Source: an uncultured Flavobacteriales bacterium (GTDB taxonomy: Bacteria > Bacteroidota > Bacteroidia > Flavobacteriales_D > Parvicellaceae). From it: 64,000 nt of DNA. Shown piece by piece: positions 1 through 64,000 of this stretch. The DNA lies in NCBI GenBank assembly GCA_913030835.1, contig CAJWDP010000013.1, positions 1 through 64,000 on the forward strand, written 5' to 3'. Below the pieces are notes generated by a model. The model worked only from the letters and a program-made list of their open reading frames with translations, was not told where the DNA came from and made no database searches. How positions within the stretch are numbered: the first letter of the stretch is position 1; every line of letters begins with the position of its first letter. A program made the position numbers and the translations under genes.

Positions 1-39
1 GGCTTTTTGCCCGTGCGGGTTCAAGTCCCGCCTCGAGTA
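1..39 (+). tRNA. 3' part of a class II tRNA, probably tRNA-Leu (cut by window edge)
   Basis: The T arm is visible (GCGGG stem, TTCAAGT loop, CCCGC stem), followed by a 7-nt acceptor strand and an A discriminator; CCA is not encoded. The bases before the T arm form a long variable arm with a T-rich loop and a GCCC 3' side. A long variable arm with an A discriminator fits tRNA-Leu better than tRNA-Ser (G discriminator). The anticodon lies outside the window, so the identity is inferred. Confidence 0.8.
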
Positions 40-45
40 CATTTA

Positions 46-76
46 GCCCTGTAACGTAGAGTTGCAGGGCTTTTTC
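46..76 (+). terminator. Rho-independent terminator of the tRNA
   Basis: A ten-pair stem GCCCTGTAAC / GTTGCAGGGC (one G-T pair) closes a 5-nt loop and is followed directly by a T run. It lies 6 nt after the tRNA end and should end the tRNA transcript. Confidence 0.9.
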
Positions 77-81
77 GTTTT

Positions 82-417
82 TTATTTAAGCCACAGCCAA
101 TGTTTCAAAGTTACTTGTCCTGTTAATTTAATTGCCTCATCATCAAAACGACATTTAAGAGTGTAATTATAGATGCCATTCTCTGCAATTGTTCCATCTT
201 TTGTCTTTTGATCCCATATGAAATCGGGATTGTCAGATCTAAAGATTTCGGTCCCGAACTTATCTTGTAACGTAAATGAAAAATTTTCAGGCTTACAAGT
301 GAATTGCGCTTGGAGTTGATATTTATCGGAAGGTTCTGTGATTCTCGCTTTACAAGTTTCTTGAGAATACGCTATTGCTGAAAAAAGAAGTCCGAAAATA
401 AAAAAAGAAGTTTTCAT
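82..417 (-). CDS. Small secreted protein made of one CHU_C-like domain
   Basis: 111 aa. The start is followed by a clear signal peptide (MKTSFFIFGLLFSAIAYSQ). The mature part, about 90 residues, carries the pattern of the CHU_C / gliding-motility C-terminal domain: a D-[RK]-[WF]-G-x-x-[IV]-F segment (here DKFGTEIF), an aromatic-WD segment (IWDQKTKDG) and a G-x-Y-x-Y-x-L segment (NGIYNYTLKC), ending G-x-V-T-L. In this phylum that fold normally sits at the end of very large T9SS type B cargo, so a stand-alone copy is unusual. Function is unknown. It is convergent with the tRNA and close to its terminator. The domain call is from remembered motif spacing. Confidence 0.65.
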   Translation of the reverse strand: MKTSFFIFGLLFSAIAYSQETCKARITEPSDKYQLQAQFTCKPENFSFTLQDKFGTEIFRSDNPDFIWDQKTKDGTIAENGIYNYTLKCRFDDEAIKLTGQVTLKHWLWLK

Positions 418-486
418 ATAAATGATTTCCCTTTAAACGACTATTTCATACTCATTATTGTCGGCAAGCTAAAATTGAAGAAATCA

Positions 487-553
487 TTTGGTTCGACAAT
501 ACAATCACCTCCTGTACAGATAAGAAAACCAGGCCTGTTGGCTTGGTTTTTTT
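487..553 (+). terminator. Terminator block A, similar to the block at 1096-1163
   Basis: The hairpin AACCAGG / CTTGGTT (527-548, one G-T pair) is followed by a T run. It has no intact plus-strand gene upstream: only the minus-strand 111-aa gene lies to its left. The segment from about 471 to 553 resembles the 3' end and terminator of the next gene, so it is probably the remnant of a lost or moved tandem gene copy. Confidence 0.55.
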
Positions 554-615
554 GTAAAATCCACTTTGGCATGAACGTTGTTAATTTTTTTGTTAAATCC
601 GTAAAACAAAGAATT

Positions 616-1092
616 ATGAAAAACCTGTTTACACTATTAGCTTTCACAATTTTATTAAACCCTGCTTTTTCTCAAACTGAAATGTCAAAGAAGGAAAGCC
701 TTGAAGATTTACATCTATTTTGCAAAACAGGTATGTCTGAAGAACTATGGATAGATTTTAATGAATGTGACCTGAATGAACTAACGCTGTATCAAGGTAA
801 TACTGCTTACTATTTCAAATTATCGAGTATTGAGTTTGTTGAAATCCAAAAAGTAGAAAAAAAGAAGAAAACCGTAAAAAAACTAGTTCTTACGACCTAT
901 CCTGCTGCAAAAATCAAATCTGAATCAGGCACCTCTAATTCTTCCCTTGTTGTAAACGGACTTGGTTTGGTTGACTCTGGTAATGGGATAGGCTATAAAA
1001 ATTCGATTAATATTTATGGTGATGCAAATGATCTTGAAGTAGTTAAAATTAAGCTTCAAAATTTGATTAATACGAACTCTAAATTGAACTAA
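616..1092 (+). CDS. Hypothetical secreted protein
   Basis: 158 aa from the ATG at 616. The open frame runs further upstream (to 475), but that would cross terminator block A, and the ATG at 616 is followed by a proper signal peptide (MKNLFTLLAFTILLNPAFSQ). The mature protein is about 138 aa, with a lysine-rich stretch (KVEKKKKTVKKL) near residue 80 and a Ser/Gly-rich middle. I recognise no family. The gene lies between two similar terminator blocks and ends in one of them, so it is probably monocistronic. Confidence 0.6.
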   Translation: MKNLFTLLAFTILLNPAFSQTEMSKKESLEDLHLFCKTGMSEELWIDFNECDLNELTLYQGNTAYYFKLSSIEFVEIQKVEKKKKTVKKLVLTTYPAAKIKSESGTSNSSLVVNGLGLVDSGNGIGYKNSINIYGDANDLEVVKIKLQNLINTNSKLN

Positions 1093-1095
1093 TAG

Positions 1096-1163
1096 TTTGG
1101 TCCGGCAATAAAATTCTTATGTGTACCTGCTGCCGTAAACTAGGCTATTCGACTTGGTTTTTT
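1096..1163 (+). terminator. Terminator block B after the secreted protein gene
   Basis: The hairpin AACTAGG / CTTGGTT (1138-1159, two G-T pairs) with a T run ends the gene at 616-1092. The 20 bases at its left end match block A at 16 positions, and the 3' arm plus T run is nearly the same as in A. Confidence 0.6.
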
Positions 1164-1244
1164 GTTTGATACTAATCCATGTAATCCTACGAATAAATGT
1201 TTCATTACAATTCATGATCCCATGCGGGCCAATTGATTAATCAA

Positions 1245-2309
1245 CTAATTTTTCAGAACTCCCTCATCAATCAAATTTTGAAAAGAATCCTCCATGGTTT
1301 CTTTCATTGGCCTGAATTTGATTCCCAATTCCTTTTTGATTTTAGAATTGTCAGCATTCCATGGAATATTTACATTGTTTCTGATAAACCGTCGCGTAAA
1401 CAATTTATTGGTAAGCGGTCCCAGGATCATTACCATCCATTTGGGGAGTGCTTTTCTTGGAAGCGGGTACTGATCTCCGTATTTCGGTAGAAGAACGGTT
1501 CCCATTTCCAAAAAATCAGTGTTGTGTGCGGAGGTTATGTATCTTCCACTCGCATCAGACGTAAACCCTGCTTTGAAATGAGCCTCGGCAACGTCTCGAA
1601 CATCTACGATACCTGCGCCTATTTTTGGAGCTCCCATTTTCATTTCTCCACCACCAAGCATCTTTAATATGTTGATACTTTCGGATGTGGCATGATGAAT
1701 ATTATACGCAGGGCCAAGAACCAAGCTCATATTGATTGCGACCAAATCCCATCGTTGCTGTTCATCGACCATTTCCCAAGCTTTTTTTTCAGCCAGGGTT
1801 TTGGAATAAGAGTAGGGCTGATAGTCCAATGATGCTGTTGTATTCCATATTTCTTCTGTTAGTTTTCCTCCAGGTGCATTTACGGAATCAATAGCATCTG
1901 TATAAATTGCTGCGCAGCTACTGGTAATAACGACTCTCTTCACAGATTCTGTCGCATTGGCAGAATTTAAGACATTTTCAGTCCCTTTTACAGCCGGATC
2001 TATTAGTTCTTTTTGGGCGTTTTTGTAGTTGCTGGTAAAAGGGGATGCCGTGTGATAAACCAGCTCGCAACCTTCCATGGCTTTTTGATAGGATTCCGGC
2101 TTGAGCAAGTCACTCTCAAAAAAGACAATACTCCCACCTGTTCCTTTGGCCATCTCTTTCAAGTGGTTAAATTTCTCCTCGTTTTCAATATTTCTCCCTG
2201 CGGCATGCACGGTTAATCCTTCATCCAGAAGTTTCTTCACTAGCCAGCTTGCCACGTATCCATTTGCTCCGGTTACTAAAATGGGTTTTGCCCTATCGAT
2301 TGATTTCAT
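1245..2309 (-). CDS. NAD(P)-dependent reductase, SDR (dihydroflavonol-4-reductase-like)
   Basis: 354 aa from the ATG at 2309; a start nine codons earlier (2336) is possible, but 2309 has the A-rich leader usual in this phylum and puts the nucleotide motif at the normal distance. The N-terminal Rossmann motif is TGANGYVAS. The catalytic Ser-Tyr-Lys set is present: SSCAA for the serine and YSYSKTLAEK for YxxxK. The extended SDR family with this pattern reduces aldehydes or ketones, or acts on flavonol- or sterol-type substrates; the true substrate cannot be read from sequence. A perfect 12-bp palindrome (TTGATTAATCAA, 1233-1244) touches the stop codon, without a T run. Confidence 0.85.
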   Translation of the reverse strand: MKSIDRAKPILVTGANGYVASWLVKKLLDEGLTVHAAGRNIENEEKFNHLKEMAKGTGGSIVFFESDLLKPESYQKAMEGCELVYHTASPFTSNYKNAQKELIDPAVKGTENVLNSANATESVKRVVITSSCAAIYTDAIDSVNAPGGKLTEEIWNTTASLDYQPYSYSKTLAEKKAWEMVDEQQRWDLVAINMSLVLGPAYNIHHATSESINILKMLGGGEMKMGAPKIGAGIVDVRDVAEAHFKAGFTSDASGRYITSAHNTDFLEMGTVLLPKYGDQYPLPRKALPKWMVMILGPLTNKLFTRRFIRNNVNIPWNADNSKIKKELGIKFRPMKETMEDSFQNLIDEGVLKN

Positions 2310-2435
2310 AGTGTTAGTTGTTTTATACGGAAACATTGAAAAGTAAGAAAATGTTGAACAGTGAGTTCTTATTGTGTTTATTTTTTACCATGTGTTAATT
2401 TTATTCCGTTCGGATCGATTGTGATCTGTTTTTTG

Positions 2436-2443
2436 CAAAAGTA
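2436..2443 (-). promoter_or_regulatory. Possible -7 box for the SDR reductase gene
   Basis: On the minus strand this reads TACTTTTG, an exact match to TAnnTTTG, 126 nt before the start at 2309. No clear -33 element was seen, so this is a candidate only. Confidence 0.35.
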
Positions 2444-2555
2444 TTTTGTGCTACATCACCTATTCGTTTGGGCAAAATAGACGATGTTCTCGTTGAAGGA
2501 ATAGTCGTCTGCAAAAAAGTGGTTGCTTAGGATGTAAATTGGAATGGATGTTGAT

Positions 2556-2563
2556 TAACTTCG
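2556..2563 (+). promoter_or_regulatory. -7-like box touching the GTG start of the AsmA-like gene
   Basis: TAACTTCG (7 of 8 to TAnnTTTG), followed by C. Only six bases separate it from the GTG at 2570, so a transcript started here would have almost no leader. No -33 element at normal spacing is obvious. Confidence 0.4.
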
Positions 2564-2569
2564 CGTGCG

Positions 2570-5500
2570 GTGAAAAGAAATCGATTTAAAACAAAGAAAT
2601 TCTGGTTCCGGTTTACGGGAATTATTTTGCTATTGCCGATACTGATTTTTGCCATTCTGTTATTGGTGATCTACTGGAAACAGGATGCCATTGTTCAGAG
2701 CTCAATTGAATCTATGAATGAGCATCACAAGGGGCTCCTCACGATTGGCGACATTCATCTGGCTCCATTCGAGAACTTCCCGGATATATCGATTAAAATC
2801 GACGATGTACATATCTACGAAGAGAAGGCAGCGGAACATCCAATTCTGGATGTGAGAGACATCTACATAGGATTCAATCTATGGGATATGATTAGCGGTA
2901 ATTATGATCTGCATTCACTTTTGGTGGAAGATGGGTTTTTCAATATTGTCATTCATGAAGATGGCAGTACCAATCTTCAAAATGCATTGGCAGCTCCAAA
3001 CGATCAGGTAGAGGAGGACCCGGTGCATTTTCACCTTCAACGAATCGAGCTAAGAAATCTGGACATTCACAAGCTGAACGAATCCAATATGATGGATGTA
3101 GAAACATACATTTATGAGGCGGATGGTGGATTCGAGACCAATGAAGATGAGATTGCCATGCACATCGATACCCGTTTCGAGCTCAATGTGATCGATAACG
3201 GTGATACCACATTCATCAAGCACAAACATTTCGAGTTCCACACGGATCTGGTGCTCAATCAGCTGTCTGGAATGATGGCCATTGCTCCTTCCGGGATAGT
3301 GATGGAACATGGTGATTTTGAAATAGAAGGAATCGTCGACACGAAGAACGACGTAAATATGGATGTTCAGATAAGAGGGACGAAACCGAACTTTGACATG
3401 CTTATTGCGTTTGCTCCGGAAGATATCATTCCATTACTGGAGCAATACAGAAATGCAGGTAAGATTTACTTCAACAGCACGATCAAAGGGCCAACCAGTG
3501 GTGGTCACATACCATTGATAGAGGCCAATTTTGGAGCCAGCGAGGCATTCCTTGAGAATACGGAAAAGAACCGCATTCTGAATGATATGGGGTTTGAAGG
3601 GCATTTTAGCAACGGAGAAAACCGCGACCTGACGACAATGGAATTTTCGATGAAGGACATTAGAGCAAAGCCGGAAAAAGGAAATATTATCGGTTCGGTT
3701 TTCGTAAAGAATTTTGAAGAGCCCGAGGTGGACATGTCATTTCAGGCGGATTTCGATCTGAATTTTGTGGCTGACTTTTTAAACCTGGATGAACTGGAAG
3801 TAGCAGAAGGAGAAGTGCATCTTGAAATGAAGTTCCATGATATCATTGATCTGGACAATCCTGAGCGAGCACTCAAAGATTTTAATCAGGCATACTTTTC
3901 GAAATTAGAAATAGATGACCTAAAGCTGAAATCAAAGGATCTGCCAATGCCAATAGAGCACCTGGATGTGAAGCTGGAAATGGATGGCAAGCAAGCTACT
4001 TTGGATAAGTTTGAAGCAATCATTTACAATTCGGATCTAAGTGTACAGGGCTATGTGTCCGACCTTCCAGCAATTGTGCACCACACGAATATTCCGGTAA
4101 AGACTCACTTGGAGGTAGAATCCAAAAATCTTGACCTTGCTGAATTGACGAAGTATGATCAGGGCGATAGCTCATCGATCGATGAGCAGATAAAAGATTT
4201 AAAGATTTCCTTTTCATTCCTTTCTACGGCTAAAGCATTTACTGAGTCTGAATATTTACCGATTGGTGAATTTTTTATTGATGATCTGCATGCACAGCTG
4301 ACGCATTACCCACACGAGCTTCACGATTTTCATGCAGATATTCTGATCGATGATCGGGATTTAACGATAAAAGATTTTACCGGTCACATTGACGTTTCTG
4401 ATTTTCATTTTAACGGGTTGATTCACGATTATGGCTTTTGGTTTAAGGATCAGCTGGATGGAGATGTAAATCTCGATATATCGCTGACCAGTGATGCCCT
4501 TCACTTAGAGGATGTATTTACCTACAAAGGTGAGAATTATGTTCCGGAGGAATACCGCCACGAAGAGTTCGATCAGCTGGCCTTACATGTAAATTCAGCG
4601 ATGCACTTTAAAAACCACGAGCTTCATTCTATCGACATGGATTTGGATCAGCTGAATTGCACGGTTAAACTTCACCCAATGCGATTCGAGAATTTCAATG
4701 GCAGATTCCATTACGAGGATGATCACATTGTAATTGAGAATTTACATGGCCAAATGGGGCGTTCTGTTTTTGATGTAGATATGAATTACTATTTGGGAGA
4801 AGACGATGCGATCAGGAAACGTGACAATCATCTTGGGTTTATTGCGAATTACATCGATTTCGATCAGCTATCGAACTACAATTTAGGCCCGGCCGATAAT
4901 CAGAAGCAACAGGATCGTTCATCTGGAAACAAGTTGGAAGATGTTGAGGAGCATGCAGAAGCATTCAATTTATACGAGCTGCCATTCACAGACATGACCT
5001 TTGATGTCGATATAGGTCACTTTATCTATCATCGTATTGACCTTCAGAAGATTCATGCCAGAATGCGGACTACGAAGAACCACTATTTGTATTTGGATAC
5101 ATTGAGTATGCGGGCTGCCGGAGGATCATTTAAAGGTTCCGGCTATTTTAATGGAAGTGACCCGAAACACATTTACCTGAAGCCGAATCTTAAAGTGAAA
5201 GACGCAAATATCGATAAGCTGATGTTTAAGTTTGAGAATTTTGGCCAGGATGAATTGGTTTCTGAAAATCTTCATGGCAAGCTTTCTGCTCACATTACCG
5301 GTAACATTCGTATGTATCCGGATATGGTGCCGGATCTTGATCAGTCCGAAGTTCATATGGATGTAGAAGTAACCAACGGTCGTCTGGATAATTATGAACC
5401 CATGCTGCTACTTTCCGATTACATGGGGGATAAGAATCTAAATTCCGTTCGGTTCGATACGCTGAAGAACCACATGGATATTACTAATGGAGTAATGACC

Positions 5501-5791
5501 ATTCCAAATATGACGATCGAGTCAACGATTGGCCATTATGAAATTTCCGGTGAGCAGGATATGGAATTGAATTTCGATTATTACTTACGCATTCCTTGGG
5601 GAACAGTAAAGGAAGCTGCTCGGTATCGACTGTTTGGTAATAAGAAAACTGCTAAAGGAGAGACCGGCGACGACCAGATCATCGAGGAAGACCCGAAACG
5701 TAGAACCCGATTCTTGAATGTGAGAATGAAAGGAGATATCGACGATTACGATATATCGCTGAAGAAACAGAAGGGGTTACCAAAAAAATAA
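2570..5791 (+). CDS. AsmA-like envelope protein
   Basis: 1,073 aa. The start is a GTG. An in-frame TGA at 2552 lies just upstream, and the next start-like codon (a TTG) falls inside the membrane segment, so GTG 2570 is effectively forced. A basic N-terminus (RNRFKTKK) is followed by one membrane span at about residues 15-35, then a long periplasmic part rich in short beta strands of the D-[IV]-x-[IV] kind, as in AsmA/TamB proteins, which are linked to outer-membrane assembly and lipid transport. The C-terminal part (from about residue 830) resembles the AsmA C-terminal region, with the FRIPWG-like segment LRIPWGTVKEAA. The charged tail ends in KKQKGLPKK. Converges on the BNR protein gene. Confidence 0.8.
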   Translation: MKRNRFKTKKFWFRFTGIILLLPILIFAILLLVIYWKQDAIVQSSIESMNEHHKGLLTIGDIHLAPFENFPDISIKIDDVHIYEEKAAEHPILDVRDIYIGFNLWDMISGNYDLHSLLVEDGFFNIVIHEDGSTNLQNALAAPNDQVEEDPVHFHLQRIELRNLDIHKLNESNMMDVETYIYEADGGFETNEDEIAMHIDTRFELNVIDNGDTTFIKHKHFEFHTDLVLNQLSGMMAIAPSGIVMEHGDFEIEGIVDTKNDVNMDVQIRGTKPNFDMLIAFAPEDIIPLLEQYRNAGKIYFNSTIKGPTSGGHIPLIEANFGASEAFLENTEKNRILNDMGFEGHFSNGENRDLTTMEFSMKDIRAKPEKGNIIGSVFVKNFEEPEVDMSFQADFDLNFVADFLNLDELEVAEGEVHLEMKFHDIIDLDNPERALKDFNQAYFSKLEIDDLKLKSKDLPMPIEHLDVKLEMDGKQATLDKFEAIIYNSDLSVQGYVSDLPAIVHHTNIPVKTHLEVESKNLDLAELTKYDQGDSSSIDEQIKDLKISFSFLSTAKAFTESEYLPIGEFFIDDLHAQLTHYPHELHDFHADILIDDRDLTIKDFTGHIDVSDFHFNGLIHDYGFWFKDQLDGDVNLDISLTSDALHLEDVFTYKGENYVPEEYRHEEFDQLALHVNSAMHFKNHELHSIDMDLDQLNCTVKLHPMRFENFNGRFHYEDDHIVIENLHGQMGRSVFDVDMNYYLGEDDAIRKRDNHLGFIANYIDFDQLSNYNLGPADNQKQQDRSSGNKLEDVEEHAEAFNLYELPFTDMTFDVDIGHFIYHRIDLQKIHARMRTTKNHYLYLDTLSMRAAGGSFKGSGYFNGSDPKHIYLKPNLKVKDANIDKLMFKFENFGQDELVSENLHGKLSAHITGNIRMYPDMVPDLDQSEVHMDVEVTNGRLDNYEPMLLLSDYMGDKNLNSVRFDTLKNHMDITNGVMTIPNMTIESTIGHYEISGEQDMELNFDYYLRIPWGTVKEAARYRLFGNKKTAKGETGDDQIIEEDPKRRTRFLNVRMKGDIDDYDISLKKQKGLPKK

Positions 5792-5852
5792 TGATCAATT
5801 CAGTCTGTCAAAAAACACCCTTTAGTAGCGGCTGAATATAAAATCAGCGATC

Positions 5853-8800
5853 CTAATCCCTAATCTTAGGTGCGCCAATTTTCTGTAGCTCAGTTTGGAG
5901 GGGCTCTATCGCATCTTGAATTTTGGTAAGTTGAGCGGTAAGCTCATTGTACAGCTGATTTGCATTATCCAAGCATTTCAGCTGGAGCTTGGTTGGCCCA
6001 TAGGTAGTACCGTAGCTGCTTGCCGGCCAGATATAATCTCTGATGGTAGGAAACTCATTTTTCTCACCCACTTCGGATCTTGCCTTGCTACCGCCAATTC
6101 GTTGTTGCAACGCAAGGAGGTCTTTGCGCAGTTCGAGCAATTTCTCTTGAAGAGCTGGTTCATTGGATTTTGCTTTATCGTAAGCCTTGAGCATTACCTT
6201 GATGCTGTTGTCAACTTGATTCAGGTCATGCTGCAAGTCGTTGGTCTTGTTTCGAATTTGTGAAACATTTTTCCAATGCTCCACCACCTGGTCCGGACTG
6301 CTTCCATTTTTCGCGTTGCTTACAAACGGCTTCACTTCAAATGCAACCTTACTACTAATGGAGCTAAATTTGCCTTCCAATTGTTTGAATAGCTCTGCTG
6401 TGTAGCTACCTGGAGCCGAAAGATATCCCATTGCTCCGCTGGTATAATTTTTTTCTGTGAGCGATTGGGTAGATTCTGTTTTCAAATCCCAACTGATTCG
6501 ATTGAATCCTTTACTATTCTTTGCTTTAATTTTTCTAATGATGTCGCCACCTTCATTATAGATGAACAACCAAACACCCGGTGAAATTTCATTTTTTTCT
6601 TCCTCCAGCACCTTCCAATCCGGTGTAGAAATGATTCCGCCGGATTTCTCTGTTTCTGATTCTTGTTTTTCACGTATTGCTTTTTTCGATTGATAGCCTT
6701 CCTTTAGAAAGTAGGTGAATTCAACTCCAAAAGGCGGATTGTCTGCCACAAAGAAACCATCACCTTGGGCGGCTTTCTTTCCTCCTCCAAGAATTCTTTT
6801 TTGCATATACCAAAGTCCTGCCCTTGGAGTAAATAGTTGAGCTTCCGGTTTTTCATTGCTAGCATCGAACTCACGTAAAGATGAATAGTCATCCAGGATA
6901 TAGATACCTCTTCCGAATGTGCCGGCAATAAGATCGTTTTCCCTTTTTTGAATGGCTAAGTCACGAATCGAAATATTCGGTAATCCACTACTCAGCTTGT
7001 TCCATGTTTTGGCACCATCTAAGGTAACATACACTCCGAACTCACTTCCCAGGAACATAAGGTTGCTCTTTTCGTGATCCTGAACAATTCTCCATAAAAG
7101 TGTGCGATCGGGAAGATTGTTTGAGATACTTGTCCAAGTTTTTCCCTTATCCGAGCTTTTGAATAAATACGGCTGGTAATCACCAAATTTATGGTTGTCG
7201 AATACGGCATATACAATGTTCTCATTGAATAAATCAGCTTTTATGTCATTCACAAAGGCAGTTTTCGGGAGGCCTGACATTCCCTCAAAACTTACTTTTC
7301 TCCAATTGGCTCCGCCATCTTCAGTGACCTGAATAATTCCATCATCGGTTCCTACATAAATTAAACCTTCTTTTTTTGGAGATTCTGAAAGTGAGGTGAT
7401 CGTGCTGTAGTTGGACATTGCGTAGAGGTCCCATGCATTGTTCCACTTTTGTTTTTGACCATAGAATGGAGTTTGGATCCTTTGTATGTTGTTCGTGAGG
7501 TCTCCGGAAATGGCTTTCCAGGAATCTCCTCGGTCGTTGGACATCCACAATCTTTGCGAACCGTGATAAATGCGCTTAGGGTTGTGTGGACTTACTAAAA
7601 TAGGCGCATCCCAGTTGAAACGCTCTGTTTTTTCACCCAATTCGGGCTGGGGTTTTATGCTGATGTTTTCCCCTGTGACCCGGTTGTGTCGATTCAAATT
7701 TCCTTGCTGCCATTGTGCATAAACGATATCAGGATTATCGGGTTCTGTAGCTGGTTGATGGCCATCACCCCCTAATACGACAAACCAATCCGAATTTCTG
7801 ATTCCATGGACATTGTCCGTTCGGGAGGGTGCGCCTTGGGTATTGTTGTCTTGTGTTCCGCCATACACGAAATAAAACGGTTCTGCATCATCTACTGCAA
7901 TTTTGTAGAACTGAGTTAATGGCAGATTATCAATAAACTTCCAGTTTTTAGTCTTGTCGAAGCTTTCGTAAAGACCTCCATCGCACCCTACAAGAATATA
8001 GTTGGGGTCGTCTTTCCTAAAGGCCACGGCATGATTGTCCACGTGTTTTTCCTGCTCGTTCATTCGGCCAAAAGTTTTACCTCCATCGAACGAAACTTGC
8101 ATGTAATTGTCAGCCAAATAGAGCTCATCATAATTATGCGGTGAAGCCCAAAGTTCCTGATAGTAGTGTGGACCGGTTCCGCCAGCGACTGCATCGCTCA
8201 TTTTGGTCCACGACCCTCCTTGATTTTCACTTTTGTAAACTCCACCGGTCCTGCGATCCAGCTCAATTGCAGCATAGATCACATCCGGTCGTTGGGGTGA
8301 AATTGCAAGTCCGATTTTACCTAAATTTCCGGAAGGTAATCCATTGGACAATTTGTTCCAGGTCTCACCACCGTCAATGGATTTATAGATCGCAGTTCCG
8401 GATCCTCCACCCATGTAACCTGCGACAGTTCTGTGACGTTGCCAGGTAGCAGCGTAAAGCAAATTTGGGTTTCTCGGGTCGATTAGAATGTCAGTGGCGC
8501 CGACCCATAGGTCGTCACCAAGTGTTCGTTTCCATGTCTTCCCGCCATCATGGGTTTTGTAGATGCCTCGTTCACCTCCCTTGCTCCACAAAGGACCTTG
8601 AGAAGCCACCCACATGATCTTTGAGTCAGTTGGGTGAATGATAATTTTTGACAGATGCTCAGATTTTTTGAGGCCCATATTCTTCCATGAATTTCCTCCG
8701 TCTTCACTTTTATAGATACCATCGCCATAGCTGATGTGCCTTCCACCAACATTTTCTCCGGTTCCAACCCAAACTACTTCGGGATTTTGTGGATCGAGTG

Positions 8801-9116
8801 CTACACACCCAATAGAAAAGCTGCTTTGGCCATCAAAGATGGATTTCCAGGTTGTTCCTGAGTTTTCAGTTTTCCATACGCCGCCGGAGCCGGCTGTAAC
8901 ATACCAAGTATTTTCATTATTCGGATGAATCACAATATCTGAGATTCGCCCTGACATGAGGGCCGGACCAATATGTCTGAATTTAAGGCCGCTGTAGCTA
9001 ATGGATTCTTTTTTGTCTTCCTCTGTTCCCTTCTTGCCATTTCGTTGTGCTGAAGTGGTTAAAACAAAACCGATTGTTAAGATGAGGATGGTGGCGCGAC
9101 TTATGAACTTTTGCAT
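5853..9116 (-). CDS. Secreted BNR/sortilin-type beta-propeller protein
   Basis: 1,087 aa from the ATG at 9116, which is followed by a signal peptide (about residues 1-23, ending TTSAQ); the longer frame to 9200 would bury it. Many SxDGGxTW-type repeats are visible (KSEDGGNSWKNM, KTHDGGKTWKRT, KSIDGGETWNKL, KSENQGGSWTKM, VTEDGGANWRKV, KSSDKGKTWTSI), the mark of BNR / VPS10-sortilin / GH74-like seven-bladed propellers, probably two of them up to about residue 730. A beta-rich region and a helical tail (about 940-1050) follow. Proteins of this layout are common in Bacteroidota and are often called WD40/YVTN/BNR-like proteins. Enzymatic activity is not established, and no sialidase Asp-box geometry was checked. 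No T9SS tail is evident. Confidence 0.85.
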   Translation of the reverse strand: MQKFISRATILILTIGFVLTTSAQRNGKKGTEEDKKESISYSGLKFRHIGPALMSGRISDIVIHPNNENTWYVTAGSGGVWKTENSGTTWKSIFDGQSSFSIGCVALDPQNPEVVWVGTGENVGGRHISYGDGIYKSEDGGNSWKNMGLKKSEHLSKIIIHPTDSKIMWVASQGPLWSKGGERGIYKTHDGGKTWKRTLGDDLWVGATDILIDPRNPNLLYAATWQRHRTVAGYMGGGSGTAIYKSIDGGETWNKLSNGLPSGNLGKIGLAISPQRPDVIYAAIELDRRTGGVYKSENQGGSWTKMSDAVAGGTGPHYYQELWASPHNYDELYLADNYMQVSFDGGKTFGRMNEQEKHVDNHAVAFRKDDPNYILVGCDGGLYESFDKTKNWKFIDNLPLTQFYKIAVDDAEPFYFVYGGTQDNNTQGAPSRTDNVHGIRNSDWFVVLGGDGHQPATEPDNPDIVYAQWQQGNLNRHNRVTGENISIKPQPELGEKTERFNWDAPILVSPHNPKRIYHGSQRLWMSNDRGDSWKAISGDLTNNIQRIQTPFYGQKQKWNNAWDLYAMSNYSTITSLSESPKKEGLIYVGTDDGIIQVTEDGGANWRKVSFEGMSGLPKTAFVNDIKADLFNENIVYAVFDNHKFGDYQPYLFKSSDKGKTWTSISNNLPDRTLLWRIVQDHEKSNLMFLGSEFGVYVTLDGAKTWNKLSSGLPNISIRDLAIQKRENDLIAGTFGRGIYILDDYSSLREFDASNEKPEAQLFTPRAGLWYMQKRILGGGKKAAQGDGFFVADNPPFGVEFTYFLKEGYQSKKAIREKQESETEKSGGIISTPDWKVLEEEKNEISPGVWLFIYNEGGDIIRKIKAKNSKGFNRISWDLKTESTQSLTEKNYTSGAMGYLSAPGSYTAELFKQLEGKFSSISSKVAFEVKPFVSNAKNGSSPDQVVEHWKNVSQIRNKTNDLQHDLNQVDNSIKVMLKAYDKAKSNEPALQEKLLELRKDLLALQQRIGGSKARSEVGEKNEFPTIRDYIWPASSYGTTYGPTKLQLKCLDNANQLYNELTAQLTKIQDAIEPLQTELQKIGAPKIRD

Positions 9117-9430
9117 GACTTGATTTTTGAATCGCGTTAAAGTAAATAAAATGGTTAAGGATTGAAAGAACGATAGTACAATCGGTCGTAAAGCAGGCAA
9201 AGTGGTTGTAGAATTGTGTAAATTGCTTTGGATTGAAATTTAGTTTTCCGTTATAGACTAATCCCAAAAAATAGTAGGTCCATTTTTCCTGAGCGCATGT
9301 CTTCCTTATTTCATTGCACTCCCTGTGAAATGGGTTTTGTACTGTCGCATACTGCTCTTTGCAAAATCATGTATGAAATTCGCATAAGTAATGGGTTTTG
9401 ATTACTTTGATTGAGAAAAATCCAATTCCT
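9117..9430. other. Divergent intergenic region, 314 bp
   Basis: This separates the BNR protein gene (leftward) from a lipoprotein gene (rightward). It is AT-rich. I found no exact TAnnTTTG box on either strand, no hairpin with a T run and no credible ORF. Confidence 0.5.
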
Positions 9431-10288
9431 GTGCAAAAAAGAAGAATAACAGTTGTATTTGCTATGCTATTGTTCGCTGCAATTGTTACTTCTTGTAAAA
9501 CATCTGCTGATTGGATCGAGGTTTCGTCTGTATATTTTACGGATCGTGACCTACAAAATTTATCTGACGAGATAATTGGGTTCACAGATTCTATATTTTT
9601 GGCCGAGAAAAAACTCATAACTGAGCCAGGTCAATTTTGGGGTTATGGTTTTGAATATAAAATTCAAGAATTACACCATGTCAACGTAGTCAAATTTGAC
9701 TCCGTTGGAAACGTTTTAGAATTTGCTAGAATTGATAGGAATGGAGTATTGTTACAGAATCAGAGTTACGATTCATATTATATTCCAATTGCACCGAAAA
9801 AGCGATTCACATGGAATACTTCAGATAGTCTCTATAAACCAGCTAGAATGCTAGGGCCATTGATTAAAAAATTCCCTAGAAAGCAGTATAAAGTATTCTA
9901 TGATGTGTATGCTCCGGGTGGAAACTTAATACATGAATGGTATGGTGAAGAATCCTATTCTCTGTATCAGTATGATACCAGTAGCAGACTTGTTGAAGAG
10001 GTTTATTATGTAGAACATGAGCGCTATGATATAAACCGCTATAGCTATGATCATTTTGGCAACTTGATCTCTGAAACAAGGGTTGAATTGCGCGATATTT
10101 CAAATGATTATCAATATGACTCAATCTCAGTACACAACGACCTTGAGTACGACGACAAGGGTCATTGGATAAAAAGAACACAATTCCAACAGGAAACGGT
10201 GATAGCCGACGGTGAACGGATTGATCAAGAATCCTATTATCCTCTTATTACTAAGCGGTATTTAATCTATCAAAAAGGCGAGGATTAG
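9431..10288 (+). CDS. Hypothetical lipoprotein with YD-like repeats
   Basis: About 285 aa if started at GTG 9431, which gives a textbook lipoprotein signal (MQKRRITVVFAMLLFAAIVTSC). A TTG at 9398 would add 11 residues; an in-frame TAA at 9389 limits the choice. The lipobox cysteine (TSCK) implies a lipid anchor made by Lgt, whose gene is at 20.1 kb. The second half holds Tyr/Asp-rich repeats such as YQYDTSSRLVEEVYY, YSYDHFGNLISETR and LEYDDKGHWIKRT, like the YD/RHS repeat motif of surface-exposed toxins and wall proteins but far fewer in number. Function unknown. Converges on another lipoprotein gene. Confidence 0.65.
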   Translation: MQKRRITVVFAMLLFAAIVTSCKTSADWIEVSSVYFTDRDLQNLSDEIIGFTDSIFLAEKKLITEPGQFWGYGFEYKIQELHHVNVVKFDSVGNVLEFARIDRNGVLLQNQSYDSYYIPIAPKKRFTWNTSDSLYKPARMLGPLIKKFPRKQYKVFYDVYAPGGNLIHEWYGEESYSLYQYDTSSRLVEEVYYVEHERYDINRYSYDHFGNLISETRVELRDISNDYQYDSISVHNDLEYDDKGHWIKRTQFQQETVIADGERIDQESYYPLITKRYLIYQKGED

Positions 10289-10317
10289 ATTTGACAATCA
10301 TTGCTTATTCTTTCAGT

Positions 10318-10695
10318 CTATTCCATCACTTCTTCACCGCCTCGTAAAAAGAATTCCAAATTGTCCTCGGGTTGTCTTAAAAACAACGTATCACCGCTCA
10401 CTTGATAGCTGAATCCAATTACCTTTTCATCCGTATTGATCAATAGAAAGTTGTTGTTGAAAGTGACCCAATTAATTCTCTCTTTTTTGAATTTTTTAAT
10501 GTCCTCCGTAACCACAACACCTTTTTCTTTCGATCCGATACCATTGCTATGCAAGTCCAGATGGTACTTCTTTTTTCGAACCCATTTTCCCACCAAATTT
10601 GGATCGTTGTTCGACATGCCTTCCGGCACAGGTGCAGTGCAGCCAATAAGAAATACAACCAGAAAAATGCTTGTAAAAGAAAGGATTGAATTCAT
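10318..10695 (-). CDS. Small hypothetical lipoprotein
   Basis: 125 aa from the ATG at 10695. A longer frame (to 10761) exists, but only the inner ATG gives a lipoprotein signal peptide (MNSILSFTSIFLVVFLIGC) with lipobox IGC. The mature part of about 105 aa contains VGKW near its start and ends in short beta-strand-like stretches (FSYQVSGDTLFLR), a pattern seen in lipocalin-like small lipoproteins; that comparison is weak. Convergent with the YD-like lipoprotein gene. Confidence 0.6.
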   Translation of the reverse strand: MNSILSFTSIFLVVFLIGCTAPVPEGMSNNDPNLVGKWVRKKKYHLDLHSNGIGSKEKGVVVTEDIKKFKKERINWVTFNNNFLLINTDEKVIGFSYQVSGDTLFLRQPEDNLEFFLRGGEEVME

Positions 10696-10785
10696 TTGAA
10701 TGTAGTTGAATGAAAGGGAAGTTAAGAATAATCTAGAGAAGTGTGCATTGCCGCAGGACACCCAACTTATTTGTAAGTTTACTAG

Positions 10786-11238
10786 ATGACATTTAGAAAG
10801 GCCACAAAAAGGGATCTGCCGGCCATTGTTGAACTACTGGCAGATGACATCTTGGGTGCGAAAAGAGAAGATGCACGGCATCCCCTTCCTGATTGCTACA
10901 TGAATGCGTTTGGCAATATCGAAGAGGACAAGAATCAAGAGCTGATTGTTGCAGATGACGAGAAAGGGATGATCGTCGGTACGTTGCAGATCACTTTCAT
11001 TCAATATCTTAATTACAAAGGAGGCATTCGCGCACTGATTGAATCAGTAAGAATCCATAAGGAATTTCGAGGGAAGGCATTAGGCTCGGAAATGATTGGT
11101 TGGGCCGTGGAAAGATCGAAGGGAAGGGGTGCTCATATTATCCAGCTCACTACCGATAAACAAAGGCCGGAGGCAATTAAATTTTATGAGAAATTGGGGT
11201 TTGTTGCCTCGCACGAGGGCTTTAAAATGCACGTATAA
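10786..11238 (+). CDS. GNAT family N-acetyltransferase
   Basis: 150 aa. Typical GNAT order: FRKATKRDLPAIVELL at the N-terminus, a central beta strand (GMIVGTLQITFI), the acetyl-CoA-binding segment HKEFRGKALGSEMIGWA (motif Q/R-x-x-G-x-G/A at RGKALG), and a C-terminal FYEKLGFVAS strand. It transfers an acetyl group from acetyl-CoA to an amine; the substrate is unknown. A TAAGTTTA (-7-like, 7 of 8) lies 4 nt before the ATG. Convergent with the amidohydrolase gene. Confidence 0.85.
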   Translation: MTFRKATKRDLPAIVELLADDILGAKREDARHPLPDCYMNAFGNIEEDKNQELIVADDEKGMIVGTLQITFIQYLNYKGGIRALIESVRIHKEFRGKALGSEMIGWAVERSKGRGAHIIQLTTDKQRPEAIKFYEKLGFVASHEGFKMHV

Positions 11239-11260
11239 ATGCTCTTAACGATTGCAAACT

Positions 11261-12601
11261 TTATCGAATTCGGCGAACCTGCTTTCCGTTTTTAAAAATG
11301 TAAGCAGGCTCCTCAATTGTTCTTAGATTCTTGATCGGGTCGTCTTTTAAGATCAGCAGGTCGGCCTTTGCACCTTTACTGATATGCCCAAAATCGGGAT
11401 CGTCAATAAACAGTGTTGCATTTCCATAAGTGGCTCCCTGCAGAATTTTATAGGTTTCCATTCCAAATCGTTCCAGTTCATAGAGCTCCTGATAATATGT
11501 TGAACCCGCATAGGTTCCCGGTAAATTGCTGTCTGTGCCAACCAGTATCGGTACATTGAGATTATTGAGTAATTCAAAATTGCGTTCCCAATGGGTTCGA
11601 TGATCCGAAACATTTTGAAAAAAATCATTCATCACTGCTTGTTCATGCACGTCTTTACCATTGTCCTCTGTTACCGGTTCTAGAACGCAGCAGGGTACCA
11701 ATAAACGATCCTTTTCAGATGGTTTGAAATTGCCTTTGTTGATTTTGTCCACGTTAACAAAACCTGCCAAAGTATATATGATCTTGACCCCCGATTGGGC
11801 CACCAGTTTAGCTTGCTCGGAATTAAGCGGGTCTCTCCAGATACCATGTGCGAGAATATCAGCTCCGGCTTCAATTGCACTCATTGCATTATCAACGCTT
11901 CCGATGTGAACAAATACCTTTAAGTTTTGATTATGTGATTCTTGTACGAGTGCTTTCAATAGCTTAGTTGGCATCTCAGGAGAATTGGGAGGAATTTTGT
12001 CGCAAGCAAGCTTCATGTAATTGACGCCTTTTCTTTTGAACGAGCTAACGATTTTTCTTGCATCGCTCTCTTTTTTGATGGTGGGAAAGACCAGATTCGC
12101 AAGGAACCCCAGCGCCTTTGGGAGCATAATTTTCGATAGGGGAATAGGGTGAGAGTCCTTTATCGTTACAGGAATGTGGGTGTGGTATAAACTGGGTCCG
12201 CAAAGCTTTCCGCTTTCCAGCTGATTAGAGATTTTCTTCAGCTTCCCTGCGATACCACCCAAATCGTATATTGTTGTGATACCACTGTAGAGATAGGCTT
12301 CAAGGTTGTAATTGATTCTTGGCTTAATGTTTCTCCAAGGAATAGCACCGCTTCCTGATAGGTGTACATGCGAGTCTATTAATCCAGGCATGAGCACCAT
12401 TCCATGAGCTTCTATCTTTTTCATCGATGATACAGGAATGGTTCCGGAAGGCCCTATGTCGGCTATTCTTCCACTCTGAATCAAGACATCCTGATGTTCG
12501 ATCAAGTCGTTCTGTTTGCCGTCAAACACACTTACGTCTTCAATAAGGGTTGGACTACATTCATCTTCCATTTCGATAAGCGAAGCAAAATCAGAAGTCA
12601 T
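11261..12601 (-). CDS. Metal-dependent amidohydrolase, imidazolonepropionase-like
   Basis: 446 aa. The frame has the amidohydrolase-superfamily metal motifs in order: PGLIDSHVHLSG (HxH), NYMKLACDK (candidate carboxylated Lys), KVFVHIGS and ILAHG (two His) and LVGTDSNLPG (Asp). The N- and C-terminal beta-sandwich parts are visible (DVLIQSGRIADIG; GAKADLLILKDDP). There is no signal peptide, so it is probably cytosolic. It belongs to the broad dipeptidase/imidazolonepropionase-related group whose substrates range from Xaa-Pro dipeptides to cyclic imides, so the specificity is open. hutH of histidine breakdown is in this window but 37 kb away, so a Hut role is not supported by context. Confidence 0.8.
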   Translation of the reverse strand: MTSDFASLIEMEDECSPTLIEDVSVFDGKQNDLIEHQDVLIQSGRIADIGPSGTIPVSSMKKIEAHGMVLMPGLIDSHVHLSGSGAIPWRNIKPRINYNLEAYLYSGITTIYDLGGIAGKLKKISNQLESGKLCGPSLYHTHIPVTIKDSHPIPLSKIMLPKALGFLANLVFPTIKKESDARKIVSSFKRKGVNYMKLACDKIPPNSPEMPTKLLKALVQESHNQNLKVFVHIGSVDNAMSAIEAGADILAHGIWRDPLNSEQAKLVAQSGVKIIYTLAGFVNVDKINKGNFKPSEKDRLLVPCCVLEPVTEDNGKDVHEQAVMNDFFQNVSDHRTHWERNFELLNNLNVPILVGTDSNLPGTYAGSTYYQELYELERFGMETYKILQGATYGNATLFIDDPDFGHISKGAKADLLILKDDPIKNLRTIEEPAYIFKNGKQVRRIR

Positions 12602-12850
12602 GTTTTTAATTTTGTACGGAGCAGGATTTTGAACAGAAAAGATAAGAATAAAACAAAGCCGAGAAAATTGACAATGATCAATTTAGACGTTTTTATCGGA
12701 ACACTGAATTGATGTCGTTCGTCTGACAAATTTCATAATTCATCGAAAACGAAACGAAAAAGAATCGGATTGCCGTAACCTGTGCTACTTTTTCCGTACA
12801 AGTACATCCAACCATTGAACTTCTGAATTTACTGCTTCAAGACAACCGAA

Positions 12851-13219
12851 ATGAAGTCGTTATTTATTTTTGCAGTTACTTGTTGTTTAGCAGGAGTAAA
12901 TGCACAGACATATGAAGCTTTTCAGCGTGAGGTCATCATAGAAAGTGAAGACGAATCCTCTGTTGAGGTTGACTTTTGCAAGTGGCACATTACATCCAGT
13001 CATGTGATTTGGGAAGCAGGCGATGGTCATAGTGCAGACATTCACAAGGTAATGGACTATCTTCAGTCAAAGGAAGTGTATGCCATAAACACATATGGTA
13101 ACGAGTTTACACTTGATATTGATCAGGTTGAAGGTACGGATCTGTTCTATCTGAAATATACACCTAAGCAGGATACATCGTGGCATGCTATATACCACTG
13201 TATAAAGCGTCCGGAATAA
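12851..13219 (+). CDS. Hypothetical small secreted protein
   Basis: 122 aa with a signal peptide (MKSLFIFAVTCCLAGVNAQ). The mature part of about 103 aa has two Trp (CKWHITSSHVIWE) and ends with two His-containing aromatic patches (SWHAIYHCIK). I recognise no family. Stands alone between the amidohydrolase and folE. Confidence 0.55.
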   Translation: MKSLFIFAVTCCLAGVNAQTYEAFQREVIIESEDESSVEVDFCKWHITSSHVIWEAGDGHSADIHKVMDYLQSKEVYAINTYGNEFTLDIDQVEGTDLFYLKYTPKQDTSWHAIYHCIKRPE

Positions 13220-13326
13220 CCCAATAGCTGGACTGACTTCAATTGATTTTTGTGTTTATTTACTAAAACAAAAGGGAATACATTTTGTTAGTTAAATATT
13301 GCATTCGGCAAAACACAAACTTTAAC

Positions 13327-13334
13327 TATATTTA
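13327..13334 (+). promoter_or_regulatory. -7-like box before folE
   Basis: TATATTTA (7 of 8), 12 nt before the folE ATG; probable start of the folE-cysS-peptidase transcript. Confidence 0.4.
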
Positions 13335-13346
13335 CACCTTCAAAAA

Positions 13347-14021
13347 ATGAGCGATTTGAAAGACATAGTGGCGATTGGAGAAGATCATGTGGCAACTTCC
13401 GCGGATACTCCATTAAGAGCAGACGCATTTGAATTATCGGATACGGAAAAGATCGAAATTATAGAAGATCATTTTAAGCAGATCATGATTACCTTGGGAC
13501 TAGATCTTAACGATGATAGTCTGTCCGGAACACCTAGACGCGTTGCAAGGATGTATGTAGAAGAAATTTTCTCAGGTTTAAATCCAAAAAATAAACCGGT
13601 AGTTTCCTTGTTTAAGAATGCGTACAAATACGATCAAATGCTCATCGAAAAAGATATAGAGGTTTACTCGGTTTGTGAACATCACTTTGTGCCGATCATT
13701 GGTCGGGCACATGTGGCCTATTTCGCACAGGATAATGTAATTGGCATTTCCAAGATCAACAGAATTGTGCGTCACTTTGCAAAACGACCCAGCGTTCAGG
13801 AAAGATTAAATGTTCAGATTGTCGAGGAGCTAAAGAATGCACTGAATACGGAAGATGTAGCATGCATCATTGATGCAAAGCACCTCTGTGTAAACTCCAG
13901 AGGAGTTGGAGATACCCATAGCTCTACAATAACCGGCCAGTTTGGAGGCAAGTTCAATGATCATGCGGTCAAGATGGAATTGCTGAAGCAAATTGGTATG
14001 GAGTCAAAAATCGACATCTGA
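13347..14021 (+). CDS. folE: GTP cyclohydrolase I
   Basis: 224 aa, usual family length. Converts GTP to 7,8-dihydroneopterin triphosphate, the first step of folate, tetrahydropterin and queuosine precursor synthesis. Zinc ligands are visible: Cys110 and His113 in [10 protein letters not shown], and Cys181 in [10 protein letters not shown]. The last motif is followed by STITGQFGG, close to the family's substrate-binding STxT segment. The N-terminal 35 residues are a poorly conserved extension. cysS starts 2 nt after the stop, so the two are co-transcribed. queD, which uses the product for queuosine, lies at 37 kb. Confidence 0.95.
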
Positions 14022-14023
14022 AT

Positions 14024-15523
14024 ATGGCGGACGAAATAGCCAACAAAATTTTCATCTACAATTCGCTTTCAGGAAAAAAGGAAGAATTCATTCCGATAAA
14101 CAAAAACCTCGTTGGAATGTATGTGTGTGGACCAACAGTCTACAGCAATGTACATTTAGGAAATTGTCGGACTTTTCTCACATTTGATATGGTGTATCGA
14201 TACCTGAAATACATTGGTTATCAGGTTCGGTATGTTAGAAATATTACCGATGCGGGTCATCTGGAAAATGATGCGGATGAAGGTGAAGATAAGATCGCAA
14301 AAAAGGCCCGGATCGAACAGCTCGAGCCGATGGAAATTGTGCAGGCCTACACGGTCGATTTCCACAACGTGATGAGAAGCTTCAACGCCTTGCCACCTTC
14401 GATAGAACCCACTGCGACCGGGCACATTATTGAGCAGATTGAGATGATCCGAACGATCATGGACAAAGGATTGGCATATGAAGTGAACGGATCTGTTTAC
14501 TTTGATGTAAAGAAATACTCAGAGAAAAATAATTACGGGGAGCTCTCCGGACGAAAATTGGATGAGCTAAGAGAAGGTACTAGAGAGTTGGACGGTCAAT
14601 CTGAGAAAAGAGACCCGATAGATTTTGCGCTTTGGAAAAAAGCTTCAGATCAGCACATTATGCGGTGGCAATCGCCTTGGAGCGATGGATTCCCGGGCTG
14701 GCACCTGGAATGCTCCGTAATGAGCTCTAAATACTTGGGAGATCAGTTCGATATTCATGGTGGAGGAATGGACTTGAAGTTTCCACATCACGAGTGCGAA
14801 ATTGCTCAAGGTAAAGCATCCAATGAGACTTCTCCGGTCAATTACTGGATGCATGGTAATATGCTTACGTTGAATGGAAAGAGAATGAGTAAATCAACCG
14901 GCAACACCTTATTGCCGCATGAGCTCTTTTCAGGAGAAAATGAATTGTTGGAAAAAGCATATCATCCAATGGTGGTCCGATTCTTCATGATGCAGGCTCA
15001 TTACAGGAGTACGCTAGATTTTTCCAGTGAGGCACTTTCCGCTTCTGAGAAAGGATACCAAAAACTGATGGCCGCGATAGAAACACTGGATAAACTTTCG
15101 TTCACTCAAAACGAATTCAATGATGCTGAGGATACCGCAATCGTGGGACTTTGTGAACAATGTTTTGCGTTTATGAATGATGACTTCAATACGCCGAGAA
15201 CAATTGCAACATTGTTTGAGCTGGTAAGCAAGATCAACGTCTATGCGAAAAAGGGTTCAATCGATAACATTTCGGAGAAAACGAGTAACTTGCTGTCCGA
15301 AACTTTTCGAGGTATGGTGTTTGATGTTCTAGGACTGAAAGACATTCAAGATCGAAAACAAGGTCCGCTTGATGGAGTGATGGATATTCTCATCAATTTG
15401 AGAAAAGAAGCAAAACTCAGCAGGAATTTTGAACTTTCGGACAAAATAAGAGATGAATTAAGTGCCGCAGGAATACAATTGAAAGACAGTCGAGACGGCA
15501 CTACTGATTACACAATAAACTAA
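14024..15523 (+). CDS. cysS: Cysteine--tRNA ligase
   Basis: 499 aa. Charges tRNA-Cys. Class I motifs are present: the HIGH equivalent HLGN at residues 44-47 (within [11 protein letters not shown]) and KMSKS as RMSKS at 287-291 ([11 protein letters not shown]). Zinc ligands fit CGP near residue 35, the Cys in HLECSVMSS, and PHHECEIAQ. The C-terminal DALR/anticodon part ends with [15 protein letters not shown], the standard tail. Starts 2 nt after folE; the C1 peptidase follows 4 nt after its stop, so the three form an operon ending at the terminator at 16784. Confidence 0.97.
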
Positions 15524-15527
15524 AGGG

Positions 15528-16763
15528 ATGTATAATAGAATAACAAAAACAATAGTGCTTGCTTTTTGCGTAGCTGCAGGAAGCACAACCGTTGCACAGG
15601 AAGAAGAACCATTAACTAACAAAAAAGGCAGTGAATACCGTTTTGAGGTAATTGCTGACAATGATGCTACTGAGGTGCAAAATCAAAACCGAACGGGAAC
15701 ATGCTGGAGCTTTTCTTCACTTTCCTTTTTTGAATCTGAGTTGCTTAGAATGAAAAAAGGAAAACACAATTTGTCGGAAATGTTCATTGTTCGTAACGCT
15801 TACATTGGAAAGGCAGAAAATTATCTGAGAATGTATGGGACGTTTAATTTCGGACAGGGTGGTGCGTTTCATGATATTCCATGGGTGATTGAACGATATG
15901 GTATTGTGCCTGAAGAAGTATATCAAGGATTGGAATACGGTTCTGAAACACATTCACACGACGAAATGGAACAAATGATGAAGGCCATGGTGGAAGTGTT
16001 GGCGAAAAGACCTCAGGGTGGAAAACTGACTCCTAATTGGAAAAAGGCCATAGCTGGAGTGGCAGACGCTTACCTAGGTGACCTTCCGGATGAAAATATG
16101 GAGGATTTTAAATTTACTTACAATGGTCAGGAATATACTCCCGGATCATTCTCAGAGTCTCTGGGTTGGAATATGGACGATTACATTTCCTTGACCTCGT
16201 ACACACATCATCCATTCTACAAGCCATTTGTACTGGAAGTTCAAGACAACTGGGCCATGAGAACAGGGTACAATCTTCCCATTGATGAATTGATGCAGGT
16301 AATGGAAGAATCTGTTAAAAATGGATACACGTTTGCATGGGGTGCAGATGTTTCTGAGAAAGGATTCTCGTTTAGAGATGCATTGGCCATTCTTCCTGAA
16401 GATGAATCAACGATTAAGGAAAAAGGAAAGGATGATAAGTTTTTCAATTCTGCAGGAGCGGAGAAAGTGTCAAACGCATTTATGGCTCCTGGCAAAGAGC
16501 GCATTGTAACACAAGAAGAAAGACAAGCTGCATTTGATTCTCAGGAAACCACAGACGATCATGGTATGCACATTACCGGAACATTACAAGATCAGAATGG
16601 TACCAAATATTTTATTGTAAAGAACTCGTGGGGTACAAAATACAACAACTGTGATGGATACTTTTATGCATCTTTCCCATATGCGAGATACAAAACCATG
16701 AATATTCTTATTCACAAAGACGGTATTCCAAAAGACATTAAAAAGAAATTAGGGATCAAATAA
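15528..16763 (+). CDS. Exported C1 peptidase, bleomycin hydrolase / aminopeptidase C type
   Basis: 411 aa. The catalytic triad is readable: Gln/Cys in QNQNRTGTCWSFSS, His in DDHGMHITGTL, Asn in IVKNSWGTKYN. Length and order fit the PepC/bleomycin hydrolase family, which forms hexameric barrels and trims N-terminal residues from peptides. Unlike cytosolic PepC it has an N-terminal signal peptide (ITKTIVLAFCVAAGSTTVAQ), so it should work in the periplasm. Third gene of the folE-cysS operon, 4 nt after cysS, and followed by a strong terminator. Confidence 0.85.
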   Translation: MYNRITKTIVLAFCVAAGSTTVAQEEEPLTNKKGSEYRFEVIADNDATEVQNQNRTGTCWSFSSLSFFESELLRMKKGKHNLSEMFIVRNAYIGKAENYLRMYGTFNFGQGGAFHDIPWVIERYGIVPEEVYQGLEYGSETHSHDEMEQMMKAMVEVLAKRPQGGKLTPNWKKAIAGVADAYLGDLPDENMEDFKFTYNGQEYTPGSFSESLGWNMDDYISLTSYTHHPFYKPFVLEVQDNWAMRTGYNLPIDELMQVMEESVKNGYTFAWGADVSEKGFSFRDALAILPEDESTIKEKGKDDKFFNSAGAEKVSNAFMAPGKERIVTQEERQAAFDSQETTDDHGMHITGTLQDQNGTKYFIVKNSWGTKYNNCDGYFYASFPYARYKTMNILIHKDGIPKDIKKKLGIK

Positions 16764-16783
16764 TTCAAAAAATTTGCGCAATT

Positions 16784-16819
16784 ACCCTGTTCGACCAGTG
16801 CTGTTGAACAGGGTTTTTT
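16784..16819 (+). terminator. Rho-independent terminator after the C1 peptidase gene
   Basis: ACCCTGTTC and GAACAGGGT form a 9-pair stem around an 11- to 12-nt loop and are followed by six T. Ends the folE-cysS-peptidase transcript. Confidence 0.9.
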
Positions 16820-16862
16820 GTTCAACGGAAGTCAATTATTCTTGCTAACTTTCCCAACCCAA

Positions 16863-17180
16863 ATGAGAAAGCTCCTAAATACAATTTTTATCCTGCCGAT
16901 CCGGTTGTATCAGTGGATAATTTCTCCTTTGTTCCCCGGCACATGTCGTCACGAACCAACCTGCTCCCAGTATGCGGTCGAGGCGATCAATGAATGGGGA
17001 CCTTTACGTGGCTTGTGGCTCGGCGTAAAACGGTTGGTAAAGTGTCATCCTTGGGGTACACATGGGCCGGATCCGGTGCCAAAAAAAAGAAGATCGGAAA
17101 GTAGTAGTGACGAGCTAAATAAATCCGCTTCAACGTTTTCTCATCAAGTCAAATCAATCTGTTGCTATGCTGAAAATTGA
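16863..17180 (+). CDS. yidD: Membrane protein insertion efficiency factor YidD
   Basis: 105 aa from the ATG at 16863; the longer open frame begins inside the preceding terminator and is unlikely. The family signature is clear: PIRLYQWIISPLFPG, then TCRHEPTCSQYAVEAI, then GLWLGVKRLVKCHPWG. YidD assists insertion of membrane proteins with YidC/Sec. The C-terminus carries about 35 extra polar residues beyond the usual GPDPVP end. Overlaps the next gene by 14 nt. TAACTTTC (16846-16853) is a -7-like box 9 nt before the ATG. Confidence 0.92.
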   Translation: MRKLLNTIFILPIRLYQWIISPLFPGTCRHEPTCSQYAVEAINEWGPLRGLWLGVKRLVKCHPWGTHGPDPVPKKRRSESSSDELNKSASTFSHQVKSICCYAEN

Positions 17181-18177
17181 CATGCATACACATCTCATGC
17201 CTGATCGTATGCCTCGATGGGCAGACAAATTTGGTTACGGAGGTTTCATTCATCTTGATCATCACAGAAAAGGTTGGGCACGGATGATGCAGGATAGTAA
17301 GTTCTTTAGAGAGATCAATGAAAACTGTTGGGACCCGGAGGTGCGCATCAACGAATATTTAGAATTCGATACACAGGTCCAGGTAATCTGCACCATCCCG
17401 GTCTTATTTGCCTATTGGGCCAAGCCCAAAGATTGTTTGGAAATTTCCGAATTCCTGAACGACCATATAGCTGAAATCGTTCAGAAATATCCGAAGCAAT
17501 ACGTTGGATTAGGGACGGTGCCGATGCAGGATGCAGAACTGGCAGTACAAGAACTACATAGAATAAAAGAAATTGGATTGGTGGGTATACAGATTGGATC
17601 CAATGTGAACAACAAAAACCTGAACGAAGCCGAATTCTTTTCCATTTTCGAAACCTGCTCGAAGCTAGGTTTGGCTGTGATGGTGCATCCATGGAATATG
17701 ATGGGTAAAAAACACATGGAGCGATATTGGTTACCATGGCTTGTCGGTATGCCCGCAGAAACATCAAGAGCAATGTGTTCCATGATTTTTGGCGGGGTTC
17801 TCGAGCGACTGCCTGGTTTAAGGGTAAACTTTGTCCATTCCGGAGGCGCCTTTCTTCCAACGATTGGAAGGGTTGAACACGGATTCAACTGCAGGCCTGA
17901 CCTGGTGGCAATTGACAACCCCGTTAATCCCAGAGAGTATCTTGGGAAGTTTTGGGTCGATTGCATAACACACGATCCATTGATGTTGGAATATGTGCTA
18001 AAATTGCAGGGGTCGAAACGGGTTACGTTGGGAACAGATTATCCCTTTCCGTTAGGTGACCTCGAGATTGGAAAGTTCATTACAGAAATGGAGCTGGACG
18101 AATCGATAATAGAAGATATATTCTGCAACGCTACGTTAGAATGGCTCAACTTAACTAAGGAACAGTTCTTGCAATAA
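17167..18177 (+). CDS. Aminocarboxymuconate-semialdehyde decarboxylase-like amidohydrolase
   Basis: 336 aa, the same length as animal ACMSD. Segment-by-segment it matches the ACMSD pattern as I remember it: HTH metal site at residues 7-9 (DMHTHLMP), FGYGGFIHLDHHRKG, ENCWDPEVRI, VPVLFAYWAKP-type segment, VGLGTVPMQ, VMVHPWNM, YWLPWLVGMPAET, HSGGAFLPTIGR and LGTDYPFPLG with the metal Asp. The enzyme removes CO2 from 2-amino-3-carboxymuconate-6-semialdehyde in tryptophan (kynurenine) or aromatic breakdown, diverting it from quinolinate. No other kynurenine gene is in the window. It overlaps yidD and precedes the M1 peptidase by 11 nt. Confidence 0.88.
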   Translation: MLKIDMHTHLMPDRMPRWADKFGYGGFIHLDHHRKGWARMMQDSKFFREINENCWDPEVRINEYLEFDTQVQVICTIPVLFAYWAKPKDCLEISEFLNDHIAEIVQKYPKQYVGLGTVPMQDAELAVQELHRIKEIGLVGIQIGSNVNNKNLNEAEFFSIFETCSKLGLAVMVHPWNMMGKKHMERYWLPWLVGMPAETSRAMCSMIFGGVLERLPGLRVNFVHSGGAFLPTIGRVEHGFNCRPDLVAIDNPVNPREYLGKFWVDCITHDPLMLEYVLKLQGSKRVTLGTDYPFPLGDLEIGKFITEMELDESIIEDIFCNATLEWLNLTKEQFLQ

Positions 18178-18188
18178 CCGCTTAAAAA

Positions 18189-20084
18189 ATGATTATGCTA
18201 AAATTCTTCAGTACGGGTATACTTGTTCTTACACTGCTCACTACCATCGCTCAAAGGCCTCCTGTAAATCTTCCAACTCAGGAACAGCCGGGATTGGTTT
18301 ATCAGGGTTACTGGCAGCAACGAATCCAGTACCAAATGGATATCACGATGGACGACAAGAATCATCAATTTACGGGTAAACAACGAATCAGGTACACGAA
18401 CAATTCACCGGACCGATTGGACATCGTATTTTTCCATCTTTATTACAATGCCTTTCAGCCGAATTCGATGATGGATATCAGGTCGAGAACAATTTCCGAT
18501 CCGGATGGACGGGTGACAGACAGAATTTTTCATCTGAACAGCAACGAAATAGGATATCACAAAATCAATTCACTTTCGTACGAGGGAAATCCGGTAGATT
18601 TTAAGATTGAGGGAACAATAATGGAAGTTCCTTTACCCGTGGGAATTGAACCAAATACCACGGTAGAATTTGAAATGGAATTTGAAAGTCAGATTCCTGT
18701 TCAGATAAGAAGAACGGGAAGATTTAATCAGGAAGGGGTGGATTATTCAATGACTCAGTGGTACCCGAAAATGGCCGAGTACGACAAAGAAGGCTGGCAC
18801 GCAAATCCCTATGTAGGTCGTGAATTTCATGGAGTCTGGGGAGATTTTGACGTGACCATACACATGAATAAAAAATACGTAATTGGAGGAACAGGGGTGC
18901 TACAAAACCCAGAAAGCATCGGTCACGGTTATCTCCCTGAAGGTAATAAAGTAAAGCTACCCGAAGGAGAGATGCTGCACTGGCATTTTAAAGCGGAAAA
19001 TGTACACGATTTTGCATGGGCCGCTGACCCTGACTTTCTGCACGATGTGGTAAGAATGGAAAACGGAACGCGTATTCATTTCTTTTACCAACCTGATACG
19101 TCAGCTCAAAACTGGAAAGATCTTCAGCCGTACGCAGTGAAGAGTTTTGAATATGTGAATAAACATTTTGGAGTTTATCCTTACCCTCAGTATTCCATTA
19201 TTCAGGGGGGAGATGGTGGAATGGAATACCCCATGTGTACACTCATTACTTCTCATGGGTCTTTTGGTGGCTTGGTGAGTGTTACCGTTCACGAAAGTAT
19301 TCACAGCTGGTTTCAAGGTATGCTGGCAACCAATGAGTCAAAATACCCTTGGATGGACGAGGGGTTCACTACGTATGCGCAGTCGATGACGTTGGACCAT
19401 CTCTACGATAAGAATGCGGTCAATCCGGTAGCCAATTCATATATGGGATACGCCATGCTGGCGCGCTCAAAAGATCAGGAACCGCTTACAACACATGCAG
19501 ATCATTATAAGAAAAATCGCACGTACGGTATATCTGTTTATTCAAAAGGCGCTGTGTTTCTTCATCAACTGAGCTACATCGTAGGACAGGAAGCTTTTCA
19601 AAAAGGAATGCTCGATTATTACAAAACATGGAGGTTCAAGCATCCTACACCGGATGATTTTAAGCGAGTAATGGAACGGGCATCTGGGTTGGAGCTGGAT
19701 TGGTATATGGAGCAGTTCATTGGAACCATCAATGCGGTAGATTATGCGATAGGGTCTGTTGAGAAGCAGGGGAAAGAAACAAAGGTCGTATTGGAAAAAA
19801 AGGGAGATATGCCGATGCCACTGGATATTAAAGTAACACTTACAGACGGCACCATAGAATGGCATTACATACCGCTTAGGATTATGAGAGGGGAAAAAGG
19901 ACCAGACCCGGAAAGTTTCGATGTAGTTCACAAAGACTGGGGCTGGGCTTATCCGAGCTATGAACTTATCGTCGGAACACCAATGAACAAGATCAAAAAG
20001 ATTGAGATCGATCCAAGCCGAAGAATGGCAGATATATATCCACTCAACAATGTTTATCCAAAACAAGAAAACAATAACAATTAG
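18189..20084 (+). CDS. Exported M1 family metallopeptidase
   Basis: 631 aa (a second ATG lies two codons in). Signal peptide at the N-terminus (residues about 3-20, ending TTIAQ). The zinc site is HESIH at 368-372 with the third ligand Glu391 in WMDEGFT, the correct HExxH-x18-E spacing. The exopeptidase GGMEYP-like motif is GDGGMEYPM, just before. Gluzincin aminopeptidases of this kind cut N-terminal residues from peptides; the signal puts it in the periplasm or outside. It follows the ACMSD-like gene by 11 nt and precedes lgt by 6 nt. Confidence 0.92.
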   Translation: MIMLKFFSTGILVLTLLTTIAQRPPVNLPTQEQPGLVYQGYWQQRIQYQMDITMDDKNHQFTGKQRIRYTNNSPDRLDIVFFHLYYNAFQPNSMMDIRSRTISDPDGRVTDRIFHLNSNEIGYHKINSLSYEGNPVDFKIEGTIMEVPLPVGIEPNTTVEFEMEFESQIPVQIRRTGRFNQEGVDYSMTQWYPKMAEYDKEGWHANPYVGREFHGVWGDFDVTIHMNKKYVIGGTGVLQNPESIGHGYLPEGNKVKLPEGEMLHWHFKAENVHDFAWAADPDFLHDVVRMENGTRIHFFYQPDTSAQNWKDLQPYAVKSFEYVNKHFGVYPYPQYSIIQGGDGGMEYPMCTLITSHGSFGGLVSVTVHESIHSWFQGMLATNESKYPWMDEGFTTYAQSMTLDHLYDKNAVNPVANSYMGYAMLARSKDQEPLTTHADHYKKNRTYGISVYSKGAVFLHQLSYIVGQEAFQKGMLDYYKTWRFKHPTPDDFKRVMERASGLELDWYMEQFIGTINAVDYAIGSVEKQGKETKVVLEKKGDMPMPLDIKVTLTDGTIEWHYIPLRIMRGEKGPDPESFDVVHKDWGWAYPSYELIVGTPMNKIKKIEIDPSRRMADIYPLNNVYPKQENNNN

Positions 20085-20090
20085 ATTTTC

Positions 20091-21002
20091 ATGATAATGA
20101 ACTTATTAGCAATTGATTGGACGGTCGATCCCGCGATATTTTCCCCGGGAGGGTTTGAAATAAGGTGGTACGGTCTTCTATTTGCGGTTTCATTTTTCTT
20201 GGGGTATCAGCTTGTTCAGAAAATGTTCAAAAGGGAGGGCGAGGATCTAAAACGGCTTGACAAGCTATTGGTCTATGTTCTCATCGCTACTGTGGTAGGT
20301 GCCCGATTGGGACACGTATTTTTTTACGATTGGGATTCGTATAAGGACGACCTTTGGAGCATTTTGAACATTAGAGAAGGAGGGTTGGCAAGTCACGGTG
20401 CTGCAATTACCATCGTACTTTCTTTAATTATTTTTTCAAAACGAATTTTAAAGGATAAACCGTTATTATGGATTTTTGATCGTGTCGCACCGGCAATCGC
20501 CCTAGCAGCGTTTTTTATCCGAATAGGAAACTTGTTCAACCATGAGATCATGGGAAAAGTAACCAGCGGATGGGGGTTTAGGTTTTTACGTTGGGATGGG
20601 AGACCGCCTTATGATCAGGTAGATATGTCCACTTTACCCGTTCGACACCCTGCACAATTGTATGAAGCCATTTGTTACTTGATCATATTTGGTCTGCTAA
20701 TGTGGCTTTATTACAAAAGGAAGGCCTATACTCGGCAAGGGTTAATCATGGGAACCTTTTTTACTCTGTTGTTCACTGCTCGTTTTTTTATAGAATTCGT
20801 AAAGGAGCACCAAGCGGAATCGATTGATACAAACGCAGTATTAAATATGGGCCAGTACCTGTCAATTCCATGTATCCTGTTTGGACTATTCTTTGTTTTT
20901 AGGTCGTTCAAAAATCAGGTGCCCGATCCAGTAGCAGAATATCAAAAACGTTTAGCTAATGAAGAAGGTTCGACCGTGAATAAATCCGAAACAACCCAAT
21001 GA
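20091..21002 (+). CDS. lgt: Prolipoprotein diacylglyceryl transferase
   Basis: 303 aa (a second in-frame ATG at 20097 is equally possible). Moves diacylglyceryl from phosphatidylglycerol to the lipobox cysteine of prolipoproteins in the inner membrane. Family motifs: IRWYGLLFAVSF, the conserved RIGNLFNHEIMG segment, and RHPAQLYEAICY. About seven hydrophobic spans. The last four bases overlap the start of the next gene, which itself encodes a lipoprotein, so coupled translation is likely. Confidence 0.95.
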   Translation: MIMNLLAIDWTVDPAIFSPGGFEIRWYGLLFAVSFFLGYQLVQKMFKREGEDLKRLDKLLVYVLIATVVGARLGHVFFYDWDSYKDDLWSILNIREGGLASHGAAITIVLSLIIFSKRILKDKPLLWIFDRVAPAIALAAFFIRIGNLFNHEIMGKVTSGWGFRFLRWDGRPPYDQVDMSTLPVRHPAQLYEAICYLIIFGLLMWLYYKRKAYTRQGLIMGTFFTLLFTARFFIEFVKEHQAESIDTNAVLNMGQYLSIPCILFGLFFVFRSFKNQVPDPVAEYQKRLANEEGSTVNKSETTQ

Positions 21003-22528
21003 AAAACACGTTATTTATTCTTTCTGTATTGGCAATTTCCTGTAGCTCGGGTCCAGATACCGACACTGTTTCTGCCCAGTCGGCAGATACTGTGCAAGTG
21101 CAGCTGCAGGAAACGTTGATTCCGGAATCGCAAGAGGTTGCTGCTCTGTTTGAATCAATTGATACCAATTTCAACTCAATGGATTTGCTGCTCCCCGAGG
21201 GATTCAAATACGATGTACTGTTCACCGAAGCCAGAGATAAAGTAACCCGAGCAGATGGAATGAAATTCCCGGCGAAAGGAAACCATGATCTGTGCGTTTA
21301 TGTTCCGATTGACGGATCAAGTACTCATGGTTACCTCTATGTTGGACACGAGGATCGATATGTAAATGCTGACCTTGGCGATGGTGGAGGAGGTACTGTA
21401 TTTGAAGTAATTCGAGATTCAACAGGGTGGAAAACGGTAGGAGATTTCAAGCACGTTGACTTTAGTGATGTCAGAGATACTCATCGTAATTGTGGTGGCA
21501 CGATCACACCCTGGGGTACGATCTTAAGTGCTGAGGAAACCTATCCGTCATCCAATGCTGACATATCCTTCAATGGCACCTATATATCGGATCTGTCGCC
21601 TATAAATGGCCGCGATGCATATACCAACTTTGGTTGGATGGTTGAAATTGATCCTGTAACCCAAAAACCACTTCACAAATTGTATTCTATGGGACGGTTC
21701 ATGCATGAAGATGCGGAATGCATGCCTGATCAAAAAACCGTTTATTTAACAGACGATTACCCTGTTGCAGTTTTCTTCAAGTTCGTTGCAGATGTAGAGG
21801 GTGATTATACCAGCGGCCAGCTATACGCATACAGGCAAAGTGAAGATGGAGAATCGGGAGACTGGCTGGAGATCCCGAGGGATACCAACTCCCTTATCCG
21901 ATGCAGAGATATTGCGTTGAACAATGGCGCCACATTGTTTCAGCGGCACGAATGGTTGGATGAAGCAGATGGCAAACTCTATATTGCGGAAACCGGCAAC
22001 GTTCAATTCGACTGGAATATGCGTATTAATGGTGGTGCCGTTCCAGCAAAACATTTGTGGGATTCATTCCATTTAGGCGGGAATATTTTTTCCGATGTGC
22101 ATGGTAGAATCCTAGAGTTTGATCCGGTTACAAATAAAATGAGAAGCTATTTGGAGGGAGGCGTGAATCCAGAGGATTCTGCTACCGTACTATCTAATCC
22201 TGATGGCAATTGTATCCAGAAATTCAATGGTACAAACTATTTGGTAATCAATGAGGACATCGATTGGTATGACCTGGGAAGAGTTCCAAAACATGCGGAA
22301 TTGGCTCAGCGAATGGTCAATGAAGTGTATTTTTTACCGTTGAACAAAGAAAATCCCCAATTGAGCGATTTGCGTAGATTTGCCATTGGCCCGAAAGGAA
22401 GCGAAACGACGGGAACGTACTTTACCCCGGATGGAAGTACGATGTTTTTAAATATTCAACATCCGTATCCATTCAATAAGCTTCCATTTAACCGATCGAC
22501 AACAGTAGCAATAACTGGATTTAAATGA
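20999..22528 (+). CDS. PhoX-like (DUF839) lipoprotein
   Basis: 509 aa. Begins with a lipoprotein signal (MKNTLFILSVLAISC, lipobox ISCS), and its ATG overlaps the lgt stop (ATGA). The body has the DUF839/PhoX layout: an N-terminal PEGFKYDVLFTEAR segment, YLYVGHEDR, NCGGTITPWGTILSAEE near residue 165, and a C-terminal FTPDGSTMFLNIQHP. PhoX enzymes are Ca/Fe-dependent alkaline phosphatases with a beta-propeller, and GTxLSxEE is one of their metal-site motifs, so phosphatase activity is plausible but unproven. The ABC ATPase gene overlaps its stop by 4 nt. Confidence 0.82.
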   Translation: MKNTLFILSVLAISCSSGPDTDTVSAQSADTVQVQLQETLIPESQEVAALFESIDTNFNSMDLLLPEGFKYDVLFTEARDKVTRADGMKFPAKGNHDLCVYVPIDGSSTHGYLYVGHEDRYVNADLGDGGGGTVFEVIRDSTGWKTVGDFKHVDFSDVRDTHRNCGGTITPWGTILSAEETYPSSNADISFNGTYISDLSPINGRDAYTNFGWMVEIDPVTQKPLHKLYSMGRFMHEDAECMPDQKTVYLTDDYPVAVFFKFVADVEGDYTSGQLYAYRQSEDGESGDWLEIPRDTNSLIRCRDIALNNGATLFQRHEWLDEADGKLYIAETGNVQFDWNMRINGGAVPAKHLWDSFHLGGNIFSDVHGRILEFDPVTNKMRSYLEGGVNPEDSATVLSNPDGNCIQKFNGTNYLVINEDIDWYDLGRVPKHAELAQRMVNEVYFLPLNKENPQLSDLRRFAIGPKGSETTGTYFTPDGSTMFLNIQHPYPFNKLPFNRSTTVAITGFK

Positions 22529-23151
22529 TTCAAATCGAAGACATATCATTTTCTTACAAAGAACAGGAATCGATGCGTTTTCCTGATTTCTCATTTGACC
22601 AAGGAGAGCATGCGTTGGTTCTAGGGAGTTCAGGCTGCGGAAAAACGACCCTGCTTCATTTGATTGCAGGCTTGCTCTCACCCCAAAGTGGAAGTATTCG
22701 GGTAGCAGACAAAGACATTACAGCACTAAATGGAGGTACAATGGATGCCTTCCGAGGACAAAACATTGGAGTTATTTTTCAAAAACCACATTTTGTTAAG
22801 TCGCTGACGGTGGTAGAAAATGTTGTCCTGGCTCAGAGCCTTGGTGGAGGAACTTCAAGTAGAGTAGAGGCGGAATCTTTTTTACAAAAGCTGGGACTTG
22901 AAGATAAAATTAACCGAAGGGTGACTGATCTTAGTGAAGGAGAAAAGCAACGAGTGTCGATTGCCAGAGCACTGGTAAACAAACCCAAACTTATTTTGGC
23001 GGATGAACCTACTTCGGCATTAGACGATGAAAATTGCAAATCGGTTGTGCAGCTGTTAAAACAAGTTTCGGATGAAGTAGGTTCTACTTTGTTGATCGTT
23101 ACGCATGATCACCGATTGAAAGAGCATTTCAGCAAAACAGTTGAGTTATGA
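22525..23151 (+). CDS. ABC transporter ATP-binding protein, LolD/MacB class
   Basis: 208 aa. Walker A GSSGCGKTT (residues 34-42), Q-loop around Gln86 (IFQKPHF), ABC signature LSEGE (136-140), Walker B LILADEP (157-162), and the switch His in VTHDH. The size and the downstream FtsX-type permease place it in the LolD/MacB group, which drives extraction or export rather than classical import. It overlaps the PhoX-like gene upstream and the permease gene downstream by 4 nt each, so subunits should be made at matched levels. Confidence 0.93.
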   Translation: MIQIEDISFSYKEQESMRFPDFSFDQGEHALVLGSSGCGKTTLLHLIAGLLSPQSGSIRVADKDITALNGGTMDAFRGQNIGVIFQKPHFVKSLTVVENVVLAQSLGGGTSSRVEAESFLQKLGLEDKINRRVTDLSEGEKQRVSIARALVNKPKLILADEPTSALDDENCKSVVQLLKQVSDEVGSTLLIVTHDHRLKEHFSKTVEL

Positions 23152-24647
23152 ATTCGTTAAAGCTAAGCTGGAAAAATATAAAATACAGACCTTGGAGATC
23201 GGGATTAGCTGTGTTATTGATGGCCTCCGGATTGAGCATCGTGATCGTGCTGATACTAACTCAGGGACAGATCGACGAGAAGTTTAGGAACAATCTTGGT
23301 GATATTGATCTGGTGGTTGGCGCTAAGGGATCTCCGCTTCAACTGGTATTGAGCAGTGTCTACCATATTGACAATCCGACGGGTAATATTCATCAGGACA
23401 GCTGTTCTTTTGTCTCCAATCATCCATTTGTAGCCAGCTCGATTCCAATTTGTATAGGAGATAATTTCAATACGTACAGGATTGTAGGGACTTCATTGGA
23501 TTACATAGAAATGTATGGAGGTAAACTAGCTTCCGGCAAGTACTGGGAAGAGCCCATGCAGGTAGTGGTAGGAGCAAATGTTTTCGAGAAGTTTCCAAAT
23601 AAGCTAAAATTGGGCAGTCGAATTACCGGAGGACATGGAATTGGAAACGATCTGTTGGATGAGCATGATCATGCCCACGAATCATCTCCGTACACAGTAG
23701 TAGGTATTCTGGAGCCAACGGGGAAAGTGTTGGATAACCTAGTTCTTTGTGACTACCGAAGCTCATGGATTGTGCATGCCGGACATGGAGAAGAAGCTAG
23801 CTTTGACCTAAAAACAAAAGAGGAAGTTGAGAACAAGGTTGAACCGGATTCGCTCACCATTGTCCAAGATACGGGAGAAATTACTCAAAATGTCCAAACT
23901 GTAATAGAGGACAGTGCAGAAGAGAATGAGTTAGAGGATCACGGTCACGATCATCACGGTCACGATCATCACGGTCACGATCATCACGGTCATGATCATC
24001 ACGGTCACGATGATCACGGTCATGATCATCACGGTCATGATCATCACGGTCATCATGAAAAACCGCTAAATATCGACAGTGTTTTAACTACAATTCCGGA
24101 AAGCAAAAAAGAGATAACCGCGTTATTGGTAAAATACAAGAACCAACGGGGGCAATTGTTTATACCCAATGCCGTAAATCGGAATTCGTCTCTAATCGCA
24201 GCAGACCCCGATATCGAAAGAGACCGAATGCTGAAATTGGTAGACTCGGGTATACAAACCGCTAATCTGATGGGGTATTTTGTGCTGATCATTTCTGCAA
24301 TCAGCGTTTTTATCGCATTGTATAGCTCGCTCAAAGACAGGGGCTATGAAATAGCATTGGTCCGAGTTCAGGGAGCGACCAGATTGAAAGTGTTTGGAAT
24401 GATTTTAAGTGAGGGATTGCTGCTTTCTTTATTAGGATATATCTTTGCGTTGCTGATTAGTCATGTTGGTATGTGGGTTGTTTCAGAAATCCTTGAGAAC
24501 AACTACCATTATGCCTTTAACGCCTGGGTTTTTTCTAGAATGGAAGGTTATTTGTTGGTGGTTGCAGTAGTTATTGGCCTGATTTCTGCTCTGATTCCTG
24601 CATTGAAAGCTTACGGAACTGACATTTCATCAACCTTAAGTAAATAA
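23148..24647 (+). CDS. FtsX/MacB-type ABC permease with a His-rich periplasmic loop
   Basis: 499 aa. One N-terminal membrane span (about residues 15-40) is followed by a large external domain and three C-terminal spans (about 375-395, 415-450, 465-490), the MacB/LolC/FtsX plan. What is unusual is residues 264-303: 40 residues holding 23 His in DHHGH units, plus a smaller EHDHAHE patch at 172-178. Both lie between the first and second span, hence outside the cytoplasm. Such stretches bind Zn, Ni, Co or Cu in metal transporters and metallochaperones. With the ATPase encoded just before it and a DUF3299-like protein just after, a metal-linked transport role is inferred. The core family is solid; the substrate is not known. 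Confidence 0.88.
   Translation: MNSLKLSWKNIKYRPWRSGLAVLLMASGLSIVIVLILTQGQIDEKFRNNLGDIDLVVGAKGSPLQLVLSSVYHIDNPTGNIHQDSCSFVSNHPFVASSIPICIGDNFNTYRIVGTSLDYIEMYGGKLASGKYWEEPMQVVVGANVFEKFPNKLKLGSRITGGHGIGNDLLDEHDHAHESSPYTVVGILEPTGKVLDNLVLCDYRSSWIVHAGHGEEASFDLKTKEEVENKVEPDSLTIVQDTGEITQNVQTVIEDSAEENELEDHGHDHHGHDHHGHDHHGHDHHGHDDHGHDHHGHDHHGHHEKPLNIDSVLTTIPESKKEITALLVKYKNQRGQLFIPNAVNRNSSLIAADPDIERDRMLKLVDSGIQTANLMGYFVLIISAISVFIALYSSLKDRGYEIALVRVQGATRLKVFGMILSEGLLLSLLGYIFALLISHVGMWVVSEILENNYHYAFNAWVFSRMEGYLLVVAVVIGLISALIPALKAYGTDISSTLSK
23937..24056 (+). repeat. In-frame 15-nt tandem repeat encoding DHHGH units
   Basis: About eight copies of GATCATCACGGTCAC with scattered third-position changes (CAC/CAT) and one GAT for CAT. 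All copies keep the reading frame. Such a repeat can change copy number by slippage without breaking the permease. Confidence 0.95.
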
Positions 24648-24649
24648 GT

Positions 24650-25102
24650 ATGATTGGAAAATTAAAAATACTACCCATGCTGGCCCTGTTCGCAGTTCTA
24701 TTCTCGTTTACTGCGTCTGAGCCGATCAAGATTACATGGGAAATGCTAAAGGACGTAAATTTTTCAGACAAATGGTCCGATGAATTTCAAGCCTATTATG
24801 CCGTTCCTACATTTGGAAACAACATTAAGCGATTTGATGGTAAGGAAATCCAGATTCGAGGCTATATCATCCCAATAGATATTGTAGAAGGATATTATGT
24901 GCTTTCCGCGAATCCATATAGCCAATGTTTCTTTTGCGGACAAGCGGGTCCGGAGTCGGTAATGGAAGTGCAGATGAAAAAGGAGTATACCGATCTTAGA
25001 ATTGATCAAATTATCACCTACAAAGGGAAGCTCAGATTAAATAGAGACGACATTTACCAGCTAAACTATATTCTGGAGGATGCAGAGATCGTAAGTCGCT
25101 AA
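24650..25102 (+). CDS. DUF3299-like small exported protein
   Basis: 150 aa with an N-terminal hydrophobic signal (PMLALFAVLFSFTAS). The core reads ITWEMLKDV, then a DGKEIQIRGYIIPID strand pair, then a two-cysteine patch (QCFFCGQAGPES), then a beta-rich end. The W-x-x-L followed by GKxVxIxGYxxPxD plan is that of DUF3299 proteins, which in Vibrio accompany ABC genes and a His-rich protein in the Zur-regulated zrg cluster (from memory). Starts 2 nt after the permease stop. Its stop overlaps the convergent waaA gene by 4 nt. The family call is tentative; the operon link is firm. Confidence 0.65.
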   Translation: MIGKLKILPMLALFAVLFSFTASEPIKITWEMLKDVNFSDKWSDEFQAYYAVPTFGNNIKRFDGKEIQIRGYIIPIDIVEGYYVLSANPYSQCFFCGQAGPESVMEVQMKKEYTDLRIDQIITYKGKLRLNRDDIYQLNYILEDAEIVSR

Positions 25103-26310
25103 AGATGATCGCTAATTTTTGAGATGATCAGCGGAGTCGCTCCAGCGTTTTTCTCAATAAATCGTTTTGCATTTTCCCCACTTTCAACACGTTTCGCTTC
25201 ATTCTCGATTAATTCGTTAAGCACTTCGGCGAATTCTGCTCGCGACACGGGAAATCCCCCGCCCGCTGTTTTTAGTTTAGCTCCTTCCGGGAATTTTGGA
25301 TGGTTGTTGCCGTATAGGACAGGAATCCCGAAAGTTGCAGGTTCAAGAATGTTATGTAGCGCATTAGAAAATCCTCCACCTACCAAAGCAATATCAGCAT
25401 ATTGATAAGCACTAGATAAATGCCCGATGGTATCCAGAATCATGATTTGAGCTTCTTTTTCGGATGGTTTGGTATACCGTATTGACTCTTGCGATAGTTC
25501 TTTAGTGATCCGGTTAATGTTTTGCTCTTGCACCTGATGAGGTGCAATCAAATATTTAACATTCGCTTTGTTTTGGTTTTCTATGAACTCAGCTATAAGT
25601 GCTTCTTCTTCCGGCCAGGAGCTGCCGATTAAAACCATCAGAGCATCGCCTTTAAATTGTTCTATTCTAGTATTTTGATTGTTTTCCTCGCGTTGATTCA
25701 ATACCCTGTCGTACCGTGTATCACCGCTAAAAATAGCATTATCAAAACCATAGGATTGAAGTAGTTCTAATGAGGTTTGATCTTGCACGCAGATTAGGGT
25801 ACACAGCTTTAATGTGTTGCGCAAGAAATTTCCTGATTGTCTGAAATACACTTGGTCTTTTCTAAACGTTGCTGATATAAGAAACAATGGAATTTCTCGC
25901 GTTTTAAGTGTCGAGAAATAGTGATGCCATACTTCGTATTTCACAAAAATTGCCGCTTTAGGTTGAACCGTTCTTACAAACTTAGTGGCATTAGTGCGGG
26001 TGTCTAGTGGTAAATAATAAACGGCTTCGGCAAGCTCATAGCTTTTTCGTTGTGTATATCCTGAAGGAGAAAAAAACGTCAAGACGATCTTTTGATCCCG
26101 ATTGAGCTGCTTTATGGTTTCGATAACGGGTTTGGCTTGCTCGAATTCGCCTAATGAAGCACAATGAAACCAAATGGATCCTTCGTGATTTTCAATGCGC
26201 TGAAGTCTTCTTCCTTTGAACCATGATTTTGCTTTTTGATTAAACGGGGAAACCAGAATGATGGCCAAATAATAGCTTCTTATACCAATATTGTAGAGCA
26301 ATTTACCCAC
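25099..26310 (-). CDS. waaA: 3-deoxy-D-manno-octulosonic acid (Kdo) transferase
   Basis: 403 aa. Adds Kdo to lipid A precursor at the inner membrane. An N-terminal membrane-associated stretch (YYLAIILVSPF) is followed by FHCASLGEFEQ with the expected catalytic Glu55, then LTFFSPSGY, YLPLD and FVKYEVWHHY, the usual WaaA sequence blocks, and a C-terminal GT-B half with VGGGFSNALHNILEPA-type segment and GIPVLYGN. The start is a GTG; no ATG in frame lies near it. A TATCTTTA box ends only 5 nt before this GTG. Convergent with the DUF3299-like gene by a 4-nt overlap. Confidence 0.93.
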   Translation of the reverse strand: MGKLLYNIGIRSYYLAIILVSPFNQKAKSWFKGRRLQRIENHEGSIWFHCASLGEFEQAKPVIETIKQLNRDQKIVLTFFSPSGYTQRKSYELAEAVYYLPLDTRTNATKFVRTVQPKAAIFVKYEVWHHYFSTLKTREIPLFLISATFRKDQVYFRQSGNFLRNTLKLCTLICVQDQTSLELLQSYGFDNAIFSGDTRYDRVLNQREENNQNTRIEQFKGDALMVLIGSSWPEEEALIAEFIENQNKANVKYLIAPHQVQEQNINRITKELSQESIRYTKPSEKEAQIMILDTIGHLSSAYQYADIALVGGGFSNALHNILEPATFGIPVLYGNNHPKFPEGAKLKTAGGGFPVSRAEFAEVLNELIENEAKRVESGENAKRFIEKNAGATPLIISKISDHL

Positions 26311-26315
26311 CTGCT

Positions 26316-26323
26316 TAAAGATA
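26316..26323 (-). promoter_or_regulatory. -7-like box 5 nt before the waaA GTG
   Basis: The minus strand reads TATCTTTA (7 of 8), leaving 5 nt to the start codon. The same octamer occurs before the DUF4159 gene's GTG at 52574. Confidence 0.4.
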
Positions 26324-26335
26324 GAATATTCCCGA

Positions 26336-27088
26336 TTAGTCCAAATAAAAATCTCTGGGGGCTCTTTTATAAAGAGGCACGATCCAACCTACTCGAATAC
26401 CCATCAGGAGATCGATACGATCATCCTGGAGATCCGTAGGTCCTCCTGCTTGTCTTTCTCTTCTTCCTTTTGTAATCCCCTGTGTAAATTCAAAACCCCC
26501 AAAAAAGTTTGCCAAACGGCTGCTGCTCATATGAGAGTAACCAAGAAATTGAGTGAAAGAAATGCCATTGGTATATCGATCATACAACTTTTTGTAGTCT
26601 CCGGTAAATTGAGGTACAAGATTTTGTTCAGCGTCAATTCTTACTTTGTGTTGCATAAAGCCTATGCCCAGCTTAACCAAAATGCCACTATTTGGATTGG
26701 GGCCGATTACGGAGAATACTCGTCCAAAGTTTCCCGAAAAGTTCCATCCTCGTTCGTAGGCTTGCACACGCGCATAATTCCCATTTTGATTGATGATCTG
26801 ACCGTCGCTGGTAAGCATGTCGCTGAGCATACTCGTGTCTTTGATCTGATTGCCAAATATAAATTGAGAGTTCAATCCAATCACCCAATTGCTTTTCAGT
26901 TTAAAATCGAGAAATAACCCAAGATTAGAATTCCAGCCGAATCTTTGCTTCAAATCTCCTTCGGGCAATTGAATGGCATAGGATATCGACAGCTGTGTTC
27001 TAAATTTTGCCGTATCTCGAATCGATTGACCATATCCTGAGCAACAAAAAATAAGTGCCAATAAAAACTGAAATAATACGTTTCTCAT
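26336..27088 (-). CDS. Outer-membrane beta-barrel-like protein
   Basis: 250 aa from the ATG at 27088, which gives a signal peptide (MRNVLFQFLLALIFCCSGYGQ) and lies 7 nt after an exact promoter box; the longer frame to 27172 would start upstream of that box. The rest alternates polar and hydrophobic residues with aromatic ends (LGLFLDFKLKSNWVIGLNSQF; SGILVKLGIGFMQHKV; IDLLMGIRVGWIVPLY), as in small OmpA/OmpX-like barrels of Bacteroidota. Function unknown. Encoded just upstream of waaA with a 25-nt gap, so co-expression with LPS synthesis is possible. Confidence 0.65.
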   Translation of the reverse strand: MRNVLFQFLLALIFCCSGYGQSIRDTAKFRTQLSISYAIQLPEGDLKQRFGWNSNLGLFLDFKLKSNWVIGLNSQFIFGNQIKDTSMLSDMLTSDGQIINQNGNYARVQAYERGWNFSGNFGRVFSVIGPNPNSGILVKLGIGFMQHKVRIDAEQNLVPQFTGDYKKLYDRYTNGISFTQFLGYSHMSSSRLANFFGGFEFTQGITKGRRERQAGGPTDLQDDRIDLLMGIRVGWIVPLYKRAPRDFYLD

Positions 27089-27095
27089 GGAGCCA

Positions 27096-27103
27096 CAAAT
27101 GTA
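27096..27103 (-). promoter_or_regulatory. -7 box for the beta-barrel gene
   Basis: Minus strand TACATTTG, exact match to TAnnTTTG, 7 nt before the ATG at 27088. Confidence 0.55.
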
Positions 27104-27210
27104 AGGTTTATGAACCATTGTTGCGGGTGTGTTATCCAAGAAACTCAAAAGTTTAAGATTAATTGTAAGCAATTCATATTAATTCCGCTTTTCGGTCTAT
27201 ATCGATTCAC

Positions 27211-27218
27211 TATATTCG
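27211..27218 (+). promoter_or_regulatory. -7-like box of the nucleotide-sugar operon
   Basis: TATATTCG (7 of 8) followed by C, 6 nt before the ATG at 27225. It should drive the eight-gene operon to 35370. Confidence 0.45.
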
Positions 27219-27224
27219 CAGATT

Positions 27225-28370
27225 ATGTCTGAAGTCATGAGTAAAATTCAAATGGTTGATCTGAAGAAACAATACGAGCAGATCAAGCCGGAAATAGACA
27301 AAGCAATCCTCAACGTAGTTGAGTCTTCGCAGTTCATCAATGGGCCGGAGGTCAGATCATTCCAGCAAGATCTTGAAAATTACCTGGATGTAAAGCATGT
27401 GATACCTTGTGCGAATGGAACGGATGCACTACAAATTTCTATGATGGCTTTGGGTCTTCAGCCGGGTGATGAAGTGATCACTCCTTCCTACACCTACATT
27501 GCAACAACAGAGGTGATTGGTTTGTTGAGATTAAAGCCGGTATTTGTTGATTGTGATCCGGACACATTTAATATTTCTCCAAAGGAAATTGAAAAAGCGA
27601 TTACGCCGAAAACTAAGGCCATTGTTCCCGTGCATTTGTATGGCCAAGCTTGCGATATGAATGCCATTATGGAAATAGCCGAAGCCAATAACTTGTTTGT
27701 TATAGAAGACAACGCCCAGGCGATTGGTTGTGACTACAAGCTGGCCGATGGTTCAATGGCCAAAACCGGGACAATAGGTGATGTCGGGTGTACCAGCTTT
27801 TTCCCTTCAAAAAATTTAGGCTGCTACGGAGATGGTGGGGCAATTTGTACGAACAACGATGAGCTGGCTGCAAAAATTAGAATGGTGGCGAATCATGGTC
27901 AGAGTAAACGGTATTATCACGATTTGGTAGGTTGTAATTCGAGATTGGACTCCATACAGGCAGCGGTTCTTAGAATTAAACTTAGAGAGCTGGATAACTA
28001 CATCAAAAGAAGAAATGAGGCCGCTGATTATTACAACGAGGCATTTGCTGATGTAAGCCAGATCACTACACCGGTTAGGAGTGGTCAAAGCAATCATGTT
28101 TTTCATCAGTATACCCTAAAATTGACGGATGATGTAGATCGTGACGCATTGGTTCAGTTCCTTGCTTCGAAGGAGATACCAGCAATGATCTATTATCCGG
28201 TACCGGCCCATAGACAGAAGATGTTTGCTCAGCTTGAAACGACATGTCATGAAATGACTACAACGGATTGGTTAACAACAAGAGTTTTCTCTCTGCCAAT
28301 GCACACGGAATTAACCACCGAACAATTGAATTACATTACGGAATCTGTAAAAGAATTTATTAGAAAATGA
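27225..28370 (+). CDS. DegT/DnrJ/EryC1 sugar aminotransferase, WbpE-like
   Basis: 381 aa (another ATG at 27237). A PLP-dependent enzyme: active-site Lys in TSFFPSKNLGCYGDGGAI, upstream IPCANGTDALQISM phosphate-binding stretch, and VIEDNAQAIG with the Asp that holds the pyridine ring. It should convert a 3-keto-UDP-sugar to the 3-amino form with glutamate as donor. The neighbouring WbpD-, WbpB- and WbpA-type genes point to UDP-3-keto-GlcNAcA as substrate. First gene of the operon; ugd overlaps its stop by 4 nt. Confidence 0.9.
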   Translation: MSEVMSKIQMVDLKKQYEQIKPEIDKAILNVVESSQFINGPEVRSFQQDLENYLDVKHVIPCANGTDALQISMMALGLQPGDEVITPSYTYIATTEVIGLLRLKPVFVDCDPDTFNISPKEIEKAITPKTKAIVPVHLYGQACDMNAIMEIAEANNLFVIEDNAQAIGCDYKLADGSMAKTGTIGDVGCTSFFPSKNLGCYGDGGAICTNNDELAAKIRMVANHGQSKRYYHDLVGCNSRLDSIQAAVLRIKLRELDNYIKRRNEAADYYNEAFADVSQITTPVRSGQSNHVFHQYTLKLTDDVDRDALVQFLASKEIPAMIYYPVPAHRQKMFAQLETTCHEMTTTDWLTTRVFSLPMHTELTTEQLNYITESVKEFIRK

Positions 28371-29677
28371 ATATAGCTGTTATAGGAACAGGATACGTTG
28401 GATTGGTCACTGGAACTTGTTTTGCAGAGACCGGGAACAACGTAATATGTGTTGATATAGACGAGAAAAAGGTGGAGATGATGAGAAATGGGAAAGTGCC
28501 CATTTATGAGCCACATCTAGACGTCATTTTCGACAGGAATATACAACAGAAGAGACTTCAGTTCACAACCAATCTGAAAGAAGCCGTTGATCAAAGCCAG
28601 ATCATATTTCTTGCTCTACCCACACCTCCGGGAGAAGATGGATCAGCTGACCTTTCTTATGTGCTAAAGGTTGCTGAGGAATTGGGGGAGATCATGACGG
28701 AATACAAAGTCATTATCGACAAGAGTACAGTACCTGTTGGTACAGCAGAAAAAGTGCGGGAAGCTGCATTGCTAAAAGCACAGGTGGATTTTGATGTGGT
28801 GTCTAATCCGGAATTTTTGAGAGAAGGATTTGCCGTGGATGATTTCTTAAAGCCGGATCGAGTTGTCATTGGAACCTCGTCAGCTAAAGCAAGAAAAATC
28901 CTTGAAAAATTATACCGCCCTTTTGTGAGGCAAGGGAATCCGATCTACTTTATGGATGAACGATCTGCAGAATTAACAAAGTATGCGGCAAACGCATTTC
29001 TTGCCACAAAAATTACTTTCATGAATGAGATCGCCAATTTTTGTGAGCTGGTTGGTGCAGATGTGGATTCGGTTAGAAAAGGGGTCGGATCGGATACAAG
29101 GATTGGCAAAAGATTTCTATTCCCCGGAATTGGGTATGGAGGCAGTTGTTTCCCAAAAGATGTTCAGGCTCTAGTTAAATCCGGTAAAGAGGAAGGGTAC
29201 GATTTTAGAATTGTTCAGGCCGTTATGGACATCAATCAAAAGCAAAAACAAACCCTGGTTAAAAAAGTAAAGCGTTATTACGGGGGAGACATTAAAGGCA
29301 AAACGTTTGCACTTTGGGGATTGGCATTTAAGCCGGATACAGATGACATAAGAGAGGCTCCTGCACTCTACATTATTGATGAGCTGCTAGAAGCGGGAGC
29401 TAAAATTAAGGCGTTTGATCCCGAAGCTATGGAAAATGTGAAAGGAAGAATTGGAGAGAAAATTGAATATTGTTCAAATCAATATGAAGCTTTGGACGGA
29501 GCCGATGCCTTATTGATCGCAACAGAATGGCCAGTATTCAGAACTCCTGATTTTGAGAAAGTTAAGAGTAAACTCAATGAGAGTGTTATTTTTGACGGCA
29601 GAAACTTGTACGACCTTACCAACATGAGGGACAACGAGTTTTATTACGAAAGTGTTGGAAGAACCATTGTTCAATGA
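28367..29677 (+). CDS. ugd: UDP-glucose 6-dehydrogenase
   Basis: 436 aa. Oxidises UDP-glucose twice to UDP-glucuronate using NAD. N-terminal Rossmann motif GTGYVGLVTGTCFAETG, catalytic Cys in GYGGSCFPKDVQAL, STVPVGT and NPEFLREG blocks, C-terminal WGLAFKPDTDDIREAP. Overlaps the aminotransferase by 4 nt. Its product is the substrate of the UDP-xylose synthase encoded next, so the two form a sub-pathway. Confidence 0.95.
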   Translation: MNIAVIGTGYVGLVTGTCFAETGNNVICVDIDEKKVEMMRNGKVPIYEPHLDVIFDRNIQQKRLQFTTNLKEAVDQSQIIFLALPTPPGEDGSADLSYVLKVAEELGEIMTEYKVIIDKSTVPVGTAEKVREAALLKAQVDFDVVSNPEFLREGFAVDDFLKPDRVVIGTSSAKARKILEKLYRPFVRQGNPIYFMDERSAELTKYAANAFLATKITFMNEIANFCELVGADVDSVRKGVGSDTRIGKRFLFPGIGYGGSCFPKDVQALVKSGKEEGYDFRIVQAVMDINQKQKQTLVKKVKRYYGGDIKGKTFALWGLAFKPDTDDIREAPALYIIDELLEAGAKIKAFDPEAMENVKGRIGEKIEYCSNQYEALDGADALLIATEWPVFRTPDFEKVKSKLNESVIFDGRNLYDLTNMRDNEFYYESVGRTIVQ

Positions 29678-29689
29678 CAAACTATTAAG

Positions 29690-30679
29690 TTGAGTAAAAA
29701 AGTATTAATCACCGGTGCAGCAGGTTTTTTAGGTTCACACCTTTGCGAACGGTTCGTGGATGAAGGTTTTCATGTGATCGGCATGGACAATTTGATTACC
29801 GGACGGATGAGTAATATGGACCATCTCATTGGAAAATCAAATTTTGAATTTGTTCATCACGACATAACCGAGCACATTTCGATCAACGGTGATTTGGATT
29901 ACATTTTACACTTCGCATCGCCTGCTAGTCCTATTGATTATTTGAAAATCCCTATACAGACACTTAAAGTAGGTTCTCTGGGTACACACAATTGTTTGGG
30001 GCTTGCAAAAGCAAAAAAAGCACGAATAATTGTCGCATCAACATCAGAAGTGTATGGAGATCCTACAGTGCATCCCCAAACAGAAGACTACTGGGGAAAT
30101 GTAAACCCGGTTGGTCCAAGGGGAGTTTACGATGAAGCCAAACGATTTCAAGAGGCGATTACCATGGCATATCATACGTATCACGGTGTTGAAACAAGAA
30201 TCGTTCGGATATTTAATACATACGGACCTAGAATGAGATTAAATGATGGTCGGGTGCTTCCTGCTTTTATTGGTCAGGCACTTAGAGGTGAAGACCTTAC
30301 AGTTTTTGGAGACGGAAGCCAAACCAGATCATTCTGTTTTGTAGACGATTTGGTTGAAGGCATTTACCGCTTGTTGATGAGTGATTGTCCTGACCCTGTG
30401 AATATTGGCAATCCGGATGAGATATCGATAGGAGACTTTGCGGAAGAGATCATTAAACTTACTGGAACCACGCAAAAAGTGGTGTATGAAGAATTGCCAG
30501 TTAATGATCCAAAACAGAGGCAGCCTAACATTGATAAGGCAAGAGAATTACTAGACTGGGAGCCGAAGATCGGTCGTGCGGAAGGGTTGAGAATTACCTA
30601 CGATTATTTTAAATCATTGCCTGCTGAGGATTTGTATAAAAAGGAACACAATAACTTTAAAGAATACATCAAAAAATAA
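29690..30679 (+). CDS. uxs: UDP-glucuronate decarboxylase (UDP-xylose synthase)
   Basis: 329 aa with a TTG start; the Rossmann motif [10 protein letters not shown] begins at residue 9, the normal distance. The Tyr-Lys pair is in [10 protein letters not shown], and the [20 protein letters not shown] and [11 protein letters not shown] blocks are the marks of UXS rather than RmlB. It decarboxylates UDP-glucuronate to UDP-xylose through a 4-keto intermediate with bound NAD. Follows ugd by 12 nt; its stop overlaps the next ATG by 1 nt. Confidence 0.92.
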
Positions 30680-31254
30680 TGAGCTACTTTGCGCATGAAA
30701 CAGCGGTGATTGATGAAGGGTGTGAGATTGGTGATGGAACCAAAATCTGGCATTTCTCGCACATTATGCCCAATTGCAAAATAGGCGAAAGATGTAATTT
30801 GGGACAGAATGTTGTGATTTCACCTGATGTAATCTTAGGAACCAATGTGAAGGTTCAAAACAATGTTTCCATTTATACCGGTGTGGAATGTGAAGACGAT
30901 GTTTTTCTGGGCCCTTCTATGGTTTTCACGAACATCATCAACCCAAGAAGTGCGATCGTTCGAAGAGAGCAGTATATAAAAACGGTTGTTGAAAAAGGAG
31001 CTACTATTGGTGCAAATGCAACAATAGTATGCGGAAATAGGATTGGCAAATTTGCACTCATCGGAGCAGGTTCGGTGGTAACAAAAGATGTTTCTCCATA
31101 TGCACTGTTGGTTGGAAATCCGGCTAGGCAGGTGGGTTGGGTAAGTGAGTACGGGCATAGCCTGGAATTCGACGGAAATGGTGAGGCAGTTTGCAATGAA
31201 AGTGGTGATAAGTACAGATTGGTTAACAATAAAGTAAGTAAGCTCAATGAGTAA
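30679..31254 (+). CDS. Hexapeptide N-acetyltransferase, WbpD/WlbB-like
   Basis: 191 aa. Left-handed beta-helix repeats ([LIV]-G-x-x-x-x) run through residues 15-150 (CEIGDGTKIWHFSHIMPN; CKIGERCNLGQN; VILGTNVKVQNN; ATIGANATIVCG). Length and the FLGPSMVFTNIINPRS segment match WbpD/WlbB, which N-acetylate the 3-amino group of UDP-2-acetamido-3-amino-glucuronate with acetyl-CoA. It sits between uxs and the WbpB-like oxidoreductase gene, overlapping the latter by 8 nt. Confidence 0.9.
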   Translation: MSYFAHETAVIDEGCEIGDGTKIWHFSHIMPNCKIGERCNLGQNVVISPDVILGTNVKVQNNVSIYTGVECEDDVFLGPSMVFTNIINPRSAIVRREQYIKTVVEKGATIGANATIVCGNRIGKFALIGAGSVVTKDVSPYALLVGNPARQVGWVSEYGHSLEFDGNGEAVCNESGDKYRLVNNKVSKLNE

Positions 31255-32272
31255 GATTGGATTTGCAGTCGTTGGCTGCGGACATATCGGAAAGCGACAT
31301 GCAGAAATGATATCGCGGAATGAAGAGTCAGAATTGGTCGCTTTGTGTGACATACGAGATAAAGATGTTTTGGGTCTCGAATCCTTCGATTCCGTGCAAT
31401 TCTATCATGACCTTTCGGAGATGCTTAAAAACGAGGAAATTGACGTCGTTTGTATTTGCACTCCAAATGGGTTGCACTCGGATCAGGCCAATTTGATACT
31501 GGATGCTGGAAAGCATGTGGTTTGTGAAAAACCGATGGGATTGTCTAAAGCGAAATGCGAATCGGTAGTTTTCAAAGCACTAAAAGCAAACAAACACTTC
31601 TTTTGCGTCATGCAAAATCGGTATTCTCCGCCTTCTGTTTGGATTAAGAATATTGTTGAGAACAAGACGCTGGGTGAAATTTTCAGCGTGCAGCTAAATT
31701 GCTACTGGAACAGAGATGAACGCTATTATAAAAAAGAAGGCTGGAAAGGAGATAAAGATTTGGATGGGGGAACATTGTTTACCCAGTTTTCACACTTTAT
31801 TGACATGATGTATTGGTTGTTCGGAGATATCAATAACATTCAAGGAAAGTTTAGGGATTTTAGCCATAAAGATTTAACCGACTTTGAAGACTCCGGCCTG
31901 GTATCCTTTGATTTTGTGGATGGAGGAATTGGATGTCTGAATTATTCCACAGCAGTATGGGATTCGAACCTGGAAAGCTCAATGACCATTATCGGTAGTA
32001 AGGGGAGTGTTAAGATCGGCGGCCAATACATGAATGAGGTGGAGATATGTAATATAGAAGGGTATGAAATGCCTCAGCTTGCAGAATCAAACCCGGCGAA
32101 CGACTATGGTGCATACAAAGGAAGTGCAGCCAATCATCATTACATTATTAAGAACGTAGTTGACACATTAAAAGAACGGACCACTGCTACAACCAATGCG
32201 TTGGAGGGACTAAAAGTGGTTGAAATTATAGAACGAATTTATCAAGTTAGAGATGAACATGGATATGTATAA
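31247..32272 (+). CDS. Gfo/Idh/MocA oxidoreductase, WbpB/WlbA-like
   Basis: 341 aa. N-terminal NAD-binding GCGHIGKRHAEM, then the EKPMG motif (VVCEKPMGLSK) with the family's conserved Lys, and the C-terminal half with GGTLFTQFSHFIDMMYWLFG, close to the GG-x-L-x-x-x-x-x-H-x-x-D motif. It should oxidise C3 of UDP-GlcNAc-uronate, giving the keto sugar that the DegT enzyme aminates. Overlaps both neighbours (8 nt upstream, 20 nt downstream). Confidence 0.9.
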   Translation: MSKIGFAVVGCGHIGKRHAEMISRNEESELVALCDIRDKDVLGLESFDSVQFYHDLSEMLKNEEIDVVCICTPNGLHSDQANLILDAGKHVVCEKPMGLSKAKCESVVFKALKANKHFFCVMQNRYSPPSVWIKNIVENKTLGEIFSVQLNCYWNRDERYYKKEGWKGDKDLDGGTLFTQFSHFIDMMYWLFGDINNIQGKFRDFSHKDLTDFEDSGLVSFDFVDGGIGCLNYSTAVWDSNLESSMTIIGSKGSVKIGGQYMNEVEICNIEGYEMPQLAESNPANDYGAYKGSAANHHYIIKNVVDTLKERTTATTNALEGLKVVEIIERIYQVRDEHGYV

Positions 32273-33560
32273 TAAGCTGGTTAACAAAGAAGTTAAACTA
32301 GGAGTTATCGGATTGGGATACGTTGGGTTACCAATCGCGTTAGAATTTGCCAAAAAATTGAAGGTAGTTGGTTTCGATATCAATCAGGATCGGGTTGATT
32401 TGATGAAGAACAATATTGACCCCTCGAAAGAGCTGGACTCCTCCGAGTTTGAAAATTCTGACATACTATTCACTGCCAATCCGGAAGATTTGAAGGATGT
32501 GTCGTTTTACATTATTGCAGTTCCAACACCAATTGACGATTCGAATTTGCCAAATTTAAAACCTTTGATCGGAGCATCTACTACTGTTGGTAAAGTGTTG
32601 TCAAAAGGGGATTATGTAGTTTATGAGTCTACGGTATATCCGGGCTGCACTGAAGAAGATTGTGTTCCGGTTCTGGAAGAACTTTCAGGTTTAAAGTTTA
32701 ATGAAGATTTTAAAGTAGGATACTCTCCTGAGCGAATCAACCCGGGAGATAAGGAACACACGCTCGCTTCTATTGTAAAGGTGTCTTCGGGCTCTTGCCC
32801 TGAATCGGCTGAAAATATTGCAAAAACTTACGAACTGGTTGTTGAGGCAGGAGTTCACAGAGCTGCGAGTATTATGGTGGCAGAAGCGGCAAAAATCATT
32901 GAGAATACACAGAGGGACGTGAACATTGCTTTGGTTAACGAGCTATCCATCATATTTAACCGTCTTGGAATTAACACCTATGACGTGTTGGAGGCAGCAG
33001 GAACAAAATGGAACTTTTTGAAGTTCTTTCCCGGATTGGTGGGTGGTCATTGTATAGGTGTAGACCCATACTACCTGACCCATAAGGCGAAACAAACGGG
33101 ATACCATGCTAAGATCATAAACTCAGGGAGGTACGTAAACGATTCGATGGGATTTTACGTTGGTAAGCAAACGGTTAAGAAAATTATTGCTCAGGGGAAA
33201 AGAGTAATGGATTCTAAAGTGCTGATTATGGGCGCTACATTTAAGGAAGATGTGTCTGATATTAGAAACTCAAAGGTGATTGATGTGGTCAGAGAGATTG
33301 AATCTTTTTCAGTCCATGTAGATGTTGTTGATCCATTCGCAGATCCAGATGAAGTGTATGAAGAATACGGTTACAAAACAAAACCTGAAGCTAATGCACC
33401 CTATGATGCGGTGATTGCCGCGGTCAACCACAGCGAATACAAGGATTTACCAACATCATATTTCGAAAATCTGATGCCTAATGGGGGAGTATTCGTAGAC
33501 ATAAAAGGAAGCTTTAAGAACGTGGCAAATAGCGATAGCTTAGAATATTGGAGCCTTTGA
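32253..33560 (+). CDS. UDP-N-acetyl-hexosamine 6-dehydrogenase, WbpA/TviB type
   Basis: 435 aa from the first of three in-frame ATGs (32253, 32259, 32265). Rossmann motif IGLGYVGLPIALEFA, YESTVYPGCTEEDCVP, YSPERINPGD and catalytic Cys in LVGGHCIGVDPYYL place it with WbpA/TviB/WecC enzymes rather than Ugd. With WbpB-, E- and D-type partners, oxidation of UDP-GlcNAc to UDP-GlcNAc-uronate is the likely reaction; a ManNAc substrate cannot be ruled out. Stop overlaps the rfbB ATG. Confidence 0.9.
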   Translation: MNMDMYNKLVNKEVKLGVIGLGYVGLPIALEFAKKLKVVGFDINQDRVDLMKNNIDPSKELDSSEFENSDILFTANPEDLKDVSFYIIAVPTPIDDSNLPNLKPLIGASTTVGKVLSKGDYVVYESTVYPGCTEEDCVPVLEELSGLKFNEDFKVGYSPERINPGDKEHTLASIVKVSSGSCPESAENIAKTYELVVEAGVHRAASIMVAEAAKIIENTQRDVNIALVNELSIIFNRLGINTYDVLEAAGTKWNFLKFFPGLVGGHCIGVDPYYLTHKAKQTGYHAKIINSGRYVNDSMGFYVGKQTVKKIIAQGKRVMDSKVLIMGATFKEDVSDIRNSKVIDVVREIESFSVHVDVVDPFADPDEVYEEYGYKTKPEANAPYDAVIAAVNHSEYKDLPTSYFENLMPNGGVFVDIKGSFKNVANSDSLEYWSL

Positions 33561-34621
33561 TGGACCAGGAAAAGGCGATACTGGTAACAGGAGGAGCGGG
33601 ATTCATTGGGTCTCACGTAGTTCGGTTATTGGTCAATAAATACCCCCATTATCGAATTATCAACCTGGATGCACTAACATATGCCGGGAATCTTGCGAAT
33701 CTGAAAGATGTTGAGGGCAAGCCCAACTATGCATTTGAAAAAGCCAACATTTGCGATGAGGACTCGGTGAATAAGATTTTTTCCGATTACCATATCGAAG
33801 CAGTGATACATTTAGCTGCAGAGTCGCATGTGGACCGTTCTATTTCAAATCCAACCGGCTTTTTTATGACCAATATTATTGGGACGGTAAATTTGTTGAA
33901 TGCGGCTCGCAGTCACTGGGATGAAAATTTTACTGGCAAGTGTTTTTACCATATCTCAACGGATGAGGTCTATGGATCTTTGGGAAGCGAAGGCATGTTT
34001 ACAGAGCATACGCCATACGATCCGAGAAGTCCCTATTCTTCTTCAAAGGCAAGCTCAGATCACATTGTTCGTTCTTATTTCCACACTTATCAGCTTCCAG
34101 TCAAACTATCCAATTGCTCCAACAATTATGGTGCGAATCAGTTTCCTGAAAAGCTAATCCCTTTGTTGATCAACAACATACGAAAAGAGTTGCCTTTGCC
34201 GATTTACGGAGAAGGGCTCAATGTGAGAGATTGGTTGTGGGTTGAAGATCATGCTCGTGCGATTGACGTGGTGTTTCATGAGGGAAAATTTGGCGAAACT
34301 TACAACATTGGAGGGGTGAACGAGTGGAAGAATATCGACCTGGTGCATTTGCTTTGCGACCTCATGGATGAAAAGCTGGGCAGAGAAAAAGGAACTGCTA
34401 GAAAATTGATCACATTTGTAAAAGATCGTGCTGGCCATGATATGAGGTATGCTATAGATGCCAGTAAAATTGAATCGGAATTGGATTGGAAACCATCGGT
34501 CCAATTTGAACAAGGACTGTCATCAACCATAGATTGGTATTTGAGTAACCAAGATTGGATCGATGACGTAACATCTGGGGACTATAAGAATTACTACTCG
34601 AATCAATACCGAAACCGATAA
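33560..34621 (+). CDS. rfbB: dTDP-glucose 4,6-dehydratase
   Basis: 353 aa from the ATG at 33560, which overlaps the preceding TGA by one base; a TTG at 33548 would add four residues. GGAGFIGSHV, LAAESHVDRSI, HISTDEVYG, YSSSKASSDH and NNYGANQFPEKLIP are diagnostic of RmlB. It makes dTDP-4-keto-6-deoxyglucose, precursor of rhamnose and other deoxy sugars. rmlA, C and D are not in the window, so they lie elsewhere or the keto sugar goes to another end product. Confidence 0.95.
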   Translation: MDQEKAILVTGGAGFIGSHVVRLLVNKYPHYRIINLDALTYAGNLANLKDVEGKPNYAFEKANICDEDSVNKIFSDYHIEAVIHLAAESHVDRSISNPTGFFMTNIIGTVNLLNAARSHWDENFTGKCFYHISTDEVYGSLGSEGMFTEHTPYDPRSPYSSSKASSDHIVRSYFHTYQLPVKLSNCSNNYGANQFPEKLIPLLINNIRKELPLPIYGEGLNVRDWLWVEDHARAIDVVFHEGKFGETYNIGGVNEWKNIDLVHLLCDLMDEKLGREKGTARKLITFVKDRAGHDMRYAIDASKIESELDWKPSVQFEQGLSSTIDWYLSNQDWIDDVTSGDYKNYYSNQYRNR

Positions 34622-35370
34622 TGTCACTATTCGGAAAACTTTTCAAAAAAAAAGAAATTGAATTAGATCCTTGTGATTTATCAGTGCTAGGTACAGATGT
34701 ACATTCACACCTCATTCCGGGCATCGATGATGGTGCAAAAAGCATAGAGGATTCGCTGAATATGATTCGGTCGATGGCTGAATTTGGGTATAAAAAAGTA
34801 ATCACGACACCACACATAATGAGTGATTACTATCGAAATACGCCTGAAATAATAAATAATGGTCTTGCAAAAGTAAAAGAAGCAATAGCAAAAGAAGGAA
34901 TCCAAATTGAAATTGAAGCTGCGGCAGAGTATAACCTAGATGCCGATTTCGAGCCCAAAATAAAAAGTAAGGAGCTGCTGACTTTTGGTGACAATTATGC
35001 CTTGTTCGAGCTGCCATTTTTGATGGAACCGCCGAATTTAAAAAATGCGATTTTTGAGATGCAGATGAACGGCTACAAACCCGTGCTAGCGCATGTTGAA
35101 CGATATCCATTTTGGTTCAAGGATTTTGATAAAATTCTTGAAATAAAGGATCGAGGAGTTTTCATTCAATTGAATATTAATTCACTCACCGGATTTTACG
35201 GACCTGAAGTTCAGGCAACAGGTGAAAAATTAATAGACGAAGGCCTTGTAGACCTATTGGGTTCTGATTGTCATCATATGGGGCACATTGAACTGCTCGA
35301 AAATGCTAGGAAAAAACCGTATCTGCATAAGGCAATCGAATTGCCTGATTTAATCAATAAAAAAGTATAA
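34621..35370 (+). CDS. PHP-type tyrosine-protein phosphatase, CpsB/YwqE family
   Basis: 249 aa; the ATG overlaps the rfbB stop by 1 nt. Metal-binding motifs of the PHP fold: TDVHSHLIPGIDDGA (His28, His30), ITTPHIMSDYY, AAAEYNLD, LAHVERYP and LLGSDCHHMGH. CpsB/YwqE phosphatases reset tyrosine kinases (Wzc/CpsD type) that control chain length and export of capsule or exopolysaccharide. Last gene of the operon and the only regulatory one. No Wzc-like kinase gene is in view. Confidence 0.92.
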   Translation: MSLFGKLFKKKEIELDPCDLSVLGTDVHSHLIPGIDDGAKSIEDSLNMIRSMAEFGYKKVITTPHIMSDYYRNTPEIINNGLAKVKEAIAKEGIQIEIEAAAEYNLDADFEPKIKSKELLTFGDNYALFELPFLMEPPNLKNAIFEMQMNGYKPVLAHVERYPFWFKDFDKILEIKDRGVFIQLNINSLTGFYGPEVQATGEKLIDEGLVDLLGSDCHHMGHIELLENARKKPYLHKAIELPDLINKKV

Positions 35371-35384
35371 TCGTTTCGTCGGTG

Positions 35385-36266
35385 TCAACTTCCCGAAGCA
35401 CTTGACATAGGAAATTTACGGTCTATTTTTTTGAACATGCCTTGCAAAGCCCGTCCCGGACCCACCTCAATTGCTTCCGAACATCCTGCTTCAATCATAT
35501 TCAGCATGGTCTGAGTCCACTTAACCGGAGCCGTGAGCTGAGCAATTAAGTTTGTCTTTATTTCGTTAGGGTCAGTTACGGCTGTAGCACATACATTTTG
35601 ATACACAGGGCATATAGGAGCTTCAAAATGGGTAGTTTCTATAGCCTTGGCCAATTCTGCACGCGCAGGCTCCATTAGAGGAGAATGGAAAGCACCTCCA
35701 ACTGGTAATAGGATCGCGCGAATTGCACCTGCTTCGGTCAACTTGTTACACGCATCTTCAACTGCGGGAACGCTACCTGAAATAACCAGCTGTCCGGGAC
35801 AATTGTAGTTTGCCGCCACTACCGTTCCTTCCACTTCACCACAAACTTGTTCAACAACGGTGTCTTCTAACCCAAGTATAGCTGCCATGGTAGATGGTTC
35901 TGCTTCGCAGGCTTTTTGCATGGCTTGAGCACGTGCAGAAACCAATTTCAAACCATCTTCAAACCCAAGAGCTCCTGCTGCAACCAGAGCCGATAGCTCA
36001 CCAAGCGAATGGCCGGCAACCATACTAGGCTCAAAATCGCTTAGCGACTTTGCTAGTGCCACGGAGTGCAGAAATACAGCAGGTTGGGTGACTTTGGTTT
36101 GTTTCAGATCGTCATCAGTTCCTTCGAACATGATATCAGTTATTCGAAACCCTAGAATTTCGTTTGCATTTTCAAATAACTCTTTTGCATTGGACGTCGT
36201 ATCGTATAGATCCTTGCCCATTCCAACAAATTGTGACCCCTGTCCGGGAAAAACGTACGCTTTCAT
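35385..36266 (-). CDS. fabD: Malonyl-CoA:ACP transacylase
   Basis: 293 aa. Loads malonate from CoA onto acyl carrier protein for fatty acid synthesis. N-terminal FPGQGSQFVGMG, catalytic Ser87 in GHSLGELSAL, substrate Arg in VSARAQAMQ, and the catalytic His in GGAFHSPLME. Ends with a short Ser-rich tail. Ten nt after the BI-1 gene and probably in one transcript with queD and BI-1. No other fab gene adjoins. Confidence 0.96.
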   Translation of the reverse strand: MKAYVFPGQGSQFVGMGKDLYDTTSNAKELFENANEILGFRITDIMFEGTDDDLKQTKVTQPAVFLHSVALAKSLSDFEPSMVAGHSLGELSALVAAGALGFEDGLKLVSARAQAMQKACEAEPSTMAAILGLEDTVVEQVCGEVEGTVVAANYNCPGQLVISGSVPAVEDACNKLTEAGAIRAILLPVGGAFHSPLMEPARAELAKAIETTHFEAPICPVYQNVCATAVTDPNEIKTNLIAQLTAPVKWTQTMLNMIEAGCSEAIEVGPGRALQGMFKKIDRKFPMSSASGS

Positions 36267-36275
36267 TTGGTTAAA

Positions 36276-36995
36276 TTAATCTCTTCCTCCAAACAGACTA
36301 AGCAAGGAGATAAATAAATTGATGAATAAAATGTATAGTCTCAAGCCCCCAAGTAGTGCGAGCTTTTTTCTAGTAAGCCCTTGCAATGTAGGGTCATAAG
36401 CGATCCACTTCAAACGTTGCATTTCGACTGCTGTAAGTCCTGTAAACACAACAACACCTAGCATGGAAATGATATAGTCTAGCATGGAGCTACCTATGAA
36501 CCAGTTGATGATTGCGGCAACGAATATGCCGATAAAGCCCATGTATAAGATGGATCCAAATTTAGACAGATCGGTCTTTGTAGTATAGCCCAATACGGCC
36601 ATCACTCCAAATGCTGCTGAAGTGCTGAAAAACGCGCCTGCGATGGTACCGAGCTCATATACCAGAAATATGGCAGAAAGACTCATTCCCAGCATTACCG
36701 AATAAGCAATAAATAAGAAGGCCAGAACTTGATAAGATAATCTGTTCATGCCCAATTGCATGAGGAAAACAAGTCCGACAGGACCAAAGAAAACAAGATA
36801 GCCCAGTAGGTTGAGTCCTCCCGTTTCAAGATTGTATAGGTTTAAAGTCAGCCCGCTATCAGCGAACCACCAGGATGTGACTCCGGTAATTAATAAAGCG
36901 CCAAACATGTATAGGAATACATTTGAAATGAATTCTTTTGCCATGGGTTTGGCATCTGCTGGAACAGTGGGGCGGTCTAAAATTTGATTTAACAT
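36276..36995 (-). CDS. Bax inhibitor-1 (YccA/YbhL) family membrane protein
   Basis: 239 aa. Seven hydrophobic spans are visible, and the C-terminal half has the family's AxMLGVVVFTGLTAVEMQRLK-type segment (here near residues 175-200) and a GGLRLYILFINLF span. BI-1 homologues are inner-membrane channels or stress proteins, often calcium- or proton-linked; YccA also modulates FtsH. The role here is not predictable. Lies between queD (13-nt gap) and fabD (10-nt gap). Confidence 0.9.
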   Translation of the reverse strand: MLNQILDRPTVPADAKPMAKEFISNVFLYMFGALLITGVTSWWFADSGLTLNLYNLETGGLNLLGYLVFFGPVGLVFLMQLGMNRLSYQVLAFLFIAYSVMLGMSLSAIFLVYELGTIAGAFFSTSAAFGVMAVLGYTTKTDLSKFGSILYMGFIGIFVAAIINWFIGSSMLDYIISMLGVVVFTGLTAVEMQRLKWIAYDPTLQGLTRKKLALLGGLRLYILFINLFISLLSLFGGRD

Positions 36996-37007
36996 AGCTG
37001 AGTTGTT

Positions 37008-37418
37008 TTAACCGAAATATTCAACATATTGATTTTCGGTTTCGGTTAATTTGACACAATGCAGCTCGCAATCTAGTGCATCGATGTCAGGTTTAATTTG
37101 ATTCCATATTTCAATGGCCAGAACTTCAGTTGATGCCATTTTACCTTTCATAAAGTCACAATCAAGATTCACGTTTTTGTGGTCAAGCTTGGAGATGACA
37201 CGTTCTCGGACAACCTTACCTATTTTTTTTAGGTCGGCAACATAACCGGTATCCGGATCTACATCTCCTTTTACTGTTACAAATAATTCGTAATTGTGTC
37301 CATGCCAATTGGGATTTGCACACTTTCCAAAGGTGTCAAAGTTTTTTTGTTCATCCCAATTCTTGTTCCATAGTTTATGGGCTGCACTGAATCGTTCTCG
37401 ACGTGTTATAAAAACCAT
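37008..37418 (-). CDS. queD: 6-carboxy-tetrahydropterin synthase
   Basis: 136 aa. Converts dihydroneopterin triphosphate (the FolE product) to 6-carboxytetrahydropterin for queuosine. Zinc His ligands at His14 (SAAHKL) and His39/His41 (WHGHNYE), catalytic Cys33 (GKCANPNW), and the C-terminal VKLTETENQYVEY close to the family's ET-x-x-x-x-x-Y end. First gene of a queD, BI-1, fabD run, with an exact -7 box 18 nt upstream. The queC/queE genes are not in the window. Confidence 0.93.
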   Translation of the reverse strand: MVFITRRERFSAAHKLWNKNWDEQKNFDTFGKCANPNWHGHNYELFVTVKGDVDPDTGYVADLKKIGKVVRERVISKLDHKNVNLDCDFMKGKMASTEVLAIEIWNQIKPDIDALDCELHCVKLTETENQYVEYFG

Positions 37419-37436
37419 TGAAATAATTTCTTTTCA

Positions 37437-37444
37437 CAAAGATA
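37437..37444 (-). promoter_or_regulatory. -7 box of the queD operon
   Basis: Minus strand TATCTTTG, exact TAnnTTTG, 18 nt before the queD ATG. Confidence 0.55.
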
Positions 37445-37562
37445 GATCAAATCCTAAGCCAATCGGTTTTGACTGACATTTTGACTTCCTTATAATGTGT
37501 TTTCGATAATTAAAGACATTTCAACATCATGGCTGGCTGGTTCATGCGCGCAGCAGAATGCA

Positions 37563-37898
37563 TTAGAGATGTTGTTTTAGTTCAAGCAAATAAGCCTTTA
37601 TACCTTTCAGGCGATTTACAATTTCCAAATTGTGGTCCAGCTCGTCTGGATTTCCTTTTAGCCTTTTTCTTGCACCCTCAAGGGTGTATCCACGTTCCTT
37701 TACCAAATGATAGATCAATTTCAGGTTGTCTACATCTTTTGGAGTAAATAGACGATTTCCTTTTTTGTTCTTTTTAGGCTTTAAAACATCAAACTCCTTT
37801 TCCCAAAATCGTATCAATGAATGATTTACCCGCAACATGGAGGCAACGTCTCCCATCGTATAATACAACTTTGTTATTTCTTTTTCTTTATAGGGCAT
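37563..37898 (-). CDS. MerR family transcriptional regulator
   Basis: 111 aa. N-terminal winged helix typical of MerR: KLYYTMGDVASMLRVNHSLIRFWEKEF, then NRLFTPKDVDNLKLIYHLVKERGYTLEGARKRL. The short C-terminal part (about 25 residues) is a coiled-coil-like helix without an effector domain or metal-binding cysteines, so it is the minimal MerR type common in Bacteroidota. Target genes cannot be read from context. A TACATTTA box (7 of 8, 37914-37921) lies 15 nt before the ATG. Confidence 0.9.
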   Translation of the reverse strand: MPYKEKEITKLYYTMGDVASMLRVNHSLIRFWEKEFDVLKPKKNKKGNRLFTPKDVDNLKLIYHLVKERGYTLEGARKRLKGNPDELDHNLEIVNRLKGIKAYLLELKQHL

Positions 37899-37977
37899 TC
37901 TCTTGCTTCTATCTAAATGTAATGAATCAACTAATACAATTTGCGGAATGTTGAGATATTATCTAACAGTTCTACGT

Positions 37978-38895
37978 TTATTTCTTAAAACTAAATGTTT
38001 TTCTGTATCCGAAATAAAACATGGGAAACAATTCGTCATCTGAATTTGGTATCCCCCAAAAATTAAAGCTGATGAATTGATATCCGACAACTCCTAACCC
38101 ATAGCTCATCATCTGCTTTCTGCCTATGTGTTGTTGAATTCCTCCCATCGCTGAGAATATGCCTAAAAATTGCGCTCTGGATTGTGTCTCTTTGACAAAT
38201 AGTCCTTCACCAACCAGGGTCAGTTTCTGAGAAATTCTTGACTTTATCCCAAATGTCGAAAACAGAATGCCCATATTGTCTCCATCTACTCTGCTTACGC
38301 CGAATCCGGGTCCTATGGTAATGTTTTTTTCAGGACTGCCGTTTGTGATCAATGCTTGTCCCGCGAATATGCTTGTAGAAAGCTGAATGTAACTCGACCA
38401 ACTTGCGTATGCTTTCACGCCCAAGTGAAGGGTCGAACTGGGACTATACTTTGCTTTGAAGGTGGTAGACAGTGGTGCGCCAAACATACTGCTAAATCCG
38501 AGATCCACATTATCCGAAATGGAATACTGGGCATCAGTATATAGAAAATAAGATCCATTAAGAGACAACTTTCGTTTACCAAGGGTCAAAGCGCTGGAGG
38601 TAAGAAAGTAACCGGTTTTGGCTTGGGACGGAAACATGTATTTTCCTCGAATCACCGTGTCGTACTCATTTAAGACCTTGAAGAACCGCAACTCATTTTT
38701 GAAGAACGTTCGTTTTTCTTTACCTCGAATGAGTAAGATTAATTTTGTGTCGGAATTTTCCAGTACCTCTCCTATAATTTGATTGTAATTTTTTAGAACC
38801 ACTACTGCCATTTTTGAATCCGGGAAGTTGATTTCTTGAGCACAGTAGCTCTGAGAAAGGATCAGGGCAAAGCAGAAGCAGATTACGGAACGCAT
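37978..38895 (-). CDS. Outer-membrane-like protein of unknown function
   Basis: 305 aa from the ATG at 38895; a TTG two codons upstream is also open. Signal peptide ([20 protein letters not shown]). About 75 residues of beta-rich N-terminal domain ([19 protein letters not shown], like a small LSm/SH3-type strand set) are followed by a barrel-like region of alternating strands ending in an aromatic ([12 protein letters not shown]), which fits outer-membrane insertion. Divergent from hemE with only 66 bp between. Confidence 0.6.
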
Positions 38896-38948
38896 AACCA
38901 AATATCGGCATTTATACAGAATTATGACAAAGTAAAAAAGCGAACCAT

Positions 38949-38956
38949 TACCTTTG
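38949..38956 (+). promoter_or_regulatory. -7 box 5 nt before the hemE ATG
   Basis: TACCTTTG, exact TAnnTTTG, followed by C; five bases then the ATG at 38962. A transcript from here would be leaderless or nearly so. Confidence 0.55.
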
Positions 38957-38961
38957 CGGGC

Positions 38962-39993
38962 ATGAGTTTCAAAAATGATCTAATCCTAAGAGCGGCGCGA
39001 GGAGAAAATGTGGAAAGAACACCGGTATGGTTGATGCGTCAGGCCGGTCGAATATTGCCAGAATACAGAGCAATTCGAAATAGCCTGTCGGGCTTTAAGG
39101 AGCTGGTAGAAACACCTGAATTAGCTGCTGAAGTCACGATTCAACCGGTTGATCTGCTTGGCGTAGATGCTGCAATTTTATTCTCCGATATTCTTGTAAT
39201 ACCAGAGGCTATGGGGCTGGAATATCAAATGATCGAAAAAAAAGGACCATGGTTTGAAAGAACGATAAAAACTCGGGAGGACCTTAAGTCATTGCGAATA
39301 CCTGACCCGGCTGAGCATTTGTGGTACGTTTTGGAGGCAATTAAATTGGTCAAAGAAGAATTAGACGGAAGAGTACCCTTAATTGGCTTTGCCGGCGCTC
39401 CTTGGACTATTTTTTCTTACATGATTGAAGGTCAGGGCTCGAAGACATTCAGTAAGGCAAAAAAAATGTTGTATGCTGATACAGCAATCAGCTGTGAACT
39501 GCTGCAGAAAATAACGGACGCTACAATCGCATATCTCAAGGCCCAAATTAAGTCCGGGGTTGATATGGTTCAGCTGTTCGATTCATGGGCTGGAATACTT
39601 ACAAATGAACAATATTCAAATTTTGGAATGAAATATGTATCGCAGATATGCGATGCGATAACCGAGGTGCCTATAACTGTATTTGCTCGAGGTGCATATG
39701 GCTCCAGAACAGAAATGGGGAGGCTAAATTGCAATACGATTGGGTTAGACTGGAACATGGATATTAGCGAATCAAGAAGGCTGATCGGATCAGAAAAAAC
39801 ATTGCAGGGAAATTTAGATCCGTGTGCGTTGTATTCTGATTTTAAAGCCATTGAATTGGAAACGAGGAAAATGCTTGTTAGCTTTGGTCCGGACAAACAC
39901 ATTGCCAATCTTGGGCACGGAGTTTATCCGGATACGCATCCCGATAAAGTAAGGTGCTTTATCGATGCAGTAAAAGAATATAAACACAATTAG
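38962..39993 (+). CDS. hemE: Uroporphyrinogen decarboxylase
   Basis: 343 aa from the ATG at 38962. The open frame runs 42 codons further upstream, but that part overlaps the divergent gene and the promoter, and the family starts near [13 protein letters not shown]. Motifs: [52 protein letters not shown] and GNLDPCALY; the C-terminal [10 protein letters not shown] is standard. It removes four carboxyls from uroporphyrinogen III to give coproporphyrinogen III in haem synthesis. The OmpA-domain gene begins on the very next base. Confidence 0.96.
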
Positions 39994-41160
39994 ATGAAAC
40001 GAATTTTAATTTTAGCATTGATCTGTTCTTTTGGATCTCTGTATTCTCAGGATGATGATAATTTGGTGATCAATCCCAGCTTTGAAAGTGTGAAAGGGAA
40101 ACTGAAAAAACAAAAGCAAATTTCAATAGCAACCAACTGGGAGTCACCGACGGAATTACCTGCGGATCTTTTTTCAACGAAAGTAAAAGAGATTGTGAGT
40201 GCGCCCAAAAATGTATACGGAAAAGAGGCACCTCTTGAAGGCGAGAATTATGCGGGAATAGTTGCTTTGAGCTACAACAACAAAGAACCAAGAACATACC
40301 TTCAGACCGAGCTAAGGGGAGCATTAAAGAAAGGTACACAGTACTGTTTAAAGTTCAATGTTTCATTGGCGGACAAGTCAAAATATTCTTCCAACAATAT
40401 TGGGGCTTATGTCACGCAAAAAAGATTCGAAGTAGAAGGGAAGTCAGATATTATATTTGATTCAGATAAGGACAAGAATAAGGTGATCAGGCATCCTGAA
40501 AACAAAACTTTCGACGCGCGGTACAATTGGGAAACGGTTTGTAATGCATTCACTGCAAGTGGAAAGGAAAAATTCTTGATCATAGGCAACTTCTTTAACT
40601 TTAAGGAGTGCAAATTCAAGAAATTGAAGAAGCCTACAGATCTTATGGGTCAGCAAATTCCTGTAGCCTACTATTATATTGATCAAGTAGAGCTGTTTGT
40701 AATGGAGGATGCGGCAGACTGCGATTGTATCAAAAAAGTAGAAGAAAAAGATCGGATTTTGTATCACAAGCAGGTAACTGCTGAAGGAGGAATGTCCATA
40801 GAAGATCAGGTTAAATATTCAACCATCTATTTTGATTGGGTCAAATCAAGTATAGATGAGTCGATGGGAATAGACTTAAGGCATTTGGTTGAACTATTGG
40901 TTAGCGAAAAAGGCAAAGACATCAACCTGATTATCCAAGGGCATTATGGTGTTGAGGAATCTAGCTTTATTGAGCAGAATGAATACTTGAAGGGACTCGA
41001 CGTAAAACGAGCAGAGAAGATCAAAGAATACCTCGTGAAAAATGGAGTTTCAGCGGATAGGATGGAAGTAGTTGGAAAAGGAAAGGAAGCACTGGCAAAC
41101 GAGGGTACAGAAGAGTACCAAAAGGCTCAGAACAGAATGGTCGACTTCATTATTAAGTAG
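39994..41160 (+). CDS. OmpA-domain envelope protein
   Basis: 388 aa. Signal peptide (MKRILILALICSFGSLYSQ). An N-terminal DNLVINPSFES segment, as in carbohydrate-binding-like or T9SS-associated proteins, leads a beta-rich region to about residue 240. The C-terminal OmpA domain (about 265-388) ends with VKRAEKIKEYLVKNGVSA, then VVGKGKEALAN and AQNRMVDFIIK; these are the peptidoglycan-binding motifs (x-x-x-V-x-x-Y-L, G-x-G, N-R-[RM]-V). It probably links outer membrane and cell wall. Its ATG follows the hemE stop with no gap, and a terminator follows. Confidence 0.88.
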   Translation: MKRILILALICSFGSLYSQDDDNLVINPSFESVKGKLKKQKQISIATNWESPTELPADLFSTKVKEIVSAPKNVYGKEAPLEGENYAGIVALSYNNKEPRTYLQTELRGALKKGTQYCLKFNVSLADKSKYSSNNIGAYVTQKRFEVEGKSDIIFDSDKDKNKVIRHPENKTFDARYNWETVCNAFTASGKEKFLIIGNFFNFKECKFKKLKKPTDLMGQQIPVAYYYIDQVELFVMEDAADCDCIKKVEEKDRILYHKQVTAEGGMSIEDQVKYSTIYFDWVKSSIDESMGIDLRHLVELLVSEKGKDINLIIQGHYGVEESSFIEQNEYLKGLDVKRAEKIKEYLVKNGVSADRMEVVGKGKEALANEGTEEYQKAQNRMVDFIIK

Positions 41161-41184
41161 TGGAAATTGAAAAAATTCTCAAAA

Positions 41185-41209
41185 GGCCCCGTTTTTAACG
41201 GGGCTTTTT
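41185..41209 (+). terminator. Rho-independent terminator after the OmpA-domain gene
   Basis: GCCCCGTT / AACGGGGC, eight pairs around a TTT loop, followed by five T. Confidence 0.93.
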
Positions 41210-41217
41210 ATTTTTAG

Positions 41218-41225
41218 TATGTTTG
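41218..41225 (+). promoter_or_regulatory. -7 box of the UMF1 transporter gene
   Basis: TATGTTTG, exact match, 18 nt before the ATG at 41244. It covers the possible upstream TTG start (41223), arguing for 41244. Confidence 0.5.
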
Positions 41226-41243
41226 GTAATCGAAGCAGCGGCC

Positions 41244-42599
41244 ATGAAAAACCCGGACTCATTGTCAGAAAAACACGTTCGAGGCGCAAGCAGGTATAAT
41301 CGTAAAACACAAAATGCCTGGGCGTTTTACGATTGGGCGAATTCGGTGTATCCGCTTGTGATAACCACTGCTATATTCCCTATTTTCTACGAGGGGTACG
41401 CTGTAGATGAAGTTCGGATAATTGACGGGGTAAAAGTAAACTACATTGATTTTTTTGGGTGGGAGATGATCAATACGGCATTGGTCTCAATTGTTAGTGC
41501 CGTATATTTTTTATTGTTATGCGTCCTGCTGCCATTTTTATCCGGTGTGGCAGACTATTCGGGAAACAAAAAATCATTCCTCAGATTTTTCTGTTATCTG
41601 GGTGCTATTGGGTGCATGGCACTTTATTTTTTCGATAAAACGCACATCGAGTGGAGTATGTTGGTTTTTGCAATTGCAGGAATCGGATTTTGGAGCAGTT
41701 TGGTTTTTTACAATGCATATTTGCCTGAAATTTCTCCTGTAGAGCAACACGATCGGTTATCTGCCAGGGGATTTTCTATGGGCTATATTGGAAGTGTTAT
41801 CTTATTGATTATCTGCCTTGCGTTCGTTATGTCGCAGCCAGATGAAAATAAAGAATGGGCAAGCCGGATTTGCTTTATATTAACCGGGCTTTGGTGGATT
41901 GGATTCAGTCATGTCACTTATCCAAGGTTGCCAAAAGCACGTGTCGAACGCAGTCGTGAAAAAGGGTTGATATGGAAAGGTTTCAAAGAACTGAAACTGG
42001 TATATACTCAAGTGAAAAAAACCAAACGACTCAAGCGGTATTTAGCGAGCTTTTTTGTCTATAGCATGGCCATCCAAACGATAATGATCATGGCTGTATA
42101 TTTCGGCAAAAAGGAAATCGAATGGCCTGAAGATGATGGCACTATGGGGTTAATAATTGCAGTATTACTCATACAATTGATCGCGATACCGGGCGCCATA
42201 ATACTGTCGAGATTGTCTGATAGAATTGGGAACCTGAACGCTATGAAAGTAGTCATTGTGTTATGGATCATTTTATGTTTGTCTGCATTTGCGGTGCATA
42301 CACCGGTTCAGTTTTATTGTATAGCAGGTTTCGTTGGTTTGGTCATGGGAGGAATTCAATCTCTATCCAGATCTACATATTCTAAATTTCTACCTGAAGG
42401 TACGATAGACACTTCTTCTTTCTTTTCATTTTATGACGTTGCGGAAAAACTGGGAATTGTGATAGGAATGGCCTCCTACGGTTTTATTGAACAGCTTACC
42501 GGTAGTATGAGAAATTCAATTGTTGCACTGGTAGTCTTTTTCGTAATTGGGCTGGTCATATTGTTTACTGTTCCAAAAGACGAGATAGAACCTACTTAG
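41244..42599 (+). CDS. MFS transporter, UMF1 (Atg22-like) family
   Basis: 451 aa from the ATG at 41244. About 11-12 membrane spans. The family opening NAWAFYDWANSVYPLVITTAIFPIFYEG is clear (read in parts: AFYDWANS and TTAIFPIFY), with LPEISP and a late GGIQSLSRSTYSKFLPEG-like segment also typical. Related proteins export amino acids from yeast vacuoles; bacterial members are uncharacterised. Preceded by a terminator and its own promoter, followed 50 nt later by the L-2-hydroxyglutarate oxidase gene with its own -7 box. Confidence 0.9.
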   Translation: MKNPDSLSEKHVRGASRYNRKTQNAWAFYDWANSVYPLVITTAIFPIFYEGYAVDEVRIIDGVKVNYIDFFGWEMINTALVSIVSAVYFLLLCVLLPFLSGVADYSGNKKSFLRFFCYLGAIGCMALYFFDKTHIEWSMLVFAIAGIGFWSSLVFYNAYLPEISPVEQHDRLSARGFSMGYIGSVILLIICLAFVMSQPDENKEWASRICFILTGLWWIGFSHVTYPRLPKARVERSREKGLIWKGFKELKLVYTQVKKTKRLKRYLASFFVYSMAIQTIMIMAVYFGKKEIEWPEDDGTMGLIIAVLLIQLIAIPGAIILSRLSDRIGNLNAMKVVIVLWIILCLSAFAVHTPVQFYCIAGFVGLVMGGIQSLSRSTYSKFLPEGTIDTSSFFSFYDVAEKLGIVIGMASYGFIEQLTGSMRNSIVALVVFFVIGLVILFTVPKDEIEPT

Positions 42600-42623
42600 T
42601 TTTACATTTTATCTTTTCCTACT

Positions 42624-42631
42624 TACCTTCG
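42624..42631 (+). promoter_or_regulatory. -7-like box before the L-2-hydroxyglutarate oxidase gene
   Basis: TACCTTCG (7 of 8) followed by C, 18 nt before the ATG at 42650. Confidence 0.45.
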
Positions 42632-42649
42632 CGCAAAAGGAATAATTGA

Positions 42650-43870
42650 ATGACAAAAGAAGTGGTCTACGATTTTGCAATTATAGGTGGTGGTATAGTT
42701 GGTGCTGCAACTCTTTATAAGATGCAGATGGCATTCCCTGGTCTCAATATAATTCTTATTGAGAAGGAAAAGATTTTGGCTGATCATCAAACAGGTCACA
42801 ATTCAGGAGTTATACATTCAGGACTGTACTATACACCCGGTTCTCTGAAGGCGAAGAATTGTGTCGCTGGTCGCCACGAATTGGTTGCTTTCGCGAAGGA
42901 ACACAATATTGCACATGATGTTTGCGGAAAAGTGGTGGCAGCTGCTGACGAGTCGGAGCTACCATTCATGAATAAGATCTTCGACAACGGAGTGGCAAAT
43001 AACACGGAAGGAATAGAGAAAATCAATGGGGATCAGGTGCGAGAAATTGAACCATTTGTGAAAGCAATCGCCGGTATTCATGTTCCTTGCACAGGAATCA
43101 TTGACTTCAGAGGAACCACCAATAAACTAGCGGAAATTGCACTTGCAAAAAATGCGGCGAGCAAAATGGTGCTGGGTGAAGAGGCAAAGAATTTTGAGAC
43201 AACCTCCGAGCTAACCACTATAACCACAACCAAAAATACATACAAAGCCAAAAGACTAATCTTTTGTGGTGGGCTTCAGGCAGATCGACTGGCTGCAAAG
43301 GACCGGGCACCAATTAAGGAAAAGGTGATTGGGTTCAGGGGAGATTACTATGAATTGGAAGATCACGCAAAGCACAAAGTGAAAAACCTGATATATCCCG
43401 TCCCTAATCCGGAATTTCCTTTTTTGGGCGTTCATTTTACGCGGATGACAAATGGCGAGATCGAATGTGGACCAAATGCTGTTTTTACCTTCAAACGGGA
43501 GGGCTATGGAAAGACGGACTTCAGCTTAAGAGATACAGCAAATGCCCTGGCTTACGGGGGCACGTGGAAATTTTTCATGAACAACATCAGCTTTGGGGTG
43601 AAGGAATACCGTCGTGCCTTCTCTAAGCGGTTATTTCTAAAAACTTTACAGCGGCTGATACCGGATCTGGCTATGGATGATTTGAGACCGGGACGATCCG
43701 GTGTGCGCGCCATGCTAATGAATACCAAAGGGGATACGAAAGATGACTTTAGGATCGAGTTTACGGATCATAGCATTCATGTGCTGAATGCACCTTCTCC
43801 TGCTGCTACAGCATGTTTGGCTATTGGAGGTCAGATTACAGAAATGGCAAAGGAACATTTTGACCTTTAA
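42650..43870 (+). CDS. lhgO: L-2-hydroxyglutarate oxidase
   Basis: 406 aa. An FAD enzyme of the DAO fold: IIGGGIVGAATLY at residues 11-23 and HNSGVIHSGLYYTPGSLKAK-type segment next (read as HNSGVIHSGLYY), then FVKAIAGIHVP and the C-terminal RPGRSGVRAML. It oxidises L-2-hydroxyglutarate to 2-oxoglutarate, a metabolite repair and lysine/glutarate route, passing electrons to the quinone pool. Convergent with the M23 peptidase gene, 16 nt away. Confidence 0.93.
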   Translation: MTKEVVYDFAIIGGGIVGAATLYKMQMAFPGLNIILIEKEKILADHQTGHNSGVIHSGLYYTPGSLKAKNCVAGRHELVAFAKEHNIAHDVCGKVVAAADESELPFMNKIFDNGVANNTEGIEKINGDQVREIEPFVKAIAGIHVPCTGIIDFRGTTNKLAEIALAKNAASKMVLGEEAKNFETTSELTTITTTKNTYKAKRLIFCGGLQADRLAAKDRAPIKEKVIGFRGDYYELEDHAKHKVKNLIYPVPNPEFPFLGVHFTRMTNGEIECGPNAVFTFKREGYGKTDFSLRDTANALAYGGTWKFFMNNISFGVKEYRRAFSKRLFLKTLQRLIPDLAMDDLRPGRSGVRAMLMNTKGDTKDDFRIEFTDHSIHVLNAPSPAATACLAIGGQITEMAKEHFDL

Positions 43871-43886
43871 GACCGAAGCGTGCAGA

Positions 43887-44957
43887 TTACATGGATTGCG
43901 TCGGCCTTGAAGCCAGCTCAATTACTTTTTCGTATTCTTCAGGGGATAGATCGTTAAAGAAGTAGTTTACAGGATTAACCGGTTTGTACGTTGCTTTTCC
44001 ACTTTTTGAGATTTGACGTTTTCTTACCTCATAATGAACATGAGGTCCCGCGGAAACTCCTGTGTTCCCGACCAACGCAATCACTTCTCCCTTCTTCACT
44101 TTTTGGCCTGCTTTGCATTTGTGTTCGCTACAATGAGCATACAACGATTTGTATCCAAAACCATGATCGATAATGACAACCTTGCCATATCCACTCATTC
44201 GACCGGCTTTCTCAACCACTCCGTTTCCCGTGGCATAGATCTCTGTTCCTCGATCCGCCGTAAAGTCTATACCGGCATGCATTTTTTTAATCTTATAAAT
44301 CGGATGCATGCGCATACCAAATCCGGATGCTAGCCGAGTTAAATCTTTATTATTTACAGGCTGGATTGAAGGAATGGCAGCAAGCATCTCTTTTTTGCGC
44401 TTTACCAACTTCTTGAGCTCATCGTATGATTCGCTTTGGACGACCATTTTTTTCTGGACCCCTTCCAATTTCTTGCGGATTTCAATGACCATTTCAGAGT
44501 GATTGAACCCCTTGTATTTATCGAATTTTTTAGGGTTTCCCCCTGTTCCAAAATCTCGTTTGAATGAAGGGATGGGCTCAGCTTCATAAATACTTCTGTA
44601 AATGTTGTCGTCAGTTTCTTGCAAGTGCACCAATACCTTATTAGTAAACTCTATGTCTTTTTTCAATTCAGCAAGATCCTTTTGAAGCTGCGCGTTCTGT
44701 CTGAATAGCTCGCCGTCATTACTTTTCTGAATGCCTCGAAATGAAAAAATGGTAACAATAAACGATACTACGATCCCAACAATTGCGTAATACGATATCT
44801 TCAGGATTTTATCCTTTATCGTTAACTCAACTTCCTCATAAGAAAGTGATTCGGGATTGTACTTATACTTCGTTTTAGCCACTGTAAAAGATTCGATTTT
44901 TGGCAGTGCTAATTTACCATAAAAATCTAACTTAGCAATCTGATTCATCTTGGGCAT
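43887..44957 (-). CDS. M23 family metallopeptidase, membrane-anchored
   Basis: 356 aa (a second ATG three codons in, at 44948). One membrane span at about residues 55-75, then a coiled-coil stretch (QNAQLQKDLAELKKDIEF and later KKLVKRKKEM), then the C-terminal LytM domain: HAGIDFTADRG for the H-x-x-x-D ligand pair, GYGKVVIIDHGFGYKSLYAH, and HVHYEVRKR for the last His ligand. All expected zinc ligands are present, so it is likely an active peptidoglycan endopeptidase. Divergent from alaS with 48 bp between. Confidence 0.92.
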   Translation of the reverse strand: MPKMNQIAKLDFYGKLALPKIESFTVAKTKYKYNPESLSYEEVELTIKDKILKISYYAIVGIVVSFIVTIFSFRGIQKSNDGELFRQNAQLQKDLAELKKDIEFTNKVLVHLQETDDNIYRSIYEAEPIPSFKRDFGTGGNPKKFDKYKGFNHSEMVIEIRKKLEGVQKKMVVQSESYDELKKLVKRKKEMLAAIPSIQPVNNKDLTRLASGFGMRMHPIYKIKKMHAGIDFTADRGTEIYATGNGVVEKAGRMSGYGKVVIIDHGFGYKSLYAHCSEHKCKAGQKVKKGEVIALVGNTGVSAGPHVHYEVRKRQISKSGKATYKPVNPVNYFFNDLSPEEYEKVIELASRPTQSM

Positions 44958-45005
44958 TGGTCATATTTGTAGGTAAACAGTGCTAATTTTAAGGACTTTT
45001 AACAC

Positions 45006-47609
45006 ATGAAATCAAAGGAGATAAGACAGACATTTCTCGATTTTTTTAACAGTAAAGAACACGAGGTGGTGAAGTCGGCTCCGATGGTCGTTAAGGATGA
45101 TCCGACCCTGATGTTTACCAACGCAGGAATGAACCAGTTCAAAAATGTGTTCCTCGGGAATTCAGCGGCTGCCAACCAACGGGTTTGCAATGCGCAAAAA
45201 TGTCTGCGTGTATCTGGCAAGCATAATGATCTTGAAGAGGTCGGAGTTGATACCTATCATCATACCATGTTTGAAATGCTGGGGAACTGGTCTTTTGGAG
45301 ACTACTTTAAAAAAGAGGCGATAGAGTGGAGCTGGGAATTGTTAACGGAAGTCTTTTCAATAGATAAAGACCGCTTGTATGTTACCATCTTTGAGGGTGA
45401 TGAGAAAGATGGAACGCCGGCAGATGAAGAAGCATTTGGATTGTGGAAAGAGCTAATTGATGAAAGCCGAATCATCCGAGCATCTAAAAAAGACAATTTT
45501 TGGGAAATGGGGGAGATGGGGCCTTGTGGACCTTGCTCGGAGATCCATTGTGACCTAAGGTCCGATAGTGAGCGGAATAAAGTGAATGGACTTGAACTCG
45601 TCAATGAGGATCATCCGGAGGTTGTTGAAATTTGGAATCTCGTTTTCATGGAACACAATCGAATGGCGGATGGTTCATTGGTTCCTTTGCCCAGCAAACA
45701 CGTAGATACCGGAATGGGATTCGAGCGCCTTTGTATGGTGCTTCAAGGAAAACAATCGAATTACGATACCGACCTGTTCATGCCCCTTATTCGATATATG
45801 GAGGAGCAATCTTCTGTGAAGTATGGAGCAGGGGAACATACAGATATTGCGTTGCGTGTCATTTCAGATCACATTCGGGCAATTGCTTTTAGCATTTCAG
45901 ATGGTCAGCTGCCAGCAAATACCGGAGCGGGTTATGTAATAAGAAGAATTTTAAGAAGGGCGGTTCGTTATGGATATCAGGCACTAGGTTTAAAGCAGCC
46001 TTTTTTGCATAAGCTGGTGCAAACGCTGGTAGATCAGCTGGGAGAAGCTTATCCGGAATTGGAGGATCAACAAGAGCTGATCATTAAAGTAATTCAGGAG
46101 GAAGAGACTTCATTTTACAGAACGCTTGAAAAAGGGATCAATAGATTCAATGATTATCTGTCAGCGAAACCACAGGCAGTGTCAGGTACTTTCGCATTTG
46201 AATTGTACGATACATATGGCTTTCCGATTGACTTAACGGAGCTGATGGCAAAAGAAAATGGATTGTCTGTGGATCATGTTGAATTTTCGAATTGTCTTGC
46301 CCAGCAAAAAGAAAGGTCCAGAAAAGCCTCAGCTGTAGAGACGGACGATTGGACGATCTTGCTTGAGGATGAAAAAGAGGAATTCATAGGCTACGATTAT
46401 CTGGAAGCAGATGTTAGAATTACGAGATATCGTTCAGTGCGTGTAAAAGGAAAAGCACTATATCAATTGGTTTTTAATTACACGCCTTTTTACGCAGAAG
46501 GCGGTGGGCAGGTTGGAGATCAGGGATACATTGAAGCCGGTGGATCAAAGACGAGGATAATAGATACGAAGAAAGAAAACAATCTAATTGTTCATATGTC
46601 GGAGGAATTGCCGGACAATCCTTCCGTTGTTTTTAAGGCAATGGTTAACACAAACAATAGGAGAAGAATACAGGCCAATCACACGGCAACTCACTTATTG
46701 CATGAATCGTTGAGAAATGTGTTGGGGGATCATGTTGAGCAAAAGGGTTCTCTGGTAAATGAAAAGTACCTCCGCTTTGATTTTTCCCATTTTTCAAAAA
46801 TGAGTGAAGAAGAGCTGAAAGAGGTGGAAAAAGAGGTGAATCAAAAGATTCGTGAAAACATTCCGCTTAACGAACACAGAGAAATTCCTTACAATAAGGC
46901 ACTCGAAATGGGAGCGATGGCATTGTTTGGTGAAAAATATGGAGATATTGTTCGGGCAATACAGTTCGGTAAGTCGGTTGAACTTTGTGGAGGAACCCAT
47001 GTGCAATCTACGGGTGAAATCGGAAATTTTAAACTACTATCAGAGAGTTCTGTCGCCGCCGGTATCCGAAGGGTTGAATGTGTTTCGTCAGATGCTGCAG
47101 ACCGCTGGTATCAGGATCAGCTATTGGCATTGGATGGTGTGCGGGCTGCCTTGAAATTTCCGTCAGATGTCGTAAAAGCTGTGAATGACTTGATCGACCA
47201 AAAGACCTTATTGGAGAAAGAAATTGCACAATACAAAAAGGCAGAGGCCGGAAACCTACGTGAAAAGTTAGTGCAAGAGACCATCGAGATAAATGGCGTT
47301 GGTTTTATGGGTAAAAAAGTAGATCTGGATTCGAAATCAATTAAAGATCTGGCTTTCCAATTGAGAGGTTCGTCTGAAAAACTATTTGTTGTATTGTGCT
47401 CTGAACAAGGAGGAAAAGCAACAATCACGATTGCTCTGTCTGACAGTTTGGTAGAAACCAATGAACTTCATGCAGGAACTGTTGTGCGCGAGCTTGCGAA
47501 GGAAATCAATGGAGGTGGAGGTGGTCAGGCACATTTTGCAACAGCAGGAGGAAGCAATTCTTCCGGGATTGCTGCAGTTATTGAAAAAGCCAAAACATTC
47601 TTGGAATAA
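45006..47609 (+). CDS. alaS: Alanine--tRNA ligase
   Basis: 867 aa. Class II enzyme: N-terminal RQTFLDFFNSKEHEVV and FTNAGMNQFKNVFLG, motif 2 HHTMFEMLGNWSFGDYFK-type segment, GPCGPCSEIH, and motif 3 in GMGFERLCMVLQGKQS-type segment. The editing domain has HTATHLLHESLR and CGGTHVQSTGEIG, with the HxxxH and C-x-x-x-H zinc ligands; the C-Ala domain ends with GGGGGQAHFATAGG. Catalyses alanylation of tRNA-Ala and clears mischarged Ser/Gly. A TAATTTTA box (7 of 8) at 44984-44991 lies 14 nt before the ATG. Confidence 0.97.
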   Translation: MKSKEIRQTFLDFFNSKEHEVVKSAPMVVKDDPTLMFTNAGMNQFKNVFLGNSAAANQRVCNAQKCLRVSGKHNDLEEVGVDTYHHTMFEMLGNWSFGDYFKKEAIEWSWELLTEVFSIDKDRLYVTIFEGDEKDGTPADEEAFGLWKELIDESRIIRASKKDNFWEMGEMGPCGPCSEIHCDLRSDSERNKVNGLELVNEDHPEVVEIWNLVFMEHNRMADGSLVPLPSKHVDTGMGFERLCMVLQGKQSNYDTDLFMPLIRYMEEQSSVKYGAGEHTDIALRVISDHIRAIAFSISDGQLPANTGAGYVIRRILRRAVRYGYQALGLKQPFLHKLVQTLVDQLGEAYPELEDQQELIIKVIQEEETSFYRTLEKGINRFNDYLSAKPQAVSGTFAFELYDTYGFPIDLTELMAKENGLSVDHVEFSNCLAQQKERSRKASAVETDDWTILLEDEKEEFIGYDYLEADVRITRYRSVRVKGKALYQLVFNYTPFYAEGGGQVGDQGYIEAGGSKTRIIDTKKENNLIVHMSEELPDNPSVVFKAMVNTNNRRRIQANHTATHLLHESLRNVLGDHVEQKGSLVNEKYLRFDFSHFSKMSEEELKEVEKEVNQKIRENIPLNEHREIPYNKALEMGAMALFGEKYGDIVRAIQFGKSVELCGGTHVQSTGEIGNFKLLSESSVAAGIRRVECVSSDAADRWYQDQLLALDGVRAALKFPSDVVKAVNDLIDQKTLLEKEIAQYKKAEAGNLREKLVQETIEINGVGFMGKKVDLDSKSIKDLAFQLRGSSEKLFVVLCSEQGGKATITIALSDSLVETNELHAGTVVRELAKEINGGGGGQAHFATAGGSNSSGIAAVIEKAKTFLE

Positions 47610-47650
47610 TTGATGTGCATTACCTGCTCGGTCAACGATGCCCAATGAAA

Positions 47651-48238
47651 TTATAGTTTGAGTAGCTTATTCTTTAATTCCTGAATGTTCTTATTCTTTT
47701 TTTCTTCCCTCATATCGATAGAACTTTGGGTGTAATATCTGTGCTGATTCTCGAGGTAATCCAGCTGGGTCTCTGTCCACTGTTTTTCTGTCATTGGAAT
47801 ATTATATTCCGTGAGTTCTCGTTGCAGTGAATCCGCAATAACATGATAGTCAGATCGACCAAAATAATCGTGGTCGGCATCACTCATAATAAACTCGAGT
47901 TTGTTTTTGGGCTCCACTCCCTTTTTTGTAGATAGAATGATATTACTAATGATCTCTATTTGTGCCGGATCATATCCAAAAGATGGAAGAATGTCTTCCA
48001 CCAGGCCTATTGCGACCGTCTCGTTGTCGGAATACGTGAGTATGTAGCCTGAATCGTGGTATAGAGTAGCCGTTAACAGTAGTTTAGTTTCCGTGTCATT
48101 CAGCCCTTCTTTTTTTGCAATAATTTTAGCAGAGTTGAACACATCCCAGGTATGATGGAGTCCATGATAGTGCAAGTTTGGAGGGAGCTCTCGTTTAAGC
48201 ATCCGTAAAATGTATGTTTTTGCAGCACTAAATTTCAC
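47651..48238 (-). CDS. HD domain protein (putative metal-dependent phosphohydrolase)
   Basis: 195 aa. The HD signature is present: LHYHGLHHTWDV for the first His, ATLYHDSGYI for the HD pair, and SDADHDYFGR for the last Asp. These are the four metal ligands of HD phosphohydrolases acting on nucleotides or cyclic dinucleotides. The C-terminal 40 residues are helical and charged (EEKKNKNIQELKNKLLKL). Substrate unknown. Convergent with alaS. Confidence 0.85.
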   Translation of the reverse strand: MKFSAAKTYILRMLKRELPPNLHYHGLHHTWDVFNSAKIIAKKEGLNDTETKLLLTATLYHDSGYILTYSDNETVAIGLVEDILPSFGYDPAQIEIISNIILSTKKGVEPKNKLEFIMSDADHDYFGRSDYHVIADSLQRELTEYNIPMTEKQWTETQLDYLENQHRYYTQSSIDMREEKKNKNIQELKNKLLKL

Positions 48239-48396
48239 TCTTCACAATTTTTAATTGTCTGTAAGGGCCATCCTGACACGTTTTCTAGTTTCAGCGGGTG
48301 GCTTAATCCAGAAAAGTATTTCGCCTGCTAGCGGAAGTCATTGACCTTTGAGAAAAATAACCTTCTCAATAATGTGCAATGGTTTTCGAAATAAAT

Positions 48397-48404
48397 TAAT
48401 TTTG
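48397..48404 (+). promoter_or_regulatory. -7 box of the hisS-hutH operon
   Basis: TAATTTTG, exact match, 25 nt before the hisS ATG. Confidence 0.5.
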
Positions 48405-48429
48405 AGCAATTCGCAAACAACGAAATTAA

Positions 48430-49800
48430 ATGAATAAGCCTTCAATTCCTAAAGGGACAAGAGATTTTTTACCCGTTGAAATGGTTCGCCGGAATTACAT
48501 TTTCGACACCATTAAAGCTGTGTTTAAAAAATATGGCTTCTTACCCATTGAAACTCCCGCGATGGAAAAATTAACTACGTTGACGGGCAAATATGGAGAA
48601 GAGGGTGATCAGCTAATATTTAAAATATTAGATCGAGGTGAGAAATTGGCGAATCGATTGGAATCCTTGAAAAATCCGAATCAGGGCGAAAAAAATGCTG
48701 AGTTTTTGCTTTGCGAACAAGCATTGAGATACGATCTAACCGTGCCATTTGCACGATATGTGGTTCAGCATCAAAATGAGATTAGCTTTCCGTTCAAAAG
48801 GTATCAGATTCAACCGGTATGGCGAGCAGATCGGCCGCAAAAAGGCAGATATCGTGAGTTTTATCAATGTGATGCAGATGTGGTGGGAACAGATTCCATT
48901 TTGTGCGAGATCGAAATTGTTCAAATGATCGATGAAATTCTTGACTTACTTAGAATTGAAGACTTTACGATAAAATTGAACAATAGAAAGGTGCTGACTG
49001 GCATAGCTGAGGTGATCGGTGAAAAAGAAAAGTTACTTGACATTACTGTCGCGCTGGACAAATTAGATAAAATTGGTGAAGACGGTGTGGTCAGAGAACT
49101 ACAGTTAAGGGGGGTCAGCGAACGCTCCATTGAACTGGTAAAACCTTTGTTTTCGATAAGTGGTGATGCTTCAAAACGAATAGAGCAGATTTCAGACATA
49201 CTGTCAAAATCACCTATAGGTTTGAAGGGTGTGGAAGAGATCCGATTTATAATGGATCATATAGCAGATTTAGGATTGAAAAAAGCAAAACTTGAGTTTG
49301 ACGTAACATTGGCAAGAGGATTGAATTACTATACGGGTGCTATTTTTGAGGTGATTGCTAACCAAGCATCTGTAGGGTCTATTTGTGGGGGCGGACGATA
49401 CGATAATTTAACCGGAATATTTGGTCTGAAAGATGTGTCCGGTGTTGGAATTTCCTTTGGAGCCGACAGGATTTATGACGTGTTGACCGAGATGAATTTG
49501 TTTCCGGAGCTGGAAGAAGAAACTCCCCAGATTTTGTTCGTTAATTTTGGGAATGAAGAGGCTACACATTGTCTCAAATTATTGCAGAAAGTGAGAGCTC
49601 AGGGAATTAATTCAGAGCTGTATCCTACAGCGGCAAAATTGAAGAAACAGATGAACTATGCCGATTCGAAAGGATTTAGATATGCGGCTTTGGTGGGTTC
49701 TGACGAAATAAACAGTGGTACCATCAGGATTAAGGAAATGACAACCGGAAATCAGTCGGAGGTAAGCATAGATGATTTAATTAATTTGGTTCGGGAATGA
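48430..49800 (+). CDS. hisS: Histidine--tRNA ligase
   Basis: 456 aa. Class II synthetase: N-terminal [18 protein letters not shown], motif 2 [16 protein letters not shown], the His-specific [15 protein letters not shown] and CGGGRYDNL, motif 3 in [15 protein letters not shown]-type segment, and the anticodon domain ending near the C-terminus. Charges tRNA-His. Overlaps hutH by 4 nt (ATGA), so the tRNA synthetase and the histidine-degrading enzyme are translationally coupled. Confidence 0.97.
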
Positions 49801-51287
49801 AAATACACCAGCTTAATACCGATTTTCTGAGCTTAGATCAACTTGAAGAGATCGTTTTTGGAGATTACAGAGTCGAAATATCGGATGATGCAAGGGCAAA
49901 AATTCAAATTTGCCGGGACTATTTGAATCGGAAATTGCAAGAAAGTAGTGATCCGATCTACGGAATCAACACTGGGTTTGGTTCTTTGTACAGTAAATCC
50001 ATATCAACAGAAGACCTGGAGAAACTGCAGTCGAATCTTGTGATCTCTCATGCCTGTGGAATGGGGAAGGAGGTGCCTGAACACATCGTCAGACTTATGT
50101 TATTTCTAAAGGCACAGGGGCTGGCGTACGGACATTCCGGGGTTAACGTGAATACGGTTCAGCGATTACTCGATTTTATGAATGAAGGAGTGTATCCGGT
50201 CGTATATCAGCAGGGTTCGCTGGGTGCTTCGGGTGACTTGGCTCCATTGGCTCATATTTCATTGGCACTGATAGGTAAGGGGGAAGTGAATCACAAAGGA
50301 GAGAGAAGAAAGGCCTCCGAAGTTTTACAACAATTTTCATGGGAGCCAATTAAACTGGAATCTAAAGAGGGACTGGCATTACTAAATGGCACGCAATTCA
50401 TGAGTGCATACGGTTGCTGGAACACAATTCAGGCGATGAAAGCCAGTAAATGGGCGGACCTTATCGGGACCATATCACTGGAAGCATACGATGGCCGTAT
50501 TGATCCTTTTCAAGAAAATGTGCACAAAATCAGGGAGCACAGAGGTCAGGCTCTTACCGCTTCAATCATCCGAAGCTATTTAGAAGGCAGTGAAATGATT
50601 GCTCAGGAAAAAGAACATGTTCAAGACCCGTATTCTTTCCGATGCATGCCACAGGTTCACGGAGCATCAAAGGATGCAATAAGCTATGTGAAAAACATCT
50701 TTGAAACAGAAATAAATTCAGTTACGGACAACCCGACAATTTTTCCGGAAGAGGATAAAATTGTCTCAGCAGGAAATTTCCATGGACAGCCACTGGCAAT
50801 AGGTTTAGATCATCTAGCTATTGCTTTAGCAGAGCTCGGTAGTATTTCCGAAAGACGATTGTACAAATTGATTTCGGGAACACGCGGTTTGCCTCCTTTC
50901 CTGATTGCCAACTCAGGGCTAAACTCTGGCTTTATGATCGTACAATACTCAGCGGCGTCGATTGTCAGTCAGAATAAGCAGTTATGTACACCTGCATCGG
51001 TCGATACAATTGATTCATCCAATGGGCAGGAAGATCATGTTAGTATGGGTGCAAACGCAGCGACCAAATGTTATGATGTGGTCGAAAACGTTCAGAAATT
51101 ACTTGCGATTGAATTGTTTAGTGCTGCTCAGGCAATTCAATTCAAGCGACCGCTAAAATCATCTGATAGGATTGAAGCAGTAGTTGCCGAGTTTCAAAAA
51201 AAGGTTCCGCTTGTTGACAATGACATTGTTATGCACGATGCCATGATGAAGGCAACCGAATTTCTTAATGGATACATTATTTCCTGA
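49797..51287 (+). CDS. hutH: Histidine ammonia-lyase
   Basis: 496 aa. Removes ammonia from histidine to give urocanate. The self-forming MIO cofactor triad is A144-S145-G146 in [12 protein letters not shown], with the upstream [16 protein letters not shown] loop (catalytic Tyr), [16 protein letters not shown] and [18 protein letters not shown] also typical. Starts inside the hisS stop. hutU, hutI and other Hut genes are not adjacent; the imidazolonepropionase-like amidohydrolase at 11.3-12.6 kb is too distant to call as HutI. Confidence 0.96.
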
Positions 51288-51372
51288 AGAGCCCATTTTA
51301 GATTATTTCGATGAGCTATATAGTGGAAGAAATCAGTACATTGGTCAACCCAATGGCGAAAAATGAAACAAC

Positions 51373-51894
51373 ATGACAGACAAGGAGCTGGACACTTTTG
51401 AAGATTCCTTTGAAAGCAAAAATAGGAAGCCGATTTTCTTAATCGTGATTTGTATAATTAGTTTGGTTGAAGCCGGATGGTCTGTTATAGGTTCTTTAAG
51501 TGCACTTGTTATAAACAATTTTAATCCGACTGATTTTCGAGAGCTGGATCAGTTCAATCAATTGGAGGATATGGAGCTTTCTGAGAATTGGATCGATCCG
51601 GACGTGGATTTCGTGCAGATGGCACAATATGATTTCATGTCACAGTGGATATCTTTGGCCTCAGGAGTCCTTATTTTTGTGTTCGCTTTTGCCATGCTCA
51701 AGAGAAAAAAACAGGGGTTTTATCCGTACATCGTTACAAAAGTATTGATGATTATAGTTCCCCTTTATCTAACCACATTTTTCACGTCAGGGTCAATAGT
51801 TACCTCGATGTTTTTTTGGATAGCGATCTTAATGGCAGTTCACCATGGAGTATTCATTCTGATGTTCTGGGCAAATAAGAAACATCTGCGTTGA
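51373..51894 (+). CDS. Hypothetical membrane protein
   Basis: 173 aa. Four hydrophobic spans (about residues 18-42, 90-110, 118-138, 142-165), with an acidic external loop between the first two (DMELSENWIDPDVDF). No family recognised. 85 nt after hutH without a terminator, so it could be read through from hisS-hutH. Convergent with the DUF4159 gene, 5 nt away. Confidence 0.65.
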   Translation: MTDKELDTFEDSFESKNRKPIFLIVICIISLVEAGWSVIGSLSALVINNFNPTDFRELDQFNQLEDMELSENWIDPDVDFVQMAQYDFMSQWISLASGVLIFVFAFAMLKRKKQGFYPYIVTKVLMIIVPLYLTTFFTSGSIVTSMFFWIAILMAVHHGVFILMFWANKKHLR

Positions 51895-51899
51895 ACCCG

Positions 51900-52574
51900 T
51901 TATTCGCTTTCTATACCGCCCATAAATGCATACTGAACGATGTTCATGCCCATTTTTAGGGCTTTGTTGCGCACCTCATCTGAATCATTGTGCACTTCTT
52001 GGTCTTCCCAGCCATCGCCTAAATCACATTCAACACTGTAAAAACAAACCAATCTGCCTTCGTAGATCAAGCCGAACCCTTGAGCGGGTTTGTTGTCGTG
52101 AAGGTGAATTTTAGGCAGGCCTTTGTTGAACGTGTAGCTTTGATGATAAATAGGATGATCAAATGGAAGTTCAATGAGGTCGAGGTTGGGAAATACTTTC
52201 TTTAACTGAGGGCGGATGAATTTGTCCATGCCGTAATTGTCATCAATGTGGAGAAATCCGCCGGCAATCAGGTATTTTCTTAAGTTTTCTGCTTCTTGAT
52301 TATTGAATACAACATTGCCGTGACCAGTCATGTGGATGAATGGATAGTTGTTGATCTCAAAATCTCCTACATGAACCTCTGCCACCTCCGGATTGATATT
52401 CATTTTGCCGTTTTCATTGCAAAATTTGACCAGGTTAGGTATCGACGTTGGATTGGAATACCAATCACCGCCCCCATTGTACTTTAACAAGGCCAGCTGA
52501 TACGTGTGATTACTTTGAGCGACAGACCCAATGCAGCAGACAAGACAGAACAGAATAATTTGAATTCGAATCAC
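51900..52574 (-). CDS. Exported DUF4159 protein
   Basis: 224 aa. The start is GTG 52574: the in-frame TAA two codons upstream leaves no other choice before the signal peptide (IRIQIILFCLVCCIGSVAQ). The body has the DUF4159 sequence plan: YNGGGDWYSNPTSIPNL, FIHMTGHGNVVF, AGGFLHIDDNYGMDKFIRP and GDGWEDQEVHND. DUF4159 has a glutamine-amidotransferase-like fold and in Bacteroidota usually accompanies MoxR/VWA gene clusters; no such genes are here. A TATCTTTA box ends 4 nt before the GTG. Confidence 0.88.
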   Translation of the reverse strand: MIRIQIILFCLVCCIGSVAQSNHTYQLALLKYNGGGDWYSNPTSIPNLVKFCNENGKMNINPEVAEVHVGDFEINNYPFIHMTGHGNVVFNNQEAENLRKYLIAGGFLHIDDNYGMDKFIRPQLKKVFPNLDLIELPFDHPIYHQSYTFNKGLPKIHLHDNKPAQGFGLIYEGRLVCFYSVECDLGDGWEDQEVHNDSDEVRNKALKMGMNIVQYAFMGGIESE

Positions 52575-52578
52575 AGGT

Positions 52579-52586
52579 TAAAGATA
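52579..52586 (-). promoter_or_regulatory. -7-like box 4 nt before the DUF4159 GTG
   Basis: Minus strand TATCTTTA (7 of 8), the same octamer as before waaA, with four bases between it and the start codon. Confidence 0.4.
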
Positions 52587-52604
52587 GGTTAAAAATAGGC
52601 TGAA

Positions 52605-54032
52605 TTATTTTTCAAATAAAACGATACTTTCAATGTGCCCAGTATGTGGAAATTGGTCAATTAAACTGAATTTGACTATTTGATATCCACCTTCCTTCAG
52701 TTCTACAATGTCTCTTGCTTGAGTCGCCGGGTTGCAGGAAACATAAACAATTCGAGAAGCATCGAGTTGTATTATTTTCTGCAAGGTCTTTGGGGCGATG
52801 CCTGCACGAGGGGGGTCAATAATAATGGTCCCGATCCTGCTTTTATACTCTGGATATTCAGAAAGAAATTTACCAACGTCAGATGCAAACCATTTCAATC
52901 CATTGATCCGATTCAATTCAGCATTCTTCTTTGCGTTTTCAATGGCGGAGGGGACAATGTCGACCCCGATAACTTCCGCTGATTCAACTGCTGAAGCAAT
53001 AAGCTGGCCTATGGTCCCTGTTCCGCAGAAGAGATCCATAATTACACTGTCTTCGATCGTATTGTTTTCTGTAGCATATTGAATGACCTTGGAATAGAGA
53101 ACCTCCGCACTTTTTGGATTCGTCTGGAAAAAACTTTGCATGCTAATTTCAAAGTCGAGTTCAAGTATTTTTTCTGTAATACGATCTTTACCATATACCA
53201 ACGTACTGGGCCCTTGATCTAGTTTAGCTCGGTCTGCTACATCATCGTTTACCGAATGAATATAGCCCGCAAGACGATCACCAAAGATGTCTATTAGGAG
53301 GTTCTTGAAACCTTCTTTGTCAAATTGATCAATCCCGCTGGATGAAGTAACCAGGTTGATCAATAGCTGATTGTCGATAAACGATTTTCGAACGACAAGG
53401 TGCCTGAAAAATCCCTCTTTTTTTGGTGGGTGCCAGGCAGAAAGTCCTGTCTTTTCAAGCCAAATTCGGATCATGTGTAAGTTTTTTTCGAACTGTTCGT
53501 CGAACATTCCGGAATCGTTGTCCAGATTTTCTACTTTCCACCATGTTCCGGTCCGTTTAAATCCTAGTCCGAAATCATCTACCTCCTGATCATTCTCTAG
53601 ATCATGTCGAATAACGGAAAAGGAATATTCCATTTTATTTCTGTAATGATGCGTGTTCGGGGAAGTGATAAATGCATCAAACAGCGCTTCAGGATTCTCG
53701 ATTTTGGCAATTTTTTTAAAGAGATCAAAAACTGCCGTTTGTTTGAATTCGTGTTGTTTTTGAATTGGTAATGAAATGTACGGAGCACCCGAAATACGTT
53801 GAAACGGTACTTCTTTTTCCAGGGGAGACTTTTCTATCACTTGTAAAAGTCGGGCTTCGGCGTATTTCTTCCTTTTCTTTTGCACTTTCGCCCGTACGAT
53901 TTGTCCGGGTATGGCATTCAAAACAAACACGACGTAGCGCCCGGATTCGGTTTCAGCACGATGAATACCTTTCCCACCATAGGCAAAGTCATGGATCTCC
54001 AGCTCCAGTATTGTCCCCTTTTTGAATTTCAT
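52605..54032 (-). CDS. rlmD: 23S rRNA (uracil-5-)-methyltransferase RlmD-like, without Fe-S cysteines
   Basis: 475 aa. N-terminal TRAM domain (about 1-65: LEIHDFAYGGKGIHR), SAM-binding DLFCGTGTIGQLIA, substrate IIDPPRAGIAPK, catalytic Cys in VSCNPATQARD and the closing Glu in HIESIVLFEK. It methylates a uridine of 23S rRNA (U1939 in E. coli numbering); RlmC- or TrmA-like specificity is possible. The only two Cys of the protein are in these C-terminal motifs, so the four Cys that hold the 4Fe-4S cluster in E. coli RlmD are absent. An exact -7 box lies 4 nt before the ATG. Confidence 0.9.
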   Translation of the reverse strand: MKFKKGTILELEIHDFAYGGKGIHRAETESGRYVVFVLNAIPGQIVRAKVQKKRKKYAEARLLQVIEKSPLEKEVPFQRISGAPYISLPIQKQHEFKQTAVFDLFKKIAKIENPEALFDAFITSPNTHHYRNKMEYSFSVIRHDLENDQEVDDFGLGFKRTGTWWKVENLDNDSGMFDEQFEKNLHMIRIWLEKTGLSAWHPPKKEGFFRHLVVRKSFIDNQLLINLVTSSSGIDQFDKEGFKNLLIDIFGDRLAGYIHSVNDDVADRAKLDQGPSTLVYGKDRITEKILELDFEISMQSFFQTNPKSAEVLYSKVIQYATENNTIEDSVIMDLFCGTGTIGQLIASAVESAEVIGVDIVPSAIENAKKNAELNRINGLKWFASDVGKFLSEYPEYKSRIGTIIIDPPRAGIAPKTLQKIIQLDASRIVYVSCNPATQARDIVELKEGGYQIVKFSLIDQFPHTGHIESIVLFEK

Positions 54033-54036
54033 GGGC

Positions 54037-54044
54037 CAAATATA
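54037..54044 (-). promoter_or_regulatory. -7 box 4 nt before the rlmD ATG
   Basis: Minus strand TATATTTG, exact TAnnTTTG, four bases from the start codon. Confidence 0.55.
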
Positions 54045-54145
54045 ATTGATTGGATGTCATTTTAGTAGAACCCTGTATACTAGATGGGTACATGCAGGCC
54101 AAAATCATCTTCTGGTTTTTGAGGGGGATTTTGTTCAGAATCAAG

Positions 54146-54153
54146 TATATTTG
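54146..54153 (+). promoter_or_regulatory. -7 box of rocD
   Basis: TATATTTG, exact match, 99 nt before the ATG at 54253. It lies inside the longer open frame, arguing for the short form of RocD. Confidence 0.5.
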
Positions 54154-54252
54154 ACCCGGATGATTTCTCTCCAAGACGAGGAAAGGATGGCCACTCTCCG
54201 AGATGAGGCCCCAAATTGGAAGATTCCATTTGGGTATCAAATTCAATCAAAT

Positions 54253-55530
54253 ATGGAAACGATTACTACAATGACATCGGAACGAGCAATGGAGCTTGAG
54301 GATCAGTATGGCGCACACAATTATCACCCTTTACCAGTGGTTTTGTCCAGGGGGGAAGGTGTATTTCTATGGGATTGTGAAGGCAAGCAATATTATGATT
54401 TTCTATCTGCTTATTCAGCAGTTAATCAGGGACATTGCCATCCGAAAATAGTAGAGGCCTTAAAAGAGCAAGCAGAAACACTTACGCTTACGTCGAGGGC
54501 ATTTTTCAACGATGCCCTAGGTCCATATGAGAAGTTCATGTCCAACTTCTTTGGTTTTGACAAGGTGCTGCCGATGAATACTGGAGCGGAAGCGGTTGAA
54601 ACGGCGATTAAATTGTGTAGAAAATGGGCCTATGAGAAAAGAGGGATACCCGAAAACGAAGCTAAGATCATAGTTTGTGAGAATAATTTTCATGGGAGGA
54701 CAACCACCATTGTTTCTTTTTCAAACGATCCTGATGCGCGAAAGAATTTTGGGCCTTATACTCCGGGGTTTATCAAAATACCATACGACGACATCGATGC
54801 TTTACGAAGTGCACTTAAGGAAGAACATGTTGCCGGATTTTTGGTAGAGCCAATACAAGGTGAGGCGGGAGTCTATGTTCCAGCGGATGACTATTTGAAC
54901 CAGGCGGCAGAATTATGTAAGGCGAATAACATTTTGTTTATAGCGGATGAGGTTCAGACAGGAATTGCCCGAACAGGAAGACTTCTGGCAACCTGTGGAA
55001 ACTGTTCTTGTCCGGAAAAAAATTGCTCGGGTACTCCCGATGTGAAGCCCGATATACTAATTCTCGGTAAGGCTGTATCCGGAGGAGTCTATCCGGTTTC
55101 TGCAGTTCTTGCAGATGATGATATTATGTCGGTGATCAAGCCTGGGCAGCATGGATCTACTTTTGGAGGCAATCCGATGGCTGCAAAAGTTGCGGTAGCT
55201 GCCTTGGAGGTAGTGAGAGAGGAACGACTCGCCGAGAATGCAGATAAATTGGGAATGTTATTTCGAGCAGAAATGAAACGAATTATCGAATCTACTGATC
55301 TGGTTCTCTCTGTTCGTGGAAAAGGATTGCTCAATGCCATTTTAATTAACGATACGGAAGACAGCACTACGGCCTGGGACTTGTGTGTGGCAATGAAAGA
55401 TAATGGTCTATTGGCGAAACCAACACATGGCAATATTATTCGTTTTGCACCACCGTTGGTAATTACTGAGGAGCAATTAAAAGACTGTATCGCGATTATC
55501 GAAAAGTCAATCCAAGAATTCAACAGATAA
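54253..55530 (+). CDS. rocD: Ornithine--oxo-acid aminotransferase
   Basis: 425 aa from the ATG at 54253 (another at 54271). The frame is open 69 codons further up, but the family begins near [20 protein letters not shown] and an exact promoter box sits at 54146. PLP-dependent class [49 protein letters not shown] and the Schiff-base Lys in [10 protein letters not shown]. It converts ornithine and 2-oxoglutarate to glutamate semialdehyde and glutamate. Just before the active-site Lys is a Cys-rich insert, [15 protein letters not shown], with four closely spaced Cys. Confidence 0.93.
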
Positions 55531-55563
55531 GAAATCTTACTAATCAGTATTTAGGGAAAGAAA

Positions 55564-55591
55564 AAAGGCCATCTTGTTACAAATGGCCTTT
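55564..55591 (-). terminator. Hairpin between rocD and the adhesin gene, possible terminator
   Basis: AAAGGCCAT / ATGGCCTTT, nine pairs around a 10-nt loop. The T run is better on the minus strand (the plus strand has an A run upstream), but on the plus strand it also lies 34 nt after the rocD stop, so it may work both ways. Confidence 0.65.
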
Positions 55592-55870
55592 CCGATAAAC
55601 TAGGTGTTGATGTAAGCTTAGTTTCCTAAGCTATTAGCGTTGTAGTTTCATTGGTTAGCTAGTTATCTGTGTTAGCGTTTTTCATCTTCCGACATAAATC
55701 GTCAGAATGGGTGTTATCAATGCCAATCCCTGATTCCGTTGACGTTGATATATCAAATATAGTATTATTTCGACAAACCATTAAAAATAATAGACAAAAT
55801 AATGTAAAAAATAGACAAAACTATTTATTGCAAATACCACGGTTTAAAGAAAATCATTTTCATAGAATAG

Positions 55871-55897
55871 AAAAAGGCGTCAATTCGACGCCTTTTT
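55871..55897 (-). terminator. Terminator of the adhesin gene
   Basis: AAAAAGGCGTC / GACGCCTTTTT, eleven pairs around AATTC; the A and T runs at both ends make it usable in either direction. It lies 20 nt past the stop of the adhesin gene. Confidence 0.88.
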
Positions 55898-55917
55898 CCT
55901 TTAATATTAATAAAACC

Positions 55918-58900
55918 TTACAGCTTGGATATAGGTTTTGTTATTTGCTTATCGCCAACAATTATTCGATAAAAATAATTCCCGGTTTCAAGCGTCTGTA
56001 TGTTGTGGGTGACCACAAGGCCTCCAGTGAACTTATTCACAGGAATTGTTGCCACTCGTTTGCCTAGCATGTCAAACAATTCAATGGAAACATTTTCATC
56101 AATGATGTTCTGGAATGCTAAATTCACAAGATTCGAAGAAGGATTTGGGAATACAACTACATCATCAAACGAATCAATAGTAGCTCCAGCTTCGCTAGCA
56201 ATTCCTGTTTTAGCCAGATCAGCACAAGTCGTATCTACTCCACATTCACCCAGTGTACAACCAATAGCTAAATGTGCAGGGACAGCAGAAGCGGAAACAC
56301 AAATCGTGTGTGCATTCGACGGATTACCCGGAGGAATTTGACACATTTCTACTTTTTGAACACTGCTATTTCCTGCATAGCAAATCACATCGATTGCACA
56401 GATCGTAACATCATCAGTCGCGACGCAACCATTTGCATCGGTAACGGTGAGTGTATAGGTCGTACTAACTGACGGACAAAATGTTGCGGTAGTTCCGACT
56501 TGTCCATCGCTCCATGAGTAGGTATATGGAGGTGTTCCTCCACTAGCAGAGCCATTCGACGTTGCACATGAAAGCGGAGCATAACCGTAATATACAACTT
56601 GATTCGGTCCTGCATCTGCCACGAGCAAGGTTGGCTCGTCTATAACTACAGAAGCAGTTTCTGAACATCCATTGGCATCGGTTACCGTAACAACATACGT
56701 TCCTGCACAAAGACCCGTTGCTGTTGATGAAGTCTGATTAGCTGGATCATTCCATGAGTAGCTGTATCCAGGAGTTCCTCCACCTGCAGTAACTGTCGCG
56801 GTTCCATCACAGAATCCAAAACAGGTCGCATCAGTACCGGTAGCACTGGCGGTTAGTAAAGGTGGTTCTGTTAGGGTAATCGATGTAGAAGCCGTACATC
56901 CATTTGCATCCGTAACTGTATACGTATAAGTCCCTGCAGATTCGGTGTAGCTTCCTGTTCCGGTATATGGAGGTGTACCTCCCGTTGCCGAAACGGAAAC
57001 AGTTGTTGTCCCACCGAAGCACAGAATGTCTGGTGCACTGCTCGATGCCTCAAGAAGAGGTGGTTCAGTAACTGAAATCAAGGATGTTTCTGATGAACAT
57101 CCATTGGCATCAATAATATAGACACTGTAAGAACCAGCAGCCAGACCGCTAAATGTATCGGTTGTTTGGCTTGTTCCAGGTCCACCAGCGGCTGTAGTAA
57201 ACGTGCTTATTGGGAATGGACTAGATGCTGTTGAGTTGGAAGTCTCTCCATCCAGAGCATCCGGACCACTGAATGACCATTCTGAAATATCCCAAGATCC
57301 ACCATTCGCGTATGAACCTGAATTTCGATAGGCCCAGCCATCCTTGTACTCCCAGGCCTGTCCTGTACCATCAACATTGATGTTGCCAAATACATCGATC
57401 ACATTTCCATTCTTGAATAACTCGATGGCGTCATCTCCATTGATAGCCATTGACCCACTTGTATAAGATGGAGCACTTCCGAAGAAATTGTTGAATTGAA
57501 CTGTCTCATATGAAATGGTGATGTAAGATCCTGCCAAAGCTGAGATAGAAGGAAGAGTAAATTCCTCACCATCCGTTCCGCCTCCATTATTGGCTGAACC
57601 AACTCCGTAGATACTTAGATCCGGAATGTCTTCAATTACATAGAGCTCAATGGCCTTTGGAGTTCCTCCCGAAAGAGGCCCGTCTATCACACCGGAAATA
57701 ATCATCGGGTTTTCCAATGCACCGCCCAAAATATACGTAAACGGAGCATCTCCTACCGTAGGAGTTATGGTAACCGTTCCATCCGATCCACCGAAACAGC
57801 TCACACTTGAAGAACTTACCGTAAGCTCCGGTGTTGGGTTAGAACCTACAGCAACTGTTTGCGACTCACTTGCACAACCGTTGGCATCTGTAATACTAAC
57901 ACTATAAGAACCCTCCGTTAAACCGGAAAATTCATTAGAAGATTGCGTGGTTCCGCTTCCGCCGGATGTAGTGAAACTTCCTATTGGCATCGGCAAAGCA
58001 GCTGTTGAATTGGAGGATTCACCATCCAATGCATCCGGACCGCTGAACGACCATTCAGAAACATCCCAGATACCGTCGTTTGGTAATGAACCTGTATTTC
58101 TATACGCCCAGCCGTCTTTGTACTCCCAGGGCTGGCCTGTTCCATCTACATTGATGTTTCCAAAAACGTCAATTACCGAACCACTTTTAAACAGCTCGAT
58201 CGCATCGTCTCCATTGATTGCCATTGCACCACTGGTATAGGATGGAGCACTTCCGAAGAAATTACCAAATTGTACAGACTCATAGGATACTGTTATATAT
58301 GATCCTGCTGCTACAGAAACCGATGGGAAAGTAAATTCCTGTCCGTCTGTTCCGCCACCGTTGTTCGCAGATCCAAGACCATAAATACTAAGGTCAGAAA
58401 TGCTTGCTATGGCATAGAGCTCAACAGCTTTTGGTGTACCGCCGGAAAGTGGTCCGTCAACAACTCCTGAGATGATCAATGGATTGTCAATAGCAGTGCC
58501 CAAAGTATAGGTAAACGGTGCGTCACCCGTTGTAGGATTGATCGTAATTGAACCGTCCGATCCACCGAAGCACGTGACTTCAACTACTGAAGTCGTGAAA
58601 TCTGGTGTTGGATTTACGGTCACACCTAAGCTGGATGAGTTCGACCCGCAGCTGTTGCTTCCCGTTACACTGACATTTCCTGAACTGGAACCGAAATCAA
58701 CAGTAATGCTGTTTGTGCCGGCTCCTGATGTGATCGTTGCACCGGAAGGAACAGACCAGCTGTAGGTATCGAAGGAAGTAGCCAATGAATACGATACTCC
58801 TGATTCATTTTCACAAACCGATCCAGGACCTGATATAGACCCGATCGAAGGAGTGTCTAGATTGCCGATAACACCCAAGTTAAACGCCCCTTGTGAAGAG

Positions 58901-60384
58901 GAAGAAAACCCTTCTACATGAATGTAGTAAGTTCCAGGTGAAAGCGATGCGGTAATACTGGATTGCAAGCCACACGCATCGTCGTTAAGCGCAATCGAAG
59001 TGCCACCGCATGGGGCGCTCCTTAGGTAGAGGTAAGTGTCCCAGGATGCTCCTCCACAAGTAGTAAATGTGTAGGTCCCGGAGCAAGAAATGTTAATTTC
59101 GTAAACCCGATCCGGTGAGGATCTCAAGCTACAATCGTTGCAAGCTCCTACTGTAGTTCCTGAAATTGTAAATGGACTGGTATAGCTATACGTTCCATCA
59201 ATTCCACCCGGTGGGGGAATACATGGACAGCTGATTGAAAACGTACCTGAACTAGGTGAAGTATTTTCATCATCGATCAAGAACAAGTAGGTGACACCGC
59301 CCGTTAAGAAAACAGCATTCGTTGCTGTGCTAAATACATCGTCTACGTAAGTCCAGCCTGAGCTGCTACAAGATCCTGTTTTGTAAAAAAGATCCACGTA
59401 AAATCCGCTATTCGATATTGAAATATCATAGGTGCCGGAAACACTAGGTGTGTAGGAAAATACTTGTTCTTCACCCGGTGTACCCCATGGACCTGGAGGA
59501 TTCCAAGCGCCATTGCCTGATAACGAATAACTGTAGCTGCTACCACAGCTAACATTTTGTATCGATGCACATGGGTCAGCTGCCGGTGTAGGACATGTTA
59601 TAGATATTGTTCCGGAACTGCTTGAAGTGTTTTCATCATCAATTAAAAATAGGTAGTTTACTCCTGCAGTGAGTGTCAAAGAATTGGTTCCTGAACTGAA
59701 AATATCATCAACATATGTCCAGCCACTTGAGCTGCAACTACCGGATTTATAAAACAAATCCACGTAGAAGCCACTATTGGTTACTACAATAGAGTGAGGT
59801 CCTGACACGGTTGGAGTGAATGAAAATACCTGCTCTTCTCCGGGAGTGCCCCAGGGTCCGGGTGGATTCCAGGCACCTGACCCCGAAAGACTGAATGTAC
59901 CTGTGCTTCCACATGACAATGGGCTAATGCTCGTACATGGATTTGCAGGAGGAGCTCCCCCGGTTACACGGGTTGCTCTCAGCGTCATACAGCTACTTTG
60001 ACTTCCGCAAAAGTATCTGTCGATCAGGACTCTTACACTTGACGTAGTCGCTGTAAATTGCACTTTACTCTGTAATCCACAGAAGTCGTCGTTGTAGGCA
60101 ATAAATGAGCCCGATGCATCATCGTATACAGTAATTTGTGTGTCAAAGTCAGTGTCTCCACATGTTTCGAATGAATATTGGGAGCCGGGAACAAGTCCCG
60201 TTACCAATCTATATTCACCTCCATACAAGCAGAAGGATAATGTAGTGGTTACGCCCACTGTTGTGGGTGCTGAAGATGTTCCGAATTGGATATTGTTATT
60301 CGGGCATTGTGAATAGCCAATCTGTGCACTGAAGATAGAAAGGCCAAGAACAACCCCAAGTAAAAGTAGTAGTTTGTTTTTCAT
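55918..60384 (-). CDS. Giant T9SS-secreted surface protein with SprB and lamin-tail-like domains
   Basis: 1,488 aa. Signal peptide (MKNKLLLLLGVVLGLSIFSAQIGYSQ). Order from the N-terminus: a beta domain (to about 140); two copies of a 122-residue unit (AWNPPGPWGTPGEEQVFS; DLFYKSGSCSSSGWTYVDD); a related domain (DTYLYLRSAPCGG); a PKD/Ig-like domain; two copies of a 258-residue composite in which a lamin-tail-like domain (GPLSGGTPKAVELY; GDDAIELFKSGSVIDVFG) interrupts a SprB repeat (CFGGSDGSITINPTTGDAPF and SYSVSITDANGCASES); three further SprB/PKD-like repeats; a CQIPPGNPSNAHTICVSA motif; and a T9SS type A sorting domain (VVVFPNPSSNLVNLAF to the C-terminus). It should be secreted by T9SS and attached to or released from the cell surface, with an adhesive role inferred. 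Co-transcribed with the small gene upstream. Confidence 0.92.
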   Translation of the reverse strand: MKNKLLLLLGVVLGLSIFSAQIGYSQCPNNNIQFGTSSAPTTVGVTTTLSFCLYGGEYRLVTGLVPGSQYSFETCGDTDFDTQITVYDDASGSFIAYNDDFCGLQSKVQFTATTSSVRVLIDRYFCGSQSSCMTLRATRVTGGAPPANPCTSISPLSCGSTGTFSLSGSGAWNPPGPWGTPGEEQVFSFTPTVSGPHSIVVTNSGFYVDLFYKSGSCSSSGWTYVDDIFSSGTNSLTLTAGVNYLFLIDDENTSSSSGTISITCPTPAADPCASIQNVSCGSSYSYSLSGNGAWNPPGPWGTPGEEQVFSYTPSVSGTYDISISNSGFYVDLFYKTGSCSSSGWTYVDDVFSTATNAVFLTGGVTYLFLIDDENTSPSSGTFSISCPCIPPPGGIDGTYSYTSPFTISGTTVGACNDCSLRSSPDRVYEINISCSGTYTFTTCGGASWDTYLYLRSAPCGGTSIALNDDACGLQSSITASLSPGTYYIHVEGFSSSSQGAFNLGVIGNLDTPSIGSISGPGSVCENESGVSYSLATSFDTYSWSVPSGATITSGAGTNSITVDFGSSSGNVSVTGSNSCGSNSSSLGVTVNPTPDFTTSVVEVTCFGGSDGSITINPTTGDAPFTYTLGTAIDNPLIISGVVDGPLSGGTPKAVELYAIASISDLSIYGLGSANNGGGTDGQEFTFPSVSVAAGSYITVSYESVQFGNFFGSAPSYTSGAMAINGDDAIELFKSGSVIDVFGNINVDGTGQPWEYKDGWAYRNTGSLPNDGIWDVSEWSFSGPDALDGESSNSTAALPMPIGSFTTSGGSGTTQSSNEFSGLTEGSYSVSITDANGCASESQTVAVGSNPTPELTVSSSSVSCFGGSDGTVTITPTVGDAPFTYILGGALENPMIISGVIDGPLSGGTPKAIELYVIEDIPDLSIYGVGSANNGGGTDGEEFTLPSISALAGSYITISYETVQFNNFFGSAPSYTSGSMAINGDDAIELFKNGNVIDVFGNINVDGTGQAWEYKDGWAYRNSGSYANGGSWDISEWSFSGPDALDGETSNSTASSPFPISTFTTAAGGPGTSQTTDTFSGLAAGSYSVYIIDANGCSSETSLISVTEPPLLEASSSAPDILCFGGTTTVSVSATGGTPPYTGTGSYTESAGTYTYTVTDANGCTASTSITLTEPPLLTASATGTDATCFGFCDGTATVTAGGGTPGYSYSWNDPANQTSSTATGLCAGTYVVTVTDANGCSETASVVIDEPTLLVADAGPNQVVYYGYAPLSCATSNGSASGGTPPYTYSWSDGQVGTTATFCPSVSTTYTLTVTDANGCVATDDVTICAIDVICYAGNSSVQKVEMCQIPPGNPSNAHTICVSASAVPAHLAIGCTLGECGVDTTCADLAKTGIASEAGATIDSFDDVVVFPNPSSNLVNLAFQNIIDENVSIELFDMLGKRVATIPVNKFTGGLVVTHNIQTLETGNYFYRIIVGDKQITKPISKL
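57056..58604 (-). repeat. Tandem duplication, period exactly 774 nt, inside the adhesin gene
   Basis: Two adjacent copies (approximate ends) of the SprB plus lamin-tail composite. Matching words, for example GAGCACTTCC at 57471 and 58245, and TTGG at 57657 and 58431, are each 774 nt (258 codons) apart. The copies differ mainly at synonymous sites, so the duplication is old enough to have drifted but is under protein-level constraint. Confidence 0.9.
59219..59950 (-). repeat. Tandem duplication, period 366 nt, near the N-terminus of the adhesin
   Basis: Two copies (approximate ends) of a 122-codon unit containing NPPGPWGTPGEEQVF. The word GGATTCC recurs 366 nt apart (near 59498 and 59864). 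Confidence 0.85.
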
Positions 60385-60396
60385 GATTTCTGGGGT

Positions 60397-60945
60397 TTAT
60401 TTGTTTTGATTCTTACGTATTTCTTCTCTTTCAGCTCTTTCCTGTTTCGTCATTGTCGATTTCGACGAAGTCATTTTTTTGTAGAGCTCAGGGTTGTTTT
60501 CGATCCAGATTTGCTTATTCGCATCGTAGATGGCTTTGTCTTTTTCGGGATCACCTGTATGAACCATTTTAGGGAAACTGGATGGAAAATCTTTCCCTTG
60601 CCAATTATCAAACTGCTGCTGTCTTTCTGCATCAACCGGATCGCCATTTTCAGCACGTTCGGCCCTTCTTTGTTGTTCCAAATGTTTTGTCCATTCGGCT
60701 TTCATTTGGGCATATTGTTTGTCGTCTAATTGTTGCAATTGATTTTTTGCCATCCAATTGGATTTAAAATTCTGTAAATCCAATTCTGCCTTGCTCGCAG
60801 ACTGAGCGTTGAATTGCAGACAGATGAACAATAGTAGAAATGTGGTCAACAGACCGCGATGGTACCGATTAATGAATCGCCCCGTAATTTTAGGTGCATG
60901 GGTTTTTCTTTTCCCAAGCCCCCGTTTTTTCTTAGTGGTTTCCAT
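60397..60945 (-). CDS. Small exported or membrane-anchored partner of the adhesin
   Basis: 182 aa. A long basic N-terminus (KKKRGLGKRKTHAPK) precedes one hydrophobic segment (about 32-48, LLTTFLLLFICLQFNAQ), which reads as a signal anchor or a long signal peptide. The rest is highly charged and helical (QQRRAERAENGDPVDAER; KQERAEREEIRKNQNK). No family recognised. It ends 12 nt before the adhesin ATG and is preceded by an exact -7 box, so the two form an operon and a helper role in adhesin export or folding is a fair guess. Confidence 0.6.
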   Translation of the reverse strand: METTKKKRGLGKRKTHAPKITGRFINRYHRGLLTTFLLLFICLQFNAQSASKAELDLQNFKSNWMAKNQLQQLDDKQYAQMKAEWTKHLEQQRRAERAENGDPVDAERQQQFDNWQGKDFPSSFPKMVHTGDPEKDKAIYDANKQIWIENNPELYKKMTSSKSTMTKQERAEREEIRKNQNK

Positions 60946-60992
60946 AGTTTAGTAAGCTGATATTATGAATTAGGTGATTGATTTGTGCGCTT

Positions 60993-61000
60993 CAAACGTA
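60993..61000 (-). promoter_or_regulatory. -7 box of the adhesin operon
   Basis: Minus strand TACGTTTG, exact match, 47 nt before the start of the small partner gene. Confidence 0.5.
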
Positions 61001-61193
61001 AATTTGAAAGCACATGTAATATTCGATGAAGGTATTAAAATATTCGACAAACAAAACAAAAATGCGGATAAAATAACATTCGCATAATATTAATTTGTCA
61101 TTTCAATGCAAAATTAATTCAATCGAATGCAATATTTTTTCAAATGGAGATGAAAATGATTAATAGGATGGGGTAATCAGGTATTACCGAATA

Positions 61194-62222
61194 TTACTTC
61201 CTTCGATTCTTGACATAGAAATCTTGAATGAATGCTGTGGTATCAGCAATGCTTGTTTTAATGTCTATGAAATCAATGTTGATGTATTCCCGGATTTTCT
61301 GATTCGAGAAGTCTCTTTGTCTTAAGCTGGCTCTAGCCGATTCCTTTGTTACTTTAGAAGGCTTGCCAGTGAACCAGCTGATAACCAGCAGCAATCTCCA
61401 GGCCATTTCTGCTTTAAATTTTGTCACGTGAATTCTAGGGTGTGGCAGGCCGAATGCGTCTGAAATCAGCTCAAAGACTTCTTTCCAACGTAAATTTTGG
61501 GAAGAAATAATAAACCGCTCACCCGACACATCTGATTCAACCAGCTGAATGATCGATTTGCTGACATCCCGAACATCAACAAAACCGGTTGAACCGTTTG
61601 TGTAGTATTTGAGTCCATTGTAAACCAGCTTAAAGATAGAGGTACTGCTGTTATTCCAATCTCCTGGTCCGGTTACCAAGCTAGGGTTTACGATGACAAC
61701 GTCCACACCTTCCTCATGAATACGCCAGGCTTCTCGCTCACCGCCATGTTTACTAATGGCGTATGCCGAGTTTTTTTTGGAAATTTTCCATTGGCTGTGT
61801 TCTGTAACGGCGGCGCCATTTTTACTCATGCCCAAGGCAGCAACAGAGCTTACATGTCCTATTTTTTTAATCCCATTCTCTTTGCAAGCGTTCACAAGAT
61901 TAGCTGTGCCCGTAATGTTAGAACGGATCATGGTGTTTGCATCCTTTGATTGGTGCGACACAATGGCTGCAGCATGATATACATGTTCAATGCCCTTGGT
62001 CGCTTCAATGAGTGAGTCGATGTCATTCAAATCAGCATCAATCCATTGAATCTTTTCTAAGAGCATCTGATAGTTGTCCGGAGAATAGAACTCGAATAAA
62101 GAATTGATGAATTGGAAACTCGATGAGGTTCGTTTCGTCGCACGGATGGAAACATCTTTTTGACACAGATCGAATAAGATGTGTGCTCCGATCAATCCTG
62201 TTCCTCCTGTTACTAACTTCAT
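61194..62222 (-). CDS. NAD-dependent epimerase/dehydratase family protein
   Basis: 342 aa. Extended SDR: nucleotide motif TGGTGLIGAHILFDL at the N-terminus, VYHAAAIVSH, SSVAALG for the Ser, and YAISKHGGEREAW for YxxxK. The region FVDVRDVSKSIIQLVESD is usual for 3-beta-HSD- or DFR-like reductases. It differs clearly from the reductase at 1.2-2.3 kb, although both are extended SDRs. Substrate not predictable. Divergent from the SiaB-like gene, with 192 bp of AT-rich sequence between. Confidence 0.85.
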   Translation of the reverse strand: MKLVTGGTGLIGAHILFDLCQKDVSIRATKRTSSSFQFINSLFEFYSPDNYQMLLEKIQWIDADLNDIDSLIEATKGIEHVYHAAAIVSHQSKDANTMIRSNITGTANLVNACKENGIKKIGHVSSVAALGMSKNGAAVTEHSQWKISKKNSAYAISKHGGEREAWRIHEEGVDVVIVNPSLVTGPGDWNNSSTSIFKLVYNGLKYYTNGSTGFVDVRDVSKSIIQLVESDVSGERFIISSQNLRWKEVFELISDAFGLPHPRIHVTKFKAEMAWRLLLVISWFTGKPSKVTKESARASLRQRDFSNQKIREYINIDFIDIKTSIADTTAFIQDFYVKNRRK

Positions 62223-62377
62223 TATTCCTGAATAAAGGGTTAATTCGACCTTGCTATAATAGCGAAATTAACAGAGTGAAATAAAATCAGCTCAGAGAAA
62301 ATTGTTATTGGACATTGGGTATAAAAAAAATAGTTATTTTAAATCCATTATTTGGATTGAAGCAGTTTATTATAAAG

Positions 62378-62385
62378 TAATTTTG
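62378..62385 (+). promoter_or_regulatory. -7 box of the tandem SiaB-like gene
   Basis: TAATTTTG, exact match, 29 nt before the ATG at 62415. Confidence 0.5.
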
Positions 62386-62414
62386 TTAATATATTTAATG
62401 AGATAAAGTTGAGT

Positions 62415-63509
62415 ATGCAAAATGACCAGCTTGATAAAATTGAAAAGTTAAAAGCCCATTTTTCTGGTGATCTTATCAGCTTGTATTATCGCGGAATTTT
62501 CTCGGATTCTTTTTCAGATGTATTGATTTCATTGGCAGAACACGAGTCGCACAAGTCGGTTCGGAAAAAGTTGAACTTTCTTATGATAGAGGTCTTTCAG
62601 AATATCATTAGGCACGGCAATGAAAGCGGGGATGAAAGTTCAGATGAATGTTTTGGTGTCAGAAGTGTTCAGGATGGCTTGTACATTTATTCTTCGAACA
62701 GTATCGATAAAGAATCTCACGAAGAATTATTGCCAAAATTGGAGCAGGTGAATAATTTGGGCAAAGCGGATTTAAAAACACTTTATAGAGAAATACTTGA
62801 AGGAAGAAGATTGAGCGAGAAGGGAGGCGCTGGCTTGGGATTGATAGAAATGGCAAGACGTTCAGGGAATCCAATTCAATATAAATTCGAAGAAAAAGAG
62901 AACAGGAACTACCAGTTCAACTATCAGCTGGACTTGTCGGCTGATCGAAATGTCCAGCTGACCAAAACGCAACGCCTTAGCTTGCAAGAGAATATGGATT
63001 CTTTTTCAGTTTGTTTGAGCAATCAAGTTCTGTTTTTGTACAAGGGAGATTTTAAGAAGGATAATGTTAAGGCGCTTGTTGGCATACTTAAGGCGAATAC
63101 CGGCTCTGACTCTGATGATTCCAATTATCAGTTTAAGATATTCCATACGGGTGTCGAGCTAATACAAAACATTTCAAGACATGCGCGTGCAACAAATAAT
63201 TTCACAGAAGGAATGTTTTGCTTGATCAAAACAAAAACAGGTTTCTATGTGTGCACCGGAAATTATATAAAGCCGGGAGAGTTTTCCGAATTGGAGAACC
63301 ACTTAAATACAGTAAATCAATATTCCAATAGTGAATTGAAGAAAGTGTACCTGAACACCCTAAAGCAAAGTGTGCTTGAGGATTCAAGTAGCGCAAAAGT
63401 GGGTCTGATCGACGTTAGACGGTATTGCGGGTCTCGCATAGACTACGAAGTAAACAACCACGAATCAGGAGTATACTTAAGTTTAGGCATACATATCAGC
63501 TCAAATTGA
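62415..63509 (+). CDS. Tandem SiaB-like GHKL protein with a degenerate second half
   Basis: 364 aa from the ATG at 62415 (a TTG two codons upstream is open). Each half resembles the SiaB / DUF6272 family, GHKL-fold proteins that phosphorylate anti-anti-sigma-type partners (in Pseudomonas, SiaC, controlling c-di-GMP and aggregation). The first half has the N box E59-x3-N63-x3-H67 (EVFQNIIRH) and the glycine box GGAGLGL at 137-143. The second half keeps E248-x3-N252-x3-H256 (ELIQNISRH) but has SAKVGL near 326-331 where the glycine box should be. Thus probably one ATP-binding and one regulatory module. No signal peptide or membrane span. Confidence 0.7.
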   Translation: MQNDQLDKIEKLKAHFSGDLISLYYRGIFSDSFSDVLISLAEHESHKSVRKKLNFLMIEVFQNIIRHGNESGDESSDECFGVRSVQDGLYIYSSNSIDKESHEELLPKLEQVNNLGKADLKTLYREILEGRRLSEKGGAGLGLIEMARRSGNPIQYKFEEKENRNYQFNYQLDLSADRNVQLTKTQRLSLQENMDSFSVCLSNQVLFLYKGDFKKDNVKALVGILKANTGSDSDDSNYQFKIFHTGVELIQNISRHARATNNFTEGMFCLIKTKTGFYVCTGNYIKPGEFSELENHLNTVNQYSNSELKKVYLNTLKQSVLEDSSSAKVGLIDVRRYCGSRIDYEVNNHESGVYLSLGIHISSN

Positions 63510-63689
63510 CATCCGCTGTTTACGTTGGTTAAGGACCAATACTTGTTACTATTTTAGGGTAAAGTGAGGCTAATTATTTCAGGAAATTAGGATGTAAAAT
63601 ACCTTGCTATACTACTGCAAAACAAAGGGGAAATTTGATGTTATGTGGAAAACCAGTGCCCCAAGTTCTGAATCGATAGTTCCGAATGT

Positions 63690-63697
63690 TATATTTG
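63690..63697 (+). promoter_or_regulatory. -7 box of tyrS
   Basis: TATATTTG, exact match, 21 nt before the ATG; TTCTG at 63666-63670 is a candidate -33 element with 19 nt between, the normal spacing. Confidence 0.6.
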
Positions 63698-63718
63698 TAC
63701 GAAACACAATTGTAATCG

Positions 63719-64000
63719 ATGGGTTTTGTTAAAGAATTGGAACGAAGAGGTATGGTTCATGATATCATGCCAGGAACGGAAGAAGAACTTGCTAAGGGTG
63801 TAGCATCGGGCTATATTGGTTTTGATCCTACGTCCGATTCTCTTCACATTGGAAATCTCGTTCAGGTGATGACTCTTGTCCATTTTCAAAGAGCGGGCCA
63901 TAAACCAATAGCCTTGGTTGGTGGAGCAACAGGAATGGTTGGAGATCCATCGGGTAAGTCGCAAGAGCGTAACTTGTTGGATGTTGAAACACTAAGAAGA
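63719..64000 (+). CDS. tyrS: Tyrosine--tRNA ligase (N-terminal part, cut by window end)
   Basis: The first 94 codons are present. The translation begins [19 protein letters not shown] and contains [16 protein letters not shown] with the class I HIGH-type motif HIGN, then [20 protein letters not shown] with the tyrosine/ATP-site GGATGxVGDPSG typical of TyrS. Start at 63719, just downstream of a full promoter. The rest, including KMSKS, lies outside the window. Confidence 0.95.

Follow-up and report, generated by a model that had tools for sequence, protein, structure and literature searches.

Three adjoining genes on the forward strand of a 64,000-nt stretch of DNA from an uncultured Flavobacteriales bacterium (contig CAJWDP010000013.1, positions 1 to 64,000, the whole of which is called the window here) encode an ABC ATPase, an FtsX/MacB-type permease and an exported two-cysteine protein (open reading frames within 22525-25102). 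The ATPase gene (22525..23151, +; PF00005, E=1.2e-37) is LolD/MacB/FtsE-like and the counterpart of ZrgC/PA4064. It overlaps by 4 nt the gene of a 499-aa permease (23148..24647, +), the counterpart of ZrgB/PA4065, which is followed after a 2-nt gap by the gene of a 150-aa exported protein (24650..25102, +), assigned to the DUF3299 family by profile and predicted fold and the counterpart of ZrgE/PA4066. These open reading frames bear out the three-gene unit, with its overlap and gap, that had been described in a first-pass annotation of the DNA. Upstream lie lgt, encoding prolipoprotein diacylglyceryl transferase (20091..21002, +; PF01790, E=2.2e-65), and a gene for a PhoX-like lipoprotein (20999..22528, +; PF05787, E=2.7e-44); lgt and the PhoX-like gene overlap by 4 nt, as do the PhoX-like gene and the ATPase start, and all belong to the same gene run. 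In the window's lineage the ABC unit is the tail of this lgt-containing run. The run is long and co-directional (12851-25102) and includes folE, cysS, yidD and genes for a C1-type peptidase, an amidohydrolase and an M1 peptidase in addition to lgt and the PhoX-like gene; names given upstream of the M1 peptidase are sequence readings only.

The best NCBIfam matches of the ATPase are DevA, LolD and FtsE, every one under its cut-off, and the permease passes the Pfam cut-offs for both MacB_PCD (33.3 bits versus 27) and FtsX (51.2 bits versus 25.5). A structure prediction of the permease had been named beforehand as a check. The AlphaFold model (mean pLDDT 84.7, core mostly above 90) has the four-TM MacB layout, with TM1 at residues 15-50, then a periplasmic domain, and TM2-4 after approximately residue 354. 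Foldseek ranks MacB (5gko, E=5e-14) first, ahead of further MacB entries, LolCDE and related structures. Pfam, NCBIfam and Foldseek thus agree with the earlier assignment of a LolD/MacB-type ATPase and an FtsX-type permease.

The small protein scores 14.2 bits against PF11736 (DUF3299), under the gathering cut-off of 22, yet this cut-off is narrowly passed by two orthologues from the same position, and a weak DUF3299 match is found in 17 of 20 relatives. Alignment with the proteobacterial DUF3299 profile by hhalign gave 96.1% (E=3e-9). Searches of PDB sequences by phmmer with the small protein and by hmmsearch with the A1 profile yielded no significant DUF3299 structure; 4hsp appeared at E=0.98 in one of the two and was absent from the other. 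The DUF3299 kinship, which had been suggested from the sequence, was settled when the Foldseek search with the predicted fold ranked 4hsp (PA4066, DUF3299) first, at E=8.1e-5. The protein carries a conserved CFFC motif (Cys93 and Cys96; 24926..24937, +), in which, across 43 homologues, Cys93 is invariant and Cys96 is present in 90% or more. Doubled DUF3299-like genes occur 3' of the permease in four loci (L055, L086, L150 and L179).

A disordered loop of the permease (residues 216-299; 23793..24044, +; pLDDT < 50) begins a few residues past the invariant His210 and in the AlphaFold model sits between TM1 and TM2, i.e., on the periplasmic side. The DHHGH repeat block (residues 264-303; 23937..24056, +) accounts for 23 of the 34 histidines of the permease, and this is the maximum in any 40 residues of the protein; by the same count the next-highest density among the other window ORFs of at least 150 aa is 7. 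In the DNA the block consists of 7.7 tandem copies of a 15-bp unit (23938-24052, 95% match); both the histidine count and the tandem-repeat search confirm the DHHGH stretch noticed in the first pass. Relatives of the same genus have loops at the same site that are His-rich and non-repetitive; this comparison indicates that an older His-rich loop acquired the perfect DHHGH repeat recently, through expansion of a 15-bp unit.

Among 111 permeases (those outside four proteobacterial comparators), 98 have at least four histidines in the loop at one common insertion site, with a median of 10 and a histidine fraction of 0.18 in the loop versus 0.02 in the rest of the protein. The expectation that the loop would recur in orthologues of the same context therefore held for these 98 and failed for 13 homologues with fewer than four loop histidines, which means that the loop is not required everywhere. 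The permease of L055 carries a long insertion at the loop site that is not His-rich. We regard it as extremely improbable that the loop is a low-complexity expansion without function. The perfect 15-bp tandem repeat would agree with such an origin, as would the facts that the loop sequence itself is not conserved and that some orthologues are nearly without a loop, but histidine enrichment at one site in 98 of 111 diverged permeases, with no conservation of the repeat, argues against it.

Three histidines outside the loop are conserved across 115 permease sequences. His163 in an HG motif (23634..23636, +) and His210 in a WxxH motif just before the loop (23775..23777, +) are invariant (115/115), and His177, which lies in the EHDHAHE patch reported earlier and confirmed at residues 172-178 (23661..23681, +), is present in 110 of 115. 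His163 is also found in the Pseudomonas-, Phaeobacter- and Rhizobium-type permeases; the permeases of Pseudomonas, Phaeobacter, Catenovulum and Aeromonas have the same conserved histidines without the His-rich loop, and the conserved histidines are also present in the Rhizobium-type proteins. This pattern suggests that His163, His177 and His210 may form a metal site, and we infer that the loop could act as a metal antenna.

Permease homologues (E <= 0.001) were found in 46 of 60 genomes searched, a count that includes a few other FtsX permeases whose match is limited to the C-terminus. Of 148 complete Bacteroidota genomes drawn evenly, 26 had the permease at E <= 1e-30. Linkage of the three genes in relatives, another check named beforehand, is kept: the order ATPase-permease-DUF3299 persists through the bacterium's family, in other families of its order and across Bacteroidota. 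A contig scan gave 80 loci, mostly from Bacteroidota and a few from Proteobacteria; the ATPase lies directly upstream of the permease in 67/76 loci and DUF3299 directly downstream in 61/76, in a sample that is not neutral because the loci were picked with Bacteroidota-derived patterns. Several Saprospirales-type loci have other small proteins instead of an adjacent DUF3299 (the permease is without one in L083, L085, L095, L123, L124, L129 and others), and in one family member (L065, G019:C70) several stop codons break the permease.

The neighbours of the unit differ between the family and the wider sample. Upstream of the unit lgt is found in most family members, and linkage of the PhoX-like gene is limited to several of the family's genera; among the sampled loci from outside the family, neither gene is a regular neighbour. 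In 15 of 79 loci the unit has CobW, Fur-type and/or MerC genes at a distance of no more than approximately 5 kb. The lgt linkage could be taken as a sign of lipoprotein biogenesis, with the unit acting as a LolCDE-like transporter of lipoproteins or other envelope components and the His-rich loop incidental, and LolCDE is indeed among the structural neighbours of the permease. We consider this very unlikely: in the sampled loci the lgt linkage is confined to the family, the closest context matches are zinc clusters, and the histidine conservation and the CobW/Fur/MerC linkage speak against it.

The PhoX-like gene had been proposed as a possible member of the same unit. It overlaps the ATPase gene in the window and is linked in some genera; it was rejected as a core member because only part of a single family shows the linkage. 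In six alphaproteobacterial plasmid loci (L176-L178 and L180-L182) a related unit lies 3' of an alkaline phosphatase gene, of PhoA type (PF00245) in the three loci tested, and includes a small DUF3299-like protein detected with the A1 profile and permeases with the same histidine motifs. This link is a lead for a role in metallation, in which the machine would supply metal to secreted metalloenzymes such as periplasmic phosphatases (PhoX-like in the window, PhoA in Alphaproteobacteria) or similar enzymes. Both the overlap and linkage of the PhoX-like gene and the placement of the alphaproteobacterial DUF3299-like/ATPase/permease unit favor such a role. We nevertheless judge it unlikely, as the phosphatase link is missing in most Bacteroidota loci, PhoX is not known to be a zinc enzyme and the alphaproteobacterial sample consists of plasmids only.

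A metal link of the family is indicated by the CobW, Fur and MerC neighbours and also by Fur/Zur-like sites in other Bacteroidota. The palindrome TGCAA-N5-TTGCA occurs exactly in 5 of 48 ATPase upstream regions (0.02 in base shuffles) and with at most one mismatch in 10 of 48 (0.29 in base shuffles), figures that are somewhat optimistic because these 48 regions also served to derive the motif. The palindrome is found again next to the CobW, Fur and MerC genes, as well as in the genome to which the window belongs, and we offer the TGCAAYNNNRTTGCA sites as a candidate Bacteroidota Zur box. Taken together, the evidence that the family is linked to zinc is good.

The window's genome yielded one Fur gene in the PF01475 search; a second, weaker Fur-type gene was reached only via the palindrome. 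In the region containing the latter (L172, G000:C10:65500-71500, positions 482-3182) an exact TGCAACATTGTTGCA palindrome lies between the divergent genes of a TonB-dependent receptor and the Fur-type protein, and this weak-scoring gene is likely the genome's Zur, with the palindrome as its own site. Another exact copy (L174, G000:C60:6200-12200, at approximately 3027) lies at the start of an alpha (eukaryotic-type) carbonic anhydrase gene (PF00194), possibly a Zur target. A Zur regulon comprising the Fur-type gene/TonB receptor site and the carbonic anhydrase site is plausible in this genome. The window operon itself has no palindrome site above chance, nor do the operons of family relatives. 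Direct Zur control of the window operon is not supported and was rejected on this evidence, since exact copies of the palindrome are present elsewhere in the same genome and not at the operon; of the earlier proposal, the metal link is supported and the regulatory part is not. No match to ZnuA (PF01297) was found in the window's genome and ZIP-type transporter genes are present; CobW is absent, so the CobW link of other loci does not apply to this genome.

We propose that the unit is probably the Bacteroidota version of the Zrg/PA4063-4066-type ABC machine, with the His-rich element in cis. The evidence presented here for a Zrg-type machine is homology, conserved order, fold, histidine conservation and neighborhood. 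The kinship with the Vibrio zrg cluster, suggested in the first pass, is supported by the common ATPase-permease-DUF3299 order, which is also seen in records of Pseudomonas aeruginosa (DUF2796-ATPase-permease-DUF3299) and Phaeobacter (a Fur gene, then DUF2796-ATPase-permease-DUF3299). ZrgA (PF10986) was not found over its cut-off in 60 genomes, the window's own included, nor beside any of 79 loci, and the loop recurs at one site in homologues, in agreement with the earlier view that the His-rich part is built into the permease. ZrgA-linked permeases and two gammaproteobacterial ones form their own clade (support 1.0), which would fit one branch that relies on a separate His-rich protein and another that has the loop within the permease.

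In the mechanism we envisage, ATPase and permease would form a MacB-like dimer, in which four-TM subunits are not expected to provide a metal pore and ATP-driven movement would instead be passed to the periplasmic domain. Periplasmic zinc, or a divalent metal like it, would be collected by the flexible loop, an in-cis counterpart of the in-trans ZrgA of Proteobacteria, and handed to the site made up of the three near-invariant histidines (163, 177 and 210). The DUF3299 partner, an OB-fold protein that carries the CFFC motif, might dock on the periplasmic domain as a relay for metal or cargo, and the net effect would be that periplasmic zinc is mobilized or trafficked when zinc is scarce. The fuller proposal, a Bacteroidota-wide ATP-driven periplasmic zinc machine that passes metal from the His loop to the three-His site, mobilizes it for or metallates periplasmic metalloenzymes and replaces ZrgA and ZnuABC where these are absent, is put forward tentatively, with low confidence.

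Zur controls both the zrg and the PA4063-4066 operons, which act under zinc limitation; what their machines carry, and in which direction, is disputed (PMC9817125, PMC9820375, PMC11481552). The P. aeruginosa pump has been read as an exporter of pyochelin/cobalt (PMC11481552), which makes a metal complex a possible cargo. A MacB-type pump that expels a metallophore or excess metal complex, with the loop stripping or gating the metal, would accord with the MacB fold of the permease and with the accumulation of pyochelin and Co in PA4065 mutants (PMC11481552). We hold this to be rather doubtful: no metallophore-synthesis gene recurs among the annotated neighbor clusters, the core unit is without a MacA-like adaptor, and the Vibrio data have been read as zinc acquisition (PMC9817125, PMC9820375).

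For zinc-starvation machines whose direction and mechanism are disputed, a Zrg-type unit with an in-cis His element, three near-invariant histidines and a DUF3299 partner narrows the requirements of the core machine, and the loop or a single histidine of the permease provides a testable handle on it. The unit is also a candidate zinc system for Bacteroidota without detectable ZnuA, as in the window's genome.

Compared with known systems, the unit shares its fold and four-TM layout with MacB and LolCDE (type VII ABC, mechanotransmission) and differs from them in having a separate ATPase gene, a DUF3299 partner and conserved histidines, and no adaptor or outer-membrane channel. It resembles PA4063-PA4066 of P. 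aeruginosa in the MacB-like pair PA4064/PA4065 and in DUF3299 protein PA4066, whose structure (4hsp) the small protein's predicted fold matches; unlike the window unit, Pseudomonas has a separate ZrgA-type protein, PA4063, and a permease without a His-rich loop that falls in a clade separate from the window type (support 1.0). With Vibrio ZrgABCDE, in which zrgE encodes DUF3299, zrgA encodes DUF2796 and a His-rich metal-binding element is part of the system (PMC9817125, PMC9820375), it has in common the ATPase, the four-TM permease with a large periplasmic domain and the DUF3299 protein in the same order, whereas the window unit is without ZrgA, carries the His-rich element in the permease and has no Zur box that we could find. 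Searches of the open-access literature turned up no account of the Bacteroidota form; the Zrg-type machine is already known, and the proposed Bacteroidota version with a putative metal-binding element in the permease is a new form of it.
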